The position numbers and the translations under genes were made by a program. Shown here piece by piece: positions 1-64,000 of a stretch of DNA of 64,000 nucleotides (its first letter is position 1; each line of letters starts with the position of its first letter). The notes beneath the pieces are model-generated. The model worked only from the letters and a program-made list of their open reading frames with translations, was not told the origin of the DNA and did no database searches. Source of the stretch: Chryseobacterium turcicum (GTDB lineage Bacteria > Bacteroidota > Bacteroidia > Flavobacteriales > Weeksellaceae); the NCBI RefSeq assembly GCF_021010565.1, contig NZ_JAJNAY010000001.1, positions 434,001-498,000 on the forward strand, written 5' to 3'.

Positions 1-1208
1 CTTCTTTTTTAGTTTTAGATTTAAATGATTTCTCAACTTCAAAACAATCGTATTGGAATTTTCCTATTCAAAGAAATGAAAATATTACCGAACAAGAAGC
101 CGTTGCAAAAGTAGATGAATTACTTTCTGAAAGTGTGAAAGAGCAACTTTTTGCCGATGTTCCGATAACAAGTATGATGAGTGGCGGAATAGATTCTACG
201 CTGATTACGGCGAAAGCCAAACCGTTTAAAAATGATATCAACGCGTTCACCATTTCTTATCAGTTTTCGGAAAGTGAAGTGAAAAATGCTTCTTTAATGG
301 CTGAAAAAATTGACATTCAGCATGAGGTGAAAAAAGTTTCTGATGAAGAGATTTTAAACCAATTAAAAGAAAATATTCAACATTTTGAAGAGCCTTACAG
401 CAGTCTTGAGGTATTGATGAATGCTGCTGAATTTGCGAAAAATGAAGGTTTTAAAGTTGTTTTAAGCGGAAATGGTGCTGATGAACTTTTTGCGGGATAT
501 TCACATTCTTTGAAGCTTAATAAATGGCTTTCGATGAGAAAGTTTAATGCTGTCCGTCATTTTATTTTCACCAATGATGATTTTTCAAGAAAAGTAAAAA
601 ACTATTTTTCTCAAGACGATATGCTTGATTTTTTCAGACAAAGTCAGGTCGGGATGAAGCCTTTTGAGGCTAAAAATGTGTTTTCAAAAGATGTTTTTAA
701 TTTTATTCAAACCAATTTAAAAAGCAAAAAATTATCTGAAAGCAAAGATTATCAAGGACTTTTTGAATATGATATGAAATATTCTCTGTCTTCGCATCAT
801 GTTTTCAGAGATGATTTGAGTGCGATGAAGTATGGTGTAGAATTCCGATATCCTTATTTGAGCAACGATTTGATTGATTATGTTTCTTCTTTGCCGGAAA
901 AATTACGGTACAACGGAATTCAGAATAAGCCGCTTTTAAGAAAAGTTGCCGAAAAATATCTTCCATCAGAAATTTTAAAAATGCCAAAGCGCGGATTTTC
1001 TTTTCCATTGGCTCATTTCATTAAAACCGAACCAAAAGTAAGAGCATTTATCATTGAAAATTTGAATAACCTTAAAAAACGCAATTTTGTCAATGCTGAA
1101 GTGATTGATGAATGGTGGAATCATCAAAAAAGTGAGTATGATTGTGTAAAAATCTGGCAATTGGTTACTTTTGAGCTTTGGTATCAGAAATATTTTGAAA
1201 ATCACTAA
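1..1208 (+). CDS. asnB: Asparagine synthetase (glutamine-hydrolysing), C-terminal part, 5' end outside window
   Basis: The reading frame is open from the left edge, so the gene starts upstream; the GTG at 135 is only an internal codon. The visible part is the ATP-dependent synthetase domain that makes asparagine from aspartate, ATP and ammonia. The PP-loop SGGIDST lies just after the edge and is followed by a GNGADELFAGY stretch typical of the family. The N-terminal glutaminase domain with its catalytic Cys is not visible. Related enzymes also act in exopolysaccharide or peptide modification loci, so the exact substrate cannot be settled from this fragment. The family assignment is firm. Confidence 0.9.
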   Translation, partial: SFLVLDLNDFSTSKQSYWNFPIQRNENITEQEAVAKVDELLSESVKEQLFADVPITSMMSGGIDSTLITAKAKPFKNDINAFTISYQFSESEVKNASLMAEKIDIQHEVKKVSDEEILNQLKENIQHFEEPYSSLEVLMNAAEFAKNEGFKVVLSGNGADELFAGYSHSLKLNKWLSMRKFNAVRHFIFTNDDFSRKVKNYFSQDDMLDFFRQSQVGMKPFEAKNVFSKDVFNFIQTNLKSKKLSESKDYQGLFEYDMKYSLSSHHVFRDDLSAMKYGVEFRYPYLSNDLIDYVSSLPEKLRYNGIQNKPLLRKVAEKYLPSEILKMPKRGFSFPLAHFIKTEPKVRAFIIENLNNLKKRNFVNAEVIDEWWNHQKSEYDCVKIWQLVTFELWYQKYFENH

Positions 1209-1242
1209 ACTTATTTTTCATTAATAATTTATCTTTGTAAGA

Positions 1243-1749
1243 ATGAAGAAATTATTTCTTGTTTTAACGCTTATCAGTATCACGCTTCTCAGCTGCGGAA
1301 GTGATGAAGATTCTCTGCAGAAAATAGACCAGCTTTTAAATCTTTATATTAAAGATTCTTCTGGAAAAGACTTACTAAAACCTACGGAAATTGGTTCTTA
1401 CACTGGGATTTCTTTTATTGATAGATTAGCAGAAAAAGATAACGTAAGTGTAAGCTACAACCGAAAAATGCTTGCCGATTCTACCTATTACCTTGAATAT
1501 CTTGCTGGGGCTACAAGACAATTTGTAGAAGATGATTCTGATGGAAATAAAATTTATAAATCTGAAATTCAGGTTTCTTTAACGAAGAAAATATCAGATA
1601 CACAGAATGCACCTATTGTTCAGGATAAACTTGAAATATTTTATCGTTCCTCTCCGAATGTTTTTGAAGTTTCGAGAGTGCTTTATAATAACCAATTGGT
1701 ATTTACAAAAGTTCCCGACCAGCCAAATGTGGCTACAATCATAAAATAA
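1243..1749 (+). CDS. Small lipoprotein of unknown function
   Basis: A 168-residue protein with a hydrophobic signal and lipobox LLSC (Cys18), followed by GSDEDS. Acidic residues right after the lipid-bearing Cys mark surface-exposed lipoproteins in Flavobacteriia, so it may sit on the outer face of the outer membrane (inference). No known domain is recognised in the rest. A TAnnTTTG box, TATCTTTG, lies at 1230-1237, only five bases before the ATG, which implies a very short or absent leader if it is the promoter. It stands between asnB and serS with no sign of functional linkage. Confidence 0.75.
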   Translation: MKKLFLVLTLISITLLSCGSDEDSLQKIDQLLNLYIKDSSGKDLLKPTEIGSYTGISFIDRLAEKDNVSVSYNRKMLADSTYYLEYLAGATRQFVEDDSDGNKIYKSEIQVSLTKKISDTQNAPIVQDKLEIFYRSSPNVFEVSRVLYNNQLVFTKVPDQPNVATIIK

Positions 1750-1767
1750 TCTTAAATTTGCACGAAC

Positions 1768-1838
1768 GGTTCAAAGTTCGGGGTTCAAAGTTCAATGCAA
1801 CTCAACCTTAAACCTTAAACTTTTAAACATTAAACATT
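1768..1838 (+). repeat. Short direct repeats and TTAAAC-rich intergenic repeat
   Basis: A 12-base unit, GGTTCAAAGTTC, occurs at 1768-1779 and again at 1782-1793. It is followed from about 1804 by a run of near-repeats of the type CCTTAAA/CATTAAAC up to the serS start codon. It looks like one of the dispersed, variable intergenic repeats of this bacterial group rather than a coding or regulatory element. Confidence 0.6.
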
Positions 1839-1839
1839 T

Positions 1840-3108
1840 ATGTTACAGGTTAATTTTTTGCGCGACAATAAAGAACGCGTTTTAGAAGGTCTTCAAAAAA
1901 GACAATTCAAGAATCTTGAGTTGGTAGACGAGGCTATCGTTACCGATGAAGAAAGGAAAAAAATTCAGTTTGAATTAGATTCACAACTTTCCGAAATCAA
2001 TAAAATTTCCAAAGAAATTGGTATTTTAATGAAAGAAGGAAAAAGAGAAGAAGCTGAAGCATCCAAATCTAAAACAGCACAGTTTAAAGAGTCGAGTAAA
2101 GAATTACAGGTACAGCTTGAAAACGTTGAAAAATCTTTGCTTACTATTTTATATCAGATTCCAAATGTGCCTTACGAATTGGTAAAAGCTGGAGTTGCTG
2201 CAGATGATAACGAAATTATTTATCAGTCTCATGATGTAGAAGGTTTAGGTGAAGGGGCAATTCCTCACTGGGAACTGGCAAAAAAATACAATTTGATTGA
2301 TTTTGAATTGGGAGTTAAAATTGCAGGAGCTGGTTTTCCTGTATATTTCGGGAAAGGAGCAAGATTGCAGAGAGCTTTAGTTCAATATTTCTTAGATAAA
2401 AATACAGATGCAGGTTATCTGGAAGTGAATCCGCCACACGTTGTGAATGAAGCTTCAGGTTATGGAACAGGTCAGTTGCCGGATAAAGAAGGACAAATGT
2501 ATTACATCAACGCAGATGATTTATATTTGATTCCTACAGCGGAAGTGCCGGTAACGAATTTATACCGTGATGTTTTGTTGGATGAAAAAGATCTTCCAAT
2601 TATGAATACTGCATTTTCTCAGTGTTATAGAAGAGAAGCTGGAAGTTACGGAGCTCATGTAAGAGGTCTGAACCGCCTTCACCAGTTTGAGAAAGTAGAA
2701 ATTGTAAGATTAGAGAAACCTGAGAATTCTTATGCTGTTTTAGAAGAAATGGTAGAGCATATCAAGTCTATTTTAGAAGATCTTGAGTTGCCGTACAGAG
2801 TTTTAAGGCTTTGTGGTGGAGATACAGGTTTTGCTGCTGCCATGACTTATGATTTTGAAGTGTGGAGCGCTGCTCAGGAAAAATGGTTGGAGGTAAGCTC
2901 AGTTTCTAATTTTGAAACCTTCCAGGCAAATAGATTGAAATGTCGTTACAAAACAGATGGAAAATCTCAGTTGGTGCATACGTTAAATGGTTCTGCAATG
3001 GCATTGCCAAGAATTATGGCTGCTTTGCTTGAAAATAATCAAACTGCAGAAGGAATTAAATTGCCAAAGAAAATCGCTGAATATGCGAGATTTGAATTGA
3101 TTAACTAA
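1840..3108 (+). CDS. serS: Seryl-tRNA synthetase
   Basis: A 422-residue class II aminoacyl-tRNA synthetase, the normal length for bacterial SerRS, charging tRNA-Ser in the cytoplasm. The N-terminal ~110 residues form the long two-helix coiled-coil arm that grips the variable arm of tRNA-Ser. Class II motif 2 is visible as CYRREAGSYG, and motif 3 as NGSAMALPRIMAALLENNQ near the C terminus. The ATG at 1840 gives the canonical start MLQVNFLRDNKE. A strong terminator follows at 3135, so the gene is probably a single transcription unit. Confidence 0.97.
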   Translation: MLQVNFLRDNKERVLEGLQKRQFKNLELVDEAIVTDEERKKIQFELDSQLSEINKISKEIGILMKEGKREEAEASKSKTAQFKESSKELQVQLENVEKSLLTILYQIPNVPYELVKAGVAADDNEIIYQSHDVEGLGEGAIPHWELAKKYNLIDFELGVKIAGAGFPVYFGKGARLQRALVQYFLDKNTDAGYLEVNPPHVVNEASGYGTGQLPDKEGQMYYINADDLYLIPTAEVPVTNLYRDVLLDEKDLPIMNTAFSQCYRREAGSYGAHVRGLNRLHQFEKVEIVRLEKPENSYAVLEEMVEHIKSILEDLELPYRVLRLCGGDTGFAAAMTYDFEVWSAAQEKWLEVSSVSNFETFQANRLKCRYKTDGKSQLVHTLNGSAMALPRIMAALLENNQTAEGIKLPKKIAEYARFELIN

Positions 3109-3134
3109 TGTTTTAGCATTATTAAATAATATTG

Positions 3135-3163
3135 AAAGCCATCCGATTCGGGTGGCTTTTTTT
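3135..3163 (+). terminator. Intrinsic terminator after serS
   Basis: AAAGCCATCCG and CGGGTGGCTTT form an 11-bp stem with one T-G wobble and a 3-base loop, followed directly by a run of seven T. It lies 27 bases after the serS stop codon. Confidence 0.9.
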
Positions 3164-3442
3164 GTGGTTTTAAAAAATTTGAGATGTTAATGCTTTAATT
3201 TAAATTCTCTAATAAGAGATAAATTATTTTTTCAAAAGATTTTATGAAAGAATAATTTCGATGTTATGAAATATTTTTTTTATGATTTTTTTTAATTAAA
3301 TCATTGATATTTTTGTAGTTATGTTTGTTTTTGTAATCTTGTTTTTTTGAAAATCATATTACTTATTTACTGTTTTTAAATTTTATATTTCAAATTTAAA
3401 AGAATAATTATAATATTTATTTCACATATGAATGTAATTATC
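3164..3442. other. AT-rich intergenic region without a recognised gene
   Basis: About 280 bases of very AT-rich DNA with many short T and A runs between the serS terminator and the promoter of the next lipoprotein. Stops occur in all frames at short intervals and no RNA structure was recognised by eye. Confidence 0.6.
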
Positions 3443-3450
3443 TATATTTG
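3443..3450 (+). promoter_or_regulatory. Candidate -7 promoter element for the 3472 lipoprotein
   Basis: TATATTTG fits the Bacteroidota -7 consensus TAnnTTTG. It lies 21 bases before the ATG at 3472. A clear TTTG -33 partner is missing at the usual spacing, so the call is tentative. Confidence 0.45.
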
Positions 3451-3471
3451 TGGCACCAAAAAAAATAATTT

Positions 3472-4113
3472 ATGAAAAAAATTCTTATCCCATTATTGGG
3501 CTTAGTTATGGTTGTTTCTTGTGCAGATGACAACAATACAATTGATAGTTCTAATGTCACTGATAACAGTAAGATTACAGCAGATACTGCAAATCGTATT
3601 GAGAGTAACGAGTTTACAAAAAATATTCTAGGTGACAACTTCATGGCTAGTGATGGTAAAACACTTGCGCCAACCATTAAAGAAAGAATGATTGCTGAGT
3701 TTACTGCTGCTAACAAAAAGGCTCCAACGGTTCACGGACCTTACACTGCAACTGTAGCTGTACCTGGAGCTAATCCCACAGATGTTAAAATTAGTTATGC
3801 TCAAGTAGGAAGTACATATCCGGGAACGGGAGTGTATATGTCAGATGTTTATAATTATTACCTCCGTGCTCAACTTCCTGCAGAAGCAGCAACGGGATGG
3901 ATTGATTCTGTTGATAATCCGGGTTATTCGAACTATACTACACAAACCATAGGATTCAATTCGAATATGTCTACAGCAAACGGTAATAAATATGTAGTTG
4001 CTAATACTTATACAATGGTTTTAAAACATAATATGGTAGGACAATTAATCAACGCAGTAGTTCCAGCTGCCTCAGGTCCTAAAACATTTACCTATTATTA
4101 TTTAACTCTTTAA
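3472..4113 (+). CDS. Lipoprotein, first of a tandem paralogous pair
   Basis: A 213-residue protein with signal peptide and lipobox VVSC (Cys17), followed by ADDNN. An acidic run after the Cys is compatible with surface export in Flavobacteriia. I do not recognise the family. It shares several blocks with the product at 4264: IAEFT..NKKAPTVHGP, SYP.(S/T)G.Y, GYSNYTTQT.G.N, NTY...LK.N.VGQLIN and the C-terminal TYYYLT. The KKAPTVHGP block around residues 80-90 is the most striking signature. The gene is preceded by a long AT-rich spacer with a TAnnTTTG box and followed by a terminator, so each paralog probably has its own transcript. Confidence 0.8.
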   Translation: MKKILIPLLGLVMVVSCADDNNTIDSSNVTDNSKITADTANRIESNEFTKNILGDNFMASDGKTLAPTIKERMIAEFTAANKKAPTVHGPYTATVAVPGANPTDVKISYAQVGSTYPGTGVYMSDVYNYYLRAQLPAEAATGWIDSVDNPGYSNYTTQTIGFNSNMSTANGNKYVVANTYTMVLKHNMVGQLINAVVPAASGPKTFTYYYLTL

Positions 4114-4218
4114 AAGTAAATTACTACTATAAATCAAATATGCATAGAAAATAGTTCATAATTGATAATGTATCATTTACGAATAATATAATCTATGTTT
4201 AAAATTCTAATAATTATG

Positions 4219-4245
4219 AAGAGGTTTATTTTTAAACCTCTTTTA
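4219..4245 (+). terminator. Intrinsic terminator between the tandem lipoproteins
   Basis: AAGAGGTTTA and TAAACCTCTT form a perfect 10-bp stem with loop TTTT, followed by TT and an AT-rich tail. It lies about 105 bases after the stop of the first lipoprotein and 20 bases before the start of the second. Confidence 0.75.
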
Positions 4246-4263
4246 TAATATAAGCTATCAAAA

Positions 4264-4920
4264 ATGATATATAAAAAATACATCTATATAATATTTGCTG
4301 GAATAATGTTTATGTCTTGTTCACATGATGATATTTCGGAAGAATTAGAGGTTGATAATATTGTCACTGATAATACTGTAACCAGGGTAGAAGATATTAG
4401 GACTCTAGAAAAAGCACATTTTCAGAAAGAAGTTCAATTTTTAGAAGATGAAAAAGTCTATAAGTCGAAAGAAGAAATAATTGCTGAGTTTACTATTATT
4501 AATAAAAAGGCTCCAACAGTTCATGGACCATTTACACAAACTGTTCGTAAACCAGCTTATTCATCAAGACCAGGGGGTAATCAACCTTTTACAGCCAATA
4601 TAATTTACAATGGTGTGGGTTCCTATCCTGCAAGTGGTAGTTATGTTGCTGAGATTTATGACTACAAATTTAAGATAAGGTTGCCACCAGAAGCATTTCA
4701 TGCTTTTACTGAATCAATTGATGTAATTGGATATTCTAATTATACTACTCAAACAGTGGGTTACAATGCTCAGCCTCCTATTATTGAAAATGGGGCACTA
4801 TATTTTAATGTAAATACATATGGGATAATTTTAAAATATAATTATGTAGGCCAACTTATAAATTTTCCTATTTCAATTACAGATAATAAAACATTAACCT
4901 ATTATTACTTGACAATGTAA
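4264..4920 (+). CDS. Lipoprotein, second of a tandem paralogous pair
   Basis: A 218-residue lipoprotein (lipobox FMSC, Cys19, then SHDD) paralogous to the product at 3472. It has the same signature blocks (NKKAPTVHGP, YSNYTTQT, VGQLIN, TYYYLT) in the same order, with a diverged N-terminal third. Its base composition is even more AT-rich than its partner's. No known domain is recognised. The shared blocks suggest one compact C-terminal domain of about 140 residues, tethered by a variable acidic linker to the membrane. Function unknown; a host-surface or adhesive role would be speculation. Confidence 0.8.
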   Translation: MIYKKYIYIIFAGIMFMSCSHDDISEELEVDNIVTDNTVTRVEDIRTLEKAHFQKEVQFLEDEKVYKSKEEIIAEFTIINKKAPTVHGPFTQTVRKPAYSSRPGGNQPFTANIIYNGVGSYPASGSYVAEIYDYKFKIRLPPEAFHAFTESIDVIGYSNYTTQTVGYNAQPPIIENGALYFNVNTYGIILKYNYVGQLINFPISITDNKTLTYYYLTM

Positions 4921-5037
4921 TATGGTTTTGCGACTCTTAATTTTCTTACATTTAGCAATAGATTGACCAGTTATCTATAATAGTAAAACACTAAAACAAT
5001 ATACATTGGTTTTTAACGTTATCAAAAAAAATAAAAT

Positions 5038-5640
5038 ATGAGATTTTCAAAATTAATTATACCTCTTTTATTAGTTGTGGCAAGTACTGCAAAATCACAA
5101 AAATTTGGAATAAAAGCTGGTGCTAATTTTTCAAGTCTTTCTAAAGGATTTGATTATCAGGATACTAAAATTCTTGTAGGAGCTAACGCAGGTGTTTTTG
5201 CTAACATACCTCTTTTTAGTCAATTTAACTTCAAACCAGAAGTAATTTATAATGGTTTGGGTTCAAAAGTTGAATATGCCCAAAATCAAATCGGAAGCGA
5301 GTACACTAGAAGATTAAATTATATATCGGTTCCCTTAATGGTGGAATACAGATTTATTCCTAAGGCTTTTTTGGAAGCAGGTCCTCAGTTGAGTTATATG
5401 GTTAGCGCTAAAGAAAAATACACCTTACTGAATGGATCTGAAGCAACTGCAAGCATTTCCAAAGATTTCATTAACAAGTTTGACCTTGGAATTGGAATTG
5501 GAGCAGGATATTATTTTACAGAGAAGATTGGCGCGAATATCCGATATGTTGCAGGAATTACAGATATTTATAAATACAATGATGGTGATGCAGTAAGAAA
5601 TAATAACATTCAGTTAGGATTGATGTACATTATCAATTAG
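5038..5640 (+). CDS. Outer-membrane beta-barrel protein, PorT/OMP_b-brl_2 type
   Basis: A 200-residue protein with a cleavable signal peptide ending near KSQ, followed by FGIKAGANFS. That opening and the alternating hydrophobic strands (FLEAGPQLSYMV, LGIGIGAGYYF, IGANIRYVAGI, IQLGLMYIIN) are typical of the eight-strand outer-membrane barrel family (PF13568 type) abundant in Bacteroidota. The protein ends in a hydrophobic strand, as barrels do. Specific function is unknown; these proteins serve as small porins or secretion/gliding accessory factors. It is monocistronic, with a hairpin terminator about 125 bases downstream. Confidence 0.85.
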   Translation: MRFSKLIIPLLLVVASTAKSQKFGIKAGANFSSLSKGFDYQDTKILVGANAGVFANIPLFSQFNFKPEVIYNGLGSKVEYAQNQIGSEYTRRLNYISVPLMVEYRFIPKAFLEAGPQLSYMVSAKEKYTLLNGSEATASISKDFINKFDLGIGIGAGYYFTEKIGANIRYVAGITDIYKYNDGDAVRNNNIQLGLMYIIN

Positions 5641-5763
5641 ATTTTCACTAACGTGAGTAAAGAAGTTCTTAGAGTAGCTAAATCAGAAAGTTATCAGGTT
5701 TATCGCAAGATAATTCACTACATCACTAATTTATTGTAAAATTTAAAACAAACGACAATAAAG

Positions 5764-5802
5764 AATCCGTTTCACAACAAAGATAGTGATTCGGATTTTT
5801 TA
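5764..5802 (+). terminator. Probable terminator after the outer-membrane barrel gene
   Basis: AATCCG pairs with CGGATT and inner TCAC pairs with GTGA across a two-base mismatch and a 10-base loop. The structure is followed by TTTTTATT. Confidence 0.7.
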
Positions 5803-6089
5803 TTATGGGTAACATTCAATAAAATGATAGATTTTATTCTTGAATAGTCTAATGATTGTGCTAGATAGATTTTTGAATATAAATATAATTCAAAAAAAGG
5901 GAAAAGTATATAACCCTAATTCGACCCCTTTACTCCTGCAAGATTTAATTATATGAAAGGTAAATAAACCTTGCAATTTTTTGTGGCTTTCTTTATGTAA
6001 TATTTGTAGATAAGATGATGGTTTTCAGTGTTTAAATAATTCTTATTTTAATGAAAAAAAAGAGTATTTTCGCTTTCTAATTTTTAACG
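5803..6089. other. Intergenic region without a recognised gene
   Basis: Together with 5641-5763 this forms a 449-base gap interrupted only by the terminator. A possible -7 element, TATTTTCG at 6065-6072 (one mismatch to TAnnTTTG), lies 17 bases before the next ATG. No ORF or RNA structure is supported. Confidence 0.5.
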
Positions 6090-6995
6090 ATGAAAAATAA
6101 TTTTAAATTTTTACTTGCCATTTTTACGGCATTTGTGCTTTCTTCCTGTAGTGGAGGAGATTCTGAGGATTCAACATTTGTAAATGTTCAGAACCCCACT
6201 CCTTCAGCACCTCCGAAAACGATAACTCTGCGTACAACAACGGAAATATTTCCTACCTCTGCGATTTTCAGAGCATCAATTGTACAACAGGATGGTCAGG
6301 GAGAAACTCCTGGTTTTGTTTATGGTACTATACCAAACCCTACGGTCATCAACAATGCTTCTGTGACAACTATAGCACAAGGTTCTACCAATTTTGACAT
6401 GAAATCCGGAACATTACAGCCCAATACGACCTATTATGTGAGAGGGTTTATAAAAACAGGTGAAGGTATTTATACATACACTGCGGAAACGAGTTTTAAA
6501 ACCACAGGCTATTTCGGACCTGGAGGCGGATATGTAGGTTATGATAAAGGCGAATATGTAAATGGATGGAGATTTATGGAAATTCATCCTACAACACTTA
6601 ATTACAGTTCTGGCGGAGTAGGAGGACAATGGGGAAATATGGGGACATTTATTTCCGGTACTTATCCTGATTTCGGAAAAGGCCTTGAAAATACGAATAT
6701 TATTATTAGTGCAAATTCTGGCGCTAACTGTGCTGCGAAACTTTGTGATAACCTTGTGCTGAATGGACAATCCGATTGGTTCCTGCCTTCAAGTCAGGAA
6801 TTGTTAACACTTTATAAAGAACTAAAGAAGGGAAATATCTCTATAAGCTCGAGTGCATGGTCCTCTACGCAAATTGACGGAAACTCGGCGTATTCTATTT
6901 ATTATCAAACATTCGGACTTCCTACTCCTGAAGTTATTTTATCATCAAGCCTTAAAAGTATGGCAACTACTATACTTCCGGTAAGAAGGTATTAG
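6090..6995 (+). CDS. Surface lipoprotein with Fn3-like and DUF1566/Lcl-type C-terminal domain
   Basis: A 301-residue lipoprotein with lipobox LSSC (Cys20) and SGGDSED behind it. Residues about 48-138 read as a fibronectin-III-like beta domain, ending in LQPNTTYYVRGFIKT and ETSFKTTG. Residues about 140-301 carry the hallmarks of the DUF1566 / Lcl C-terminal domain: an opening GPGGGYVGYDKG, central DWFLPSSQELLTLY, WSSTQ, and a final ILPVRRY. Such domains occur on secreted and surface proteins of Bacteroidota and are thought to bind extracellular ligands; the ligand here is unknown. Two Cys around residues 209 and 213 may form a disulfide. Confidence 0.85.
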   Translation: MKNNFKFLLAIFTAFVLSSCSGGDSEDSTFVNVQNPTPSAPPKTITLRTTTEIFPTSAIFRASIVQQDGQGETPGFVYGTIPNPTVINNASVTTIAQGSTNFDMKSGTLQPNTTYYVRGFIKTGEGIYTYTAETSFKTTGYFGPGGGYVGYDKGEYVNGWRFMEIHPTTLNYSSGGVGGQWGNMGTFISGTYPDFGKGLENTNIIISANSGANCAAKLCDNLVLNGQSDWFLPSSQELLTLYKELKKGNISISSSAWSSTQIDGNSAYSIYYQTFGLPTPEVILSSSLKSMATTILPVRRY

Positions 6996-7024
6996 ATATT
7001 TCTGTAAATAATAGATTCATATAA

Positions 7025-7057
7025 AATTTAAGCTGCTCTATATGGGCAGCTTAAATT
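7025..7057. terminator. Bidirectional terminator between convergent genes
   Basis: AATTTAAGCTGC and GCAGCTTAAATT form a perfect 12-bp stem with a 9-base loop. The T-rich tail on the plus strand and the A-rich flank on the left make it usable from both sides, serving the DUF1566 lipoprotein (+) and the hydrolase (-). Confidence 0.88.
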
Positions 7058-7070
7058 ATTTTTATGATTT

Positions 7071-8087
7071 TTATTTCAACGTCCACTTCACAAAATCATT
7101 CATCACTTCTTCCCAATGTGGTTTTTCATGATTGGGTTTTCCATTTTCTACTTCAAAGAAATTGTGTTCGAGATTTAGATATCTTTTAAGGGTTAGATTA
7201 TCTTTGTTTTCTTTAATAAAATAAAGCGGAACAAGGTCATTCAAATCACTTGCAATATCATGGGTTCCATAGGCTAAATAAATTGGTTTTTTGAACTGTA
7301 ACCAATCATCTAATAAAGAAACTGAGAAAGATTTCCAAGCAAGAAGTTCCGGCTTTTCTGCCAGCTTTTTCGGGTTGTAGGCATCTCTGAACATTTGATA
7401 TTCTTCTTCAATTCCTTTGTCTGCCGCTTCCCATGAAATTTGTTTTTGCTCAGCTTGTTTTCGGTATTCTCTGATATTCTGATCAATTCTGCCAAACGGA
7501 TTGGCTGAAAATAAACCCAGCTTAGAAACATTTTTATTGGCAATCGCGATTTTAGTTGCTACTTTTGAACCTTGTGATGAACCTGCAACAATTAATTTTG
7601 AACGGTCTACCCACTTTTGTTTATTTAAAAATTTCAGAACCTTCTGAGCACGGTTTACATAGTTTTCTAAGTAATCTGCTTTTTGAAACTCGAGAGTCGG
7701 TCGATTTTTATCTTTAGAATTTCCAAAATACCAATAAGATTCGTTAATATCTTTTTCGTCTGCAATCAAAGGGGTTTTTGGCATTGCAATAATCACTAAA
7801 TGATAGTTTTCTACAATATTTTCTACATCAAAATTGGTAATTCCGCCACCAATAATCCAAAGCCCTTCTTCTTTTGAATTGACATAAATGGGGTAGGGCA
7901 GAGAACCTTGACACCACAGGAATACTGGTTTTTTATGATCTAATTTTGTATCATAAACAATAAACTCAATGGTATCATCTTGATTTGAAACCTCAAAAGC
8001 CGTTGATTGGTTATTGATTATTTTTCCCTGTTGAGAGATAAAAAATTGAGACAGAATTATACATAAAAAACTAATTCTAAGCTTCAT
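7071..8087 (-). CDS. Secreted alpha/beta-hydrolase
   Basis: A 338-residue protein with an N-terminal signal peptide ending near ISQQG. The nucleophile elbow AGSSQGS fits GxSxG (Ser is the catalytic candidate). The later YGTHDIAS supplies an Asp, and LEHNFFEV supplies the His of the triad. A WCQGSLPYP stretch near residue 60 probably builds the oxyanion region. Size and order fit the prolyl-oligopeptidase/dienelactone-hydrolase-like alpha/beta-hydrolases, but the substrate is not evident. It starts only 11 bases after the stop of the SafE-like gene, so it may be the last gene of the cco transcript, although no functional link to the oxidase is known. Confidence 0.8.
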   Translation of the reverse strand: MKLRISFLCIILSQFFISQQGKIINNQSTAFEVSNQDDTIEFIVYDTKLDHKKPVFLWCQGSLPYPIYVNSKEEGLWIIGGGITNFDVENIVENYHLVIIAMPKTPLIADEKDINESYWYFGNSKDKNRPTLEFQKADYLENYVNRAQKVLKFLNKQKWVDRSKLIVAGSSQGSKVATKIAIANKNVSKLGLFSANPFGRIDQNIREYRKQAEQKQISWEAADKGIEEEYQMFRDAYNPKKLAEKPELLAWKSFSVSLLDDWLQFKKPIYLAYGTHDIASDLNDLVPLYFIKENKDNLTLKRYLNLEHNFFEVENGKPNHEKPHWEEVMNDFVKWTLK

Positions 8088-8098
8088 AAAATGATCGA

Positions 8099-8860
8099 TT
8101 AATGACAGGTTGCCTGGTTATGTTTATGGTTCGGGTCTGTATTATGACAATTCACATCATGTTCTGGAGAAACCTTCATTGCTTCCGATGGGGGAGAAAT
8201 GTAGGGTATTCCAAGTTCGAGACCTCTTAGAATAAACAATCCACCAAGGATAATCATTACAACAGGAATGAATTTTAACACTTTAATTCTAAAGGTCTGA
8301 CTAATTAAGTTTCCTACTAAAACGACGGTAAACATAAAAGGAAGTGTTCCCAATCCAAATAGCGCCATAAAAGAAGCTCCTTGCCAGATTCCTCCACTTG
8401 CAAGACTTGCGGTAAGAGCCATGTAGACCATTCCACAGGGTAAAAATCCGTTAAGAACTCCTGTAGTGAATCTTGAGCGGTAATCTGCTTTCTGCAGAAG
8501 TTTTCCCAAGTTTGATTTAATTTTAAAAAGAAACTTAGAGATAAATGGAATTTTTGAGGCAAAATCTTTTCCGCCAAATGAAAATAAAGCCATAATAATC
8601 AGCAAAACTCCCACTCCAATCGTAAGATATTGCTGAAATCCTGCCATTTCAAATCCTTGTCCTATAATTCCTAATATTGCTCCTAAAAATGCATAGGTCG
8701 CAATTCTGCCAAACTGATAGGTAAGATTCTGAAGGTAGTAATTCGTTGCCTGCTTTTTGGTTAAACCCATTGATAACGCAATGGGGCCACACATTCCGAT
8801 ACAGTGAAAACCTGATGCGAAGCCTAAACCAATTGCAGATATAATCAATGCTATTTCCAT
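8099..8860 (-). CDS. SafE/TauE-like membrane protein of the cco locus
   Basis: A 253-residue polytopic membrane protein (about six helices). It has the signature GFHCIGMCGPIALSMG near the N terminus, characteristic of the UreH/SafE-type transmembrane family that accompanies cytochrome-oxidase assembly genes. The C terminus, after residue 235, is a soluble His/Cys-rich tail (HDVNCHNTDPNHKHNQATCH) likely to bind metal. The start overlaps the end of ccoH by 10 bases, which indicates translational coupling. A role in copper handling for the cbb3 oxidase is inferred from context and the tail, not shown. Confidence 0.85.
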   Translation of the reverse strand: MEIALIISAIGLGFASGFHCIGMCGPIALSMGLTKKQATNYYLQNLTYQFGRIATYAFLGAILGIIGQGFEMAGFQQYLTIGVGVLLIIMALFSFGGKDFASKIPFISKFLFKIKSNLGKLLQKADYRSRFTTGVLNGFLPCGMVYMALTASLASGGIWQGASFMALFGLGTLPFMFTVVLVGNLISQTFRIKVLKFIPVVMIILGGLFILRGLELGIPYISPPSEAMKVSPEHDVNCHNTDPNHKHNQATCH

Positions 8861-9303
8861 ATCACATCATAATCAAGTCTGTAGTCGATTTTATCTTTAA
8901 TCCAATGAAGTCTTAAGGTATAATTTCCGTGTTTCAAAACTGCAGAAGGAATGATAAACGCTTTATTTGCATCTAATTTTACCGTTTTTTTAACATCTAA
9001 ATTCTGGTCATCAGACCTGTTCAGCACAAAACTTACCACAGAATTTGAGTTGTCGATATCTTTCGGAAATGTTAATTTAATTCCTTCAGGTGATTGAGAA
9101 TACGTTGGTTTTTCTTCAAGCTCATCTGCTCTTTTTTTAGCATCAATTACAGATTGGTAAAGAAGTTCTTCTTCGTAATACTTGTCGGTTACCATTTCTG
9201 AGTTTTTCTGTCCGTTTGGAAAAAGAAAAATCATTGATAAAATAAATATAATAAATGAGGCTAATGCTAAAAAAACGCCGTGTCCCCAAGTGAAATTTTT
9301 CAT
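8851..9303 (-). CDS. ccoH: CcoH/FixH assembly protein of cbb3 oxidase
   Basis: A 150-residue protein with one N-terminal membrane helix (about residues 8-28), preceded by the family-typical MKNFTWGHG, and a C-terminal periplasmic beta domain ending in LHWIKDKIDYRLDYDVIW. It belongs to the FixH/CcoH family, which stabilises CcoI and the oxidase during assembly. It lies 10 bases after ccoG and overlaps the SafE-like gene, so it is in an operon. The length is usual for Bacteroidota members. Confidence 0.92.
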   Translation of the reverse strand: MKNFTWGHGVFLALASFIIFILSMIFLFPNGQKNSEMVTDKYYEEELLYQSVIDAKKRADELEEKPTYSQSPEGIKLTFPKDIDNSNSVVSFVLNRSDDQNLDVKKTVKLDANKAFIIPSAVLKHGNYTLRLHWIKDKIDYRLDYDVIWK

Positions 9304-9313
9304 AATTTAAAAT

Positions 9314-10768
9314 TTAAAACTGTAATTTAAAAGGTCCTTCGAAATACGTTTGATAAGAATCGATTAACTTTCCTTTCATATCATAAACGCCGATGGTAAT
9401 GTTCTGTTTAGACAAATTCATTTCCGCTTCCGGAAAGCTGATGTTGATGGTTCCTTTTGAGATTTTATCACGCTCAACTATAATTTTGCTTGATGCGCTG
9501 TACCCAACTTCTGCATGAGCAGGGTCTATTACTTTAATGGTAACAATCTTTTTATCGTTGGTTTTATTAAGGAAAGTATAGTTATAGGTATTGATGATTT
9601 TCCCTTCTTTTACAAAGAATGTGCTCCCTGCCGGTTTGATGAATTTTGCTTCCATCTCACCTCGGCTTGAAAGTAGATATCCTAAAAATCCTACCAATAA
9701 AACCAAAACAATGGCGAAACCTTTCATTCTTCCTGTAAATTTATACGGAGCTCCGGTTTCTATTTCTTTTTCGGATGCATATCGTACCAAACCTTTTGGC
9801 AGACCTACTTTTTCCATGACTTCGTCACAAGCATCGATACAAGCGGTACAGTTAACGCATTCTAACTGTTGTCCGTCTCTGATGTCAATTCCGGTAGGGC
9901 AAACGACAACACATTGGTGACAGTCGATGCAATCTCCTTTTCCTTCCGCTTTTCGGTCTTCACCTTTTCTCCATTTAGAACGGTTTTCACCCCTTTTAAA
10001 ATCGTAAAATACGTTGATGGTTTCTTTGTCTATTAAAACTCCCTGTAATCTTCCGTATGGGCAAACCAATGTACAAACCTGCTCTCTGAACCATGCAAAT
10101 ACAAAGTAAAAAGCTGCCGTAAATAAAATCATTACGATAAAGTTGGTAGGATGGGCAAATGGTCCTTCAGAAACAATGCTAAATACTTGCTGATAGCCCA
10201 CGATGTACATAAACATAAAATGGGTAATGATTAATGAAATAATCACGTAAACTGACCATTTTAAGCTTCTCTTCCAGATTTTTTCTGAGTTCCACTCTTG
10301 TCTGTCCAACTTCATTTGCTTATTTCTGTCTCCTTCAATCAGGTATTCTATTTTACGAAAGATAGATTCCATAAAAATTGTCTGAGGACAAATCCACCCG
10401 CAGAAAATTCTTCCGAACGCAATCGTAAAAATAATAATGAAAATAAGAGATGCAATAGCACCTAAGGTAAGGATGAAAAAATCTTGCGGATAAAAAGGCT
10501 GTCCTGCAATAAAGAATTCTCTATCGATAACGTTAAACAAAAAGAAAGGATTTCCGTTAACTTTTATAAAAGGAACGGCAAAATAGACCAAGAGCAGAAT
10601 ATAACTTACGAGATTTCTGTAGTTGGTGTATTTACCTTTTGGTTTTTTTGGAAAAACCCATCTTCTTTTTCCGGATTGTTCCATGGTGCCTATAGAATCT
10701 CTATAGGTTTCAGGGTCTAAAACCTGTCCCTGCCCACCGCGAGTGATGTCTTCATCTATTTTTGACAT
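9314..10768 (-). CDS. ccoG: CcoG, iron-sulfur protein required for cbb3 oxidase copper centre
   Basis: A 484-residue membrane ferredoxin-like protein of the CcoG/RdxA family. Several helices span the first 230 residues. Cys motifs in the membrane part are CGWICPQ and CTLVCPYGR. A dicluster ferredoxin domain follows with CIDCHQCVVVCP and CVNCTACIDAC. A C-terminal Ig-like periplasmic domain (FN3-type) closes the protein. CcoG is known to act in copper delivery, reducing Cu(II), for cbb3 biogenesis. It is separated from ccoP by 93 bases containing a terminator-like hairpin, so ccoGH may be expressed at a lower level than the structural genes. Confidence 0.95.
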   Translation of the reverse strand: MSKIDEDITRGGQGQVLDPETYRDSIGTMEQSGKRRWVFPKKPKGKYTNYRNLVSYILLLVYFAVPFIKVNGNPFFLFNVIDREFFIAGQPFYPQDFFILTLGAIASLIFIIIFTIAFGRIFCGWICPQTIFMESIFRKIEYLIEGDRNKQMKLDRQEWNSEKIWKRSLKWSVYVIISLIITHFMFMYIVGYQQVFSIVSEGPFAHPTNFIVMILFTAAFYFVFAWFREQVCTLVCPYGRLQGVLIDKETINVFYDFKRGENRSKWRKGEDRKAEGKGDCIDCHQCVVVCPTGIDIRDGQQLECVNCTACIDACDEVMEKVGLPKGLVRYASEKEIETGAPYKFTGRMKGFAIVLVLLVGFLGYLLSSRGEMEAKFIKPAGSTFFVKEGKIINTYNYTFLNKTNDKKIVTIKVIDPAHAEVGYSASSKIIVERDKISKGTINISFPEAEMNLSKQNITIGVYDMKGKLIDSYQTYFEGPFKLQF

Positions 10769-10782
10769 TTTAGTATGTTTTT

Positions 10783-10838
10783 AAAAACGAAAAAACATAA
10801 TTCGTTACTATTTTTATCTAATAACAAATTATGTTTTT
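10783..10838 (-). terminator. Terminator-like hairpin between ccoP and ccoG
   Basis: Arms 10791-10807 and 10822-10838 pair over 17 positions with one mismatch around a 14-base loop. On the minus strand the stem is followed by TTTTTTCGTTTTT. It could be a leaky terminator or a 3'-end stabiliser that lowers ccoGH expression relative to ccoNOQP. Confidence 0.7.
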
Positions 10839-10861
10839 CATATGCTTTATATTTTTTTTAA

Positions 10862-11740
10862 TTACTGTTTTTCCCAATGAGCCTCATCACCGTATGGTGG
10901 TGCACCTCCGTCTTTAGGAGTAATCGGCTTTTTAAGCTGGTTGATAGAGTAAACATAAGCGGCAACATTCTGAATGTCTGTACCTGTTAATACTCCATTT
11001 TTACCCCAAGCCTGCATTGCTGTTCCTGTAACCCCATTATCTACAACATGGAAAATGTTTTTGAATAATGTTTTCTCAGGTTGGTTATGCCAGAAATTAT
11101 CTGTCAAGTTAGGTCCAATACCTCCTTTACCACCGTCTGAGTGACAAGATACACAGTTACTTTTGAAGATTTCTTCACCTGCTGCGATATTGTCTTCAGA
11201 GAAAACTGCCGTTTCTATAGTAATCGGCGGCTGGCTTTGGTTGTAAATTTCAATCGCTGCCATTTGCTCTTTATATTCAGCATCATATTCGCTTATTGGG
11301 TGTGCAAAGTCTGTAAAAGCGTATGCACAGATATAAACGATACAGAATACAGTTCCGAAATAGAATAAACCTAACCACCATTTTGGTAATTGATTATCCA
11401 ATTCCATAATCCCGTCGAAACCGTGGTCAATCAAAATATCTTTCTCGTGAGAGTCTGATTGCTTTTTGAAAGCAGCTTCATATTGTCTTCTTAGGAAAGG
11501 AATTTTCTTTTCTGCTAAATAAGCAGCCTTTTCTTCAGCCGTTAATTTTTTAAATTTATTGTTCTCAATCAAATCTCCGATGGCACCGTGAATGTATGCT
11601 AAGATAGCACTGATTACAACAGTTCCCCAGAAATATGGTGAAGCTAAAAACGAGTAGCTCTGAACAAATAAATAATAAAATATTACTAATAATACTGTTA
11701 TTATTAAAATGTTTACAACAACCGGTGTTCTTTGTCTCAT
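10862..11740 (-). CDS. ccoP: CcoP, cytochrome c subunit III of cbb3 oxidase (single haem motif)
   Basis: A 292-residue subunit with two membrane helices (about residues 8-28 and 120-142) and a periplasmic cytochrome c domain. Only one CxxCH haem site is present, CVSCH near residue 197, with TAMQAWG as the likely axial-Met region. Canonical proteobacterial CcoP carries two such sites, so this is the monohaem form. It delivers electrons to CcoO/CcoN. It sits 10 bases downstream of ccoQ in the same operon. The first ~110 residues include an extended charged cytoplasmic linker. Confidence 0.93.
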   Translation of the reverse strand: MRQRTPVVVNILIITVLLVIFYYLFVQSYSFLASPYFWGTVVISAILAYIHGAIGDLIENNKFKKLTAEEKAAYLAEKKIPFLRRQYEAAFKKQSDSHEKDILIDHGFDGIMELDNQLPKWWLGLFYFGTVFCIVYICAYAFTDFAHPISEYDAEYKEQMAAIEIYNQSQPPITIETAVFSEDNIAAGEEIFKSNCVSCHSDGGKGGIGPNLTDNFWHNQPEKTLFKNIFHVVDNGVTGTAMQAWGKNGVLTGTDIQNVAAYVYSINQLKKPITPKDGGAPPYGDEAHWEKQ

Positions 11741-11750
11741 AATAAATAGT

Positions 11751-11948
11751 TTAATTTTTTAAATTAAAATCATCTTCGTCATCCCCAAGTGGAGCTTGCT
11801 CTTCTTCTTTGTAATATTTTTTAGGCCTGCTAAAAACATAGATTATCAAAGCTACGAAAAACAACATAAAGAAAATCAGAGCCAATGTTTGATACAAACC
11901 TGCATTTTCAGTATTGGATAAAATATCTTTAAAGTTTTGAGGAATCAT
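11751..11948 (-). CDS. ccoQ: CcoQ-like small subunit of cbb3 oxidase
   Basis: A 65-residue protein with one membrane helix (about residues 20-40) followed by RPKKYYKEEEQAPLGDDEDDF, an acidic cytoplasmic tail. Size, topology and position between ccoNO and ccoP identify it as CcoQ/FixQ, which stabilises the oxidase complex. It is spaced 18 bases from ccoNO and 10 bases from ccoP. Confidence 0.88.
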   Translation of the reverse strand: MIPQNFKDILSNTENAGLYQTLALIFFMLFFVALIIYVFSRPKKYYKEEEQAPLGDDEDDFNLKN

Positions 11949-11966
11949 AGTAAGCTTTTAATTTTA

Positions 11967-14225
11967 TTAGTTACTAGCTGTTTTTATTTCTGTCGTTTTA
12001 ATATCAGTACCCAATCTCTGAAGATAAGCGATAAGAGCGATAATCTCTTTTTTCTCTAGTTCTCCTTTAGGTTTGTTTTCATACACTTTTTTCACGTCAG
12101 CCGCTTCTACAAAGATATCTTTTACAATTTTTGCTGCCTGATTGTCTGCCCATTTATCTGCAGTGTCAATCTGAGCTTTTGTATAAGGTACATCGTAAGT
12201 GTTTTTCATAAACTTGATTTTGTCTACCATTTGAGAACGGTCAAGATTATTTGAAATCAACCAAGGGTAACGTGGCATAATAGAACCTGCAGACGTTTGT
12301 CTTGGGTTATACATATGCTTGTAGTGCCAAGAACTTGGGTTTTTACCACCTTCTCTATGTAAATCTGGTCCTGTTCTCTTAGATCCCCAAAGGAATGGTC
12401 TGTCGTAAACAAATTCTCCAGCTTTAGAGTACTGTCCGTTTTTACCGTTAAATCTTACAATCTCATCTCTGAATGGTCTTACCATTTGTGAGTGACAAGC
12501 GTTACAACCTTCACGGATATATAAATCTCTACCTTCAAGCTCAAGCGGTGAATAAGGTTTTACCGCAGAAATAGTAGGTACACTTTTCTTTAATGATAAA
12601 GTAGGAATAATCTCTACCATACTTCCTATAGAGATAGTAAGTAAAGATAAAACAGTCATCAAAATTGGCGTTCTTTCTAACCAAAGGTGAAGACCTTCTC
12701 CTTCTTTACGTCTGTTTCCAATGTTAGCCAAAGCTGGTGCTTCTGCAGGAACTTCTTTTTGGAATGATCCTTTTTTGATTGTCATGTAAACATTCACTAC
12801 CATTAAAAGACCTCCTGAAAGATAGAATAATCCACCTAAGAATCTCATTTTAAAGTAAGGAATAATTGCAGTTACAGTATCTAACCAGTTTTTCCACAAT
12901 AAAGTTCCGTCTGGGTTAAATTGCTTCCACATCAAACCTTGCGTAAATCCAGCAATATACATTGGTACAGCATAGAAAATAATTCCTAAAGTACCCAACC
13001 AGAAATGCCAGTTTGCTAATTTTATAGACCACATTTTGGTTCTCCACATAATTGGTACCAAATAATAGATAACACCGAATGCCATGAAACCATTCCATCC
13101 TAATGCACCTAAATGTACGTGACCGATAACCCAGTCTGTAAAGTGACCAATTTTATTGATGTTTTTTGTTGCCAAAAGAGGCCCTTCAAAGGTTGCCATA
13201 CCATAACAAGTAACAGCTACAACGAAGAATTTCAAAATAGGATTTTCTCTTACTTTATCCCAAGCTCCTCTTAAGGTAAGAAGACCATTCAGCATTCCTC
13301 CCCAAGATGGTGCGATCAACATGATTGAGAAACCTGTTCCCACTGCTTGTGCCCACGCTGGTAAAGCTGTATACTGAAGGTGGTGAGGACCAGCCCAGAT
13401 ATATACGAAAATTAATGACCAAAAGTGAATGATTGATAACTTGTATGAAAATACAGGTCTGTCAGCCGCTTTAGGTAAGAAATAATACATTAAACCTAAA
13501 ACAGGTGTTGTCAATACGAATGCTACTGCATTGTGACCATACCACCATTGTACGATGGCATCTTTAGCTCCTGCATACGCAGAATAAGATTTCCAACCAG
13601 AGAACGTTAAAGGTACTTCTAAGTTGTTGAATATGTGAAGCATCGCTACAGCAACCCAAGTTCCTAAATAGAACCAAATGGCTACGTAAAGGTGTCTTAC
13701 TCTTCTTTTTGCAATCGTTAAAATCATATTCGCTCCGAAAATGATCCACGAAACTGCGATTAATATATCGATTGGCCACTCGTGCTCAGCATATTCTTTT
13801 GAAGTATTGATCCCCATAAAGAATGTGATAAATGTAGCAACAATCATAAATTGCCATGTCCAGAAATGAATCCACGATAAAGTATCGCTGTACATTCTAG
13901 TTTTTAATAATCTTTGTGTAGAGTAGTAAACCCCTACATAAACGATATTACATACGAATGCAAAGATTACCGTGTTGGTGTGTAGCATTCTTATTCTACC
14001 AAACCCTAACGCACCGTTGGTATTAATTAACCCTTGTATGTTTCCTGATGCCAGACTGTTGATTGTTGTATCGTCAGTTCCAAACAAAAACTCAGGAAGC
14101 TCAGGATAGAAAAGCATCAATGCTGCCGTTAGCCCAAACACGAAACCTATAATTCCAAAAACTATGGTCGCGTATAGGAATGCCCGAACAATACTGTTGT
14201 CATAACTAAACTTTTGTGTCTCCAT
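11967..14225 (-). CDS. ccoNO: Fused CcoN-CcoO, catalytic and monohaem subunits of cbb3 oxidase
   Basis: A 752-residue fusion. Residues about 1-480 are the CcoN catalytic subunit, with twelve or more helices and His ligands in segments such as WWYGHNAVAF, GPHHLQYTALP and VIGHVHLGALGWNG. Residues about 510-752 are CcoO, with one membrane helix and a haem c site CNACHSQMVRPF near residue 575, followed by the typical GPDLHREGGK and MPRYPWL blocks. The fusion is the usual Bacteroidota arrangement. The enzyme reduces oxygen with high affinity at the cytoplasmic membrane. It starts 5 bases after the ccoS stop codon. Confidence 0.97.
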   Translation of the reverse strand: METQKFSYDNSIVRAFLYATIVFGIIGFVFGLTAALMLFYPELPEFLFGTDDTTINSLASGNIQGLINTNGALGFGRIRMLHTNTVIFAFVCNIVYVGVYYSTQRLLKTRMYSDTLSWIHFWTWQFMIVATFITFFMGINTSKEYAEHEWPIDILIAVSWIIFGANMILTIAKRRVRHLYVAIWFYLGTWVAVAMLHIFNNLEVPLTFSGWKSYSAYAGAKDAIVQWWYGHNAVAFVLTTPVLGLMYYFLPKAADRPVFSYKLSIIHFWSLIFVYIWAGPHHLQYTALPAWAQAVGTGFSIMLIAPSWGGMLNGLLTLRGAWDKVRENPILKFFVVAVTCYGMATFEGPLLATKNINKIGHFTDWVIGHVHLGALGWNGFMAFGVIYYLVPIMWRTKMWSIKLANWHFWLGTLGIIFYAVPMYIAGFTQGLMWKQFNPDGTLLWKNWLDTVTAIIPYFKMRFLGGLFYLSGGLLMVVNVYMTIKKGSFQKEVPAEAPALANIGNRRKEGEGLHLWLERTPILMTVLSLLTISIGSMVEIIPTLSLKKSVPTISAVKPYSPLELEGRDLYIREGCNACHSQMVRPFRDEIVRFNGKNGQYSKAGEFVYDRPFLWGSKRTGPDLHREGGKNPSSWHYKHMYNPRQTSAGSIMPRYPWLISNNLDRSQMVDKIKFMKNTYDVPYTKAQIDTADKWADNQAAKIVKDIFVEAADVKKVYENKPKGELEKKEIIALIAYLQRLGTDIKTTEIKTASN

Positions 14226-14230
14226 ATTAA

Positions 14231-14452
14231 CTATTCACTTTTTTCTTCAAATTTATTATTATCTCCTTTTTCCTTATCGTTGTTGTTGCCAGTGTCTTCT
14301 TTCTCCTTTACAATATCGGAGTCAAAAAGTATTCTTACAGCTGGAGACTCATCATCTTCGAACTGCCCTTTTCTGGCGAAAACTATAAATACGACCAGAA
14401 AAACTACAGCCAAAGAAACACTGCATAAGATCATTAAATATAGAATATCCAT
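14231..14452 (-). CDS. ccoS: CcoS, cbb3 oxidase assembly protein
   Basis: A 73-residue protein with a single N-terminal helix and the family signature FARKGQFEDDESPAVRILFD immediately after it. CcoS is needed for insertion of haem b and copper into CcoN. The tail is Asp/Glu/Lys-rich and of low complexity. It lies between ccoI and ccoNO. A -7 type box (TAATTTTG, minus strand, 14484-14491) in the 109-base gap upstream may give a second promoter for the structural genes. Confidence 0.92.
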   Translation of the reverse strand: MDILYLMILCSVSLAVVFLVVFIVFARKGQFEDDESPAVRILFDSDIVKEKEDTGNNNDKEKGDNNKFEEKSE

Positions 14453-14483
14453 TTGACAACAAAATTAACCTATTTTCGGGGTT

Positions 14484-14514
14484 CAAAATTAGTGAAAAAT
14501 AATGACATTAATCA
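14484..14514 (-). promoter_or_regulatory. Candidate internal promoter and Crp/Fnr-like half palindrome upstream of ccoS
   Basis: On the minus strand, TAATTTTG (14484-14491) matches TAnnTTTG. Just upstream, 14503-14514 reads TGATTAATGTCA. This shares TGAnnAATGTCA with the palindrome TGACAAATGTCA found next to the regulator gene (17010-17021). The match is suggestive of a shared operator but rests on two sites only. Confidence 0.35.
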
Positions 14515-14561
14515 CGAAATACGGGCTTTGGCTAATTTAAAATCAGTCTAAATAAGGGGTT

Positions 14562-16943
14562 TTAAGGCTGTTTTTTGAAATATTTCCTCCCAAGAATCCA
14601 AGTGGAAATCGTTGTGAATGAAATAACAGTGATTGAACTTGCTGGCATAATTAAAGCTGCAAATAGCGGGCTCATGTTTCCGGTGACGGCAAATGTTAAA
14701 CCTACAACGTTGTATAGAAAGCTAATAAGGAAGGTGATTTTTACAATCGTAATCGAGCCTTTGCAAACGTTCAGATAGTTGTCAAGTTGTGATACTTTTT
14801 CTCCATTCATGATGACGTCAGAAGATGGTGTAAAGCTGTTGCTGTCGTCAGAAATAGCGATTCCTACGTTACTTTGCTTTAAAGCTCCGGCATCATTTAG
14901 ACCATCACCAAGCATGATAACTTTTAAACCTTTGTCCTGAAGATCTTTGATGTAATTCAGTTTGCCTTCTGGGTTTTGGTTAAACGCCATCGCCGTGTAA
15001 TTGGGGATAATCTCCTTAAGCTGATTTTCTTCAGAAGCATTATCGCCGCTCAGAATGAAGATTTTATAGTTGGTAAGTTTTGTAAAAAGATTTTTAAGGT
15101 TTTCTCGATACTCATTTTTAAAAATAAATTTACCGATAAACTCGTTGTTTTTACTGATGTAGACTGCTGTTTCAAGATTTTTAGATTCCTGATTGTTGTA
15201 TTTTGCAGAACCTATTTTGTAGATATTTCCTCTTACACTTGCTTCGTATCCTTTTCCTGAGATTTCTTCAAAATTGTCAACGGGGAAATAGTCGTCTTGC
15301 ACTTCTAAAAAGTCATACAAGGATTTAGAAAGCGGATGGTTTGAGTTTTTTACTAGACTTTTAATGTTTAATAAATCAAATTCCTGAATTTCAGAACCTT
15401 CGTATCTGATGTTTGATTTTTTTCTGTGTGTAATGGTTCCTGTTTTGTCGAAAACTAAGGCGTCAACTTTTGCAATTTTTTCAATCGTTAACGTGTCTTT
15501 TACGTAAAATTTATTTCGACCTAAAATTCTCATAATGTGACCGAAAGTAAATGGAGAAGACAGTGCTAAAGCACAAGGGCAAGCGATAATCAAAACCGCA
15601 GAAATAACCTGGAACATCGTTTCCAAATCAATAAAATACCAATAAATACCGGCAACAAGTGCAATTCCTAAAATAATAAAGGTGAAATATTTACTGATGT
15701 CGTTAATTAAAGTGTCGAGTCCTGTTTCGTGTTTTTTGAAAGCTTCTTTATTCCAAAGTTGAGTAAGATAGCTTTGGTCAACGTTTTTAATGACTTCAAG
15801 TTCAAGAGATGAGCCGATTTGTTTTCCTCCTGCGAAGATTTTATCCCCCGGATTTTTAGAAATACTTACACTTTCCCCTGTGATAAAACTATTGTCGATA
15901 TTTCCACTTCCGCTAATTAAAATAGCATCTACAGGAATGATTTCGTGATTTCTTACTAAAATTCTGTCACCAATTTTGATTTCTGAAAGTAGAATATTTT
16001 CCTGCTTCCCGTTAAAATCAACCTTAGTTACCGCAATCGGATAAAACGATTTGTAATCTCTATCGTAAGAAAGCGAGCTATACGTTCTTTTTTGGAAAAT
16101 TTTCCCTAAAAGCATGAAAAATAGAAGTCCGCACAAGGTGTCAAAATATCCTGGGCCGTAATCAGTGGCGATTTCGTAGATACTTCTTCCGAATAAAACA
16201 AAAATTCCTAAAACAATAGGAACGTCAATGTTGACGATTTTGTTTTTTAAACCGTACCAAGCAGATTTGTAATAGTCTGATGCCGAATAAAATACAACCG
16301 GAACTGAAAGTAAGAACATTAAAACTCTGAATAAACCTTTGTAATGTTCCATCCAGTAGTCTTCTCCGCCGATATATTCAGGGAAGGCTAAAAACATTCC
16401 GTTACCAAAAGCAAATCCGGCAATTGCTAGTTTTATCAGTAAAGATTTGTCTAGGTTGTCTTCGTTTTTGTCAACGGTCTCAAGATTAATAGCAGGTTTG
16501 TATCCAAGATTGGTTAAAAATTTAGCTAAATCGCTTAATTTTAATTCATTATGATTAAAGGAGACCTGTAAGGTCTTTCTTGTAAAGTTTACCTGAGAAT
16601 AATGAATGTCTTTGTGTAAAGTATGAAGGCTTTCTAGTAACCAAATACAAGAAGAGCAATGGATTACCGGAATTCTAAACGTGACAAGGCTTGTGTTGCC
16701 TTCAGAAAAATCGGTGACTCTGTCAAAGATTTCTTTGGTGTCGAGATAATCAAATTGTGAAGAGTTTTCTTCAGGTCTGATGCCCGCTTTTTTATTTAAT
16801 TCGTAAAAATTACTAAGATTATTAGTATTCAGAATTTCATAAACAGATTTGCAGCCCGTACAGCAGAAAATTTTTTCGTCAAAAGAAATTCTTTCCTTTT
16901 CTATCCCTTGTCCGCAATGAAAACAGTTCTCGCTCACCTTCAT
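14562..16943 (-). CDS. ccoI: CcoI, copper-transporting P1B-type ATPase for cbb3 oxidase assembly
   Basis: A 793-residue heavy-metal ATPase. The N terminus has an extra metal-binding domain with Cys pairs CFHCG (7-10) and CCTGC (27-31). An HMA-like domain carries HCSSCIW. The membrane copper site CPC (ACPCALALSSPF) is near residue 455, and the phosphorylated Asp in DKTGT near 498, with GDGLNDAGAL as the hinge. The double Cys-rich N terminus and the gene context identify it as CcoI/FixI rather than a general copper-export ATPase. It supplies copper for the CcoN active site. It is the first gene of the locus, with a TAATTTTG box 15 bases upstream. Confidence 0.95.
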   Translation of the reverse strand: MKVSENCFHCGQGIEKERISFDEKIFCCTGCKSVYEILNTNNLSNFYELNKKAGIRPEENSSQFDYLDTKEIFDRVTDFSEGNTSLVTFRIPVIHCSSCIWLLESLHTLHKDIHYSQVNFTRKTLQVSFNHNELKLSDLAKFLTNLGYKPAINLETVDKNEDNLDKSLLIKLAIAGFAFGNGMFLAFPEYIGGEDYWMEHYKGLFRVLMFLLSVPVVFYSASDYYKSAWYGLKNKIVNIDVPIVLGIFVLFGRSIYEIATDYGPGYFDTLCGLLFFMLLGKIFQKRTYSSLSYDRDYKSFYPIAVTKVDFNGKQENILLSEIKIGDRILVRNHEIIPVDAILISGSGNIDNSFITGESVSISKNPGDKIFAGGKQIGSSLELEVIKNVDQSYLTQLWNKEAFKKHETGLDTLINDISKYFTFIILGIALVAGIYWYFIDLETMFQVISAVLIIACPCALALSSPFTFGHIMRILGRNKFYVKDTLTIEKIAKVDALVFDKTGTITHRKKSNIRYEGSEIQEFDLLNIKSLVKNSNHPLSKSLYDFLEVQDDYFPVDNFEEISGKGYEASVRGNIYKIGSAKYNNQESKNLETAVYISKNNEFIGKFIFKNEYRENLKNLFTKLTNYKIFILSGDNASEENQLKEIIPNYTAMAFNQNPEGKLNYIKDLQDKGLKVIMLGDGLNDAGALKQSNVGIAISDDSNSFTPSSDVIMNGEKVSQLDNYLNVCKGSITIVKITFLISFLYNVVGLTFAVTGNMSPLFAALIMPASSITVISFTTISTWILGRKYFKKQP

Positions 16944-16957
16944 AAATTATTGACTTA

Positions 16958-16965
16958 CAAAATTA
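16958..16965 (-). promoter_or_regulatory. Candidate -7 element of the cco operon
   Basis: TAATTTTG on the minus strand matches TAnnTTTG and lies 14 bases upstream of the ccoI ATG. No TTTG -33 element is seen at the normal spacing, as expected for an activator-dependent promoter. If transcription starts near 16953, the palindrome centred at 17015.5 would sit near -62. Confidence 0.5.
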
Positions 16966-16977
16966 TAACATTTTTTT

Positions 16978-17009
16978 TTTGTTTATCGATTTAAAATGTT
17001 CTATTTTTG
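16978..17009 (+). promoter_or_regulatory. Promoter of the Crp/Fnr-family regulator gene
   Basis: TTTG (16978-16981), 20 bases, then TATTTTTG (17002-17009) reproduces the Bacteroidota -33/-7 consensus. The ATG follows at 17028, giving a leader of roughly a dozen bases. Confidence 0.65.
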
Positions 17010-17024
17010 TGACAAATGTCATAA
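17007..17024. promoter_or_regulatory. 18-bp palindrome, likely Crp/Fnr-type operator
   Basis: TTGTGACAAATGTCATAA: eight-base arms with one mismatch around AA, resembling the CRP/FNR class of operators (TGTGA/TGACA half-sites). It overlaps the -7 box and start region of the regulator gene, which suggests autorepression. It also stands at a distance suited to class I activation of the divergent ccoI promoter. Binding is inferred. Confidence 0.6.
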
Positions 17025-17027
17025 AAA

Positions 17028-17741
17028 ATGTCGCAGGAACAACAAATTGCTATTGAGGATAGATTTGCAAGAGTTTTTAATGATAAATCGTTTAAGGAAA
17101 GGCTAAACAGCGCAGATTTTGAAAAATATTTTAAAGCTAAAAAAAGCTTGAGTTTTCAGAAGAACGATATTATTTTTGAGGATGGAGAAACACCAAGAGG
17201 AGTGTATTTTTTGGAAAAAGGAGCAGCGAAGCTTTCAAAATCAGGAGCTTTTGGTAAAGATCAAATTTTAAGATTTATTAAAGAAGGAGATATCATTGGG
17301 TACAGATCTTTGCTTTGCGGAGAAAATTTTCAGGCTAAAGCTGAGGCGATGACTGATATTGAAGCTACTTTTTTACCTGCAGAAATTTTTATGTATTTGC
17401 TAGAAGTAGATTCGCAATTATCTTTTGTAATGCTACAAAAAATAGCTTACGAATTGGGAGAGTCTTCTAATACCATTACATTTCTTGCTCAAAAAACTGT
17501 AAGAGAAAGACTTGCGGAAATTCTTATTCTTTTAGAACAAAAATTAGGAACTGATCCTGAGGGTTTTATCAAAATTTCTTTAACGAGAGAAGAGATTGCA
17601 AACATCATCGGAACGGCTACCGAAAGTGCTATTCGATTGATTTCAGAATTTAAAGGTGACAGTCTCATTGAAGTAGACGGTAGAAACATTAAAATTCTCA
17701 ACCACGATAAATTAATGAAACTAGGACACGTAGTTTTATAA
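17028..17741 (+). CDS. Crp/Fnr-family transcription regulator
   Basis: A 237-residue regulator with an N-terminal cyclic-nucleotide-binding-like beta roll (about 30-145) and a C-terminal winged helix (about 155-225). Its recognition region is LTREEIANIIGTATESAIRLISEF. Only one Cys is present (LLCGEN), so the four-Cys oxygen-sensing [4Fe-4S] site of classical FNR is absent. The signal it senses cannot be read from the sequence. Divergence from the cco locus with a shared palindrome makes control of the cbb3 oxidase likely, but this is inference. A strong terminator follows. Confidence 0.88.
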   Translation: MSQEQQIAIEDRFARVFNDKSFKERLNSADFEKYFKAKKSLSFQKNDIIFEDGETPRGVYFLEKGAAKLSKSGAFGKDQILRFIKEGDIIGYRSLLCGENFQAKAEAMTDIEATFLPAEIFMYLLEVDSQLSFVMLQKIAYELGESSNTITFLAQKTVRERLAEILILLEQKLGTDPEGFIKISLTREEIANIIGTATESAIRLISEFKGDSLIEVDGRNIKILNHDKLMKLGHVVL

Positions 17742-17754
17742 AATCAAAATATCT

Positions 17755-17777
17755 AAGTCGGCGAAAGCCGACTTTTT
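17755..17777 (+). terminator. Intrinsic terminator after the Crp/Fnr regulator
   Basis: AAGTCGGC and GCCGACTT form a perfect 8-bp GC-rich stem closed by a GAAA tetraloop, followed by TTT. It ends 23 bases before panB. Confidence 0.9.
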
Positions 17778-17800
17778 AACTTTAAACAATCATATATATT

Positions 17801-18616
17801 ATGTCTGTTCATTCCGAAATTAAAAGAGTTACTACTGAAACCTTACGAAAAATGAAATTCGATAAGGAGAAAATAACAATGCTTACCGCTTACGATTTTA
17901 CAACCGCAAAAATGGTTGACGCCGGTGGTGTAGATACCATTCTTATCGGTGATTCTGCGGCGAATGTAATGGCGGGTTTTGAAACAACACTTCCCATTAC
18001 GTTAGATCAAATGATTTATCATACTCAAAGTGTGGTAAGAGGAGTAGAGAGAGCATTGGTAATTGCAGATCTTCCTTTCGGAACGTATCAAAGTAACCCT
18101 GATATCGCCTTAGAATCTGCTGTTAGAATGATGAAAGAAGGTGGTGCTCACGCAATTAAAATTGAAGGGGGAAAAGAGATTTCAAAATCGATTAAAAAAA
18201 TCATCAATGCCGGAATTCCTATTATGGGACATTTGGGATTAACGCCGCAGTCTATTTATCAGTTTGGAACCTATAAAGTAAGAGCTAAAGAAGAAGCTGA
18301 AGCTGAAAAACTAATCAACGATGCAAAATTGCTTGAAGAATTAGGCTGTTTTGGAGTTGTTCTTGAAAAAATTCCAGCAGATTTAGCTAAAAGAGTAACT
18401 GAAAGTATCTCAATTCCAACAATCGGAATCGGAGCAGGGCCTCATTGTGACGGGCAGGTTTTGGTATATCATGATATGGTGGGAATGAATAAAGGTTTCT
18501 CTCCAAAATTCTTAAGAAGATACCTCGATTTATACACAGAAATTACAGGAGCCGTTTCTCAATACGTGAAAGACGTGAAAGGTTCTGATTTTCCTAACCA
18601 AAATGAAAGCTATTAA
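17801..18616 (+). CDS. panB: 3-methyl-2-oxobutanoate hydroxymethyltransferase
   Basis: A 271-residue TIM-barrel enzyme, normal length for PanB, which makes ketopantoate from 2-oxoisovalerate and methylene-tetrahydrofolate (first step of pantothenate synthesis). Family blocks are visible: MLTAYDFTTAKMVDAGGVDTILIGDS, metal-ligand region IADLPFG, KIEGG, PIMGHLGLTPQS, and IGIGAGPHCDGQVLV with the catalytic Glu shortly before (VLEKIP). The stop TAA overlaps the next ATG by one base, so the downstream membrane protein is translationally coupled. Other pan genes are not in the window. Confidence 0.97.
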   Translation: MSVHSEIKRVTTETLRKMKFDKEKITMLTAYDFTTAKMVDAGGVDTILIGDSAANVMAGFETTLPITLDQMIYHTQSVVRGVERALVIADLPFGTYQSNPDIALESAVRMMKEGGAHAIKIEGGKEISKSIKKIINAGIPIMGHLGLTPQSIYQFGTYKVRAKEEAEAEKLINDAKLLEELGCFGVVLEKIPADLAKRVTESISIPTIGIGAGPHCDGQVLVYHDMVGMNKGFSPKFLRRYLDLYTEITGAVSQYVKDVKGSDFPNQNESY

Positions 18617-18945
18617 TGAAAAATAATTTACAAGCAGTACAAGGTGTCATCTCTATTTTAGCAATTATTTGTTTAGCAGTAGGATGGTTTAAACTTTTCC
18701 CAGATAATATTAATTATTTTCTATCGGCAAGGTTATTTTATATTTTAATAGGAATAAGCTTTGTTGTTCAGGGAAGAATGTTGACATTGACCAATCCTAA
18801 ATTTGTTTATCCTATGTATGCAGCAGCTGGTTTGTGTGTTATCGGAGCATTTTTACCCATTGATTCAAGCCTTAACGTAATAAAAACAATCGGCCTTTTA
18901 GGAGGAGTGGTGATTTCTTTTATAAGCAGGTCACAGAACCGTTAA
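18616..18945 (+). CDS. Small membrane protein of unknown function
   Basis: A 109-residue protein that is almost wholly hydrophobic, with four likely membrane helices (about 7-25, 35-53, 62-80, 88-104) and short loops. No catalytic motif or known family is recognised. Its start overlaps the panB stop (TAATG) and the pseudouridine synthase follows within a few bases, so it is the middle gene of a three-gene operon. The linkage is probably not functional. Confidence 0.75.
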   Translation: MKNNLQAVQGVISILAIICLAVGWFKLFPDNINYFLSARLFYILIGISFVVQGRMLTLTNPKFVYPMYAAAGLCVIGAFLPIDSSLNVIKTIGLLGGVVISFISRSQNR

Positions 18946-18952
18946 TTTGAAT

Positions 18953-19630
18953 ATGGAAGAACAGATTGTTTTTGAAGACAACCATCTCTTAGTCATCAAC
19001 AAAAAAGTCGGTCAGCTTGTGCAGGGCGACAAAACAGGTGATGAACCTTTGCTGGATTTAATTAAAAACTTTATAAAAAAAAGAGATAATAAACCCGGAA
19101 ATGTGTTTTTAGGCTTGGTACATCGTATCGACCGACCAACTTCTGGTTTAGTAATTTATGCTAAAACCTCAAAAGCACTTTCGAGATTGACTCAGATGGT
19201 TAAAAACCGAGAAATTGAGAAGACGTATTGGGCAGTTGTAGCGAAAGAAATGATTCCTCAAACTCAAAAATTAGTTCATTATTTGCAGAAGAACGAAAAA
19301 AATAATAAAGCGATTGTCTTTACAAAAGTGACTGAAGGTGCAAAAGAGGCAATTCTTACCTACAATGTTATCAAAACTTTAGATAATTATCTTCTTTTGG
19401 AAATTGATTTGGAAACCGGAAGACATCATCAAATCAGAGCACAGTTATCAAAAACTGGAATTCCGATTAAAGGTGACTTAAAATACGGTGCACCCCGTTC
19501 AAATCCTGATGGAGGTATCAATCTTCATGCAAGAAAACTTCAGTTTATTCATCCGGTTACAAAAGAACCGGTAACGATTGTAGCTCCGGTTCCGCAGAAT
19601 GATGCGATTTGGAGAGCTTGCGAAGAATAA
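18953..19630 (+). CDS. RluA-family pseudouridine synthase
   Basis: A protein of about 225 residues. Motif II HRIDRPTSGLVIYAKT contains the catalytic Asp in the RxD context of RluA enzymes. ETGRHHQIRAQL is the later RNA-binding block. It lacks an S4 domain, which suggests an RluC/D relative with the catalytic domain only. It isomerises specific uridines in rRNA or tRNA; the target is not evident. The ATG at 18953 is preferred over a TTG six bases upstream because the sequence then begins MEEQIVFEDNHLLVINK, the normal family opening. Confidence 0.93.
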   Translation: MEEQIVFEDNHLLVINKKVGQLVQGDKTGDEPLLDLIKNFIKKRDNKPGNVFLGLVHRIDRPTSGLVIYAKTSKALSRLTQMVKNREIEKTYWAVVAKEMIPQTQKLVHYLQKNEKNNKAIVFTKVTEGAKEAILTYNVIKTLDNYLLLEIDLETGRHHQIRAQLSKTGIPIKGDLKYGAPRSNPDGGINLHARKLQFIHPVTKEPVTIVAPVPQNDAIWRACEE

Positions 19631-19652
19631 ATATTAAATAAAAATAAGTTAT

Positions 19653-19690
19653 AAAATGGAAATTAGAGACAATCTGATTTCCATTTTTAT
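19653..19690 (+). terminator. Intrinsic terminator after the pseudouridine synthase gene
   Basis: AAAATGGAAAT (19653-19663) and ATTTCCATTTT (19677-19687) pair perfectly over 11 bp around a 13-base loop and run into T-rich sequence. Confidence 0.85.
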
Positions 19691-19738
19691 TTTCTTACAA
19701 ATGTAAAGTTCAGTTTTACTTTTCCACTTTTTAAGAGC

Positions 19739-19840
19739 TTTTTCCCGCTTTTCACTCTATCTTTTGGGTTACGCCTCCGCTTCGCTCCGCCGCAACCCAA
19801 AAGGATGCCGTTGCAATCGGGGCTAGATTGGAAGTGATTT
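19739..19840. repeat. GC-rich dispersed palindromic repeat
   Basis: CTTTTGGGTT (19761-19770) and AACCCAAAAG (19794-19803) form a perfect 10-bp stem enclosing a GC-rich 23-base segment that itself reads nearly as a palindrome (CCTCCGCTTCGCTCCGCCG). It is flanked by TTTCCCGC on the left and GATGCCGTTGCAATCGGGGC on the right. This flank pattern is familiar from repeated intergenic elements in flavobacterial genomes. It stands out by GC content against an AT-rich background. No gene is present; it lies between a terminator and the thi promoter. Confidence 0.65.
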
Positions 19841-20025
19841 GTTTAAATATCTGAAAATCAAGTACAAAATTTGTCATTTTATAAGGATTTCAACTCGAAT
19901 CTTTCCAATATAAAATAAAAAGACATCTGCGTAATCTCTAAAATCAACGAGATAAAAAAAACAATATTTTCAAATATTTAAAACTTCCAGCCTCCATCAT
20001 CCAACTTCCATCTTTTTCAAAAAAT

Positions 20026-20056
20026 TTTGCACATTTCAAAAAAATAATTACCTTCG
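20026..20056 (+). promoter_or_regulatory. Promoter of the thiamin operon
   Basis: TTTG (20026-20029), 19 bases, then TACCTTCG (20049-20056), one mismatch to TAnnTTTG. Transcription would begin close to 20062, precisely where the TPP aptamer starts. Confidence 0.6.
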
Positions 20057-20061
20057 CTCCG

Positions 20062-20215
20062 AACTTTAGGGGTGTCTGTTGACAAAACAGGCTGAGACTT
20101 TACCCTTTGAACCTGATTTCTAGATCATACTAGCGTAGGAAAAAGTGAGATGACTTTGCTGTACATTCTATTGTACAATGATGGGCATTCCTAAAGTGTA
20201 TTTAAAAATTTAGGA

Positions 20216-20218
<3 letters not shown>
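20062..20218 (+). promoter_or_regulatory. TPP riboswitch (THI element) with start-codon sequestering expression platform
   Basis: Conserved TPP aptamer blocks are present in order: GGGGTG (20069-20074), CTGAGA, ACCCTTTGAACCTGAT and ACTAGCGTAGGAA. P1 is ACTTT (20063-20067) with AAAGT (20142-20146). Downstream, CATTCCTAAA (20186-20195) pairs perfectly with TTTAGGAATG (20209-20218), which contains the thiS ATG. The same left arm, CCTAAAGT (20190-20197), is also a perfect complement of ACTTTAGG (20063-20070), the 5' strand of P1. With TPP, P1 forms and the start codon is trapped; without TPP, P1's 5' strand can pull the left arm away. The aptamer is certain; the switching model is inferred from complementarity. 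Confidence 0.93.
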
Positions 20219-22829
<2,611 letters not shown>

Positions 22830-22982
22830 AGAATTTAAAATGTTTTTTGCCGTAAAAGTATCAAAAGAAATGATTGAAAAAAGCAACGAATTCAAGAATT
22901 TTTATAATAACAACTTTGACAAAGGTAATACGCTTGAGAACAAAACTTTCTCAAAATTTTTGGGATGTTAATTTAACGTGAA

Positions 22983-23313
22983 CTCGACAATACTTTATTG
23001 ATTTTCAACTATTAGCTATAATGCTTTTTCACGCAAAGTTTTTATTTAAACTAATCTTGATTTTAAGGAGCAAAGATTATCGAACAAGTCGATTAAGCTT
23101 GAAATATGCATGAGCTTTATCAAATCAATTCATTGATTCATCTTTGCTCCTTAAACTAAAACATGAAGAAAAATAAATCTTTGCGTGGAAAAATTCAAAT
23201 AATCATTTTTTAACAAAGTATTGTAAAGAAAAGCTGTCGATTTTAAGGTCAAAAAGTTATAAACTATCAAGTATTGTAATTAGTAATTTGAAAATCAAGT
23301 GATTACTGTCGAG
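22983..23313. repeat. 331-bp imperfect palindrome (MITE-like) inside the thi operon
   Basis: The ends (22983-23008 and, inverted, 23288-23313) match at 21 of 26 positions, starting CTCGACA and finishing TTGATTTTCAA. Inside are nested inverted repeats: ACAATACTTT (22987-22996) with AAAGTATTGT (23215-23224); TTTTTCACGCAAAG (23025-23038) with CTTTGCGTGGAAAAA (23179-23193, one extra base); and a perfect 16-bp pair TTTAAGGAGCAAAGAT (23062-23077) with its complement at 23140-23155. No transposase gene, coding frame or clear target duplication is visible. The whole 714-base gap 22830-23543 contains no supported gene. Confidence 0.65.
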
Positions 23314-23543
23314 CTTGCATTGATTTAGTAGATGACAAAAAATCCCCAAAAAGCCTACAGATTTCCACAGATTTTTTTAGTCAGCAATAAAAATCTTTGA
23401 TTTTTTAAACTTATATGTTCTTATCAACGAGATGTATTTTACTAAACTAATATGGCTTATGTGTCGAAAAAATTTGCAGCTTAAAAAATGTCAAATATTA
23501 ATACAAATTAATCTCTTTTGCTGAGGTTTTATTCAAATTAAAA

Positions 23544-24158
23544 ATGGAAAAATTACAATATATATCACAAGGATTTACAATTGAAGATCAGGAATTGAAT
23601 ATCAGAAAAGCACTCGATAACGGAATAAAATGGATACAGGTTCGTTGGAAAAATGCTGCTGAAAATGAATTGATCAAACTTTGTGAAATTTCAAGAAAAA
23701 TATGTTCAGATAATCAGGCTGTTTGTATGATCAATGATCATATTCATATTGCTAAAATGGTCGATGCAGACGGTGTTCATCTAGGTTTAAAGGATGAAGA
23801 AATAGTAACAGCAAGACAAATTTTAGGTGAAAACAAAATCATTGGCGGTACTGCAAATACGTTAGAAGATATCCTTCAAAGAATTGATGAAAACTGCGAT
23901 TACATCGGTTTAGGACCATTAAGATTTACTTCAACGAAAGAAAAATTGAGTCCGATTTTAGGTTTTGAAGGTTACGAGAAAATTATCAAAGAATTACAAT
24001 CAAAATCATTAGAAATCCCAAAAATATTCGCAATTGGCGGAATCATTTTAGAAGACATCGAAAGATTACAACAAATCGGAATCTACGGTGTGGCGGTTTC
24101 GGGACAAATTACCAATCAGCCATCTATTATTAACCAATTTAAATCAATCATTCAGTGA
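23544..24158 (+). CDS. thiE: Thiamin phosphate synthase
   Basis: A 204-residue TIM-barrel enzyme joining HMP-pyrophosphate and thiazole phosphate to thiamin phosphate. The family's active-site blocks are intact: QVRWK, MINDHIHIAKMVDADGVHLG, GGTANT, YIGLGPLRFTSTKE, FAIGGI and GVAVSG. Compared with the ThiE/TenI-like product at 22242 this copy keeps all pyrophosphate-binding residues, so it is taken as the true ThiE. It follows the 331-bp palindrome and is 26 bases ahead of thiG. Confidence 0.95.
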   Translation: MEKLQYISQGFTIEDQELNIRKALDNGIKWIQVRWKNAAENELIKLCEISRKICSDNQAVCMINDHIHIAKMVDADGVHLGLKDEEIVTARQILGENKIIGGTANTLEDILQRIDENCDYIGLGPLRFTSTKEKLSPILGFEGYEKIIKELQSKSLEIPKIFAIGGIILEDIERLQQIGIYGVAVSGQITNQPSIINQFKSIIQ

Positions 24159-24184
24159 TTGATGGACTTTAAAAAAATTAGCAC

Positions 24185-24961
24185 ATGAAAAATCAACCTT
24201 TAATTATAGCAGACAGAACCTTTGAATCGAGATTGTTTTTAGGAACCGGGAAATTCGGAAATCTTTTAGAAATGACAGATTCTATCATCGCTTCCGGAAG
24301 CGAACTGATGACAATGGCTTTAAAAAGAATCGATTCTCAATCTTCAGAAGATGATTTGTTGAACGCCTTAAAACCTACAAAATCTCACCTTTTACCCAAT
24401 ACTTCCGGAGCAAGAACTGCTAAAGAAGCAGTTTTAGCAGCACAATTGGCAAGAGAAGCCTTAGAAACCAATTGGGTAAAGCTGGAAATTCATCCTGACC
24501 CCAAATATCTGTTACCCGATCCGATTGAAACGTTGTACGCTACAGAAGAATTGGCAAAACTAGGATTTGTCGTGATGCCGTACATTCATGCAGATCCGGT
24601 TTTGTGTAAACGTTTGGAAGATGTAGGAACTGCTGTGGTAATGCCTTTGGGAGCACCGATTGGAACGAATAAAGGGTTAAGAACGTTAGATTTTTTAGAA
24701 ATTATTATTGCTCAAAGCAATGTTCCGGTTGTGGTAGATGCCGGAATTGGTGCCCCTTCCGACGCGGCGAAAGCGATGGAAATGGGTGCTGATGCGGTTT
24801 TGGTAAATACAGCAATTGCGGTTGCCAGAAATCCTGTGAATATGGCATTGGCTTTTAAAGAGGGCGTAATTGCGGGAAGAAGAGCTTTTGAATCAGGTTT
24901 GGGAGCGATTGCACAGCACGCAGAAGCATCAAGTCCGCTGACTTCTTTTTTGTTTGATTAA
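24185..24961 (+). CDS. thiG: Thiazole synthase ThiG
   Basis: A 258-residue TIM barrel, normal for ThiG. It assembles thiazole phosphate from deoxyxylulose phosphate, dehydroglycine and ThiS thiocarboxylate. The Schiff-base Lys lies in the [16 protein letters not shown] region. The phosphate-binding blocks [42 protein letters not shown] and the C-terminal Ser/Pro-rich ASSPLTSF are all present. The gene lies between thiE and thiH. A 92-base spacer with a small hairpin precedes thiH. Confidence 0.97.
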
Positions 24962-25002
24962 AGCAATGAATAAAAGAGTCTTGAAGGGACGATTTAATAA
25001 AG

Positions 25003-25021
25003 GATAGGATAAAATCCTATC
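25003..25021. repeat. Small palindrome in the thiG-thiH spacer
   Basis: GATAGGAT, AAA, ATCCTATC: a perfect 8-bp hairpin with a 3-base loop, within GAAGGGACGATTTAATAAAG-type sequence that looks like a fragment of a dispersed flavobacterial intergenic repeat. There is no T-run behind it, so it is not an intrinsic terminator. Confidence 0.5.
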
Positions 25022-25053
25022 AATAAATTAAAGACAACGGATAGCAGAATATT

Positions 25054-26172
25054 ATGAAGAGTTTTAAAGATTTTTTTGAAAAATATCAATGGGATGAAGT
25101 AAGGTCAAGGCTTGAAAAAGTGACGCTATCTGATGTGGAAAACAGTCTTCAGAAAAAGAATAAAACCATAGACGATTTTCTGAATTTTGTTTCGCCTATT
25201 GCTGCTCAAAAGCTCGAATTAATGGCGAAAATGACACAGCAACTTACCCAAAAACGTTTCGGAAAGACGATTCAGTTGTATGCGCCGTTGTATCTGAGTA
25301 ATGAATGTCAGAATATTTGTACATATTGCGGTTTTAGTTTAGATAACTCGATTAAAAGAAAAACGCTTTCTGACACAGAATTGATGATTGAGGCCACGGT
25401 TTTAAAATCGATGGGAGTGAATCACGTTTTGCTCGTAAGCGGAGAGGCAAATAAAATAGTTGGAATTGATTATTTTCTGAATGCAGTTCGCTTGTTAAAA
25501 CCTCATTTTGCTAATATTTCTATTGAAGTTCAGCCTTTGTCAGAAGAAGAATATCGACAGCTTCATGAAGCAGGCGTGAATGCCGTTTTGGTCTATCAGG
25601 AAACCTATCATCAGGAAGTTTATAAAGAGTATCATCCAAAAGGAAAAAAATCAAACTTTAATTTTCGTTTAGAAACACCAGACAGAATCGGCAAAGCTGG
25701 AATTCATAAAATGGGATTGGGTGTTTTGCTCGGTTTAGAAGATTGGCGCGTTGACAGTTTTTTCAACGCGCTTCATATCGATTATCTTCAAAAACAATAT
25801 TGGAAAAGTAGATATTCAGTTTCATTTCCGAGACTTCGACCTGCAGAAGGAATTATAGAACCCAATTTTATCATGACTGATAAAGATTTATTACAATTGA
25901 TCTGTGCGTATCGAATTTGGAATGAAGATTTGGAAATTTCTATTTCAACAAGAGAAAATGAGAAATTCAGAAATCATATTATTTCATTGGGGGCAACAGC
26001 GATGAGTGCGGCTTCAAAAACCAATCCCGGTGGTTATGCGGTGGATAAAGAATCTTTGGAACAGTTTGAAACCAGTGATGAAAGAAGTATGGATGAAATT
26101 AAAAGTGTCATTAAAAAATCCGGTTATGACCCAATAATGAAAGATTGGGATTCTGTGTATAGCGGAATTTAA
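25054..26172 (+). CDS. thiH: 2-iminoacetate synthase ThiH
   Basis: A 372-residue radical-SAM enzyme splitting tyrosine to dehydroglycine and p-cresol for thiazole formation. The cluster motif CQNICTYCGFS (CxxxCxxC) is at about residues 85-95, after YAPLYLSNE as usual in ThiH. The C-terminal part contains SVSFPRLRPAEG, ISISTRE and GATAMSAASKTNPGGY. Having ThiH rather than the oxygen-dependent glycine oxidase ThiO fits synthesis under low oxygen. It is followed by a 120-base gap and thiF. Confidence 0.96.
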   Translation: MKSFKDFFEKYQWDEVRSRLEKVTLSDVENSLQKKNKTIDDFLNFVSPIAAQKLELMAKMTQQLTQKRFGKTIQLYAPLYLSNECQNICTYCGFSLDNSIKRKTLSDTELMIEATVLKSMGVNHVLLVSGEANKIVGIDYFLNAVRLLKPHFANISIEVQPLSEEEYRQLHEAGVNAVLVYQETYHQEVYKEYHPKGKKSNFNFRLETPDRIGKAGIHKMGLGVLLGLEDWRVDSFFNALHIDYLQKQYWKSRYSVSFPRLRPAEGIIEPNFIMTDKDLLQLICAYRIWNEDLEISISTRENEKFRNHIISLGATAMSAASKTNPGGYAVDKESLEQFETSDERSMDEIKSVIKKSGYDPIMKDWDSVYSGI

Positions 26173-26292
26173 ATGTCGATATAATAAATTAAAAGATGCT
26201 ATCATTTGCTGAATGAAATGCTCTTGCGAACAAAAATGTGCAGAAAAATTTTAAAAATTAACCTAGCGTCTTTGCGTTAAAATTAAAAGGAA

Positions 26293-27003
26293 GTGAAAAA
26301 CGAAGATGTTTTTGCCCGCTATAGCCGACAGATTTTTATCGAAGAAATTGGTTTAGAAGGTCAAAAAAAAATAATGAATGCTAAAGTTTTGGTGATTGGA
26401 GCAGGAGGTTTGGGAAGCCCAGTCATTCAATATTTGGCAGCTGCGGGAGTGGGAACTTTAGGGGTGGTAGATTTTGATGAGGTGGAATTGCATAATTTAA
26501 ACCGACAAATTGTTCATAATGAAAATTCTGTTGGAAAATCGAAAGTAAAAAGTGCGGAAGAGTTTGTAAAAAAGCTTAATCATCAAGTGAGTTTCATAAG
26601 TTTTGAAAATAAGATTGATGAGTCTAATGCTTGGGAAATTATTTCGCAATTTGACATTATTATTGATGGTTCGGATAATTTTAAAACCAGATATTTAGTG
26701 AATGATATTTGTGTGAAATTAGAAAAACCATTGGTTTACGGAAGTATTTTGGGCTTTTCGGGGCAGGTTGCTGTTTTCAATTGTAATGGGAGTAAAAATC
26801 TAAGAGACTTATTTCCTGAACCTCCTTTTGATAAAAATCTTCCGGATTGCGATAGCCTTGGCGTTTTAGGAACCTTACCGGGAATTGTAGGCAGTATGAT
26901 GGCAGGTTTAACATTAAAACTTATCACAGATTTGCCGTTACCATTGAATAAAATAACATTGATTGATACCCTAAACTGGAGATTTCAGACGATAGATTTC
27001 TAA
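26293..27003 (+). CDS. thiF: ThiF/MoeB-family adenylyltransferase
   Basis: A 236-residue E1-like enzyme that adenylates the ThiS C terminus. The nucleotide site GAGGLGSPVIQYLAAAGVG, the DFDEVELHNLNRQ block and DGSDNFKTRY are intact. The CDSLGVLGTLPGIVGSMMA region matches the part of MoeB/ThiF before the C terminus. The second CxxC pair of zinc-binding MoeB proteins is not seen and there is no rhodanese domain. The start is GTG, since no in-frame ATG gives the conserved SRQIFIEEIG opening. It is the last gene of the thi operon, so ThiF rather than MoeB is the sensible call. Confidence 0.92.
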   Translation: MKNEDVFARYSRQIFIEEIGLEGQKKIMNAKVLVIGAGGLGSPVIQYLAAAGVGTLGVVDFDEVELHNLNRQIVHNENSVGKSKVKSAEEFVKKLNHQVSFISFENKIDESNAWEIISQFDIIIDGSDNFKTRYLVNDICVKLEKPLVYGSILGFSGQVAVFNCNGSKNLRDLFPEPPFDKNLPDCDSLGVLGTLPGIVGSMMAGLTLKLITDLPLPLNKITLIDTLNWRFQTIDF

Positions 27004-27026
27004 ATGTAAATCTCAAGTATAAAAAT

Positions 27027-27080
27027 TCCACTCCTTTGGAGGGGTGGCGAAAATTCAAAGAATTTTTGACGGGGTGGTTT
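27027..27080. repeat. Dispersed intergenic repeat downstream of thiF
   Basis: The segment CCACTCCTTTGGAGGGGTGG is a near-palindrome, followed by AAATTCAAAGAATTTTTGAC and GGGGTGGTTT. This layout, a CCxCTCC/GGGGTGG palindrome plus a second GGGGTGGTT half, is typical of dispersed flavobacterial intergenic repeats. It lies between thiF and the terminator of the opposite gene. Confidence 0.55.
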
Positions 27081-27150
27081 AATATTGTCAATTTTAAAGT
27101 GAACGGCGAATTGTTAAGTATAATATATTCAGCTAAGAACCATTAAAAAA

Positions 27151-27185
27151 AGCAAAAAAAAAACGGACTAAAGTCCGTTTTCTGT
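27151..27185 (-). terminator. Intrinsic terminator of the 27216-29345 gene
   Basis: AAAACGGACT and AGTCCGTTTT form a perfect 10-bp stem with a 2-base loop. On the minus strand it is followed by a run of T (the A run 27154-27160 on the plus strand). It may also stop thiF transcripts from the other side, with a shorter T tract. Confidence 0.88.
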
Positions 27186-27215
27186 GATGAATATTATAGT
27201 TAAATATTTGTTGAA

Positions 27216-29345
27216 TTATTGTCCCTGCTGTAAAATTCCTCCGTTGCTGTCACCTTGTGAGGTTGACTTAATCATATTAGGGTCTTCTTTTGCCAACTTG
27301 TTTTTAGTAGGAATTTTATAGTTTACGGTAATTCCAAAACTTCTGCTGTCGTATTTGTTGGATGTGAAAACATTTCCTTGAGTAGACACGGCTTTAATCA
27401 CACTTTTATTTTGATTAAACACATCTCTTGCATACAATGAAAGGTTAAGACGGTCAGCCATAAACTTTTTAGAAACCGTAAGGTCAAAAGCATTGTTTAA
27501 TGGTTTTTCAATTTCAAAATAATAGAAATTTCCCCCTTTTGGAATCACATTATAATTCGCCTGAAGTCTGATGTCTTTAGGAAGAATAAATTGTCCCATT
27601 AAGCTGAAAATCCAGAAACCTTTTGATTTAATATCGGGCATTTCCTGAATCTGATAGCCAGTATAAACATATAATAAGTTCATTTTATCAGGATTCACAT
27701 TAAATTTCATCAACTCGCTGAAAGGAGTTGTAAACAGCATAAAGGGAATTGGCATTCCAAAATTAAAGTTGTGCGTTCTGATGCTATTTACTTGTACCTG
27801 TTCGTTGGTGATAAAATTGCCTTCTCTGGAAACTTTCTGTACAATTTGATTTTTTACCCAACTCGTGTTGTAGCCGATGTAAGCATAATCAAATGCACTG
27901 ATTTTGATTTCTGCATTGTCAAAAATTGTTGGCTGTAAATTTGGGTTACCGTTGGTTGTAACTGTTTCTGTCGAAAGTATATTGTTATTCGGATTTAGGA
28001 GTGAAACACTTGGCAAACTGATTTTTTTGTTATAATTGACATTAACGAAAAGCTGTTTCATCAAATTATACTGCACACTTGCATTCGGAAAAACCTTAAA
28101 TTTTTTGAACGGATTTAAATTGCTTTCCTTTAAATTATCATTCTCATCATAGAATCGTGTAATTCCTGTGATGTCATAATTTTCGGCTCTTGCTCCGGCG
28201 ATGAAATCAAACTTTTTCAAAGTGGTCTGAAATTCTAAATAAGCAGAAGTAGTTTGTCTTGTGTAATCTAGATTAATAAGACTTCTATCTTTTGTTTCAA
28301 AATCTTGCTGGTCATATAATCCGCCAAAACTCACTTTGCCATCATCTAAAATTTTCAAAGGCTGAGAGTAATCTACTCTGAAATTATATAAATTAAATAA
28401 AGAAGAGTTGTTTAAAGACCTGTCACCAATTTGATTAAATTCTGAATCACTGTTGGTATAGATTGCTTTGAAATCAAGCTTTTTGTTTTTATCTGTAAAC
28501 TTTTTCTGATAGGTTGCCGCAACTTCCTGTCTCAATCCTTTAGTATCACTGGAATAATTGGATCTAGAAACTCCATTGATGAACTCGTCAGCAATAACAT
28601 CTGCACCTCCATTATTATGATTGATATCGTAGTTCAATAATAATCGGTCTTTTCCAAGTTCGAAAGTGAACGCAGAATTCATATAATAAGTTCTTCCCAA
28701 AGAATTAGAGTGATTTCTGGCAAGCGCATCCAATTCAGAAAGCGATAAACTTTCACGGTAGTATTGACCTAAATTGACCTGCCATCCAAACCATTTGTTT
28801 CTAGAGTTTAAAGCGATTGAATTATTAAATCTACTTCTATATTTATCATAGCTTGAAAAACGATATCCACCGTTGTATACTGCAGTAAGGTAATTTTTTG
28901 CCGATTTGCTTGTGATAATATTTAAAATGGCACCTCCTGAAGTTGCTGGGAATTCTGCGCCAGGTTGCGTAATAATTTCAATTCTTTCTACTGAGTTGGC
29001 AGGCATACCTTCCAAAAAAGCATTCAATTCGTTGCTGGAAATATTCAGTGGGCGACCATCCATGTAAACGTCCAAAGGTTTTCCTTGGTACATCATTCCT
29101 ACCATATCAGAAACTACTAAACCGGGAAGTTTTTTGACGCCTTCCATTAGTGAACCTGAATTTAAGCTGGGCTGTTCAGAAAAATCAAAAATTGTACGGT
29201 CAGCTTTCTGTTCAACGGCTTTTTTAGTTTTAGTAATAACTACAGCTTCAATTTCTTTTTCTTTGGTTTCTTTATTATCTTTAGTTTCTTGTGCGAAACC
29301 TAAAGCTGAACCTAAAATTGAAAGAGCAAATAAAGTTTTCTTCAT
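27216..29345 (-). CDS. Outer-membrane beta-barrel receptor, OMP_b-brl_3 type
   Basis: A 709-residue protein with a signal peptide ending at GFAQ. It has an N-terminal plug-like domain (KADRTIFDFSEQPSLNSGS, then VYMDGRPLNIS and EIITQPGAEFPATSGGAILNIITSK) and a long C-terminal barrel. This is the TonB-receptor-like family with outer-membrane beta-barrel domain 3, widespread in Bacteroidota. There is no carboxypeptidase-like N-terminal domain or SusD partner. It is a distant paralog of the neighbouring 29401-31527 gene in the same orientation. The substrate is unknown; a peptide or metal complex would be a guess. Confidence 0.85.
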   Translation of the reverse strand: MKKTLFALSILGSALGFAQETKDNKETKEKEIEAVVITKTKKAVEQKADRTIFDFSEQPSLNSGSLMEGVKKLPGLVVSDMVGMMYQGKPLDVYMDGRPLNISSNELNAFLEGMPANSVERIEIITQPGAEFPATSGGAILNIITSKSAKNYLTAVYNGGYRFSSYDKYRSRFNNSIALNSRNKWFGWQVNLGQYYRESLSLSELDALARNHSNSLGRTYYMNSAFTFELGKDRLLLNYDINHNNGGADVIADEFINGVSRSNYSSDTKGLRQEVAATYQKKFTDKNKKLDFKAIYTNSDSEFNQIGDRSLNNSSLFNLYNFRVDYSQPLKILDDGKVSFGGLYDQQDFETKDRSLINLDYTRQTTSAYLEFQTTLKKFDFIAGARAENYDITGITRFYDENDNLKESNLNPFKKFKVFPNASVQYNLMKQLFVNVNYNKKISLPSVSLLNPNNNILSTETVTTNGNPNLQPTIFDNAEIKISAFDYAYIGYNTSWVKNQIVQKVSREGNFITNEQVQVNSIRTHNFNFGMPIPFMLFTTPFSELMKFNVNPDKMNLLYVYTGYQIQEMPDIKSKGFWIFSLMGQFILPKDIRLQANYNVIPKGGNFYYFEIEKPLNNAFDLTVSKKFMADRLNLSLYARDVFNQNKSVIKAVSTQGNVFTSNKYDSRSFGITVNYKIPTKNKLAKEDPNMIKSTSQGDSNGGILQQGQ

Positions 29346-29400
29346 GATGTGATTAAATCTAATTAATTAGACAACAAAAAAATAAATTTGTTACAAAATT

Positions 29401-31527
29401 CTATTGAGCTCTGTCTTTTTCTTCAAAATTGATACTTTTCATGCTTCGTTTCTTTTTACTGTTTCCTAAGGTATAATTGACGTTTAAACGGAAGCTTCTG
29501 CCATCCCAATAATTATTGAAATGCTGCGAATTGTCTGCATAATACATATCTCCACGGTATCTCTGCGCAAAAATATTGGTTACCGTAGCATTGATTTGTA
29601 ACTGTTTTTCCATCAAAGAAACTTTTATTCCTGAGGTAAGATTAGAAAAATTATGAAATGAAGAGTTAACGTTTTTATAGGGCATATCCTGACTGTAATT
29701 TAGAAAGAAGAAGACGGTTTTGTTTTTATTAATTGTGAAGGTATTATTAATGGAATAACTGATTGAATAGCCGTTTTTAGTTTCAGCTTCAATATCAAAT
29801 ACTTTTGAATCTGTAAGCGAACTGTTCAGTGAAAGACTTGTTTCCCAGAATTTGAAAAATTTGTCGGTGTAAGAAGCATTAAAACCATAAAAATTATTGT
29901 TGTAATAATTAAGATAAGTTCCGATTTGGGAAAGACCATCAATCAATGAAATTTGCCCGAAACCATTTTTAAGTTTTAAATAATAAATACTTGCCGAAAA
30001 TTTGCTATTATAGATATATCCCAATTCCAGATTATTGATGTAAGAAGGCTTAAGCAAAGGGTTTCCTGAAGAATAAGAGTAAGGGTTTTCGTACCATCTG
30101 AAAGAATTCAGATTGCTCATACTTGGACGGTTAATTCTTCTTGAATAGGAAAGACTAAAAACATTTTTCTCCTTTTTATAGGAAACAAAAGCCGACGGAA
30201 ACCATTGTCCATAATTATAATTATTGCCTAAATTGGTAGACGGAGTGAAGCTTTGTGCCTGAGTATTTTCGTAACGAATTCCTGCTTTGGTTTCCCAATG
30301 TTCTCCGAAACTTTTGGCATAGCTAAAATAAGCAGCATAGTTTTCTTCCTGATATTCAAAAAGGTTGGCTTTTTGTACATCCGGAATGTTTTGGTTATTG
30401 ATAATGTTAAAATATTGAAGGTCGGTAGAGTTTTTAAACTGATTAAACTTTAGTCCGGTTTCAATCGTTCCAAAAGAAAACGGAAGTTCTAAATCTCCTT
30501 GCAAAGAGAAAACCTGCGGATTTACAATTGATTTTGTATTAACATTCTGAATGGAATTGTCACTCAGTTTCAATGTGGAAAAGTTAACGTCTGTATCAGA
30601 ATTATTTTTAAAAAAGTTTCCTGCAAAGCTCAGTTTCTTCCCAAGTGAGTCTAATTTTAAATCATAATAAGCACTCAAAGTATGCGTAGGAAGTTTTTCG
30701 CGGTGAAAAGTCTTCGTTATAAGATTTTCTACAAATAAATCGGGGTTTATATTTCTTGTTTCATTCAGAATATCCATCCCAGATTGTTGGTGGGCATAGA
30801 TGTATTCTATTCCTATTTCAGAGTTTTTATTAAACTTATACGAGAGATTTAGATTAGGTGTTAACTCTTTCCACATATCTTTTCTTACTGACCGGCTGTA
30901 GTTTTGAGAAGCTCCTAAAATGGTGTAATTTTCTTCAGAACGTTTTGCGCCGTCAATATAGCTTGTTTTTAATGATAAACTGAGCTTTTCAGATTGATAA
31001 TTCAATGTTCCTGTAGAATTTCCGCTCGAATATGTTCGTTGATTCAAACCTGTATTCAAAGAACCGCTCCATCCTAAGTTTGGATTTTTCTTAAGCACGA
31101 TATTAATTAATCCACTGTTTCCCTGAGCTTCATATTTTGCAGGTGGAGTAGTAATCACTTCTATTTTATCAATATTTTCCGAGCGAATGGTTTTCAGATA
31201 ATTAATAAGATTAGTTCCTGAAAGATTCAGCATTCTTCCGTTGACCATTACATTGACACTGCTCTTTCCTGTGATCGAAATAGTACCTAAATTATCATCT
31301 ACTTTCAGCATCGGAACATTAGCTAATGTTTCTGCACCATCCATTCCCTGTGAAGCTACAGAGGCTTCAACGTTGAAAATAAGACGGTCAGCTTTTCTTT
31401 CAAGAAGTAGTTTTTTCTTGCCATTAATGGTAACGGTTTCTATATTTTTCAGTTTTAAAGTATCTTGCTTTTGGGCAAAAGAAGAAATATATAGGAAAGA
31501 AGCTGCAATAATGAATGTCTTTTTCAT
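29401..31527 (-). CDS. Outer-membrane beta-barrel receptor, OMP_b-brl_3 type (second copy)
   Basis: A 708-residue protein with a signal peptide ending at SFAQ. It has a plug-like N-terminal domain (ERKADRLIFNVEASVASQGMDGAE, VMVNGRMLNLSG, KIEVITTPPAKYEAQGNSGLINIVLKK) and a barrel with many aromatic strands. It has the same domain order and length as the neighbour at 27216, with clearly diverged sequence, as in an old duplication. It lies 36 bases after the DUF5694 gene, so the three minus-strand genes could share a transcript. The C terminus ends in a short charged tail (KKKRSMKSINFEEKDRAQ) after the last strand, which is unusual for barrels. Confidence 0.85.
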   Translation of the reverse strand: MKKTFIIAASFLYISSFAQKQDTLKLKNIETVTINGKKKLLLERKADRLIFNVEASVASQGMDGAETLANVPMLKVDDNLGTISITGKSSVNVMVNGRMLNLSGTNLINYLKTIRSENIDKIEVITTPPAKYEAQGNSGLINIVLKKNPNLGWSGSLNTGLNQRTYSSGNSTGTLNYQSEKLSLSLKTSYIDGAKRSEENYTILGASQNYSRSVRKDMWKELTPNLNLSYKFNKNSEIGIEYIYAHQQSGMDILNETRNINPDLFVENLITKTFHREKLPTHTLSAYYDLKLDSLGKKLSFAGNFFKNNSDTDVNFSTLKLSDNSIQNVNTKSIVNPQVFSLQGDLELPFSFGTIETGLKFNQFKNSTDLQYFNIINNQNIPDVQKANLFEYQEENYAAYFSYAKSFGEHWETKAGIRYENTQAQSFTPSTNLGNNYNYGQWFPSAFVSYKKEKNVFSLSYSRRINRPSMSNLNSFRWYENPYSYSSGNPLLKPSYINNLELGYIYNSKFSASIYYLKLKNGFGQISLIDGLSQIGTYLNYYNNNFYGFNASYTDKFFKFWETSLSLNSSLTDSKVFDIEAETKNGYSISYSINNTFTINKNKTVFFFLNYSQDMPYKNVNSSFHNFSNLTSGIKVSLMEKQLQINATVTNIFAQRYRGDMYYADNSQHFNNYWDGRSFRLNVNYTLGNSKKKRSMKSINFEEKDRAQ

Positions 31528-31563
31528 AAGAAACGGATGGTTTAGATTGATGAGGTAGGAAGA

Positions 31564-32412
31564 TTATTTTTTTGAGTCTAAAGATGAAAATTCAACATAA
31601 TCATATTCCGGAGAAATCGTGAAGAGCTGTCTGAAAACTGTAGCATGACCATTTCCTGCAATCACTAAAATTCTATCTTCAGGTGTTGTTGGGATGCTCT
31701 GAATTTTTCTGAACATTCTAAGATTTCTGTTGTACCAATATAAAGCAAGCAAATCTGCGCCATCATGCTCTCTCAATTTAAAATCTCCTGTCAAATAGGC
31801 TCCGTATTCATATTGATGGTATTCTTTACTGTTCATATATTTGAACATCTCAAGAAGTGATTTAAAGTTTTTTCGCTCTGTATTTTTAATAAAAGTATTA
31901 TACTGCTGAGAAATGCAGTCATCATTCAAAAAATCATAATCTTTAAGCATGTTTTTAAAATATAAAGAATCTGTCTTGCCAAATTTTTCTATAAATCCAT
32001 CCAACACCGAATTCGCATCAATACTGTGCAGTTCGTTGATTTTAAGTTCTGTTGCAAGGCGCATAGCAAGCTGATAACGCTCGTCTCTTTGGTCTCTGTG
32101 TTTACCGTCTTTATATTCTTTTAGTTTTTCATTGGCTTTCCAGTCTGGCCAAGCTTCAATAGCAATTTTTGTAGGCTTAAATTTTTTGATGTAATTGATT
32201 AATTCCGTTACTTCGGCTGCAGTTTTAGGTTCTAAAACATCTACTTGGTCACTTTTTTCTGTTTTATGAGCATCTTGATTGGGATAATCAAAATGAAATG
32301 AACCAACAACCAAAACTTTGGTTTTCGCATCTGGGAAATATTCTGAAGGTTTTTTCTGTCCGAATAAAAATGTTGATACCGTTAATAAGCTTAGTAAAAT
32401 GTATGATTTCAT
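31564..32412 (-). CDS. Secreted DUF5694-family protein
   Basis: A 282-residue protein with a signal peptide ending near LFGQ. The conserved opening VLVVGSFHFDYPNQD, the central IAIEAWPDW and the C-terminal VIAGNGHATVFRQLF are hallmarks of DUF5694, which looks related to the TIKI/TraB metal-dependent hydrolase fold. The paired His residues (GSFHF, GNGH) and the Glu in IEAW are candidate metal or catalytic residues. Function is not established. The position upstream of two outer-membrane receptors suggests co-expression, not a defined role. Confidence 0.8.
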   Translation of the reverse strand: MKSYILLSLLTVSTFLFGQKKPSEYFPDAKTKVLVVGSFHFDYPNQDAHKTEKSDQVDVLEPKTAAEVTELINYIKKFKPTKIAIEAWPDWKANEKLKEYKDGKHRDQRDERYQLAMRLATELKINELHSIDANSVLDGFIEKFGKTDSLYFKNMLKDYDFLNDDCISQQYNTFIKNTERKNFKSLLEMFKYMNSKEYHQYEYGAYLTGDFKLREHDGADLLALYWYNRNLRMFRKIQSIPTTPEDRILVIAGNGHATVFRQLFTISPEYDYVEFSSLDSKK

Positions 32413-32581
32413 AATTGTTTGTTTTAAATATTTTTGACAAATTTATATCTCACATCAATTTGATAAAATAGGGTTTCGACAAAGCGCAGAATATGTCAGT
32501 TTAAAATATTTTCATCGGAAAAAAAGTGCTGTTTGTCGATTTTGGAGGGTCTGGCTATGCTATTGTATTTATTTTTGGTGA

Positions 32582-32929
32582 ATGAAAAATATAATCCTCC
32601 TTTTGAGTTTTGCTTTTATGCAGCTTTTTGTAGGTAATCACCGAGTTGATGTTTGGAAGACAATTACGATAGCTCCCAAAGAAAGTTTTGATATCGATAA
32701 AGTAAAAGCACCGGTAACCTTAGAAATAAAAAATCTTTCAGATGAGAAAATTACTTTAGTTTCTACGCTCGATATACCGAATGAAATAACAGCAAAATCT
32801 GAATTTAAATACAGATTGCCCAAAAAAGCTATATTAAGGTTAGAAAATCGAAATACAACTCCCGTTTCGATATATTTGCATTATTCTTCTTCTAAAAGCA
32901 TAATCGTTAATAACAAAGAGCTACGATGA
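32582..32929 (+). CDS. Small periplasmic protein coupled to a LytS-type kinase
   Basis: A 115-residue protein with an N-terminal hydrophobic signal (about 1-18) and a beta-rich remainder (FDIDKVKAPVTLEIKNLS, RLPKKAILRLEN). No family is recognised. Its stop overlaps the start of the sensor kinase gene by four bases, so the two are co-translated. It may be an accessory or ligand-binding partner of the kinase, which is inferred from context only. A TATTTTTG box lies at 32570-32577, just before the ATG. Confidence 0.65.
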   Translation: MKNIILLLSFAFMQLFVGNHRVDVWKTITIAPKESFDIDKVKAPVTLEIKNLSDEKITLVSTLDIPNEITAKSEFKYRLPKKAILRLENRNTTPVSIYLHYSSSKSIIVNNKELR

Positions 32930-33942
32930 AAAAAAATCAAATCTTCTTTCTTCACATTTTCTATTGGATTCTTAATCTTACTTTTTCGATTCTAGTGCCG
33001 ATGTTAGCATGGAAAACTGAACATTCTTTACTGAATGTCACATTTTTTATGGTTAGTTTTATCGTTTTTTATATCAATTATTTTTATATCGTTCCGTTTT
33101 TCTTTAATATCAAAAAGCTGTATTTAACGATCTTTGGTTTTTTTATTAGCGTTGGTTGTTTTGTAGTCTTTAGGTATTTGGCAGAAGAATTGATTTTGCC
33201 GTTGTTTATCGGACATGGTAATTATGCTGAAGGTACTTCGCTTTGGTTTTACTATTTTGATAATGTTTTTTATAGTTCAAACACATTGTTCATTAGTACT
33301 GCGCTGGCTTTATTCAATATATTTTTTAAAAGGGAGGATGAGCGTCAACAATTAATTCAGGAAAAACAATCTGCCGAACTCAAAGCTTTGAAAACACAGA
33401 TTAACCCGCATTTTATTTTTAATTCGCTTAATAATATTTATTCTTTGGTATTTCAGAACTCCGAAAAAGCTTTGCCTGCAATCGAAGAACTTAGCAAGCT
33501 GTTGCGGTATTCAACAAAAGATTTAGAGCAAGATTTTATTCCTTTGGAACGAGAAATCGGGTATGTGGAAAGTTTGATTGAGCTTGAAAAATTGAGAATA
33601 AAAAACCCTGAAAAAATTACTGTATTAAAGCATATTAAAAATCCAACTTTGAAAATTTCACCGATGTTAATTGTTCCTTTTGTTGAAAATGCTTTTAAAC
33701 ATGGTGATTTTAGAAATAAAGGTTTTGAAATGAAAATTTCAGACAATAATAAGGTTCTGCATTTTTATCTTTTAAATTTTAAAAAAGAAAGAATGAAAGA
33801 TTCTGTTTCTGGAATTGGAATTGAAAACGTAAAAAAACGCCTTGAAATTTTATATCCCAAAAAACATACATTGAATATCATTGAAACGGAAACTGATTTT
33901 ACCGTAGATTTAAAGATAGATTTAAAGAATGAAGAAAATTAA
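32926..33942 (+). CDS. LytS-type sensor histidine kinase
   Basis: A 338-residue membrane kinase with about four N-terminal helices (within residues 7-135), a short coiled segment (EDERQQLIQEKQSAELKALK) and the His_kinase domain. The phosphorylated His is His162 in QINPHFIFNSLNNIYS. The ATP-binding region is reduced, with FVENAFKHG (N box) and SGIGIENVKKRLEILY (G box). It pairs with the LytTR regulator at 33929, which overlaps its end by 14 bases. The stimulus is unknown; the short extracellular loops suggest it senses through its membrane region or a partner. Confidence 0.93.
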   Translation: MKKNQIFFLHIFYWILNLTFSILVPMLAWKTEHSLLNVTFFMVSFIVFYINYFYIVPFFFNIKKLYLTIFGFFISVGCFVVFRYLAEELILPLFIGHGNYAEGTSLWFYYFDNVFYSSNTLFISTALALFNIFFKREDERQQLIQEKQSAELKALKTQINPHFIFNSLNNIYSLVFQNSEKALPAIEELSKLLRYSTKDLEQDFIPLEREIGYVESLIELEKLRIKNPEKITVLKHIKNPTLKISPMLIVPFVENAFKHGDFRNKGFEMKISDNNKVLHFYLLNFKKERMKDSVSGIGIENVKKRLEILYPKKHTLNIIETETDFTVDLKIDLKNEEN

Positions 33943-34612
33943 ATGTATTATCGTTGATGACGAGCCGCTTGCTGTTTCACTTCTTGAGAATTATGTTGAA
34001 AAAATTCCGTTTCTTGAGCTTATCTTTTCGTCGGAAAATCCTATTGAAGCTTTAGAATTTATTCAAAAGAATGAGGCAGACCTTGTTTTCCTAGATATTC
34101 AAATGCCGGAATTAACAGGAATAAATTTCATGAAAATTGTAGGCGATAAAATGAAATATATTTTGACAACAGCGTATTCAGAATATGCTTTGGAAGGATA
34201 TGAGCATCATGTTGTAGACTATCTTTTGAAACCGATTTCTTTTGAACGTTTTAATAAAAGTGTTTTGAAAGCTCAGGAGCGATTTCCTTTAGATGAAACC
34301 AAAGAGGTTAATCATTTTTTCGTAAAATCTTCCGGCCAACAACATAGAATTAATTTTGAGGATGTTTTTTATGTGGAAAGTATTAAAGATTATGTCAATA
34401 TCAAGACCCAAAACCAGGAGTATATTGTTTTAGATACTTTAAAATCCCTCGAAAATAAGCTTCCTGCAAATTTTATAAGAATTCACAAATCTTTTATTTT
34501 AAATTTAGATAAAGTGAAAAGTTTAAGTTCAAAGAAAGTCATATTAATATCTGAACATGAAATTTCGGTGGGAGAAATGTATAAATCTAATCTTTTAGAT
34601 AAATTGAAATAA
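33929..34612 (+). CDS. LytTR-family response regulator
   Basis: A 227-residue regulator. The receiver domain (1-120) has the acidic pocket IIVDDEP, the phospho-acceptor Asp56 in FLDIQMP, and the conserved Lys in YLLKPIS. The C-terminal LytTR DNA-binding domain (about 133-227) shows FYVESIKDYVNI and FIRIHKSFILNLDKV. It is paired with the overlapping LytS kinase. Likely targets cannot be read from the window, though the divergent receptor/DUF5694 genes next door are reasonable candidates. The gene ends 10 bases from the convergent AraC gene. Confidence 0.95.
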   Translation: MKKIKCIIVDDEPLAVSLLENYVEKIPFLELIFSSENPIEALEFIQKNEADLVFLDIQMPELTGINFMKIVGDKMKYILTTAYSEYALEGYEHHVVDYLLKPISFERFNKSVLKAQERFPLDETKEVNHFFVKSSGQQHRINFEDVFYVESIKDYVNIKTQNQEYIVLDTLKSLENKLPANFIRIHKSFILNLDKVKSLSSKKVILISEHEISVGEMYKSNLLDKLK

Positions 34613-34622
34613 AAAAGCAACG

Positions 34623-35483
34623 TTAGTTCTGTTTTTCTATTGCTGAATTAGTCTTACGATATTCTGTGGGAGTCATATTTTTTGCTTTTTTAAAAATCCT
34701 GTTAAAGTAAGGAATGTCATTAAATCCGGTGGCGATACAAATTTCTGAAACCGACATTTTAGTTTTTATAAGCATTTGACACGAAGATTCAATGCGGAAA
34801 TCTGTAAGATAGGTGACAAAAGATTTTCCGGTCATTTTTTTGAAAAATAAACAGAACGTCGATTTTGGCATTCCTGCAATTTGAGCAACCTCATCTAATG
34901 AAATGGCTCTGTGAGATTGGTTAAGAATGAACATGTAAATTTCGTGAAGCTTATCTTCATTTTTTCTTTCTTTAGTGTGGCTTACAATAGTTGTCGATTC
35001 GGAAGATGAAATATGATTTAAAATTAAAATCATACTAGATAAACGCTCAGCCGGATTTTGAGAAGGCATAGATTTTAAAAGTTTCTGCAGTTTGTTCTGA
35101 GTTTCACCGTGAAAAGACAAAGCATTCATGTTTTCCTCAATTTTTGCTACACTTTTGCTAAATTCAGGATAGAAGTTTTTTAAATTAGTCAGAAATTTAC
35201 TCTTAAAGAAAATGCACATGTTTTCTATTTTGCCTTCTTTGTCATGTGTATTTTTATCAAACGACCAGCAATGAGGAATATCAGGCGGAATAAGAATAAT
35301 TTCACCCTCAGAAAAATTTTCAACAACATCCCCAATAATCCTGGTGCCAGAACCTGTGATGATGTAGGCTAATTCCCAAGTCTCTTGCTGATGCAAAGGA
35401 ACCTGCTTATCAAATTTAGTATGTACATGTTCAAAACTAAACGTTTCATTAGACTTACTTGGATAATATTTAGGCTTTTTCAT
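34623..35483 (-). CDS. AraC-family transcription regulator with cupin domain
   Basis: A 286-residue regulator with an N-terminal cupin-like sensor domain (HQQETWELAYIITGSGTRI, IPPDIPHCWSF) and a C-terminal pair of helix-turn-helix motifs (ISLDEVAQIAGMPKSTFCLFFKKMTG and SVSEICIATGFNDIPYFNRIFKKA, ending MTPTEYRK). The cupin resembles those of sugar- or metabolite-responsive AraC proteins. It is divergent from the acyltransferase at 35594 with a 110-base shared control region, so that gene is a plausible target. Confidence 0.92.
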   Translation of the reverse strand: MKKPKYYPSKSNETFSFEHVHTKFDKQVPLHQQETWELAYIITGSGTRIIGDVVENFSEGEIILIPPDIPHCWSFDKNTHDKEGKIENMCIFFKSKFLTNLKNFYPEFSKSVAKIEENMNALSFHGETQNKLQKLLKSMPSQNPAERLSSMILILNHISSSESTTIVSHTKERKNEDKLHEIYMFILNQSHRAISLDEVAQIAGMPKSTFCLFFKKMTGKSFVTYLTDFRIESSCQMLIKTKMSVSEICIATGFNDIPYFNRIFKKAKNMTPTEYRKTNSAIEKQN

Positions 35484-35593
35484 TTATAATTCATAAAATT
35501 AATCTTTATTTTAGAATATAAGACAAGAAATTAAATCAATCGGACAAATACTCAATCTTTATTGTCACTATTTTTGACCAATTTTTAATTATT

Positions 35594-36718
35594 ATGGAAC
35601 TCACCCAAACAAAACCTCACTACGAAATTCTCGACGGATTGCGTGGTGTCGCAGCAATAACTGTTGTTTTCTTTCATGTTTTTGAAATTTTTTCAAACGG
35701 AGACCACACCAAACAAATTATCAATCACGGTTATTTGGCGGTAGATTTTTTCTTTATGCTTTCGGGTTTTGTGATAAGCTATGCATACGATAATCGTTGG
35801 AATACAATGACTTTAAAAGATTTTTTAATCAGACGTTTAGTCAGGCTTCAACCGATGATTATTATCGGTTCATTAATTGGGGCTTCACTTTTTTATTTCC
35901 AGTATTCACCGGATTTAGGCTGGGGAGAAATTGCTGAAACGCCAATATGGAAAGTTATTCTTGTGATGATGATTGGGATGACCGTTTTTCCTGTCGGAAA
36001 GTCTCTAGACATTCGGGGTTGGGGCGAAATGCATCCTCTAAATGGACCCAGCTGGTCACTTTTTTATGAATATATTGCCAATATTGTCTATGCTTTAATT
36101 TTGAGAAGATTATCGAAATTAGTTTTAATCATTTTGATGATTGTTGCAGCAGGATTTACGATTCATTTGGCGTTTACCAATCCGAACGGAGATATTATCG
36201 GTGGCTGGTCTATAGATGATTCTACACAGCTGAAAATTGGTTTTACAAGATTGGCTTTTCCATTTATTGCCGGAATTGTTTTGGCTAAAACTTTAAAACT
36301 AAAATTTACTCCAAAAGCATTTTTTACGACAAGTGTCCTTTTAGTTGCTGTTTTGGCTTTCCCGAGATTGGGAGGAACGACAGCGCATTGGCAAAATGCG
36401 TTGTATGAATGTTTTGCTTTGATGATTGTATTTCCGTTAATAATTTGGCTCGCTGCGGGAGGAAAGGTGATTGGTAAAACGGCTAATAAAGTATGTAAAT
36501 TTTTAGGTGATATTTCTTATCCGCTATACATTACGCATTTTCCTATTGCTTATGTTTTTTATGCTTGGGCAGTGAATGGTAAAAATACGATGGAAACTTC
36601 TTGGCTTCAAGGTTTATTAACAGTTGTAGTTTCGATAATGATCGCATATGTTTCAATGAAATGCTATGATATTCCTGTAAGGAAATGGCTTGCTGCTAAG
36701 CTGATTACTAAAAAATAG
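35594..36718 (+). CDS. Membrane acyltransferase, acyltransferase-3 family
   Basis: A 374-residue integral membrane protein with about ten helices. The opening ILDGLRGVAAITVVFFHVFE holds the catalytic His and the RG signature of acyltransferase family 3 (OafA/NodX type). FMLSGFVISYAY and the LVRLQP motif follow as usual. These enzymes acylate sugars, peptidoglycan or lipids; the acceptor is unknown. A TATTTTTG -7 box at 35569-35576 lies 17 bases before the ATG. The AraC gene is divergent. Confidence 0.92.
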   Translation: MELTQTKPHYEILDGLRGVAAITVVFFHVFEIFSNGDHTKQIINHGYLAVDFFFMLSGFVISYAYDNRWNTMTLKDFLIRRLVRLQPMIIIGSLIGASLFYFQYSPDLGWGEIAETPIWKVILVMMIGMTVFPVGKSLDIRGWGEMHPLNGPSWSLFYEYIANIVYALILRRLSKLVLIILMIVAAGFTIHLAFTNPNGDIIGGWSIDDSTQLKIGFTRLAFPFIAGIVLAKTLKLKFTPKAFFTTSVLLVAVLAFPRLGGTTAHWQNALYECFALMIVFPLIIWLAAGGKVIGKTANKVCKFLGDISYPLYITHFPIAYVFYAWAVNGKNTMETSWLQGLLTVVVSIMIAYVSMKCYDIPVRKWLAAKLITKK

Positions 36719-36743
36719 TTTTTATTGGAATAAATAATCATTA

Positions 36744-36773
36744 AAAAACCACTCAAGAAGTTGAGTGGTTTTT
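36744..36773. terminator. Bidirectional terminator between the acyltransferase and aconitase genes
   Basis: AAAAACCACTCAA, GAAG, TTGAGTGGTTTTT: a perfect 13-bp stem with a tetraloop, with A and T runs giving U tracts in both directions. The flanking genes are convergent. Confidence 0.93.
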
Positions 36774-36794
36774 GCTAAATATTTTTAAGAAATT

Positions 36795-39062
36795 TTAATT
36801 TTCCTGCTGCTTAATTAAGTTCAACGCAGAACCTGCTTTAAACCAATCAATTTGTTGAGCGTTATACGTATGATTTGCCAAGATAATATCTTTGGTTCCA
36901 TCAGCATGTACAAACTCTAAAGTCAATTGCTTTTCTGGAGCAAACTGATCAAGGTCTAAGAAATTAACCGTGTCGTCTTCTAAAATTTTATCATAGTCAG
37001 CTTCATTAGCGAAAGTTAATCCCAACATTCCTTGTTTTTTAAGGTTTGTTTCATGGATTCTTGCAAATGATTTTACTAAAACAGCTTTTACACCAAGATG
37101 TCTCGGCTCCATTGCGGCATGCTCTCTTGAAGAACCTTCACCGTAGTTTTGGTCTCCCACCACAATAGTAGGAACGCCTGCAGCTTTGTAAGCTCTTTGT
37201 ACAGCCGGAACTTCACCATATTCACCCGTCAATTCATTTTTAACGTGGTTGGTTTCCATGTTGTAAGCATTTACGGCTCCAATCAACATGTTGTTTGAGA
37301 TATTATCAAGGTGACCTCTGTATTTCAACCAAGGTCCTGCCATAGAAATATGGTCAGTGGTACATTTTCCGAAAGCTTTTATTAAAACTTTTGCTCCAGT
37401 AATATTTTTACCATCCCAAGCTGGGAATTCTTCCAATAATTGAAGTCTGTCTGAAGTGGGGCTTACGTTCACCTCAACACTAGATCCGTCTGCTGATGGC
37501 GCTTGATATCCGTTGTCATCTACAGCAAATCCTTTTGCTGGTAATTCAAAACCTTTAGGCTCATCAAGCTTAATTTGTTCGCCAAATTCGTTGGTTAACG
37601 TATCAGTAATTGGATTGAAATCTAATCTTCCTGAAATCGCTACAGCAGCAACCATTTCCGGAGAAGCTACAAAAGCATGGGTATTTGGGTTTCCATCGGC
37701 TCTTTTTGCAAAGTTTCTGTTGAAAGAGTGAATAATTGAGTTTTTCTCGCCTTTATCAGCGCCTTCTCTATCCCATTGTCCGATACAAGGTCCACAAGCA
37801 TTGGTAAAGATTCTTGTATTTTCAAATTTTCTGAAAGAATCTAAGAAACCGTCTCTTTCTGCTGTAAACTTCACTTGCTCAGAACCTGGATTGATTCCTA
37901 AAATAGCTTTTGGTTTTACCCCTTTTGCTACGGCATCTTCCACAATAGAAGCGGCTCTCGAAAGATCTTCATAAGAAGAGTTGGTACACGATCCGATTAA
38001 TGCCCATTCTACCTCAAGAGGCCATCCGTTAGCTTCAGCTTTAGCTTTGAATTCAGAAACTGGAGTCGCTAAATCTGGAGTGAAAGGTCCATTTAAATGA
38101 GGAGTTAATTCTGAAAGGTTGATTTCAATTACTTGATCGAAATATTGTTCAGGGCTGGCGTACACTTCTGCATCACCCGTTAAATGTTCAGCAATTTTAT
38201 CGGCAGCATCTACAACATCTTGTCTTCCTGTTGCGGCTAAATATCTTCTCATGGAGTCATCATAACCAAAAGTTGAGGTTGTCGCTCCAATTTCAGCACC
38301 CATGTTACAGATGGTACCTTTTCCTGTTGCTGAAAGAGATTCTGCACCTTCTCCGAAATATTCTACGATGCATCCTGTTCCTCCTTTTACAGTAAGAATT
38401 CCTGCAACTTTTAGAATAACATCTTTTGCGGAAGTCCAGCCAGACATTTTACCTGTTAGCTTTACTCCAATTAATTTTGGCATCTTCAACTCCCAAGCCA
38501 TTCCTGCCATTACGTCTACGGCATCTGCACCACCAACTCCGATGGCAACCATTCCTAAACCTCCTGCATTTACAGTGTGAGAGTCGGTTCCAATCATCAT
38601 TCCTCCTGGAAATGCGTAATTTTCTAAGACAACTTGGTGAATGATTCCGGCTCCCGGTTTCCAGAAACCAATTCCGTATTTATCACAAACTGAACTTAAG
38701 AAGTTGAAAACCTCAGAGTTTTTATTAATACCTTCCTGTAAATCTGCTTCAGCGCCCACTCTTGCCTGGATCAAGTGATCGGCATGAGCAGTTGACGGAA
38801 CAGCTACTTTAGTTTTTCCAGCCTGCATAAATTGTAAAAGCGCCATTTGCGCAGTGGCATCCTGCATTGCAACTCTGTCTGGTGCGAAATCTACGTAAGA
38901 GTTTCCTCTTTCATATTCTTGGGTTGCATTTCCTTCCCATAAGTGGGTATAAAGGATTTTTTCTGAAAGTGTTAATGGCTTTCCCGTAATTTGTCTTGCC
39001 ACAGCAATTCTTTCTGGGTAACGCTCGTACACTTTTTTGATCATGTCAATGTCGAAAGTCAT
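36795..39062 (-). CDS. Aconitate hydratase, mitochondrial/AcnA-like type
   Basis: A 755-residue [4Fe-4S] aconitase of the mitochondrial-like type that isomerises citrate to isocitrate. Cluster Cys are visible in [14 protein letters not shown] and [26 protein letters not shown] and the C-terminal swivel-domain motif [22 protein letters not shown] are intact. It is adjacent to, and in the same orientation as, a second aconitase (AcnB) of a different family. A 314-base gap with the acnB terminator separates them, so it has its own transcript. Confidence 0.96.
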
Positions 39063-39302
39063 ATCTTAATTTAATTTTTCTTCTTTTTTAATAAGCTTTT
39101 CCATTCTTTAAATAAGGTTTAAAGCGGAAAACAATTCTATAATCTCATGCATCAAATACTGTTCCTACCATCCCTAAAAAGAGATAAATATGATGAATGA
39201 TTGAGATTATTTATACCTATGAAGTTAAGGAAAAATAAAATTTCAGTTGTTGATTTATATCAAAATAATTTGGTAGAGTCTTAAATAGAAATGTTCTAAA
39301 CA

Positions 39303-39337
39303 AAAATGGAAGACTTCAAAAAGAAATCTTCCATTTT
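39303..39337 (-). terminator. Intrinsic terminator of acnB
   Basis: AAAATGGAAGA (39303-39313) and TCTTCCATTTT (39327-39337) form a perfect 11-bp stem with a 13-base loop. On the minus strand it is followed by T. It lies 40 bases past the acnB stop codon. The rest of the 39063-39376 gap holds no recognised gene or strong promoter motif. Confidence 0.85.
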
Positions 39338-39376
39338 AATTATTTAAAAAGCCTTGCGACTTTAATTTAAAATCTA

Positions 39377-42157
39377 TTAGTGACCAACGGTTACCAATTC
39401 TTTAATTGATGGAACGAAAGTCGTTAAATCAATACCTTCAACCGCAGCTTTGTACTCGTCGATATTTGGAATTCTACCAATAATCGCAGACAATACAACT
39501 ACCGGAGTTGATGCTAATAAAGATTCACCTTTTTTACGGTCAGAATCTTCAACCACTCTTCCTTGGAAAAGACGGGTAGAAGTTGCTAAAACGGTATCTC
39601 CTTTTTCAGCTTTTTCCTGGTTACCCATACAAAGGTTACAACCTGGACGCTCTAGATACATCATGTTTTCGTATTCTGTACGAGCTTCACCTTTAGGCGC
39701 ATTGTCATTAAATTCAAAACCTGAGTATTTTTCTAATAATTCCCAGTCACCTTCTGCTTTTAATTCGTCAATGATATTATAAGTAGGAGCAGCCACTACA
39801 AGCGGTGCTTTAAATTCTACTTTACCATTTTGTTTTTCGATGTTTTTAAGCATCTGAGAAACGATTTTCAAGTCACCTTTGTGAACCATACAAGAACCTA
39901 CGAAACCAAGGTCAACTTTTTTCTCACCTCCGTAGAAAGTAAGGTCTCTGATGGTATCGTGCGTATATCTTTTAGAAACGTCGTCGTTGTTTACATCTGG
40001 GTCAGCAATCATTGGTTCAACAATAATGTCTAAGTCAACAACTACTTCAGCATGATATTTTGCATTAGCATCCGGAGTCAATGCAGGTTTGTCACCCGTT
40101 CTGATTTCCTCGATTCTCTTATTTGCTTTGTTAATTAGACCTTGAAGAACGTGGTTATGATTATCCATTCCTTTATTAATCATAATCTGGATTCTGCTTT
40201 TTGCAATTTCCAATGATTCAATTAACGTATCGTCTTCAGAAATACAGATAGAAGCTTTCGCTTTCATTTCTGCAGTCCAGTCTGTAAATGTAAATGCTTG
40301 GTCAGCCGGAAGAGTTCCGATGTGAACCTCGATAATTCTACCTTGGAAAACGTTTTCTCCGTCAAATTGCTTCAACATTTGTAATTGAGTAGCATGTACA
40401 ACATCACGGAAATCCATGTGTTCCTTCATGTTGCCTTTGAAAGTCACTTTTACAGATTCAGGAATCGGCATTGAAGCTTCACCTGTTGCCAAAGCTAATG
40501 CTACAGTTCCAGAGTCCGCTCCGAAAGCAACCCCTTTAGACATTCTTGTGTGAGAGTCACCTCCGATGATGATTGCCCATTCGTCAACCGTAATATCGTT
40601 TAGAACTTTGTGAATAACATCTGTCATTGCGTGATATTCACCTTTCGGGTCACGTGCAGTGATTACTCCGAAATCGTTCATAAATTTCATTAATTTAGGA
40701 ATATTAGCCTGCGCTTTTTTATCCCAAACTGAGGCGGTATGACAACCTGACTGATAAGCTCCATCTACGATTGGAGAAATCACGGTTGCTGCCATAGATT
40801 CTAATTCCTGAGAAGTCATCAAACCTGTTGTGTCCTGAGAACCAACAATGTTTACTTCAACACGAACGTCTGAACCAGCGTGTAATAATTTACCTTCAGT
40901 AACACCAACTGCGTTTCTGTTGAAGATTTTTTCAACAGCAGTCAATCCTTGTCCTTCGATAGAAATTTCTTTAGAAGGAGCGAAAACTGCAGGAGCTGTA
41001 ATTCCTAACGTTTTTGCAGCAAAAGTTTGGATTTTTTTACCAAAAACGATAGCATAAGAACCACCCGCTTTGATAAATTCTAATTTTTGAGGAGTAAATG
41101 ATTTTGAAATATCTTTCAATTCAGTTTCTCCGTTATATAATTTCTTTTCTTTAGTATTGATAGTTAAAACAGTTCCTGTAGCGATAGAGTATTTTTCTTC
41201 TAAAACAATATCACCATTTTCGTTACGAACAGGGTTTCCGTTTTCGTCCATTTTTTTCACCCAGTTTTGTAGGTCAATTCCGATACCTCCGGTTACATCA
41301 ACTGTCGTTAAGAAAATTGGAGAAATACCATTTGTTCCAGCTACAATCGGAGCGATGTTTACGAAAGGTACATAAGGACTTGCTTGTTTACCTGTCCAAA
41401 GTGCAACGTTGTTTACTCCCGACATACGAGAAGAACCAACACCCATTGTTCCTTTTTCTGCGATAAGCATTACGCTTGCATCAGGATGTTGAGCTTGAAG
41501 CATTTTGATTTCGTCCTGAGCTTCAGGTGTAATCATACATTTTCCGTGAAGTTCTCTGTCTGAACGAGAGTGCGCCTGATTTCCTGGAGATAATAAATCT
41601 GTTGAAATATCTCCTTCACCAGCGATGAAAGTCACTACTTTAATTTCTTCTGCAACTTCAGGAAGTTTAGTGAAAAACTCTGCTTTTGCATAGCTTTCCA
41701 AAATATCTTTAGCGATTACATTACCAGATTCGAAAGCTTCTTTCAAACGCGCTGTATCAGCATCATACAAGTAAACCTGAGTTTTAAGAACTTCAGCAGC
41801 CGGTTTTGCAGTTGACTCATCATTTCCTAAAGCTAAATCAAGAAGAACTTCGATAGAAGGTCCTCCTTTCATATGAGATAGTAATTCGAAAGCGTAAGCT
41901 GGCGTTATTTCTTCTAATACAGATTCACCTAAAATAATTTCTTTTAAAAATTGAGCCTTTACCCCTGCAGCACTTGTTGTACCCGGTAAAGTGTTGTAAA
42001 TAAAAAATTTAAGAGAGTCAGCTCTGTATTCGTTTGCTGTATCTTTAATTTGCTCAATAATTGCGCTTAGTAAATCTGCGCCGTCAATTGGTTTTGGGTG
42101 GAGACCCTGTGCTTTTCTTTCTTCGATTTCTTGGATGTAATCCTGATAAATATTCAT
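39377..42157 (-). CDS. acnB: Bifunctional aconitate hydratase 2 / 2-methylisocitrate dehydratase
   Basis: A 926-residue AcnB, with the order typical of this class: HEAT-like helical domain first (about 1-160), then the swivel domain (EKGTMGVGSSRMSGVNN), then the catalytic domains. Cluster ligands appear as GSCMVHKGD and ERPGCNLCMGNQ. Length and order separate it from the AcnA-like neighbour. It works in the TCA cycle and can act on 2-methylaconitate. A 19-bp palindrome 80 bases upstream may be an operator. Confidence 0.96.
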   Translation of the reverse strand: MNIYQDYIQEIEERKAQGLHPKPIDGADLLSAIIEQIKDTANEYRADSLKFFIYNTLPGTTSAAGVKAQFLKEIILGESVLEEITPAYAFELLSHMKGGPSIEVLLDLALGNDESTAKPAAEVLKTQVYLYDADTARLKEAFESGNVIAKDILESYAKAEFFTKLPEVAEEIKVVTFIAGEGDISTDLLSPGNQAHSRSDRELHGKCMITPEAQDEIKMLQAQHPDASVMLIAEKGTMGVGSSRMSGVNNVALWTGKQASPYVPFVNIAPIVAGTNGISPIFLTTVDVTGGIGIDLQNWVKKMDENGNPVRNENGDIVLEEKYSIATGTVLTINTKEKKLYNGETELKDISKSFTPQKLEFIKAGGSYAIVFGKKIQTFAAKTLGITAPAVFAPSKEISIEGQGLTAVEKIFNRNAVGVTEGKLLHAGSDVRVEVNIVGSQDTTGLMTSQELESMAATVISPIVDGAYQSGCHTASVWDKKAQANIPKLMKFMNDFGVITARDPKGEYHAMTDVIHKVLNDITVDEWAIIIGGDSHTRMSKGVAFGADSGTVALALATGEASMPIPESVKVTFKGNMKEHMDFRDVVHATQLQMLKQFDGENVFQGRIIEVHIGTLPADQAFTFTDWTAEMKAKASICISEDDTLIESLEIAKSRIQIMINKGMDNHNHVLQGLINKANKRIEEIRTGDKPALTPDANAKYHAEVVVDLDIIVEPMIADPDVNNDDVSKRYTHDTIRDLTFYGGEKKVDLGFVGSCMVHKGDLKIVSQMLKNIEKQNGKVEFKAPLVVAAPTYNIIDELKAEGDWELLEKYSGFEFNDNAPKGEARTEYENMMYLERPGCNLCMGNQEKAEKGDTVLATSTRLFQGRVVEDSDRKKGESLLASTPVVVLSAIIGRIPNIDEYKAAVEGIDLTTFVPSIKELVTVGH

Positions 42158-42235
42158 AATTCTAGAAGTCTTTTCATTTTTAAACGCGTCTTCGGTACTT
42201 AATGAGATTCCTAATACGCATCACTTTCAAATTGT

Positions 42236-42254
42236 TTTACGAATTATTCGTAAA
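42236..42254. promoter_or_regulatory. 19-bp perfect palindrome upstream of acnB
   Basis: TTTACGAATTATTCGTAAA, with 9-base perfect arms around one central T, lies 79 bases upstream of the acnB start. The 352-base region 42158-42509 between acnB and the divergent WG-repeat gene has no ORF; this palindrome is its clearest feature. It could bind a dimeric regulator. Confidence 0.4.
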
Positions 42255-42509
42255 TCTTTCTAAGTTTGTTACCGGAAGTTGAAGCTGTCTAATGAAAATC
42301 TTTTCTGAAATAAAAATGTAACAGATAAGAACTGGTGTTATTTTTTTAGATTTATCAAAAAAATCTTCAAAATTTAGTTTTCCGTTGTTAAACACTTAAA
42401 AATGTTTCCAAATTTACGAAATTTTACTATTTTGTACGGGTGAAATTATTTAGATTCTTTATAAATATGAATTTTATATTTTCTATTTTTAACACAAAAT
42501 AAACATAAG

Positions 42510-43277
42510 ATGATTTTAAGGAAATTGAAGTTGAGTTTTTTAATACTATATTCTATTTTTGCTTTTTCGCAATCTAAGCCTTTGAAAAGAAATAATGTAA
42601 GTAAATCTAAAACAGCGATTAAGTCTAATACTGTTAATGATGCTTCAACGAAACTTCCGGTAATTAATGAAGAAGTTCCATTGTTGATTCCGCAAAAAAA
42701 GAATGGTAAATCGGGTTTTGTTAATCAAAAAGGAAATTTTGTAATTCAGCCAGAGTATGATTTGGTGATGTTTTTTGGTGAAGATTGTAACCTTTTAAAC
42801 TCATCGAATGAGAAAGTGAGAAAATTTGGAAGCAGTGATTTTGCGACGGTAGAAAAAAATAAGATTGCTTTCAGAATCAATAAATCAGGCAAAAAAGTTT
42901 ATCAATATAAAGATGCTGACTTAGGAAAATGTAAGCTAGAATTAAAAAAAGCATTATTTCATGCTTATATTTTAAAAGGAAAATATGGCATTATTGAAGA
43001 TTCAAAGTTCAAAAACCCTTCAGACCAGAGTCAATTTACCATTTATCCAAAATATCAATATCTCTACATTTTGGAAGGTGACGATGTTTCTAATCCTATG
43101 ATTGTAGCGACTTATAATGATAAATTTGGGGTGATTGATGTTAATAACAAAATCATTATTCCGTTTGAATATGCCGATATCAAAAGAAACTACAGCTGGA
43201 AATTGGGGAAAATGTTTGAAGTCACAAAAGATGATAAAAACTATTATTACATCGATTCCTACAATCGTTCTTACTGA
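42510..43277 (+). CDS. Secreted WG-repeat protein
   Basis: A 255-residue protein with a signal peptide ending near FAFSQ, followed by a low-complexity Lys/Ser/Asn linker. It has at least two WG-type repeats (KNGKSGFVNQKGNFVIQPEY at about 65-85 and NDKFGVIDVNNKIIIPFEYA near 210), plus a diverged one between. WG repeats form beta domains of unknown function, common in Bacteroidota. Nothing in the neighbourhood (acnB divergent, TPP-regulated receptor downstream) points to a role. Confidence 0.82.
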   Translation: MILRKLKLSFLILYSIFAFSQSKPLKRNNVSKSKTAIKSNTVNDASTKLPVINEEVPLLIPQKKNGKSGFVNQKGNFVIQPEYDLVMFFGEDCNLLNSSNEKVRKFGSSDFATVEKNKIAFRINKSGKKVYQYKDADLGKCKLELKKALFHAYILKGKYGIIEDSKFKNPSDQSQFTIYPKYQYLYILEGDDVSNPMIVATYNDKFGVIDVNNKIIIPFEYADIKRNYSWKLGKMFEVTKDDKNYYYIDSYNRSY

Positions 43278-43336
43278 GTTTTTAAACGCTGAATTTTAAT
43301 CATAATTTCAAAAGATTTCAAGTCAAATATTTTTAG

Positions 43337-43548
43337 TAGTTTTGCCGCTGAAATAAAGGGGTGCTCCAAGCGGGCTGAGATTATACCCAATGAACCTGGA
43401 ACGGGTAATGCTGTTTAGGGAAATTAGATGAGCAATGAGTAATAAGCAATTAGTAATACATAAATTACTTATTACCAATCACTCATTACTTATATCATAA
43501 TCGCCCCTTTTATTCCATTAAATTTTTAAAATTTATAAGAATGAAAGG
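43337..43548 (+). promoter_or_regulatory. TPP riboswitch (THI element) upstream of a TonB-dependent receptor
   Basis: A -7 box TAGTTTTG (43337-43344) is followed by the aptamer: GGGGTG (43358-43363), GGGCTGAGATTATACCC, AATGAACCTGGAACGGGTAA and TTTAGGGAA (ends about 43423). P1 is weak. Downstream CCCCTTTTATT (43504-43514) complements AATAAAGGGG (43352-43361), the P1 5' strand, with one bulged base. Its part CCTTTTATT (43506-43514) also pairs with AATGAAAGG (43540-43548), which spans the receptor's ATG, with one G-U. This is the same mutually exclusive design as the thiS leader. A 24-base imperfect hairpin lies between. The aptamer is sure; the switch is inferred. Confidence 0.9.
43434..43487. 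repeat. Imperfect hairpin repeat within the second TPP leader
   Basis: Arms 43434-43457 and 43464-43487 match as inverted repeats at 19 of 24 positions around ACATAA. Units such as AATGAGTAATAAG and ATTACTTATTACC look like a variable dispersed intergenic repeat. In the RNA it would bring the aptamer close to the sequestering segment. Confidence 0.55.
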
Positions 43549-45673
43549 ATTGTTTTTTTTAGGACTTACCGCAAGTTCCTTGAGTTTTGCACAAACTCTA
43601 AATAATGACTCTCTGAAAGTCAGAGAAATTGAGGCTGTTAACTTTACCAAAAGACTTCCTGTTGCCAAAGAAATCATCAATGTTCAGAAAGACCTTGATG
43701 GTAGAAACCTCGGACAAGATTTACCTATTCTTTTAAAAAATCAAACTTCAATCATCTCTACTTCCGATGCTGGAAACGGGGTAGGTTATACCGGATTTAG
43801 AATTCGTGGAGTTGCAGGAAGAGGAATTAACGTGATGATGAATGGTGTTCCGTTCAACGATTCTGAAAGTCAGGGAACTTTCTTTGTGAATGTTCCTGAT
43901 TTGACTAGTTCGGCATCACAAATTGTGATTCAAAGAGGTGTGGGAACTTCCAATAATGGAGTTTCTGCCTTTGGAGCAAGTATTAATGTGATTTCAAAAG
44001 AACCTGAAGAAAAGTTTTATTTTAAAACAGATGATAGTTACGGTTCTTTTAATACGTACAAATATTCAGCTGAAATTGGCTCAGGAAAGTTCTGGAAAGA
44101 CCGTCTTTCTGTGATGGGAAGATATTCTTATATTCATTCTGATGGATATATCGACAGAGCTTTTTCAGATTTAAATTCATATAATTTTACAGCATTATTT
44201 GAAGAAGGAAAAACAAAACTTCGTTTGATGGCTTTTGGCGGCAAAGAAAAAACGTATCAAGCCTGGAACGGAATCGACAGACCAACTTGGGAAACAAATC
44301 CTAAGCTAAATTATTCTGGCCAGTACACAGACCTTTTCACAGGTGAGGAAAAATTCTATGATAACGAAACCGATAATTACAGACAAAATCATTATCAGTT
44401 TTTGTGGGAACAAAATATTAATGAACGTTGGAATCTTGAAACAACTTTGCATTATACAAAAGGAAGAGGGTTTTACGAAAATTATGTAAGGGTAAACGAA
44501 GAAGATGAGGATGCAACGCATTATTCTAACTATAATCTTCCTGTGTTTGAGCTAAATGGTGCTCCTGTAAATCAAACTGATTTTATTAGAAAAAAATGGT
44601 TGAATAATGATTTCTACGGCTTGGTTTCTACTTTGTATGGGAAATTTGAAAATGTAGATTTAAATTTTGGTGTAGTTGGAAATCAATATTACGGAAGGCA
44701 TTACGGAAATGTTACCGGAGTATATTTTCCCAATATCAATGAGTTTGAATATTACAGAAATCGTTCGGTAAAAACTGAAGTAGCAGGTTTTGCCAAAGCT
44801 TTAATTAAAGTAAATGATTTTGAATTCTTTGGAGACCTTCAATTAAGAAATATCGATTATGATACAAAAATCTTAATGGAAGGTGATGGTGAAGGTGCAA
44901 ATCTCAATAAAAACTGGTTGTTTTTTAATCCAAAAGCGGGAGTTAATTATAAGTTGGGTAAAGGAAAAGTGTTTTTCTCTTATGCTCATGCGCAGCGTGA
45001 ACCGAATCGTGATGATTTAATCTCTAATAATGATGTGAAATCAGAAAAACTTCACGATTTTGAAGCAGGATTCGAAAAACAATTTGGTAAAGTAGCTTTT
45101 ACAGCCAATCTTTATTATATGTATTATCTGAATCAGTTGGTTTTGAATGGTCAAATCAGTAACATCGGTGAGTTTATCAGAACCAATTCAGGGAAAAGTT
45201 ACAGAAGAGGAGTTGAGATTGGAGCTTTGGCAAAACTTTCAAAACAATGGGAAATCTCAGGAAATGTAAGTGTAAGTCAAAATCGAAACCTGGATTTCAG
45301 AATTAAAAATAAAACACAAATTACAGAACTTGGAAATACAGAGATTTCTTTTTCGCCAAATTTAATTGCTAATTTGAGTCTGAAATACAATCCAACTAAA
45401 AATTTCCACTTTGCTTTGATGAATCAATTTGTTGGAAAACAATATCTGGATAATACAGAAACCCAAAGTTTACAGCTTGATGATTATTTACTTACAGATT
45501 TTAATGCGCAATATGATTTTAAAATTGCAAAACATGAAGTTGCTTTAAAGCTTTTGGTTAATAATATTTTTAATCAGAAATATGTAAACAACGGTTATGT
45601 CTACAATGGTCCGGTTTATTTTTCTCAGGCGGGAACCAATTTTATGTTCGGAATCAGCTGGAAAATTCAATAA
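43541..45673 (+). CDS. TPP-riboswitch-controlled TonB-dependent receptor, probable thiamin uptake
   Basis: A 710-residue receptor with signal peptide (ends SFAQ), plug domain (PILLKNQTSIISTSDAGNG, FRIRGVAGRGINVMMNGVPFND, VIQRGVGTSNNGVSAFGASINV) and a 22-strand-type barrel ending in NFMFGISWKIQ. It lacks the CarboxypepD_reg domain and a SusD partner, as in classical TonB transporters. Control by a THI element makes thiamin or a thiamin precursor the likely substrate; such TPP-regulated outer-membrane receptors have been predicted before in Bacteroidota. The inner-membrane transporter is not in the window. Confidence 0.9.
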   Translation: MKGLFFLGLTASSLSFAQTLNNDSLKVREIEAVNFTKRLPVAKEIINVQKDLDGRNLGQDLPILLKNQTSIISTSDAGNGVGYTGFRIRGVAGRGINVMMNGVPFNDSESQGTFFVNVPDLTSSASQIVIQRGVGTSNNGVSAFGASINVISKEPEEKFYFKTDDSYGSFNTYKYSAEIGSGKFWKDRLSVMGRYSYIHSDGYIDRAFSDLNSYNFTALFEEGKTKLRLMAFGGKEKTYQAWNGIDRPTWETNPKLNYSGQYTDLFTGEEKFYDNETDNYRQNHYQFLWEQNINERWNLETTLHYTKGRGFYENYVRVNEEDEDATHYSNYNLPVFELNGAPVNQTDFIRKKWLNNDFYGLVSTLYGKFENVDLNFGVVGNQYYGRHYGNVTGVYFPNINEFEYYRNRSVKTEVAGFAKALIKVNDFEFFGDLQLRNIDYDTKILMEGDGEGANLNKNWLFFNPKAGVNYKLGKGKVFFSYAHAQREPNRDDLISNNDVKSEKLHDFEAGFEKQFGKVAFTANLYYMYYLNQLVLNGQISNIGEFIRTNSGKSYRRGVEIGALAKLSKQWEISGNVSVSQNRNLDFRIKNKTQITELGNTEISFSPNLIANLSLKYNPTKNFHFALMNQFVGKQYLDNTETQSLQLDDYLLTDFNAQYDFKIAKHEVALKLLVNNIFNQKYVNNGYVYNGPVYFSQAGTNFMFGISWKIQ

Positions 45674-45733
45674 TTTAAAAGTAAACACCATTTCACATTA
45701 TTATATTTCAAGTTAGTTCAGATTAAATTTTTT

Positions 45734-45756
45734 AAGGCTGCTTCGGCAGTCTTTTT
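45734..45756 (+). terminator. Intrinsic terminator after the TonB-dependent receptor
   Basis: AAGGCTGC, TTCG, GCAGTCTT: an 8-bp stem (one G-T) with the very stable UUCG loop and a following run of T. Confidence 0.9.
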
Positions 45757-45950
45757 CTATTTAATAATTAAAAAATTGATAGAAAAATTATATAGAGGAA
45801 AGTGTTAAGTGCTTGAAAATTATCGGATGTTTGACTTTTGTGTAAAAAAAAATTGTTCAAATCTGTGGAGTCCGTGGGAGATTCAAATCTCAATATATCC
45901 TAAAAACAAATCTCCAAAAAGTCATGAAAAAGTCATAAATTTGCCACCAA

Positions 45951-46697
45951 ATGAATATTTCATCTTACATTTTAGACTATTTGAAACAGTTTGGAACCGT
46001 TACTGTTCCAAAATTTGGTGTATTTTCTCTGGAAAATTCTAAAGCAGTCATCAACTCAGAAAACGGAAGTATTCTTCCGCCTTCCACAAAAATTGCCTTC
46101 CATTCTGATTATCAGGTTTTATCTGATGATTTGGTAGGTTTTATCAGTAATCAAAAAACAGTTTCAAAAGAAGCTGTTGAAAATGAATTGCAAATTCAAA
46201 CTGATTTTTGGAAGAAAAAACTTCAAGCCGAGCAGGTTTTGGAAATTCAGAATCTAGGAACTATTTTTATTGAAGATGGAAAACTTCATTTCAAAGGAAA
46301 TAGACTTGAATCTGACCACCCTGATTTTTATGGGTTAGAAGAAATTAGATTTTCTGATATCAATGAAGGAGACTCTTTCGAAAGCCCTAAAAACACTGAG
46401 AAAGATTATAAATTTAATAAATCAATTCTGTGGATTTTCCTTTTTATCATCCCAGTTTTAGGAATGTTGTATTTAGCCTATACTCAACAAGAGCTTCTCT
46501 TTGGGAAGAAATCTTTTGATGATGTGTCAATACAAACCAAAACGAAGAGAATTGAAAAGAAAATACCTGTAGTAGTAATAGATTCGGCACAGATAAAAAG
46601 AGCAGATTCTATAAAAGCTTTTAAAACGGATTCTTTGAAAAAAGATTCACTAAAACAGGCTGCAAAAACTTGGAGACCAAAATCCAATAAAAAGTAA
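45951..46697 (+). CDS. HU-CCDC81 domain protein with one membrane helix
   Basis: A 248-residue protein. The N-terminal 130 residues form the two HU-related CCDC81-type domains of Bacteroidota (MNISSYILDYLKQFGTVTVPKFGVF as the first; QAEQVLEIQNLGTIFIEDGKLHF in the second), normally thought to bind DNA or peptidoglycan-related ligands. A membrane helix follows (about residues 160-178), then a Lys/Asp/Ser-rich tail of 70 residues. Many relatives carry a C-terminal SPOR domain; none is seen here. A TAAATTTG box lies at 45936-45943, eight bases before the ATG. The thioesterase gene follows after 6 bases. Confidence 0.82.
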   Translation: MNISSYILDYLKQFGTVTVPKFGVFSLENSKAVINSENGSILPPSTKIAFHSDYQVLSDDLVGFISNQKTVSKEAVENELQIQTDFWKKKLQAEQVLEIQNLGTIFIEDGKLHFKGNRLESDHPDFYGLEEIRFSDINEGDSFESPKNTEKDYKFNKSILWIFLFIIPVLGMLYLAYTQQELLFGKKSFDDVSIQTKTKRIEKKIPVVVIDSAQIKRADSIKAFKTDSLKKDSLKQAAKTWRPKSNKK

Positions 46698-46703
46698 ATC
46701 AAA

Positions 46704-47231
46704 ATGGCAAAAATAAAAAAAGCGTCAGAATCTCTGACGGTAATGACCAATATTGTACTTCCCAATGATACCAACCAGTTGAGAAACCTTTTTGGTGGAG
46801 AATTATTGGCAAGAATGGATCGTTGTGCTTCTATTTCTGCAACCAGACATTGCGAAAGAAGAGTGGTAACCGCATCTGTAAACCACGTTTCATTCGACCA
46901 TCCAATTCCAGAAGGTGGAATTGTTGTGATGGAATCTAAAGTTTCCCGCGCATTCGGAACTTCTATGGAAATTTATGTGGATGTTTGGTTAGACGACCCC
47001 ATCAATCATAAAAAGATTCAGACCAATAAAGGGATTTATACTTTTGTGGCGGTTGATGAATTCAATAGACCGATTCCAATTCCACAAATGGAGCCGGAAA
47101 CCGAGCTTGAAATAGAAAGATTTGATGCAGCGTTAAGAAGAAAAGAATTATCGCTAATTCTTTCGGGAAGAATGAAACCAACAGATTCTGTAGAATTGAA
47201 GAAGTTATTTGCAGGAGAAATTGAACAATAA
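46704..47231 (+). CDS. Acyl-CoA thioesterase, hotdog fold
   Basis: A 175-residue cytoplasmic hotdog protein of the YciA/BACH group. NIVLPNDTNQLRNLFGGELLARMD carries the Asn/Asp of the active site in the usual context. The second strand region VTASVNHVSFDHPIPEG and MESKVSRAFGTSMEIYVDVW follow. It hydrolyses acyl-CoA; chain-length preference is unknown. It is the second gene after the HU-CCDC81 gene in what looks like a two-gene operon closed by a terminator. Confidence 0.9.
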   Translation: MAKIKKASESLTVMTNIVLPNDTNQLRNLFGGELLARMDRCASISATRHCERRVVTASVNHVSFDHPIPEGGIVVMESKVSRAFGTSMEIYVDVWLDDPINHKKIQTNKGIYTFVAVDEFNRPIPIPQMEPETELEIERFDAALRRKELSLILSGRMKPTDSVELKKLFAGEIEQ

Positions 47232-47236
47232 TTTAC

Positions 47237-47266
47237 AACGGAAGAATTTTTCTTCCGTTTATTTTT
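47237..47266 (+). terminator. Intrinsic terminator after the thioesterase gene
   Basis: AACGGAAGAA and TTCTTCCGTT form a perfect 10-bp stem with loop TTT, followed by TATTTTT. It starts six bases after the stop codon. Confidence 0.88.
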
Positions 47267-47283
47267 AAATGTAAGTTACAGAA

Positions 47284-48213
47284 ATGAGAATCTTATTATT
47301 AGATAAAAATCACCCTCTTATTACCGAACAGCTTTTAGCGAAGAATTTTATTTTGGAAGAAGATTTTACGTCTTCGTATGATGAGGTGTGTGGTAAAATT
47401 CAAAATTATGACGGAGTAATTATCCGAAGCAGAATTCCTTTAGACCAAAACTTTTTAGAAAAAGCAAGCAATCTGAAATTTATTGCAAGAGTAGGAGCGG
47501 GAATGGAAAATATTGATATTCCCGTGGCTGAAAAATTGAGAATTCAGTTAATTAATTCTCCGGAAGGAAACCGAGATTCTGTTGCTGAGCACGTGGTGGG
47601 AATGCTTTTAATTTTAATGAACCGTCTTTTCATCGCCTCAAATGAAGTGAAAAATGGAATTTGGCTGCGTGAAGAAAACCGTGGTGATGAATTATTAGGA
47701 AAAACGGTTGGCCTTATCGGTTACGGAAATATGGGAAAAGCTACGGCAAAAAGACTCTCGGGTTTTGGGTGTAAAGTGGTTTTTCATGATATTCTTCCTA
47801 ATCTTTCTGACGAATTTGCAACGCAGGTTTCTTTGGACGAATTAAAGGAAAAAGCGGAAGTTTTAAGCTTGCATATTCCAATGACAGAGGCAACTCATTA
47901 TTTAGTGGACGCTGGTTTTATTAATGAAATGAAAAACGATTTCTATTTCGTTAATACGGCAAGAGGAAAAAATGTAGAAACGAAGTGTTTAGTTGAAGCT
48001 TTGAAGTCTGGAAAAGTAAAAGGTGCTTGTCTTGATGTTTTAGAATACGAAAAAGCTTCTTTTGAAAATTTAGAATTAGAAAATGAAGATTTGCAATATC
48101 TTTTAGCCTCTGGAAAAGTAATTGTAACCCCTCATATCGCAGGCTGGACTCACCAAAGCAAAGAGAAATTAGCTCAAGTAATTGTAGATAAGATTATAGC
48201 ATCATTTTGCTAG
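47284..48213 (+). CDS. D-2-hydroxyacid dehydrogenase (phosphoglycerate dehydrogenase-like)
   Basis: A 309-residue NAD-dependent dehydrogenase. The Rossmann motif GLIGYGNMGKATAKRL (GxGxxG) sits in the middle. The substrate-side residues are RVGAGMENIDIPVA, NSPEGNRDSVAEH and NTARGK (the Arg), and the catalytic His lies in TPHIAGWT near the C terminus. There is no ACT domain, so it is not feedback-regulated like classical SerA. It could serve in serine synthesis or act on another 2-hydroxyacid; the window does not decide this. Confidence 0.92.
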   Translation: MRILLLDKNHPLITEQLLAKNFILEEDFTSSYDEVCGKIQNYDGVIIRSRIPLDQNFLEKASNLKFIARVGAGMENIDIPVAEKLRIQLINSPEGNRDSVAEHVVGMLLILMNRLFIASNEVKNGIWLREENRGDELLGKTVGLIGYGNMGKATAKRLSGFGCKVVFHDILPNLSDEFATQVSLDELKEKAEVLSLHIPMTEATHYLVDAGFINEMKNDFYFVNTARGKNVETKCLVEALKSGKVKGACLDVLEYEKASFENLELENEDLQYLLASGKVIVTPHIAGWTHQSKEKLAQVIVDKIIASFC

Positions 48214-48340
48214 TTCAAAAATTAACGAATTAGATTACTCTTTTACCGTGTGAAATTTTGTGTTAAATAATTCATAATTGACAACTGCCTTTTCATATTT
48301 GAATGGAGTTTTATTAAATTGCCGTTCATTTTTTGAACTC

Positions 48341-49603
48341 ATGAAGAAGCTTAACCTCGTATTTGTTACCACACTATTTTTATTTCTATTTTCCTGCAAA
48401 AATAAATCTGAAAACAACGCTGCAACAGCGGAATCTACCACTAATCTTCCTAACTATGGAAATGTAGACTTGACGAAGGTTTTTGCCTCAGGTGATTTCA
48501 ATCTCGTTGATAAAGACTACGCGGTAAGTTATATCGACCAATATTATAAAAAGGTTTGGGAAAAAGGAAATTTAAGTGGAAGCTTTTTGGTAGCAAAAGG
48601 AGATGAGATTTTGTATGAAAACTACAGAGGTTTTGCACGAGAGGGAAATCAAAATCCTATAGATAAAAATACAGCATTGCATGTCGCATCCGTTTCAAAA
48701 ACTATGACGGCAATGGCGATGATGAAATTAATCGAGGCTGGAAAAATAAAATTATCAGACCATCTGACGCAATTTTTTCCTGCATTTCCCTATCCTAATG
48801 TGACTGTTCAAACTTTATTAGACCAAAGAAGCGGACTTCCGAAATACGAATATTTCATTACTAAAATTCAGCCTGCCCCTGCAGAGCTTTCAAAAAATTA
48901 TATTACCAATCAGGATGTTTTAAATATGATTATTAAATACAAACCTGATTTGGCTAGAGATACCAATACAGGTTTTATGTATTGCAATACCAATTATGCG
49001 CTTTTGGCTTTATTGATTGAGAAAATTACCAAAACACCTTTTCCTCAAGCAATGAAAGAGATGGTTTTCACGCCCCTGAAAATGACAAATACCTATATTT
49101 TTCAGGAAAAAGATATTCCTACGGCATCGCAGTCATTTTATTTTGGTGGAAACAAATTGTATCCTTTAGACAGATTAGACCTTATTTATGGTGATAAAAA
49201 TGTTTATACAACACCAAGAGACCTTTACAATTTCTCAAAAGCGATGTTTTCAAAAGATTTTTTAAAGCCAGAATTAATGCAGATGATTTTTACGCCTTAC
49301 AGCAATGAAAAGGCAGGTCAAAACAATTATGGTTTAGGTTTTAGAATGAAAATTTTTGATAATGGAGAAAAACTAACCTATCACAACGGTTGGTGGCATG
49401 GTACAAATTCGGTTTTTGCCCATCTTTTAAAATCAAAAGTGACCATTATAGCGATTGGAAATAAATATTCGGGAAGAGTTTATTCCGCTTTGGCTTTGTC
49501 TGGTTTATTTGAAGATTTTCCACCTCAGAAAGATAAGCTTCACAGTATTATGAATGATAATCAGGACACTTTGAAAACAGGAACTGAAGTTTTTGGAGAA
49601 TAA
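48341..49603 (+). CDS. Lipoprotein serine hydrolase, beta-lactamase/PBP4* family
   Basis: A 420-residue lipoprotein (lipobox FSC, Cys19). The ATG at 48341 is chosen because it starts directly with the signal MKKLNLVFVTTLF; the frame extends 21 codons upstream without a signal. The class C beta-lactamase/esterase fold has the nucleophile in ASVSKTM (SxxK, about residue 117), YCNTNYALL (YxN) and YHNGWWHG (HxG) as third motif. Such proteins are peptidases or esterases of the cell envelope; resistance to beta-lactams is not implied. It is followed by an Ig-like lipoprotein gene that begins 25 bases later. Confidence 0.9.
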   Translation: MKKLNLVFVTTLFLFLFSCKNKSENNAATAESTTNLPNYGNVDLTKVFASGDFNLVDKDYAVSYIDQYYKKVWEKGNLSGSFLVAKGDEILYENYRGFAREGNQNPIDKNTALHVASVSKTMTAMAMMKLIEAGKIKLSDHLTQFFPAFPYPNVTVQTLLDQRSGLPKYEYFITKIQPAPAELSKNYITNQDVLNMIIKYKPDLARDTNTGFMYCNTNYALLALLIEKITKTPFPQAMKEMVFTPLKMTNTYIFQEKDIPTASQSFYFGGNKLYPLDRLDLIYGDKNVYTTPRDLYNFSKAMFSKDFLKPELMQMIFTPYSNEKAGQNNYGLGFRMKIFDNGEKLTYHNGWWHGTNSVFAHLLKSKVTIIAIGNKYSGRVYSALALSGLFEDFPPQKDKLHSIMNDNQDTLKTGTEVFGE

Positions 49604-49628
49604 TGTTTATTTTTGCTCAAATAATTTC

Positions 49629-51401
49629 ATGAAAAGATTTCTTCTTTTATTCATTATCGGAATTCTTGTACAATCTTGTGCAAGAGTGGGCTCGCCAATT
49701 GGAGGTCTTAAAGATACATTGGCTCCTCAGGTGATAGGTTCAAATATAGATTCTTCAAGGGTCAATGTAAGAAGAGATATCAAAGAATTGCGTATTGATT
49801 TTAATGAATACATTACTTTAAAGGATATTAATAAAAATCTTAATATTTCTCCACCCATAAAATATAATAGAGTTCTTCCTTCAAATATTGCCAATAAGTA
49901 TTTGATTATTCAATGGAAAGATACTTTACAGGCAAATACAACCTATAATTTCAATTTTGGAAATGCAATCGTTGATAACAGTGAAGGCAATGTATTGAGA
50001 TATTATAATCTTGCTTTTTCTACGGGCGAAAAACTAGACGATTTATACATAAGTGGGGTGGTGAGCGATGCTTTAGCTTTAAAAAAGAAAAGCAGTTCTG
50101 ATAATAAAATGGTAGTTGGTCTTTACCAATTAAAAGATAGTATGGACTATAAACAGAAGCCATATTACATTACAAAAGTAGATGATGACGGTTATTATGA
50201 ATTAAATTATCTTGCTAAAGGAAAATATAAGATTATTGCTTTTGATGATGACAACGAAAACTCTATTTACAATCCTGGAAAAGAGAAAATAGCATTTCAA
50301 AAAGATACAGTTGTTGTTGAAAAGTCTATTTCAGGTTTAAATTTAAAATTATTCCCGTCTAAAAAACCATTTAAAAATCCTGAATTAAAAGAAATGCCAG
50401 GAGGAGTTTTGATGGCTTTTGAAGGGAATCCTGAAGAAGTGAAAGTCCTTTCTCTAAATGAAAAATTGAAAGACATCAAAGTAACCCACAAACCCAAATC
50501 AGATTCTGTAAAGATTTGGTTTGATGCTGTAAAAAGCGATGTTGGGCAAACTGTAAACGAAAAATTAGAATTCAGTTACGATACTGCCGCAAAGAAAGAT
50601 ACTGTGGTTGTCTTTTATAAGTATAATAAAAAGAATGTGATGGATGTTGTCAGTGAAAACGGTGGTGGTTTGTTACCTCCAAAAACTGATTTCAAAGTTT
50701 CGTCTACTTACCTTATCGATAAGATTAATCCAGAAAAATGGACTTTGAAAATCGACAGTACGATTGTACAGCCATTTACGGCAAAAATATCTGAGACCAA
50801 TCCTTATCAGATTTTGATAACATCAGACTTTGTTTCAGGAAAAAAATATCAGTTGACCATCCCAAAAACGACAGTCTCTTCTTTTTATGATAAAAATTCT
50901 GAATCAAAACGTTTTGATTTTGAAGTTGATAAAATTGAAAATTATGGAAATTTATCGGTTATATTGCAAAATGCACCGACTAAAAAATATTGGTTACAGT
51001 TATTAGATTCTTCAGAAAAAGCAATATACCAGCAATATACCAGCGGAAATTCAGTAGTATTTGATGTGCTAAAACCTGCAGAATATATTATCCGTATTTT
51101 GGTTGATAACAACGAAAACGGGTATTGGGACCCTGCCGATTTTGAAACGTCTACTTTTGCGGAAGATGCTTATACTTATTATAAGACTGCAGTTATTCGA
51201 CCTTTATGGACGTCAAAAGAAACTTGGGATTTGACAGATACACGAGTATTAGACATCAGTAAATTTGGTACCGCTACCAGTGCCGCGAAGGCTCAGTCTA
51301 AAGAAAATAAATCAACGATAAATCCATCCAATAATAACTCTATTCAGAATACTAATTCTGGAACTCGAGGTGCAAATAATGACTTACAATTGAGAAGATA
51401 A
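49629..51401 (+). CDS. Lipoprotein with N-terminal Ig-like (Big_5 type) domain
   Basis: A 590-residue lipoprotein. The ATG at 49629 precedes a signal with lipobox VQSC (Cys17). An Ig-like domain spans roughly residues 30-135 (LKDTLAPQVIGSNIDSS, ELRIDFNEYITLKDI, NYNFNFGNAIVDNSEGN, LAFSTGE), which fits PF13205. The rest has beta-rich repeats with a transthyretin-like block (VDDDGYYELNYLAKGKYKII) and an Asn/Ser-rich C terminus. Similar proteins are conserved in Flavobacteriia with unknown function. Its stop overlaps the start of the haem-binding gene by one base. Confidence 0.85.
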   Translation: MKRFLLLFIIGILVQSCARVGSPIGGLKDTLAPQVIGSNIDSSRVNVRRDIKELRIDFNEYITLKDINKNLNISPPIKYNRVLPSNIANKYLIIQWKDTLQANTTYNFNFGNAIVDNSEGNVLRYYNLAFSTGEKLDDLYISGVVSDALALKKKSSSDNKMVVGLYQLKDSMDYKQKPYYITKVDDDGYYELNYLAKGKYKIIAFDDDNENSIYNPGKEKIAFQKDTVVVEKSISGLNLKLFPSKKPFKNPELKEMPGGVLMAFEGNPEEVKVLSLNEKLKDIKVTHKPKSDSVKIWFDAVKSDVGQTVNEKLEFSYDTAAKKDTVVVFYKYNKKNVMDVVSENGGGLLPPKTDFKVSSTYLIDKINPEKWTLKIDSTIVQPFTAKISETNPYQILITSDFVSGKKYQLTIPKTTVSSFYDKNSESKRFDFEVDKIENYGNLSVILQNAPTKKYWLQLLDSSEKAIYQQYTSGNSVVFDVLKPAEYIIRILVDNNENGYWDPADFETSTFAEDAYTYYKTAVIRPLWTSKETWDLTDTRVLDISKFGTATSAAKAQSKENKSTINPSNNNSIQNTNSGTRGANNDLQLRR

Positions 51402-51859
51402 TGCAAAAGTTTAAGAAAATAGTTTTTTGGTGTTTGGTAGGTTTTGCTATGATTCAGTTTATTCCGGTGGATAAAGTAAATAAACCGGTAGATCAAAGCA
51501 AAAATTTTATTAAGGTTGAAAATGCTCCGAAAGAAGTAGTTACACTGCTTAAAAACGCATGCTATGACTGCCATTCCGATGAAACGGTTTATCCTAAATA
51601 TGCATATGTAGCTCCGTTTTCATGGTCGATTAAAAGCCATGTGAACGATGGTCGAAAATATTTAAATTTCTCAATCTGGGAAACGTATAATCAAGATTTG
51701 AAGCACAAAATGCTTACCCGAGCAATAGAGATGGTTGACAATAAAATGATGCCAATGCCTGCCTATATTATTTACCACGAAAAAGCCAACCTTTCGACCA
51801 ATGAAAGAAAGCTGTTAAATGTTTATTTTCAAAAAGTATTAGATTCTAAAAAATACTAA
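51401..51859 (+). CDS. Haem-binding (cytochrome c-like) membrane-anchored protein
   Basis: A 152-residue protein with an N-terminal hydrophobic helix (about 7-25) and a single c-type haem site CYDCH (residues 54-58). YPKYAYVAPFSW and MPMPAYIIYHEKANLS follow, as in the Haem_bd family (PF14376 type). It probably faces the periplasm and carries electrons or senses a ligand; this is unproven. It is translationally coupled to the Ig-like lipoprotein gene (TAATG overlap). It ends 8 bases from the convergent NUDIX gene with no terminator between. Confidence 0.88.
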   Translation: MQKFKKIVFWCLVGFAMIQFIPVDKVNKPVDQSKNFIKVENAPKEVVTLLKNACYDCHSDETVYPKYAYVAPFSWSIKSHVNDGRKYLNFSIWETYNQDLKHKMLTRAIEMVDNKMMPMPAYIIYHEKANLSTNERKLLNVYFQKVLDSKKY

Positions 51860-51867
51860 AGAAGCAA

Positions 51868-52386
51868 TTAGCTGAAATTTTTCAAATACTCTTCAAAGAA
51901 TTTTTTCTGAGAATCAAAAGCGATGTCATCGAGATTAATTTCAGAAAAAGAAATCCACTGTGTTTCAGAAATTTCAGATAATTCTATATTAACTTCAAAT
52001 TTTTCAGAAACTCGATATTCATAAAACAAATCAATGGTATTGTAGTCAATTTCTTTGTATTGATATACGTTGGGAAGACTCGTTAGGTATTTTAGATTTT
52101 TAATGTCAATTTCAAGCTGTAATTCTTCAAAAAGTTCTCTTTTACAAGTGTTTTCAGCGCTTTCTTTCGGGTCTACAAATCCTCCAGCTAAATCGAGTTT
52201 ACCTTTTTTAGGCTCTTGATTTCTTCTGGTTAAATAGATTTCATCTCCACAGCGAATGACTACAGCGACAGCTCCGGCAACATTATTATATAAAGTGAAG
52301 CTGCACTCAGGGCAGCTCCATTTTTTTTCTCCGTCCCAATGAAGGGTTTTATTTCCGCAATTCGGACAAAATTTTAATATTTTCAT
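51868..52386 (-). CDS. NUDIX hydrolase with zinc ribbon
   Basis: A 172-residue protein. An N-terminal zinc ribbon, CPNCGNK...CPEC, precedes the Nudix fold. The Nudix box is GFVDPKESAENTCKRELFEEL, which matches Gx5Ex7REUxEE; the final Gly of the consensus is replaced by Gln. The presence of the ribbon resembles NADH pyrophosphatase NudC-type proteins, though this one is shorter. Its ATG overlaps the stop of xerD by one base, so it is the last gene of a four-gene minus-strand operon. Confidence 0.9.
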   Translation of the reverse strand: MKILKFCPNCGNKTLHWDGEKKWSCPECSFTLYNNVAGAVAVVIRCGDEIYLTRRNQEPKKGKLDLAGGFVDPKESAENTCKRELFEELQLEIDIKNLKYLTSLPNVYQYKEIDYNTIDLFYEYRVSEKFEVNIELSEISETQWISFSEINLDDIAFDSQKKFFEEYLKNFS

Positions 52387-53297
52387 TAAGCACTATTAGA
52401 ATTTCTCGGGTGATAATTTAAAATTACATCACGAAGTTCTTCTGTTTTTAAATGGGTGTAAATTCCGGTTGTTGTAATGCTAGAATGTCCCAGCATTTCT
52501 TGGATATAACGTAAATCGGCTCCGTTTTGCAATAGATGTGTAGCAAAAGAATGTCTGAATGTATGTGGAGATATTTTCTTGCTCACTCCTGCTTTATCGG
52601 TAAGTTCTTTAATGATTATAAATACAATCACACGAGACATTGAAGTTCCTCTGCTATTAAGGAAAAGCGTGTCTTCGTATTTCTTGTTGATTTTATTTTT
52701 AGAACGTACCTCAGCAATATATTCCTTCAAAAGTTTTGCAGTGAACTGTGCCAAAGGAACAAAACGTGTTTTGTTGCCTTTTCCAATCACTTTTATATAG
52801 TTTTCTTTAAAATTAATATTAGATATTTTAATTTCAATTAATTCAGAAACTCTCAGTCCACAACCATAAAGCACTTCAATAATACAGTGATTTCTTTTGC
52901 CTAAGTCTGAATTACTATCAATAGCTTCAATAATTTTTTCAATATCAGCAAGACTCAAAGTATCAGGTAAATATAAACCAAGTTTTGGTCCTTCCAATAA
53001 AGTTGAAGGATTGTCATCACGGATTTCATCTTCAAGTAAATATTTGAAAAAAGCTTTAATGGAAGATATCCATCTTGCTTGTGACCTTTCACTGAATTTT
53101 TGCTTAGACAATGTGAAAATATATTCCTGAAGATTATCATACGTAATCTTTTCAGGACCAGTGTTTTCAAGGTCGTCTATTGCGTAAGTTTGAAGTTTCT
53201 TGATGTCGCGGATATAAGCATCAAGTGTGTTCTCTGAAAAATTTCTTTCAAAGCGAAGAAAAATCTCAAAATCTTTAATTTTTTCATCCCAAGTCAT
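52386..53297 (-). CDS. xerD: XerD-type tyrosine recombinase
   Basis: A 303-residue site-specific recombinase. It has an N-terminal SAM-like DNA-binding domain (LRFERNFSENTLDAYIRDI, FFKYLLEDEIRDDNPS) and a C-terminal catalytic domain. The catalytic residues appear as GCGLRVSE (Arg), VIGKGNKTRFVPL (Lys), HTFRHSFATHL (HxxR), LGHSSITTT (His) and IYTHL (Tyr). Length and context (housekeeping genes, no mobile element) favour chromosome-dimer resolution rather than an integrase. It is co-oriented with the dCMP deaminase gene, 14 bases upstream. Confidence 0.93.
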   Translation of the reverse strand: MTWDEKIKDFEIFLRFERNFSENTLDAYIRDIKKLQTYAIDDLENTGPEKITYDNLQEYIFTLSKQKFSERSQARWISSIKAFFKYLLEDEIRDDNPSTLLEGPKLGLYLPDTLSLADIEKIIEAIDSNSDLGKRNHCIIEVLYGCGLRVSELIEIKISNINFKENYIKVIGKGNKTRFVPLAQFTAKLLKEYIAEVRSKNKINKKYEDTLFLNSRGTSMSRVIVFIIIKELTDKAGVSKKISPHTFRHSFATHLLQNGADLRYIQEMLGHSSITTTGIYTHLKTEELRDVILNYHPRNSNSA

Positions 53298-53311
53298 TGT
53301 GTTGTGTTTTT

Positions 53312-53743
53312 TTAAATTTTTAACTCCTTTTCTGAAACCTGTATTATTTCAATTTGATGTTCTTTTAAGAAAATAATTCCCTCATCATCTGAGTAAGCAT
53401 TAATATAAACTAATCTTGAAATTCCGGCCTGTAAAATCAGCTTACTGCATTCTTTACAAGGTGATAAGGTAAGGTACAATGTTGCACCCCGAGCAGACTG
53501 TGTAGAGCCTGCTAGTTTCAAAATAGCATTTGCTTCTGCGTGTAAAACGTACCAGTGCGTTTTGCCTGTTTCGTCCTCACAGCAGTTCTCAGAACCCGAT
53601 GGGGTACCATTGTATCCATCAGAAATAATCATCCTATCTTTTACGATAAGAGCTCCTACTTGTTTTCTTTCACAGTAGGAAAGTTTTGCCCACTCCTGAG
53701 CCATTTTTAGATAAGCTTTATCAAACTTATTATACATCTGCAT
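53312..53743 (-). CDS. dCMP/cytidine deaminase family protein
   Basis: A 143-residue zinc deaminase. The Zn site is complete: HAEANAIL (HxE) and PCKECSKLI (PCxxC). The opening MAQEWAKLSYCERKQVGALIVK and the GTPSGSENCCED insert fit the deoxycytidylate deaminase (ComEB) group, which supplies dUMP for dTTP synthesis. It sits between enoyl-CoA hydratase and xerD in a compact operon; no functional link is evident. Confidence 0.9.
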   Translation of the reverse strand: MQMYNKFDKAYLKMAQEWAKLSYCERKQVGALIVKDRMIISDGYNGTPSGSENCCEDETGKTHWYVLHAEANAILKLAGSTQSARGATLYLTLSPCKECSKLILQAGISRLVYINAYSDDEGIIFLKEHQIEIIQVSEKELKI

Positions 53744-53779
53744 CGGTTATTTTTTCGAAATAATTTGTGATAAGGAATA

Positions 53780-54547
53780 TTAGAAGCTAGGCTTTCTTTT
53801 TTCAATAAAAGCTGAAACTCCTTCTTTTTTGTCTTCTAAATCAAAAAGCTCGCCAAAATATTTAATTTCAGCTTCAAAACCTTTATCAGTATCAGACAGG
53901 TTGGTTGCTTTAATAGCGCGGGAAATTGCCATTGGAGAATTGTTAGCAATTATTTTTGCTAATTCTTCTGTTTTAGAAAGAAGCTCACCAATAGGGAACA
54001 CTTCATTTACCAAACCAATTTCTTTTGCCTTTTGTGCAGGAATCATTTTTGCTGAGAAAATCATTTCATTGGCAATTCCTTTTCCTACTAATTTTGGAAG
54101 TCTTTGGGTTCCTCCATACCCAGGAATAAGTCCTAAAGTTACTTCCGGAAGACCCAGTCTAGCATTATCTGATGCATATCTGATGTGACACGCCATCGCA
54201 AGTTCTAAACCACCTCCCAAAGCGAAGCCATTTACCGCAGCAATTACAGGCTTTGATAGGTTTTCTATTTTATCAAAAAGAAAAGTTTGCCCATTTTTAG
54301 CAAGCTCTTCTGCTTTTTCCTGATTAAAGTTACTAAATTCTTTTATATCTGCACCGGCAACGAATGATTTTTCTCCACTTCCGGTTAAAATAATTACTCT
54401 TACTTCATTGTCAGATTGTAATTCATCCAATGCAGTGCTGATTTCTTTTATGGTTTGTGCATTTAATGCATTTAAACTTTCTGGTCTGTTGATTGTAATT
54501 ACAGCAGTTTTCTCGTCCTTCTTTATCAGTATATTTTCGTAAGTCAT
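53780..54547 (-). CDS. Enoyl-CoA hydratase/isomerase family protein
   Basis: A 255-residue crotonase-fold protein. The oxyanion-hole block GSGEKSFVAGADIKEF and the catalytic-Glu region NGFALGGGLELAMACHIRYASDNARLGLPEVTLGLIPGYGGTQRL are typical of 3-hydroxyacyl-CoA-forming hydratases. It acts in fatty-acid oxidation or related CoA-ester chemistry; the substrate is unknown. It is the first gene of the operon ech-like, deaminase, xerD, NUDIX. Confidence 0.92.
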   Translation of the reverse strand: MTYENILIKKDEKTAVITINRPESLNALNAQTIKEISTALDELQSDNEVRVIILTGSGEKSFVAGADIKEFSNFNQEKAEELAKNGQTFLFDKIENLSKPVIAAVNGFALGGGLELAMACHIRYASDNARLGLPEVTLGLIPGYGGTQRLPKLVGKGIANEMIFSAKMIPAQKAKEIGLVNEVFPIGELLSKTEELAKIIANNSPMAISRAIKATNLSDTDKGFEAEIKYFGELFDLEDKKEGVSAFIEKRKPSF

Positions 54548-54597
54548 TATTTCCCTTAATCTTTAAGAACTTGCAAATTAAAAATTTTTTACAAATA

Positions 54598-54628
54598 AAA
54601 AGGGAAAAAAATGACTTTTTTCCCTTTT
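54598..54628 (-). terminator. Intrinsic terminator of the catalase gene
   Basis: A 13-bp stem built of AAAA, GGG, AAAAAA on one side and TTTTTT, CCC, TTTT on the other, with a 5-base loop, 22 bases beyond the catalase stop codon on the minus strand. Confidence 0.8.
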
Positions 54629-54649
54629 AAGTGTTTATTATTTAATAGT

Positions 54650-56137
54650 TTACTTTAAATGATTCATCATATTGGCGTCTATATTGACACTTAATCCAGA
54701 TGCCACTTTCATGCCAAGCTCAATATTTGCCCTGAAAAAATGGCACAATTGGCGGTTGATAATCTCGTCTTTTTTAGGTCCGTCAATTCCTCTCATACTA
54801 CCTATGATGTTGTTTACCAGGTGTTCTCTATCTTCCTGACTCATTGCTTTTGTGTATAAAAGGCCAGGTTGAGTGTAGTGGTCGTCATCATTTTCATTTC
54901 TGTTGAAGTTAGCGACATGATTACTATCTAATTCGTATTCGAAATTTTTGTAAGAAGAATCTGGCTGGATGTCATCAAAACTGTTTGGGTGATAGTTTGG
55001 TTTATCCTGATATCCACTAGAATCTGCCATAAATCCGTCTCTTTGGTAGTTGTTAACTGCGAAAGGGCATCTGTTGACTTCAAGATGATGAGCGTTTACA
55101 CCAACTCTGTATCTGTGAGCATCTGGGTAAGAAAATAGTCTTCCCTGAAGCATTTTGTCGGGTGAAAAACTAATTCCGTTGATTAAATTACTTGGAGAGA
55201 ATGTTGATTGTTCTACATGGGCAAAATAATTGACAGGAACTTCATTCAGCTCCATTTCGCCAACTTCAATTAAAGGAAAATCACCTTGGAACCATACTTT
55301 GGTTACATCAAAAGGATTCCATCTGAATTCGTTTGCCTGCTCTTCGGTCATTACCTGGATATACATCGTCCATTTCGGAAAATCACCATTGTCAATAGCA
55401 TTGCAAAGGTCTTCCTGTGCAAAATCGGGATTTTCACCAGCCATTTTTGTAGCATCGGCATCATTAAAGTTTTTGATGCCTTGTTTTGTTTTAAAATGAA
55501 ATTTCACCCAAACTCTTTCGTTTTTATCATTAATCATCGAAAAAGTGTGAGAGCCAAACCCGTGCATATGCCTAAAACCATAAGGCGTACCTCTGTCTGA
55601 CATTAGAATAAGAACTTGGTGTAGTGATTCAGGATTCAAGCTCCAAAAATCCCACATCATGGTCGCGCTTTTCAAATTGGTTTTTGGAACTCTTTTTTGA
55701 GTATGTATAAAATCTGGGAACTTTTTAGCATCTTTAATAAAGAAAACCGGGGTGTTATTCCCTACTAAATCCCAATTTCCGTCTTCAGTATAAAATTTTA
55801 AAGCAAATCCTCTAGGGTCTCTTGCGGTATCTGCACTTCCTTTTTCACCACCCACTGTCGAAAATCTAGCAAACATTCTGCATGAATTTCCAACCTTTGA
55901 AAATATTTTGGCTTTGGTATATTGTGAGATGTCATGAGTTACAGTAAGCGTTCCGTATGCACCACTTCCTTTAGCGTGCACAATTCTTTCCGGAATTCTT
56001 TCTCTTACAAAATGTGCAAGATTTTCCTGTAAAATAAAATCTTGTAGCAATACCGGGCCACGTGCTCCTACTGTTTGAGAGTCTTGATGTTCATAATAAG
56101 GCGCTCCGCTGCCTGTTGTTAATTTTTTATTATCCAT
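54650..56137 (-). CDS. Catalase (haem-dependent, clade-3-type small subunit)
   Basis: About 495 residues from the ATG at 56137 (MDNKKLTTGSGAPYYEHQDS). Longer in-frame starts at 56215 and 56296 would add non-conserved residues and lie at or beyond the likely promoter. The catalytic His54 is in RIVHAKGSGAYG, with the Asn in LVGNNTPVFF. The haem-ligand Tyr is in GRLFSYPDAHRYRVG. It breaks down hydrogen peroxide. It is divergent from oxyR, with a minus-strand -7 box TAAATTTG at 56176-56183 in the shared region; OxyR control is very likely. A terminator follows. Confidence 0.96.
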   Translation of the reverse strand: MDNKKLTTGSGAPYYEHQDSQTVGARGPVLLQDFILQENLAHFVRERIPERIVHAKGSGAYGTLTVTHDISQYTKAKIFSKVGNSCRMFARFSTVGGEKGSADTARDPRGFALKFYTEDGNWDLVGNNTPVFFIKDAKKFPDFIHTQKRVPKTNLKSATMMWDFWSLNPESLHQVLILMSDRGTPYGFRHMHGFGSHTFSMINDKNERVWVKFHFKTKQGIKNFNDADATKMAGENPDFAQEDLCNAIDNGDFPKWTMYIQVMTEEQANEFRWNPFDVTKVWFQGDFPLIEVGEMELNEVPVNYFAHVEQSTFSPSNLINGISFSPDKMLQGRLFSYPDAHRYRVGVNAHHLEVNRCPFAVNNYQRDGFMADSSGYQDKPNYHPNSFDDIQPDSSYKNFEYELDSNHVANFNRNENDDDHYTQPGLLYTKAMSQEDREHLVNNIIGSMRGIDGPKKDEIINRQLCHFFRANIELGMKVASGLSVNIDANMMNHLK

Positions 56138-56175
56138 ATAGTTATAATTTGAGATTGTTTTCCATTTTTCACTAT

Positions 56176-56210
56176 CAAATTTAGTTGAATTTTTAATTGC
56201 TTCTGCCAAA
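56176..56210 (-). promoter_or_regulatory. Candidate catalase promoter
   Basis: TAAATTTG (minus strand, 56176-56183) is a match to TAnnTTTG, and TTTG at 56207-56210 could be the -33 element, although the 23-base spacing is long. Long spacing is common in activator-dependent promoters, which fits OxyR. Confidence 0.45.
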
Positions 56211-56225
56211 AACATTATATCTTTG
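56197..56225 (+). promoter_or_regulatory. oxyR promoter
   Basis: TTG (56197-56199), 18 bases, then TATCTTTG (56218-56225), a full match to TAnnTTTG, with the oxyR ATG 20 bases later. Confidence 0.6.
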
Positions 56226-56245
56226 TCATAGATAATATTAATCAA

Positions 56246-57196
56246 ATGAACATTCAGCAATTGGAATATCTTATCGCTGTAGATAAGTATAAGCATTTTG
56301 GGAAAGCCGCTCAGGCGTGTTTTATCACTCAGCCAACATTAAGTGCAATGATACAGAAGTTTGAAGATGAGCTGGATGTAAAGGTTTTTGACAGAACAAC
56401 CCACCCCATCAGAACTACTGATGTAGGACTGCAAATTATAGACCAAGCTAAAGTAATTATCGAGGCTGTAAATGAGCTTAAAAACAAAGCTAATTTATTA
56501 AATAATATTTTAGGAGGAACGATTAACTTGGGGATTATTCCTACGGTTTCGTCGTTTATTTTACCTACAGAAATTTTCCATTTTCTACAAGATAATCCTA
56601 AAGTGCAGATGAACGTAAAGGAGATGACAACGGATAACATTATTAAAGCCTTGAAAGCTGGAGAATTGGATGCCGGAATTATTTCTACGCCTTATGACAA
56701 TGCCAACGAATTTTATCAGGACTTCTTATTTAATGAAGAATTGATGATTTACAGTTCGGATACTGAAACGAATAAAAAAAATACATTTATCGTTCCTGAA
56801 GAATTAAATGTAGAGAAAGTTTGGCTTTTGGAAGAAGGTAACTGTCTTAGAAATCAGTTTGAAAATATTTGTCATTTAAAGGAAAATACGTTGAAGCCTA
56901 AAAATTTAGATTTCTTAGCCTCAAATATTCAGACTTTGGTACACATGGTTGACAAAGTGGGAGGAATCAGTATTTTACCTGAATTAGCTTTAAATCAACT
57001 TTCGGAAGAGCAGAAAAGTAAAGTGTATAGATTTAAAAAACCTTTCCCATACCGAGAGATTAAAATTATTTATTATAAACCTACTTTCAAGCAAAAAATC
57101 ATTGATGAGTTGAGTTCATTTATAAAATCATCTTTAGAAACGAAGCTTAATTTTCATAATGCTCCAAAAGATTTTGTAAGCATTAAGCCTCAATAA
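56246..57196 (+). CDS. oxyR: OxyR, peroxide-sensing LysR-type regulator
   Basis: A 316-residue LysR-family regulator with the winged helix at the N terminus (FGKAAQACFITQPTLSAMIQKFEDEL) and a periplasmic-binding-protein-like sensor domain. The redox pair is Cys200 and Cys209 in EEGNCLRNQFENICHL. It has the same spacing and flanking residues as the E. coli OxyR cysteines, which form the peroxide-sensing disulfide. The divergent catalase is its probable target. No other peroxide-defence genes are in the window. Confidence 0.94.
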   Translation: MNIQQLEYLIAVDKYKHFGKAAQACFITQPTLSAMIQKFEDELDVKVFDRTTHPIRTTDVGLQIIDQAKVIIEAVNELKNKANLLNNILGGTINLGIIPTVSSFILPTEIFHFLQDNPKVQMNVKEMTTDNIIKALKAGELDAGIISTPYDNANEFYQDFLFNEELMIYSSDTETNKKNTFIVPEELNVEKVWLLEEGNCLRNQFENICHLKENTLKPKNLDFLASNIQTLVHMVDKVGGISILPELALNQLSEEQKSKVYRFKKPFPYREIKIIYYKPTFKQKIIDELSSFIKSSLETKLNFHNAPKDFVSIKPQ

Positions 57197-57255
57197 TCAA
57201 ATTGAGAGACCATACAAAGCATGTTTCAATAAAAATATAATAATCGAATAAAATT

Positions 57256-57286
57256 TTTGAGTATTAAAAAATAGTACTTAACTTTG
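57256..57286 (+). promoter_or_regulatory. metK promoter
   Basis: TTTG (57256-57259), 19 bases, then TAACTTTG (57279-57286): a full match to the Bacteroidota promoter pattern. Transcription should begin shortly before the SAM riboswitch at 57301. Confidence 0.75.
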
Positions 57287-57300
57287 CAAACGTTTATTAA

Positions 57301-57370
57301 CGAGGAAAAATTTGACCTGATTGCAACCTCTCTAAAAAAATGCTAAAACAGTAATTCTTTTTTAGCATTT
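57301..57370 (+). promoter_or_regulatory. SAM-II (SAM-alpha)-type riboswitch upstream of metK
   Basis: The core follows the SAM-II pattern: stem GAGG (57302-57305) with CCTC (57327-57330), loop ATTTGACCTGATTGCAA, and the downstream pseudoknot strand TGCTAAA (57341-57347). The loop's ATTT.ACC..ATTGCAA and the GCTAAA block are the conserved SAM-binding parts of this class. AAATGCTAAAA (57338-57348) can instead pair perfectly with TTTTAGCATTT (57360-57370), which would destroy the pseudoknot and so could be the alternative state. No U-run follows it, and how it controls metK translation is unclear. Aptamer identity rests on motif reading, not on folding. Confidence 0.82.
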
Positions 57371-57427
57371 CCGGGCAATTATTCATTTTTTCTTCACATT
57401 TTTAATTTAAAAAATACAAAGAATAAT

Positions 57428-58708
57428 ATGTCTTATTTATTTACATCTGAATCTGTTTCAGAAGGACATCCGGATAAAATTGCCGATCAGATTTCCGACG
57501 CACTTATCGATAACTTTTTAGCATACGACAAAACTTCAAAGGTAGCTTGTGAAACTTTGGTCACTACAGGACAGGTTGTTTTGGCAGGAGAAGTAAAATC
57601 TGATGCTTATTTAGATGTGCAGACTATTGCAAGAGAAGTAATCAACGGAATTGGGTATACAAAAGGAGAATATATGTTCAACGGTGATTCTTGTGGAGTA
57701 ATTTCTGCAATTCACGAGCAGTCTCCAGATATCAATCAAGGGGTTGACAGAGTTGCGGCTGATGAAACTTTCGAAACTAAAGCAAATGCTCAAGGAGCAG
57801 GAGATCAGGGAATGATGTTTGGTTATGCAACCAACGAAACAGCAAACTATATGCCTTTGGCTTTAGATTTGGCACATACTATTCTTAAAGAACTTTCTGC
57901 AATCAGAAGAGAAGATTCTGAAATTAAATACCTTCGTCCGGATGCAAAATCTCAGGTTACCATCGAGTATTCTGATGATCACAAACCGGTAAGAATAGAT
58001 TCTATCGTTGTTTCTACTCAGCATGATGACTTCGCTGCTGAAGAAGAAATGCTCAATAAAATTAGAGAAGACATTAAAACTATTTTGATTCCTAGAGTTA
58101 AAGCTTTGCAGACTGAAGAAATCAAAGCTTTATTTAATGATCAAATTAAATATCACATCAATCCAACAGGAAAATTCGTAATCGGAGGTCCTCACGGAGA
58201 TACAGGTTTGACTGGAAGAAAAATCATCGTTGATACTTACGGTGGAAAAGGAGCTCACGGTGGTGGTGCTTTCTCTGGAAAAGATCCTTCAAAAGTAGAC
58301 AGAAGTGCAGCGTATGCTACAAGACACATTGCTAAAAACTTAGTTGCAGCAGGTATTGCAGATGAAGTTTTGGTACAGGTTTCTTATGCTATCGGTGTTG
58401 CTGAGCCTTGTGGTTTATATATCAACACGTACGGAACTTCAAAAGTGGCTATAAATGATGGTGAGATTGCTAAAAAAGTATCTACAATTTTCGATTTGAG
58501 ACCTTATGCCATCGAGCAAAATTTAAAATTAAGAAATCCTATCTACCAAGAAACCGCTTCTTACGGTCACATGGGAAGAGAGCATTTCGTTGCAGATAAA
58601 ACCTTTAATAAAGGTCACAAAAATGAGTTGACTCTTACCGATTTAGAGTTCTTCACATGGGAGAAGTTAGACAAAGTAGAAGAAATTAAATCTGCTTTCG
58701 GAATTTAA
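57428..58708 (+). CDS. metK: S-adenosylmethionine synthetase
   Basis: A 426-residue enzyme making SAM from methionine and ATP. It is somewhat longer than the E. coli protein, as usual for Bacteroidota. Signatures: [15 protein letters not shown] at the N terminus, [32 protein letters not shown] and [19 protein letters not shown]. The gene is preceded by a SAM-II riboswitch and a full-consensus promoter, and ends in a strong terminator, so it is a single-gene unit with product feedback. Confidence 0.98.
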
Positions 58709-58726
58709 TTCTTCTTTTCGGTATAG

Positions 58727-58766
58727 AAACTGCTTTAACATGAAAATGCTAAAGCAGTTTTTTTTA
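58727..58766 (+). terminator. Intrinsic terminator after metK
   Basis: AAACTGCTTTA (58727-58737) and TAAAGCAGTTT (58750-58760) form a perfect 11-bp stem with a 12-base loop and a following run of T. Confidence 0.92.
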
Positions 58767-58789
58767 TTTTTACACCTAAATATTTTACA

Positions 58790-59278
58790 ATGAATATGCG
58801 ATTTGCAATCACAGTACTTTTTCTCTTTTTTGTCGGAACTTTGGTAAAAGCTCAGTATACCGTGCATAAAATGATTAATGTAGGCTATGTTTACCAAAAT
58901 CAAAGTTTCGGTGAAATAGGTGGGAAGTTGATGTTTCTTAAGAATGATGATGTGATTTATCGTTTAGGAGCTTCTGCTTTAATGGGTTCTGCGAATTCTC
59001 AGTTTGCCATTATGCCTAAAGTACAAGGTGATATTTTGCTAAATTTCGAAAGAAATGTAGATTTCTATCATTCATATTATTTTCTTGCCGGAGTGGAAGG
59101 AACCAATAAATATGTGGCTCCCAAGATTGGAGTTACCCTTTTTGGAATTTTAGATTTAACTGGTGGTTATGCTTTTCCTATTGGAAATTCTGGTTTAAAT
59201 GGAAAAGAATTGAAGGGAGTAAATGTAAATTTCACACTAAATATTCCTACGGCCTTCTTACATGATATGCTAAAGTGA
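58790..59278 (+). CDS. Small secreted protein, probable outer-membrane barrel
   Basis: A 162-residue protein with a signal peptide ending near VKAQ. A second ATG two codons in (58796) is an equally good start. The mature part has alternating strands (VGYVYQNQSFGEIGGKLMFL, GASALMGSANSQFAIMPKVQGDIL, YYFLAGVEGTNKYVAPKIGVTLFG, VNVNFTLNIP). It looks like a small eight-strand-type barrel, but no family is recognised. It lies directly behind the metK terminator and has no co-oriented partner nearby. Confidence 0.7.
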   Translation: MNMRFAITVLFLFFVGTLVKAQYTVHKMINVGYVYQNQSFGEIGGKLMFLKNDDVIYRLGASALMGSANSQFAIMPKVQGDILLNFERNVDFYHSYYFLAGVEGTNKYVAPKIGVTLFGILDLTGGYAFPIGNSGLNGKELKGVNVNFTLNIPTAFLHDMLK

Positions 59279-59411
59279 TTTTTTTTAAATAATTCTTTAT
59301 AATATTTAATAATTAGTTAACAGTTATTAAAATTTTATTTATATTTACAGCATAATTTGATGCTTATAGATAAGACTTTACTCTAATACCGTTTTGGCCA
59401 ACTAAAATAAC

Positions 59412-59425
59412 TTGATCCTAATCAG
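59412..59425. promoter_or_regulatory. FNR-box-like sequence upstream of the ECF sigma gene
   Basis: TTGATCCTAATCAG matches nine of ten bases of the FNR consensus TTGAT-N4-ATCAA and lies 25 bases before the sigma gene. The only Crp/Fnr regulator in the window lacks the FNR cluster cysteines, so the match may be chance. Confidence 0.25.
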
Positions 59426-59449
59426 GAAAATGTTTGTCGCGGATAATAT

Positions 59450-60049
59450 ATGAGAAGAGTTATGAAATCAACCGATAGTCTATTAATTTCTCTGTACCAA
59501 AAAGGAGATGAAGAAGCATTATCTACCTTAATCCATCGCCACCAAAGAGATTTATTTACTTTTATTTTGTATAAAATAAATGATCAGGATCTTGCGAATG
59601 ATATCTTTCAGGATACTTTTATTAAAATTATTGTAATGCTTAAAGAAGGGCGTTATAATGAGGAAGGGAAGTTTATTCTTTGGGCAAAAAGAATTGCTCA
59701 GAATCTTATTATCGATTATTTTCGGGCAAAAGCAAAAAATATAAAAGTTTCAGAGACCACTTTTGAGAATGATGAGTTTTCAATTTTTGATTTGATTAAA
59801 GAGCCTTCTGAAAATATTGAGGATCAATTGGTAAGCCTACAGATTCAGGAAGATTTGCTTAAAATGTTACAGTTTTTACCAGAAAACCAACAAGAGGTGA
59901 TAAAACTCAGGTTTTTTGACGGATTGAGTTTTAAAGAAATCGCAGACCATACAGATATGAGTATTAATACGACTTTGGGGCGTGTACGCTATGCATTAAT
60001 CAACCTGAGAAAAATAATGGAAGAAAATAATATTGTCCTGACGAGATAA
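59450..60049 (+). CDS. ECF-type RNA polymerase sigma factor
   Basis: A 199-residue sigma-70 family protein. Region 2 (about 20-90) has LIHRHQRDLFTFILYKINDQDLANDIFQDTFIKI and WAKRIAQNLIIDYFR. Region 4 (about 135-190) has LPENQQEVIKLRFFDGLSFKEIADHTDMSINTTLGRVRYALINLRK. It has no region 1 or 3, so it is an ECF factor of the kind common in Bacteroidota. No anti-sigma factor or TonB receptor is next to it; instead a 44-codon gene follows. The ATG at 59462 (MKSTDSL) is an alternative start. Confidence 0.93.
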   Translation: MRRVMKSTDSLLISLYQKGDEEALSTLIHRHQRDLFTFILYKINDQDLANDIFQDTFIKIIVMLKEGRYNEEGKFILWAKRIAQNLIIDYFRAKAKNIKVSETTFENDEFSIFDLIKEPSENIEDQLVSLQIQEDLLKMLQFLPENQQEVIKLRFFDGLSFKEIADHTDMSINTTLGRVRYALINLRKIMEENNIVLTR

Positions 60050-60094
60050 TAATTCAATATTTTTCACGTTTTAAAGAAAAAGTAATTTTTGCCT

Positions 60095-60229
60095 ATGAAA
60101 AATAACGACTCTTTAAAATTGAAAAGTTTGAAACCAAAAAAACAAACAATTGATTTCTTGCTTAGCTTCTCAAAAAATCTTGAAGTGGTGAAGATTAAAA
60201 ATAATCATATCCATCTTTCAAAAAATTAA
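60095..60229 (+). CDS. 44-residue basic protein after the ECF sigma gene
   Basis: ATG at 60095 to TAA at 60227-60229 encodes a Lys-rich protein (MKNNDSLKLKSLKPKKQTID, then FLLSFSKNLEVVKIKNN). A hydrophobic heptad-like block, IDFLLSFSKNLEVV, follows a basic arm. It is in the same direction as the sigma gene, 45 bases behind it, and 18 bases before the YjjG-like gene. The codon pattern is plausible. Its place is where an anti-sigma or accessory factor often lies. Function unknown; whether it is translated should be tested. Confidence 0.6.
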   Translation: MKNNDSLKLKSLKPKKQTIDFLLSFSKNLEVVKIKNNHIHLSKN

Positions 60230-60247
60230 TCATTAATTTTGTGCTGT

Positions 60248-60943
60248 ATGAAAATTCAGCACATTTTTTTTGACCTCGACAATACCCTTTGGGATCACCG
60301 AAGAAACGCCTATTTAACCATTAAAAATCTTTTCGAAAAAGAAGAAATCACTTTAAAATACAACATTGATTTTGAAGAATTTCATTCTGTGTATCACGAA
60401 ATCAATGAAAAGCTTTGGGAGCAAATCAGAGATGGTGAAATTGATAAAGAATACCTCAGAAAACACCGTTTTTACGATACTTTTAACCGTTTTGGCATAG
60501 ATGATTTAGAATTGTCGATGTATTTTGAAGAACACTTTTTAGATAAAATCCTTAATTATAATCATTTGGTAGAAGGAGCAGAATATATTTTAGAGTATTT
60601 GAAAGCTAAAAAGTATACACTTCACATTATCTCAAACGGTTTTCAGGAAGTAACGGAGCGGAAATGTATTCTTTCTAAGATTGACCATTATTTTCAAACC
60701 ATTACTAGCGCAGACTCTGTTGGGGTAAGAAAACCCAATCCTGCTATTTTTGAGTATTCTTTAGGGCTTTCTAATGCTAAGAAAGAAGAAAGCATTCTCA
60801 TTGGAGACGATTGGATTGCAGATGTAACTGGCGCTCAAAAATTCGGAATGGATGTTATTTTCTTTGATGTTCTAAATGAAAATCCACAACAGGAAAATTT
60901 AAAAGTAATAAAACATCTTTTGCAGATAAAAGAATATTTATAA
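60248..60943 (+). CDS. HAD-family phosphatase, YjjG type
   Basis: A 231-residue HAD hydrolase from the ATG at 60248 (a TTG nine bases earlier is less likely). Motif I is FFDLDNTLWDH, with Asp as nucleophile. Motif II is IISNGFQE, motif III includes the Lys in VRKPNPAIF, and motif IV is ILIGDDWIADVTGA. The cap domain and order match YjjG-like pyrimidine nucleotidases that clean up non-canonical nucleotides. It is separated from convergent trpS by a bidirectional terminator. Confidence 0.92.
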   Translation: MKIQHIFFDLDNTLWDHRRNAYLTIKNLFEKEEITLKYNIDFEEFHSVYHEINEKLWEQIRDGEIDKEYLRKHRFYDTFNRFGIDDLELSMYFEEHFLDKILNYNHLVEGAEYILEYLKAKKYTLHIISNGFQEVTERKCILSKIDHYFQTITSADSVGVRKPNPAIFEYSLGLSNAKKEESILIGDDWIADVTGAQKFGMDVIFFDVLNENPQQENLKVIKHLLQIKEYL

Positions 60944-60947
60944 AACG

Positions 60948-60974
60948 AAAGCCTTTCAAATCGAAAGGCTTTTT
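60948..60974. terminator. Bidirectional terminator between YjjG-like gene and trpS
   Basis: AAAGCCTTTC, AAATC, GAAAGGCTTT: a perfect 10-bp stem with A/T-rich tails on both sides, between convergent stop codons at 60943 and 60993. Confidence 0.92.
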
Positions 60975-60992
60975 ATCATTAAAAATTCAGGA

Positions 60993-61961
60993 TTAAATTC
61001 CTAAACTTTCTCTTACTCTTTTAATCGTTTCTGTAGCGATTGCTCTTGTTTTTACAGCGCCTTCTTGAAGTTTTGCTTCCAATTCATCAAGATTGTTCAT
61101 GTAGTAAGAAAATAATTCTCTTTCTTTTTGGAATCTTGTAAGAATTAAATCTAAAAGTTCTTTTTTAGCATGACCATAACCGAAATTTCCGGCTAAATAT
61201 TTTGCTCTTAATTCTTCTGTTTGTTCAGAAGTAGCAATCAATTCATAGATGGCAAAAGTTTTATCGGTTGATGGGTCTTTGGGTTCTTCTAAAGATTTAG
61301 AATCACTTTCAATGCTCATTACCTGCTTTTTTAGTTCTTTTTCAGGTAAGAAAATATTGATGATGTTTCCTCTCGATTTAGACATTTTGTGTCCGTCAAG
61401 TCCAGGAACATATTTTGTATCTTCCTGTAATTCAGCTTGAGGTAAAACTAAAATTTCACCCATTTGATTATTAAATCTTGAAGCTACATCACGGGCAATT
61501 TCCAAATGCTGAAGTTGGTCTTTTCCTACAGGAACGATTTCTGCATCATACAGTAAAATATCTGCCGCCATCAAAATAGGATAGGTAAACAAACCTGCAT
61601 TTACATCTTGTAAACGGTCTGCTTTATCTTTAAATGAATGCGCCAGAGTCAATCTCTGATAAGGAAAAAAACATGATAAATGCCAAGAAAGTTCACAGGT
61701 TTCAGGGATGTCGCTTTGTCTGTAAAAGAATGTTTTTTCGGTATCAAGTCCACAAGCAAGCCAAGCCGCAGCAATTTCGTAGGTGTTTTGTTTTAGTTCT
61801 TTTGCATCTTTAATCTGCGTCAACGAATGTAGATTCGCAATAAATAAAAAAGATTCGTTTCCTGACTGCTTAGAAAGCTCTACTGCAGGAATAATTGCAC
61901 CCAAAAGGTTTCCTAGGTGCGGAGTTCCGGTGGCTTGAATGCCGGTAAGAATTCTTGACAT
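60993..61961 (-). CDS. trpS: Tryptophanyl-tRNA synthetase
   Basis: A 322-residue class I aminoacyl-tRNA synthetase of usual bacterial length. The HIGH-like motif is TPHLGNLLGAI, after the opening RILTGIQATGTPHLGN, and the KMSKS motif is KMSKSRGN. LPVGKDQLQHLEIARDVASRFN-type sequence (PVGKDQLQHLEIARD here) recognises tryptophan. It is a single gene ending at a bidirectional terminator. No Trp attenuator-like leader is seen in the 79-base gap upstream. Confidence 0.97.
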   Translation of the reverse strand: MSRILTGIQATGTPHLGNLLGAIIPAVELSKQSGNESFLFIANLHSLTQIKDAKELKQNTYEIAAAWLACGLDTEKTFFYRQSDIPETCELSWHLSCFFPYQRLTLAHSFKDKADRLQDVNAGLFTYPILMAADILLYDAEIVPVGKDQLQHLEIARDVASRFNNQMGEILVLPQAELQEDTKYVPGLDGHKMSKSRGNIINIFLPEKELKKQVMSIESDSKSLEEPKDPSTDKTFAIYELIATSEQTEELRAKYLAGNFGYGHAKKELLDLILTRFQKERELFSYYMNNLDELEAKLQEGAVKTRAIATETIKRVRESLGI

Positions 61962-62040
61962 TTGTTTAAAATTATTTCTACAAAAATAAGGAAAATTTAG
62001 AATTTATCTTGTTTAAAAACTGTTGTAGAGATGTTTTAAA

Positions 62041-62901
62041 TTATTTTTTCAATTCAATTTTATAATAAAAAGTGAGAACCCTTAGGCGCCAAAGTGTTAG
62101 GGTTTGTTCTGCAGCGATGAGATCATTTTCTGAGCTAATGATTAATTGGTCACGGAAAGAACCGATAAATTTTGACCAATATTCATCTTTGGAATCTTTC
62201 AATAAAAAATAAAATCCAGCATCGCCAAATTTTTTCCCTGAAGAATCTAAAATTAATTCGCCATTTTCTCCAACCGTTGGAACCATGAAAACCGTTGCAT
62301 TTCCATTAGGAAGTGGAAAAACTGCTTTTACACAGGTTTTGCCTGAGGGCAAATTACTGATTCCGTAAGCTCCAGAATAAATAATTTGTCCGCTAGATTC
62401 AATTGAACGAAACCAAAATGTATATTTTATTTCATTCGATTCTAAATCAATAAGGTTGATTATTTCGCTTTTTAACGATTCTGAATCCACAATATTCTTG
62501 GTGGGAATATTCAATTGATTAATTCTGTTACTGAATAATTTATTAATCAGAATCCCGAAAAATTTAAAAAAAGGATTCCATTTTACAGAAAAATTTAAGT
62601 TGTAATTTGCGGTATTTTCATAAAATGCGATTACATTTTTGGATAAATTTGCGAATTCAGTATCTGATAAATTCAAATTTAGCATTGATGGAATAATGCC
62701 TTTTGCTTTCGAATTTTTTTCTACAAATAAGTTTTCTTTTTCCGCAAATTGATGGATGAAATCTTCTCCAATTATATCTAAATTTCCAAAAGGACCCATC
62801 AGCCAAGGAAAATCATCGGGTTTAATTTTTCTTCCGCATATAATTACCCATTGTTGTGTAATCCAATCCTGAATTTTCTGCATAGGATAAGCAAATCTCA
62901 T
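62041..62901 (-). CDS. Protein of unknown function coupled to a CrtA-like gene
   Basis: About 286 residues. The ATG at 62901 is preferred: it begins MRFAYPMQKIQDWITQQWVI one base after the stop of the upstream gene, while the longer frame (62955) would overlap that gene by 53 bases. I do not recognise the family. The first half is mixed alpha, with an acidic/aromatic character; the second half is beta-rich (YTFWFRSIESSGQIIYSGAYGI, KAVFPLPNGNATVFMVP, GDAGFYFLLKDSKDEYW). There is no signal peptide. Its ATG follows the upstream stop, so the two are co-translated and probably act together. Confidence 0.7.
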   Translation of the reverse strand: MRFAYPMQKIQDWITQQWVIICGRKIKPDDFPWLMGPFGNLDIIGEDFIHQFAEKENLFVEKNSKAKGIIPSMLNLNLSDTEFANLSKNVIAFYENTANYNLNFSVKWNPFFKFFGILINKLFSNRINQLNIPTKNIVDSESLKSEIINLIDLESNEIKYTFWFRSIESSGQIIYSGAYGISNLPSGKTCVKAVFPLPNGNATVFMVPTVGENGELILDSSGKKFGDAGFYFLLKDSKDEYWSKFIGSFRDQLIISSENDLIAAEQTLTLWRLRVLTFYYKIELKK

Positions 62902-62902
62902 T

Positions 62903-63619
62903 TTAATTGATTTTGAGATTTGGGATAATATTGCGTCTTCCGTTCCATTCACCAAATTCTGAAAGGGGTTTGAAACGTAAGGTTGTAAATTCGAAATGAA
63001 AATCTTTTCTATCTCTTTCTTTCATCGCATTCATGTGTCTTTTAGGTTTGGGAACTTTACTGTGTCCGTGAACCATATCTGTCATTTCTTTTTGTGTTTT
63101 CCAAATTGAAAAAGTGGAAACTATATTTGGAAATTTGATAGAAGCTAAGGATAAGGTTGTTGACGGATGGTCGCGAACCAATTTTTCAACAGGTCTTCCC
63201 CAATGGATAAATCTTGGGATTTCCAAAAACTTCATTCGGGCAATGGTAACCGCAACGACTGGAGAGTCTGGATTTTCAAATTCTGTTGCTTCTTCAGGAA
63301 TTTCAAACTTGTTGAATTTTCCCCATTTTCTCATGATAGTTAATCTCGTATGCCAACCTTTAGATAAGATTTTTCCACAATTATCTTTAAGCAAAAAATT
63401 GTCGATGTCACTTTCATTTTCCCACTGAGCAAATAGGGCGATTTGTCTTATCAGCATTCTTGATGGTGAAAAAATAGGTGAACCGAGAGTCATCGCTGTC
63501 ATAATTTCTGCATGAATCAAACCTTGGATGTTTTTTGGCTTCGGTGGAAACAAATGAATTTTTAAAGCATAAAAATAATTCGTTTTTACTAAATGATAAG
63601 TGAATACGCTCATATCCAA
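62903..63619 (-). CDS. CrtA (spheroidene monooxygenase)-like protein
   Basis: A 238-residue protein. It matches the CrtA-like domain pattern: GSPIFSPSRMLIRQIALFAQWENESDID and PVVAVTIARMKFLEIPRFIHWGRPVEKLV with the later FPNIVSTFSIWKTQKEMTDMVHGHS. In photosynthetic bacteria CrtA oxidises carotenoids; in Flavobacteriia such homologs are found without a photosynthetic locus, and no carotenoid genes are in this window. It may be an oxygenase of another lipid or only share the fold. It is co-translated with the gene at 62041 and lies 5 bases behind the SanA-like gene. Confidence 0.7.
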   Translation of the reverse strand: MDMSVFTYHLVKTNYFYALKIHLFPPKPKNIQGLIHAEIMTAMTLGSPIFSPSRMLIRQIALFAQWENESDIDNFLLKDNCGKILSKGWHTRLTIMRKWGKFNKFEIPEEATEFENPDSPVVAVTIARMKFLEIPRFIHWGRPVEKLVRDHPSTTLSLASIKFPNIVSTFSIWKTQKEMTDMVHGHSKVPKPKRHMNAMKERDRKDFHFEFTTLRFKPLSEFGEWNGRRNIIPNLKIN

Positions 63620-63624
63620 TAAAA

Positions 63625-64000
63625 CTAAGGAATCAAAATCTTCTCGCCTCCAAACTTCGGCTCCACACCAAATATAAAATCCAAAAAAACTTTTGCTCGA
63701 GCCAGTTTTTCTCTTGCATTGGTTTTTAAACCTGCATATTTATTGACATCTTTTGCATTGTAGCCCCACGCTTCAATATTGTTTTTTCTTGCGAGATAAA
63801 CGGCTCTTTCGTTATGAAATCTTTGTGAAATAATAATGTAAGAGTTTTGTCCGAAAATTTCTTTCGCTCTTAAAACAGAATCTAATGTTCTGAAACCTGC
63901 AAAATCTTCAAAAATCTTATCTGCGGGAACTCCGGCTTTGATGAGTTCGTTTTTCATTTCTTCAGGCTCGTTATAATCTTTCTGAGAATTATCACCGCTT
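63625..64000 (-). CDS. SanA/YdcF (DUF218)-type membrane protein, C-terminal part
   Basis: The reading frame runs off the right edge, so the N terminus is missing; the ATG at 63957 is internal. The edge begins SGDNSQKDYNEPEEM, followed by LIKAGVPADKIFEDFAGFRTLDSVLRAKEIF and IIISQRFHNERAVYLAR, the core of the SanA family. In E. coli, SanA affects envelope permeability to vancomycin at high temperature; the biochemical role is unknown. The C-terminal tail ends FGGEKILIP, as in other SanA proteins. It lies upstream of the CrtA-like gene in the same orientation. Confidence 0.85.
   Translation of the reverse strand, partial: SGDNSQKDYNEPEEMKNELIKAGVPADKIFEDFAGFRTLDSVLRAKEIFGQNSYIIISQRFHNERAVYLARKNNIEAWGYNAKDVNKYAGLKTNAREKLARAKVFLDFIFGVEPKFGGEKILIP

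What the first reader, a model, noticed from the sequence alone, without database searches (positions are those of the whole stretch)
20062..20218. TPP riboswitch that traps the thiS start codon, with P1 as the built-in competitor
Seen directly: left arm CATTCCTAAA (20186-20195) pairs perfectly with TTTAGGAATG (20209-20218), whose last three bases are the thiS ATG. The overlapping CCTAAAGT (20190-20197) is also the perfect complement of ACTTTAGG (20063-20070), the P1 5' strand plus the first aptamer bases. The two pairings exclude each other, and P1 formation with TPP would favour the trapped state. Start-codon rather than Shine-Dalgarno trapping suits Bacteroidota, which barely use Shine-Dalgarno pairing. 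The TPP aptamer is established; the switching model is inference.
Basis: partly seen in the sequence, partly recalled or inferred. Interest (0 to 1): 0.75.

Follow-up and report, generated by a model that had tools for sequence, protein, structure and literature searches.

The report
Thiamine riboswitch trapping thiS start codon
In this Chryseobacterium-group bacterium the RNA leader that senses vitamin B1 has one short strand that can pair either with the sensor itself or with the start codon of the vitamin-making genes, which is a conserved and testable way to control translation in bacteria that barely use Shine-Dalgarno sites.

Summary
A TPP aptamer (RF00059, 64.4 bits) lies at 20058-20158. 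CATTCCTAAA (20186-20195) pairs perfectly with TTTAGGAATG (20209-20218), which contains the thiS ATG. The same arm also pairs with the aptamer's 5' strand, over 18 bp (20063-20080 with 20180-20197), covering the 5' strands of P1, P2 and P3 rather than P1 alone. The start box GGAAUG resembles the aptamer core GGGGUG; both pair with CAUUCC. The triple is kept in 147 parsed genus leaders and in 18 like leaders picked from other genera; an unrelated sequence builds the same design before the TonB receptor at 43541. Folding suggests an order: with the arm out but not the start, the anti-aptamer helix wins in 165 of 165; once the start is out, the two states differ by a median 0.7 kcal/mol. Against a simple equilibrium switch, the free full-length ensemble keeps the start closed, and tree-aware covariation is not significant. 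Most likely this is a co-transcriptional, translational OFF switch like E. coli thiC (anti-P1), with the start codon instead of a Shine-Dalgarno site as the trapped element. Switching itself is not shown. New variant of a known kind.

The parts
20058..20158 (+). TPP riboswitch aptamer (RF00059); P1 5' strand 20063-20067, P1 3' strand 20142-20146
   Evidence: cmscan 64.4 bits, model 1-105 of 105, with structure line
20063..20080 (+). Aptamer 5' strand (P1, P2 and P3 5' strands) that pairs with the arm in the proposed TPP-free ON state; contains the core GGGGTG 20069-20074
   Evidence: 18 contiguous pairs with 20180-20197 in the MFE of 20060-20260 and in the forced-ON fold; kept in relatives
20160..20177 (+). 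Spacer hairpin TGTACA-TTCTAT-TGTACA between aptamer and arm
   Evidence: present in both the P1-forced and the ON-forced fold; sequence differs between clades
20180..20197 (+). Switching arm: pairs with 20063-20080 (ON) or, through 20186-20195, with the thiS start (OFF)
20186..20195 (+). Anti-start strand CATTCCTAAA
   Evidence: perfect complement of 20209-20218; CATTCCT in 116 of 116 distinct rows (rows were anchored on ATTCC[TC][AG], which all 165 leaders held)
20209..20218 (+). Trapped strand TTTAGGAATG; last three bases are the thiS ATG (20216-20218)
   Evidence: GGAATG in 164 of 165 leaders
20216..20422 (+). thiS, sulfur carrier protein, first gene of the thi cluster
   Evidence: TIGR01683 48.3 bits, cut-off 37.45
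20434..27003 (+). Downstream thi genes: thiC 20434-22245, ThiE/TenI-like 22242-22829, thiE 23544-24158, thiG 24185-24961, thiH 25054-26172, ThiF/MoeB-like 26293-27003
   Evidence: NCBIfam thiC, thiE and thiH models pass their cut-offs, TenI-like and ThiF-like matches are below cut-off; ThiG by Pfam PF05690, 348.4 bits
43349..43438 (+). Second TPP aptamer, below the gathering score, before a TonB-dependent receptor gene (43541-45673); sequence-unrelated version of the same triple
   Evidence: 38.8 bits; joint pairing reached by 5 of 5000 shuffles; Pfam Plug domain 27.9 bits, cut-off 23.9
43502..43548 (+). Arm CGCCCCTTTTATTC (43502-43515) and start box GAATGAAAGG (43539-43548, ATG 43541-43543) of the second switch
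   Evidence: sequence; arm and start box read in 27 of 30 loci, the window's own included

Best explanation
The leader is a TPP-responsive OFF riboswitch that acts on translation initiation. One arm (20180-20197) has two exclusive partners. Without TPP, as soon as the arm is transcribed it invades the aptamer's 5' strand (18 bp across P1, P2, P3), dissolves the binding pocket and leaves the thiS start region unpaired. With TPP bound before the arm emerges, the aptamer holds, the arm stays free and pairs with TTTAGGAATG as this is transcribed, burying the start codon. The start box GGAAUG resembles the aptamer core GGGGUG, which is how one strand can serve both. Shown here: the sequences, their conservation and computed stabilities. 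Inferred: TPP binding at this locus, timing, ribosome blocking, effect on expression.
For: Aptamer. Exact complementarity. Chance of the triple 1 of 5000. Homologous leader plus thiS in 148 of 173 genus genomes (a 149th listed genome, G018, has only a 27-base hit and is not counted). Helix conservation against slid controls. Folding: with the transcript ending after the arm, the ON helix is more stable than the P1 state in 165 of 165 leaders (median -8.7, range -17.2 to -5.7 kcal/mol; own -10.5); of 1950 platform shuffles over 39 representatives 54 reach the natural gain, none of 50 in 16 of the 39. With the transcript ending 20 nt after the start, the two states differ by a median 0.7 kcal/mol (range -10.1 to 4.5; within 3 in 138 of 165), and the start region is unpaired at a median 0.02 in the P1 state against 0.67 in the ON state (own 0.18 and 0.65), gain over 0.3 in 159 of 165. 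No terminator-like site at 19850-20450. The same design with other sequences at the TonB receptor and elsewhere.
Against: The unconstrained ensemble keeps the start closed (median unpaired 0.03 at +20 and 0.02 at +60; own 0.17), so switching needs folding-order control. With the transcript extended to +60 the ON-state opening falls to 0.41 (own 0.40) and the gain passes 0.3 in only 107 of 165. Shuffles match the folding gain fairly often in some rows (8 of 50 in L265, 5 of 50 in L174 and L239). Tree-aware covariation mostly points the right way but is not significant: pair 16/5 has 7 changes on each side but only about 2 matched pairs of 6. Five genus rows have C-A at that pair. P1, the arm core and the start box are nearly invariant and so prove nothing by covariation. 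Pair 12/9 of the ON helix is unpaired in 86 of 116 rows. Most thiS leaders of another type in the order do not show the triple: 2 of 10 representatives pass.
Confidence: 0.8

Rival explanations
1. TPP acts mainly on transcript level (Rho-dependent termination or mRNA decay), and the start hairpin is secondary.
For: In Bacteroides thetaiotaomicron the thiSEGCHF-tenI operon is downregulated at RNA level when thiamine is present (PMC5613172, passages seen). E. coli thiC couples start sequestration with Rho termination (PMC5234074, passages).
Against: No intrinsic-terminator-like site in 19850-20450, though the shuffles also average only 0.3; Rho action was not tested. The conserved second partner of the arm is exactly the start box, GGAATG in 164 of 165 leaders.
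Confidence: 0.13
2. The start hairpin is a constant translation damper and the aptamer complementarity is a by-product of GGGGUG resembling GGAAUG.
For: The start is closed in all computed ensembles except forced ON. The start pairing alone is reached by 163 of 5000 shuffles, so it is not very rare by itself.
Against: The arm also matches P1 (AAAGT) and the P3 5' strand; aptamer pairing alone was reached by 0 of 5000 shuffles; helix paired in 91.3% of cells. In the 12 leaders of genus code g35, whose start boxes mostly lost the TTTA partner, 8 keep CCTAAAGT exactly, 2 keep the pairing by G-U and 2 (L246, L249) break one pair.
Confidence: 0.06
3. A leader peptide or upstream start regulates thiS: ATGATGGGCATTCCTAAAGTGTATTTAAAAATTTAG (20178-20213) ends 2 nt before the thiS ATG, and its translation would melt the trap.
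For: A short frame starting there exists in 73 of 165 leaders, the window included; 14 more have an in-frame N-terminal extension.
Against: 78 of 165 leaders have no ATG in the 14 bases before the arm core.
Confidence: 0.03

Closest known systems
E. coli thiC TPP riboswitch with anti-P1 stem (PMC5234074; passages seen)
   Same: TPP aptamer; OFF state sequesters RBS and start codon; ON state is an alternative pairing (anti-P1) that prevents both P1 and the sequestering stem; order of transcription decides.
   Different: There a Shine-Dalgarno-type RBS is trapped with the AUG, and the passages give C7-G16 and 146-154 as the anti-P1 region; here no spaced Shine-Dalgarno site is present, the anti-aptamer helix runs 18 bp through P1, P2 and P3 5' strands, and the start box resembles the aptamer core. 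The E. coli thiC leader did not pass the same triple test (pJ 0.30).
E. coli tbpA (thiBPQ) TPP riboswitch (PMC11487190; passages seen)
   Same: Anti-P1 stem in the ON state disrupts the aptamer; translational OFF control.
   Different: Shine-Dalgarno sequestration, GUG start.
TPP riboswitches of Bacteroides (PMC5613172, passages; bioRxiv 867226, title only, in the reference list of PMC7366714)
   Same: TPP aptamers before the thiS operon, an outer-membrane transporter and pnuT; same phylum without Shine-Dalgarno use.
   Different: [quoted passage not shown] the preprint's title says they regulate transcription or translation, and I could not read its models.
Translational platforms with the RBS inside the aptamer (PMC2258182; passages)
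   Same: Ligand binding occludes initiation.
   Different: Here a separate platform follows the aptamer; 57 nt lie between the end of the Rfam match and the start codon, against that paper's 15-nt criterion for direct control.

Membership tests
TPP riboswitch (RF00059) | Covariance-model match over the curated gathering score | tested here: met
   64.4 bits, gathering 54.3, model positions 1-105
TPP riboswitch (RF00059) | Lies in the leader of a thiamine synthesis or transport gene | tested here: met
   thiS, then thiC, thiE, thiG, thiH downstream
TPP riboswitch (RF00059) | Binds TPP | not testable with these tools
   No binding assay; only sequence and structure match
Translational OFF riboswitch with anti-P1 stem (E. 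coli thiC type) | Alternative helix exclusive with both P1 and the sequestering stem | tested here: met
   20063-20080 with 20180-20197 overlaps the P1 5' strand and the start-pairing arm
Translational OFF riboswitch with anti-P1 stem (E. coli thiC type) | Sequestering stem includes the translation start region | tested here: met
   thiS ATG inside the 10-bp stem; start region unpaired at a median 0.02 against 0.67, own 0.18 against 0.65
Translational OFF riboswitch with anti-P1 stem (E. coli thiC type) | Ligand-free RNA is ON | tested here: inconclusive
   Computed so for transcripts ending after the arm, 165 of 165; not so for the full-length equilibrium ensemble
Shine-Dalgarno sequestering riboswitch | A spaced Shine-Dalgarno site in the trapped strand | tested here: not met
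   AGGA (20212-20215) directly abuts the ATG, no spacing; 164 of 165 leaders keep GGAATG
Transcription-terminating riboswitch | Intrinsic terminator in the platform | tested here: not met
   0 sites in 19850-20450

The most novel reading that the evidence does not exclude
In Shine-Dalgarno-poor Bacteroidota, TPP-regulated genes have repeatedly evolved start regions that are molecular mimics of the aptamer's own 5' strand, so that sensor and start codon compete for one shared arm: a design rule re-invented with unrelated sequences at thiS, the TonB receptor, some thiM genes and others. (Probability set from 0.40 to 0.35 on the recount that only 2 of 10 representatives of other-type thiS leaders pass the test.)
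Probability: 0.35. Interest if true: 0.6.

Novelty: new variant of a known kind. Interest (0 to 1): 0.47.

Why it matters
How TPP riboswitches work in a phylum that lacks Shine-Dalgarno sites was called uncertain in print in 2017 (PMC5613172). This leader gives a concrete, base-by-base model in which the start codon itself is the trapped element, with single and compensatory mutations that can be tested in a genetically tractable Flavobacterium. If the mimicry rule holds, start-region sequences of riboswitch genes in this phylum could be predicted from the aptamer.

Tried and rejected
Rejected: (a) an intrinsic terminator: none found. (b) A conserved leader peptide: no ATG there in 78 of 165 leaders. 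(c) P1 alone as the lever: penalising P1 pairs leaves the start closed. (d) An anti-aptamer hairpin after the SAM-II element at 57296-57356 (ATGCTAAA with TTTAGCAT): present in the window and its closest relatives but lost or changed in most of the 30 loci read. (e) Covariation as proof: the tree-aware test has too few events. The Fisher p of 1e-9 for pair 16/5 ignores relatedness and is not used as proof.

Flawed and replaced: one search used a constraint that also removed other pairs of the same bases; its 'P1 forbidden' numbers are void and were redone. In one search the start of L281 was set one base off; L281 is not among the passing rows.

Selection and rows dropped. The 165 leaders are 147 of the 148 genus leaders (L129 has a broken thiS frame) plus 18 leaders picked from other genera because they share the CATTCC arm; thiS leaders of another type in the order (L220-L225, L229, L233, L234, L236, L254-L256, L260) were left out of those counts and, as 10 representatives, pass the triple test in 2 of 10. 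L219 (no CTGAGA) was dropped; L129, L259 and L279 failed parsing there (210 of 213 kept). For the triple test 46 representatives at 82% identity were drawn from the 210 and 45 tested (L269 too short); the order-level loci behind them were picked by hand from a capped list, one call's 30 loci plus 40 places. Of 32 loci outside the class 4 were not tested (L288, L291, L318 too short, L321 unparsed). Starts of non-thiS genes were assigned by a first-long-frame rule, seven by hand (L001, L251, L257, L263, L275, L281, L282), so those rows are less sure. In one search, L413, L414 and L432 of 30 gave no full read. The phylum-wide pull favours high-scoring aptamers.

Not seen in print: in the listings and the passages read I saw no account of this start-codon design in these bacteria; most subscription papers and all preprints are outside that library.

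Full report
What is there. The window lies in a Chryseobacterium-group genome (nearest named thiS relatives are Chryseobacterium records such as C. balustinum, 97% ThiS identity). The TPP aptamer RF00059 matches 20058-20158 with 64.4 bits over a gathering score of 54.3. It precedes thiS at 20216 (TIGR01683), thiC, a ThiE/TenI-like protein, thiE, thiG, thiH and a ThiF/MoeB-like gene. A possible promoter of the Bacteroidota type (TTTG 20026-20029, TACCTTCG 20049-20056; motif recalled, not tested) would start the RNA just before P1.

Observation. The arm 20180-20197 has two partners. Partner 1 is the aptamer 5' strand 20063-20080: 18 contiguous pairs that take in the 5' strands of P1, P2 and P3. 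Partner 2 is 20209-20218 with the thiS ATG. Both need 20186-20195. The start box GGAAUG and the aptamer core GGGGUG both pair with CAUUCC, the first by Watson-Crick pairs, the second with two G-U pairs. In 5000 shuffles of the platform the joint pairing was matched once.

Conservation. A DNA search of the genus (173 genomes) matched 149; one (G018) is a 27-base hit, so 148 count. I took all 148 and added 18 leaders from other genera that share the CATTCC arm; 165 could be parsed, 147 of them from the genus, giving 116 distinct rows. The anti-aptamer helix (19 columns) is paired in 91.3% of cells against 39-51% when slid by 1 to 3 columns; the start helix (13 columns) in 74.9% against 27-49%. 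Genus rows alone (101 distinct) give 91.4% and 76.0%; the start-helix core (9 columns) is paired in 95.9% over all rows. CATTCCT is present in all 116 rows (the rows were anchored on ATTCC[TC][AG], which all 165 leaders held); GGAATG at the start is kept in 164 of 165. Position B9 of the arm shows a trade-off: C (86 rows) pairs with the start side, G (25 rows, the window among them) with the aptamer side. Compensatory changes are seen at the P3 part (U-A in the genus, C-G in 13 rows of three other genus codes) and at the start helix (CCTGA with TCAGG), but five genus rows have C-A, and on a thiS tree the independent events are too few for significance.

Folding. With the RNA ending just after the arm, the ON helix beats the P1 state in 165 of 165 (median -8.7 kcal/mol; own -10.5). 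Shuffled platforms reach the natural gain in 54 of 1950 trials over 39 representatives, up to 8 of 50 in the worst row. When the start strand is added the gap closes to a median of 0.7 kcal/mol at +20 (range -10.1 to 4.5) and -0.3 at +60. In the P1 state the start region (-6 to +4) is unpaired at a median 0.02, in the ON state at 0.67 (+20) or 0.41 (+60); for the window's own leader 0.18 and 0.65 at +20. This fits a switch whose decision is taken while the polymerase crosses the platform. The unfavourable result is that the unconstrained full-length ensemble has the start closed (0.03; own 0.17), so equilibrium alone does not give an ON state. SHAPE on E. coli thiC gave a like picture: the anti-P1 stem is favoured in the paused complex EC-187 but not predominant in the full-length transcript without TPP (PMC5234074, passages).

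Same design elsewhere. The window's genome has four TPP matches. The joint pairing was reached by 1, 5, 12 and 493 of 5000 shuffles for thiS, the TonB receptor (43349-43438, 38.8 bits, below the gathering score), an NMN_transporter (PnuC/PnuT-like) gene and thiM; so the genome's own thiM leader does not pass. At the TonB receptor the arm CCCCTTTTATTC pairs with AATAAAGGGG (one bulge, by eye) or with GAATGAAAGG; arm and start box were read in 27 of 30 loci, the window's included, and DNA of that leader, sometimes only its aptamer part or in two pieces, matched in 118 of 118 genus genomes searched. Over the order, 45 of 46 representatives of 210 leaders were tested and 21 had at most 5% of shuffles reaching the joint score: 9 of 9 of the window's thiS type and 12 of 36 others, among these 2 of 10 thiS leaders of another type. 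Outside the order, 3 of 11 same-class loci and 9 of 28 loci from elsewhere in the phylum passed; E. coli thiC did not (0.30). So the design is frequent, not universal, and not confined to this order.

How it most likely works. Shown: the two exclusive pairings, their conservation and computed stabilities. Inferred: TPP bound early keeps the aptamer closed and the arm then traps the start codon; without TPP the arm opens the aptamer and the start stays free. Trapping of the start codon suits Bacteroidota, whose mRNAs lack Shine-Dalgarno sequences and whose initiation is tuned by structure and by A at -3 (PMC6847099, abstract text and passages). The thiS start has G at -3 in 164 of 165 leaders, against that preference, which would fit a start box held by pairing rather than by initiation strength; this is inference.

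Place among known systems. It is an RF00059 member by sequence and structure. In working it resembles the E. coli thiC and tbpA anti-P1 switches, but the Shine-Dalgarno feature was tested and not met, and the anti-aptamer helix reaches beyond P1. Bacteroides TPP riboswitches have been studied in a preprint that I know by title only. I therefore rate it a new variant of a known kind.

Noticed in passing
window 43349-43548: A second, sub-threshold TPP riboswitch before a TonB-dependent receptor gene (43541-45673) carries a sequence-unrelated version of the same aptamer / arm / start triple.
   Followed up: yes
window 20178-20213: A short frame (MMGIPKVYLKI) overlaps the arm and stops 2 nt before the thiS ATG; 78 of 165 leaders have no ATG there, and in 14 there is instead an in-frame N-terminal extension.
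   Followed up: yes
window 57296-57428: SAM-II riboswitch before metK (57428); a local hairpin ATGCTAAA/TTTAGCAT just after it would compete with the aptamer's 3' part, but the complement is lost or changed in most of the 30 loci read.
   Followed up: yes
window 19737-19828: Flavo-1 RNA on the minus strand between the upstream gene and the riboswitch, with an insertion in its loop against the Rfam consensus.
   Followed up: no
window 22242-23543: A second ThiE/TenI-like protein between thiC and thiE (TenI model 61 bits, far below its cut-off), followed by about 700 bases without a clear gene before thiE.
   Followed up: no
L129 (genome G016) and L128 (genome G147): The thiS reading frame is broken or split in these two relatives although the riboswitch leader is kept.
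   Followed up: no
genus-wide: 25 of 173 genus genomes lack this thiS leader, while DNA of the TonB-receptor TPP leader matched in all 118 genomes sampled, which may mean loss of synthesis with uptake kept.
   Followed up: partly
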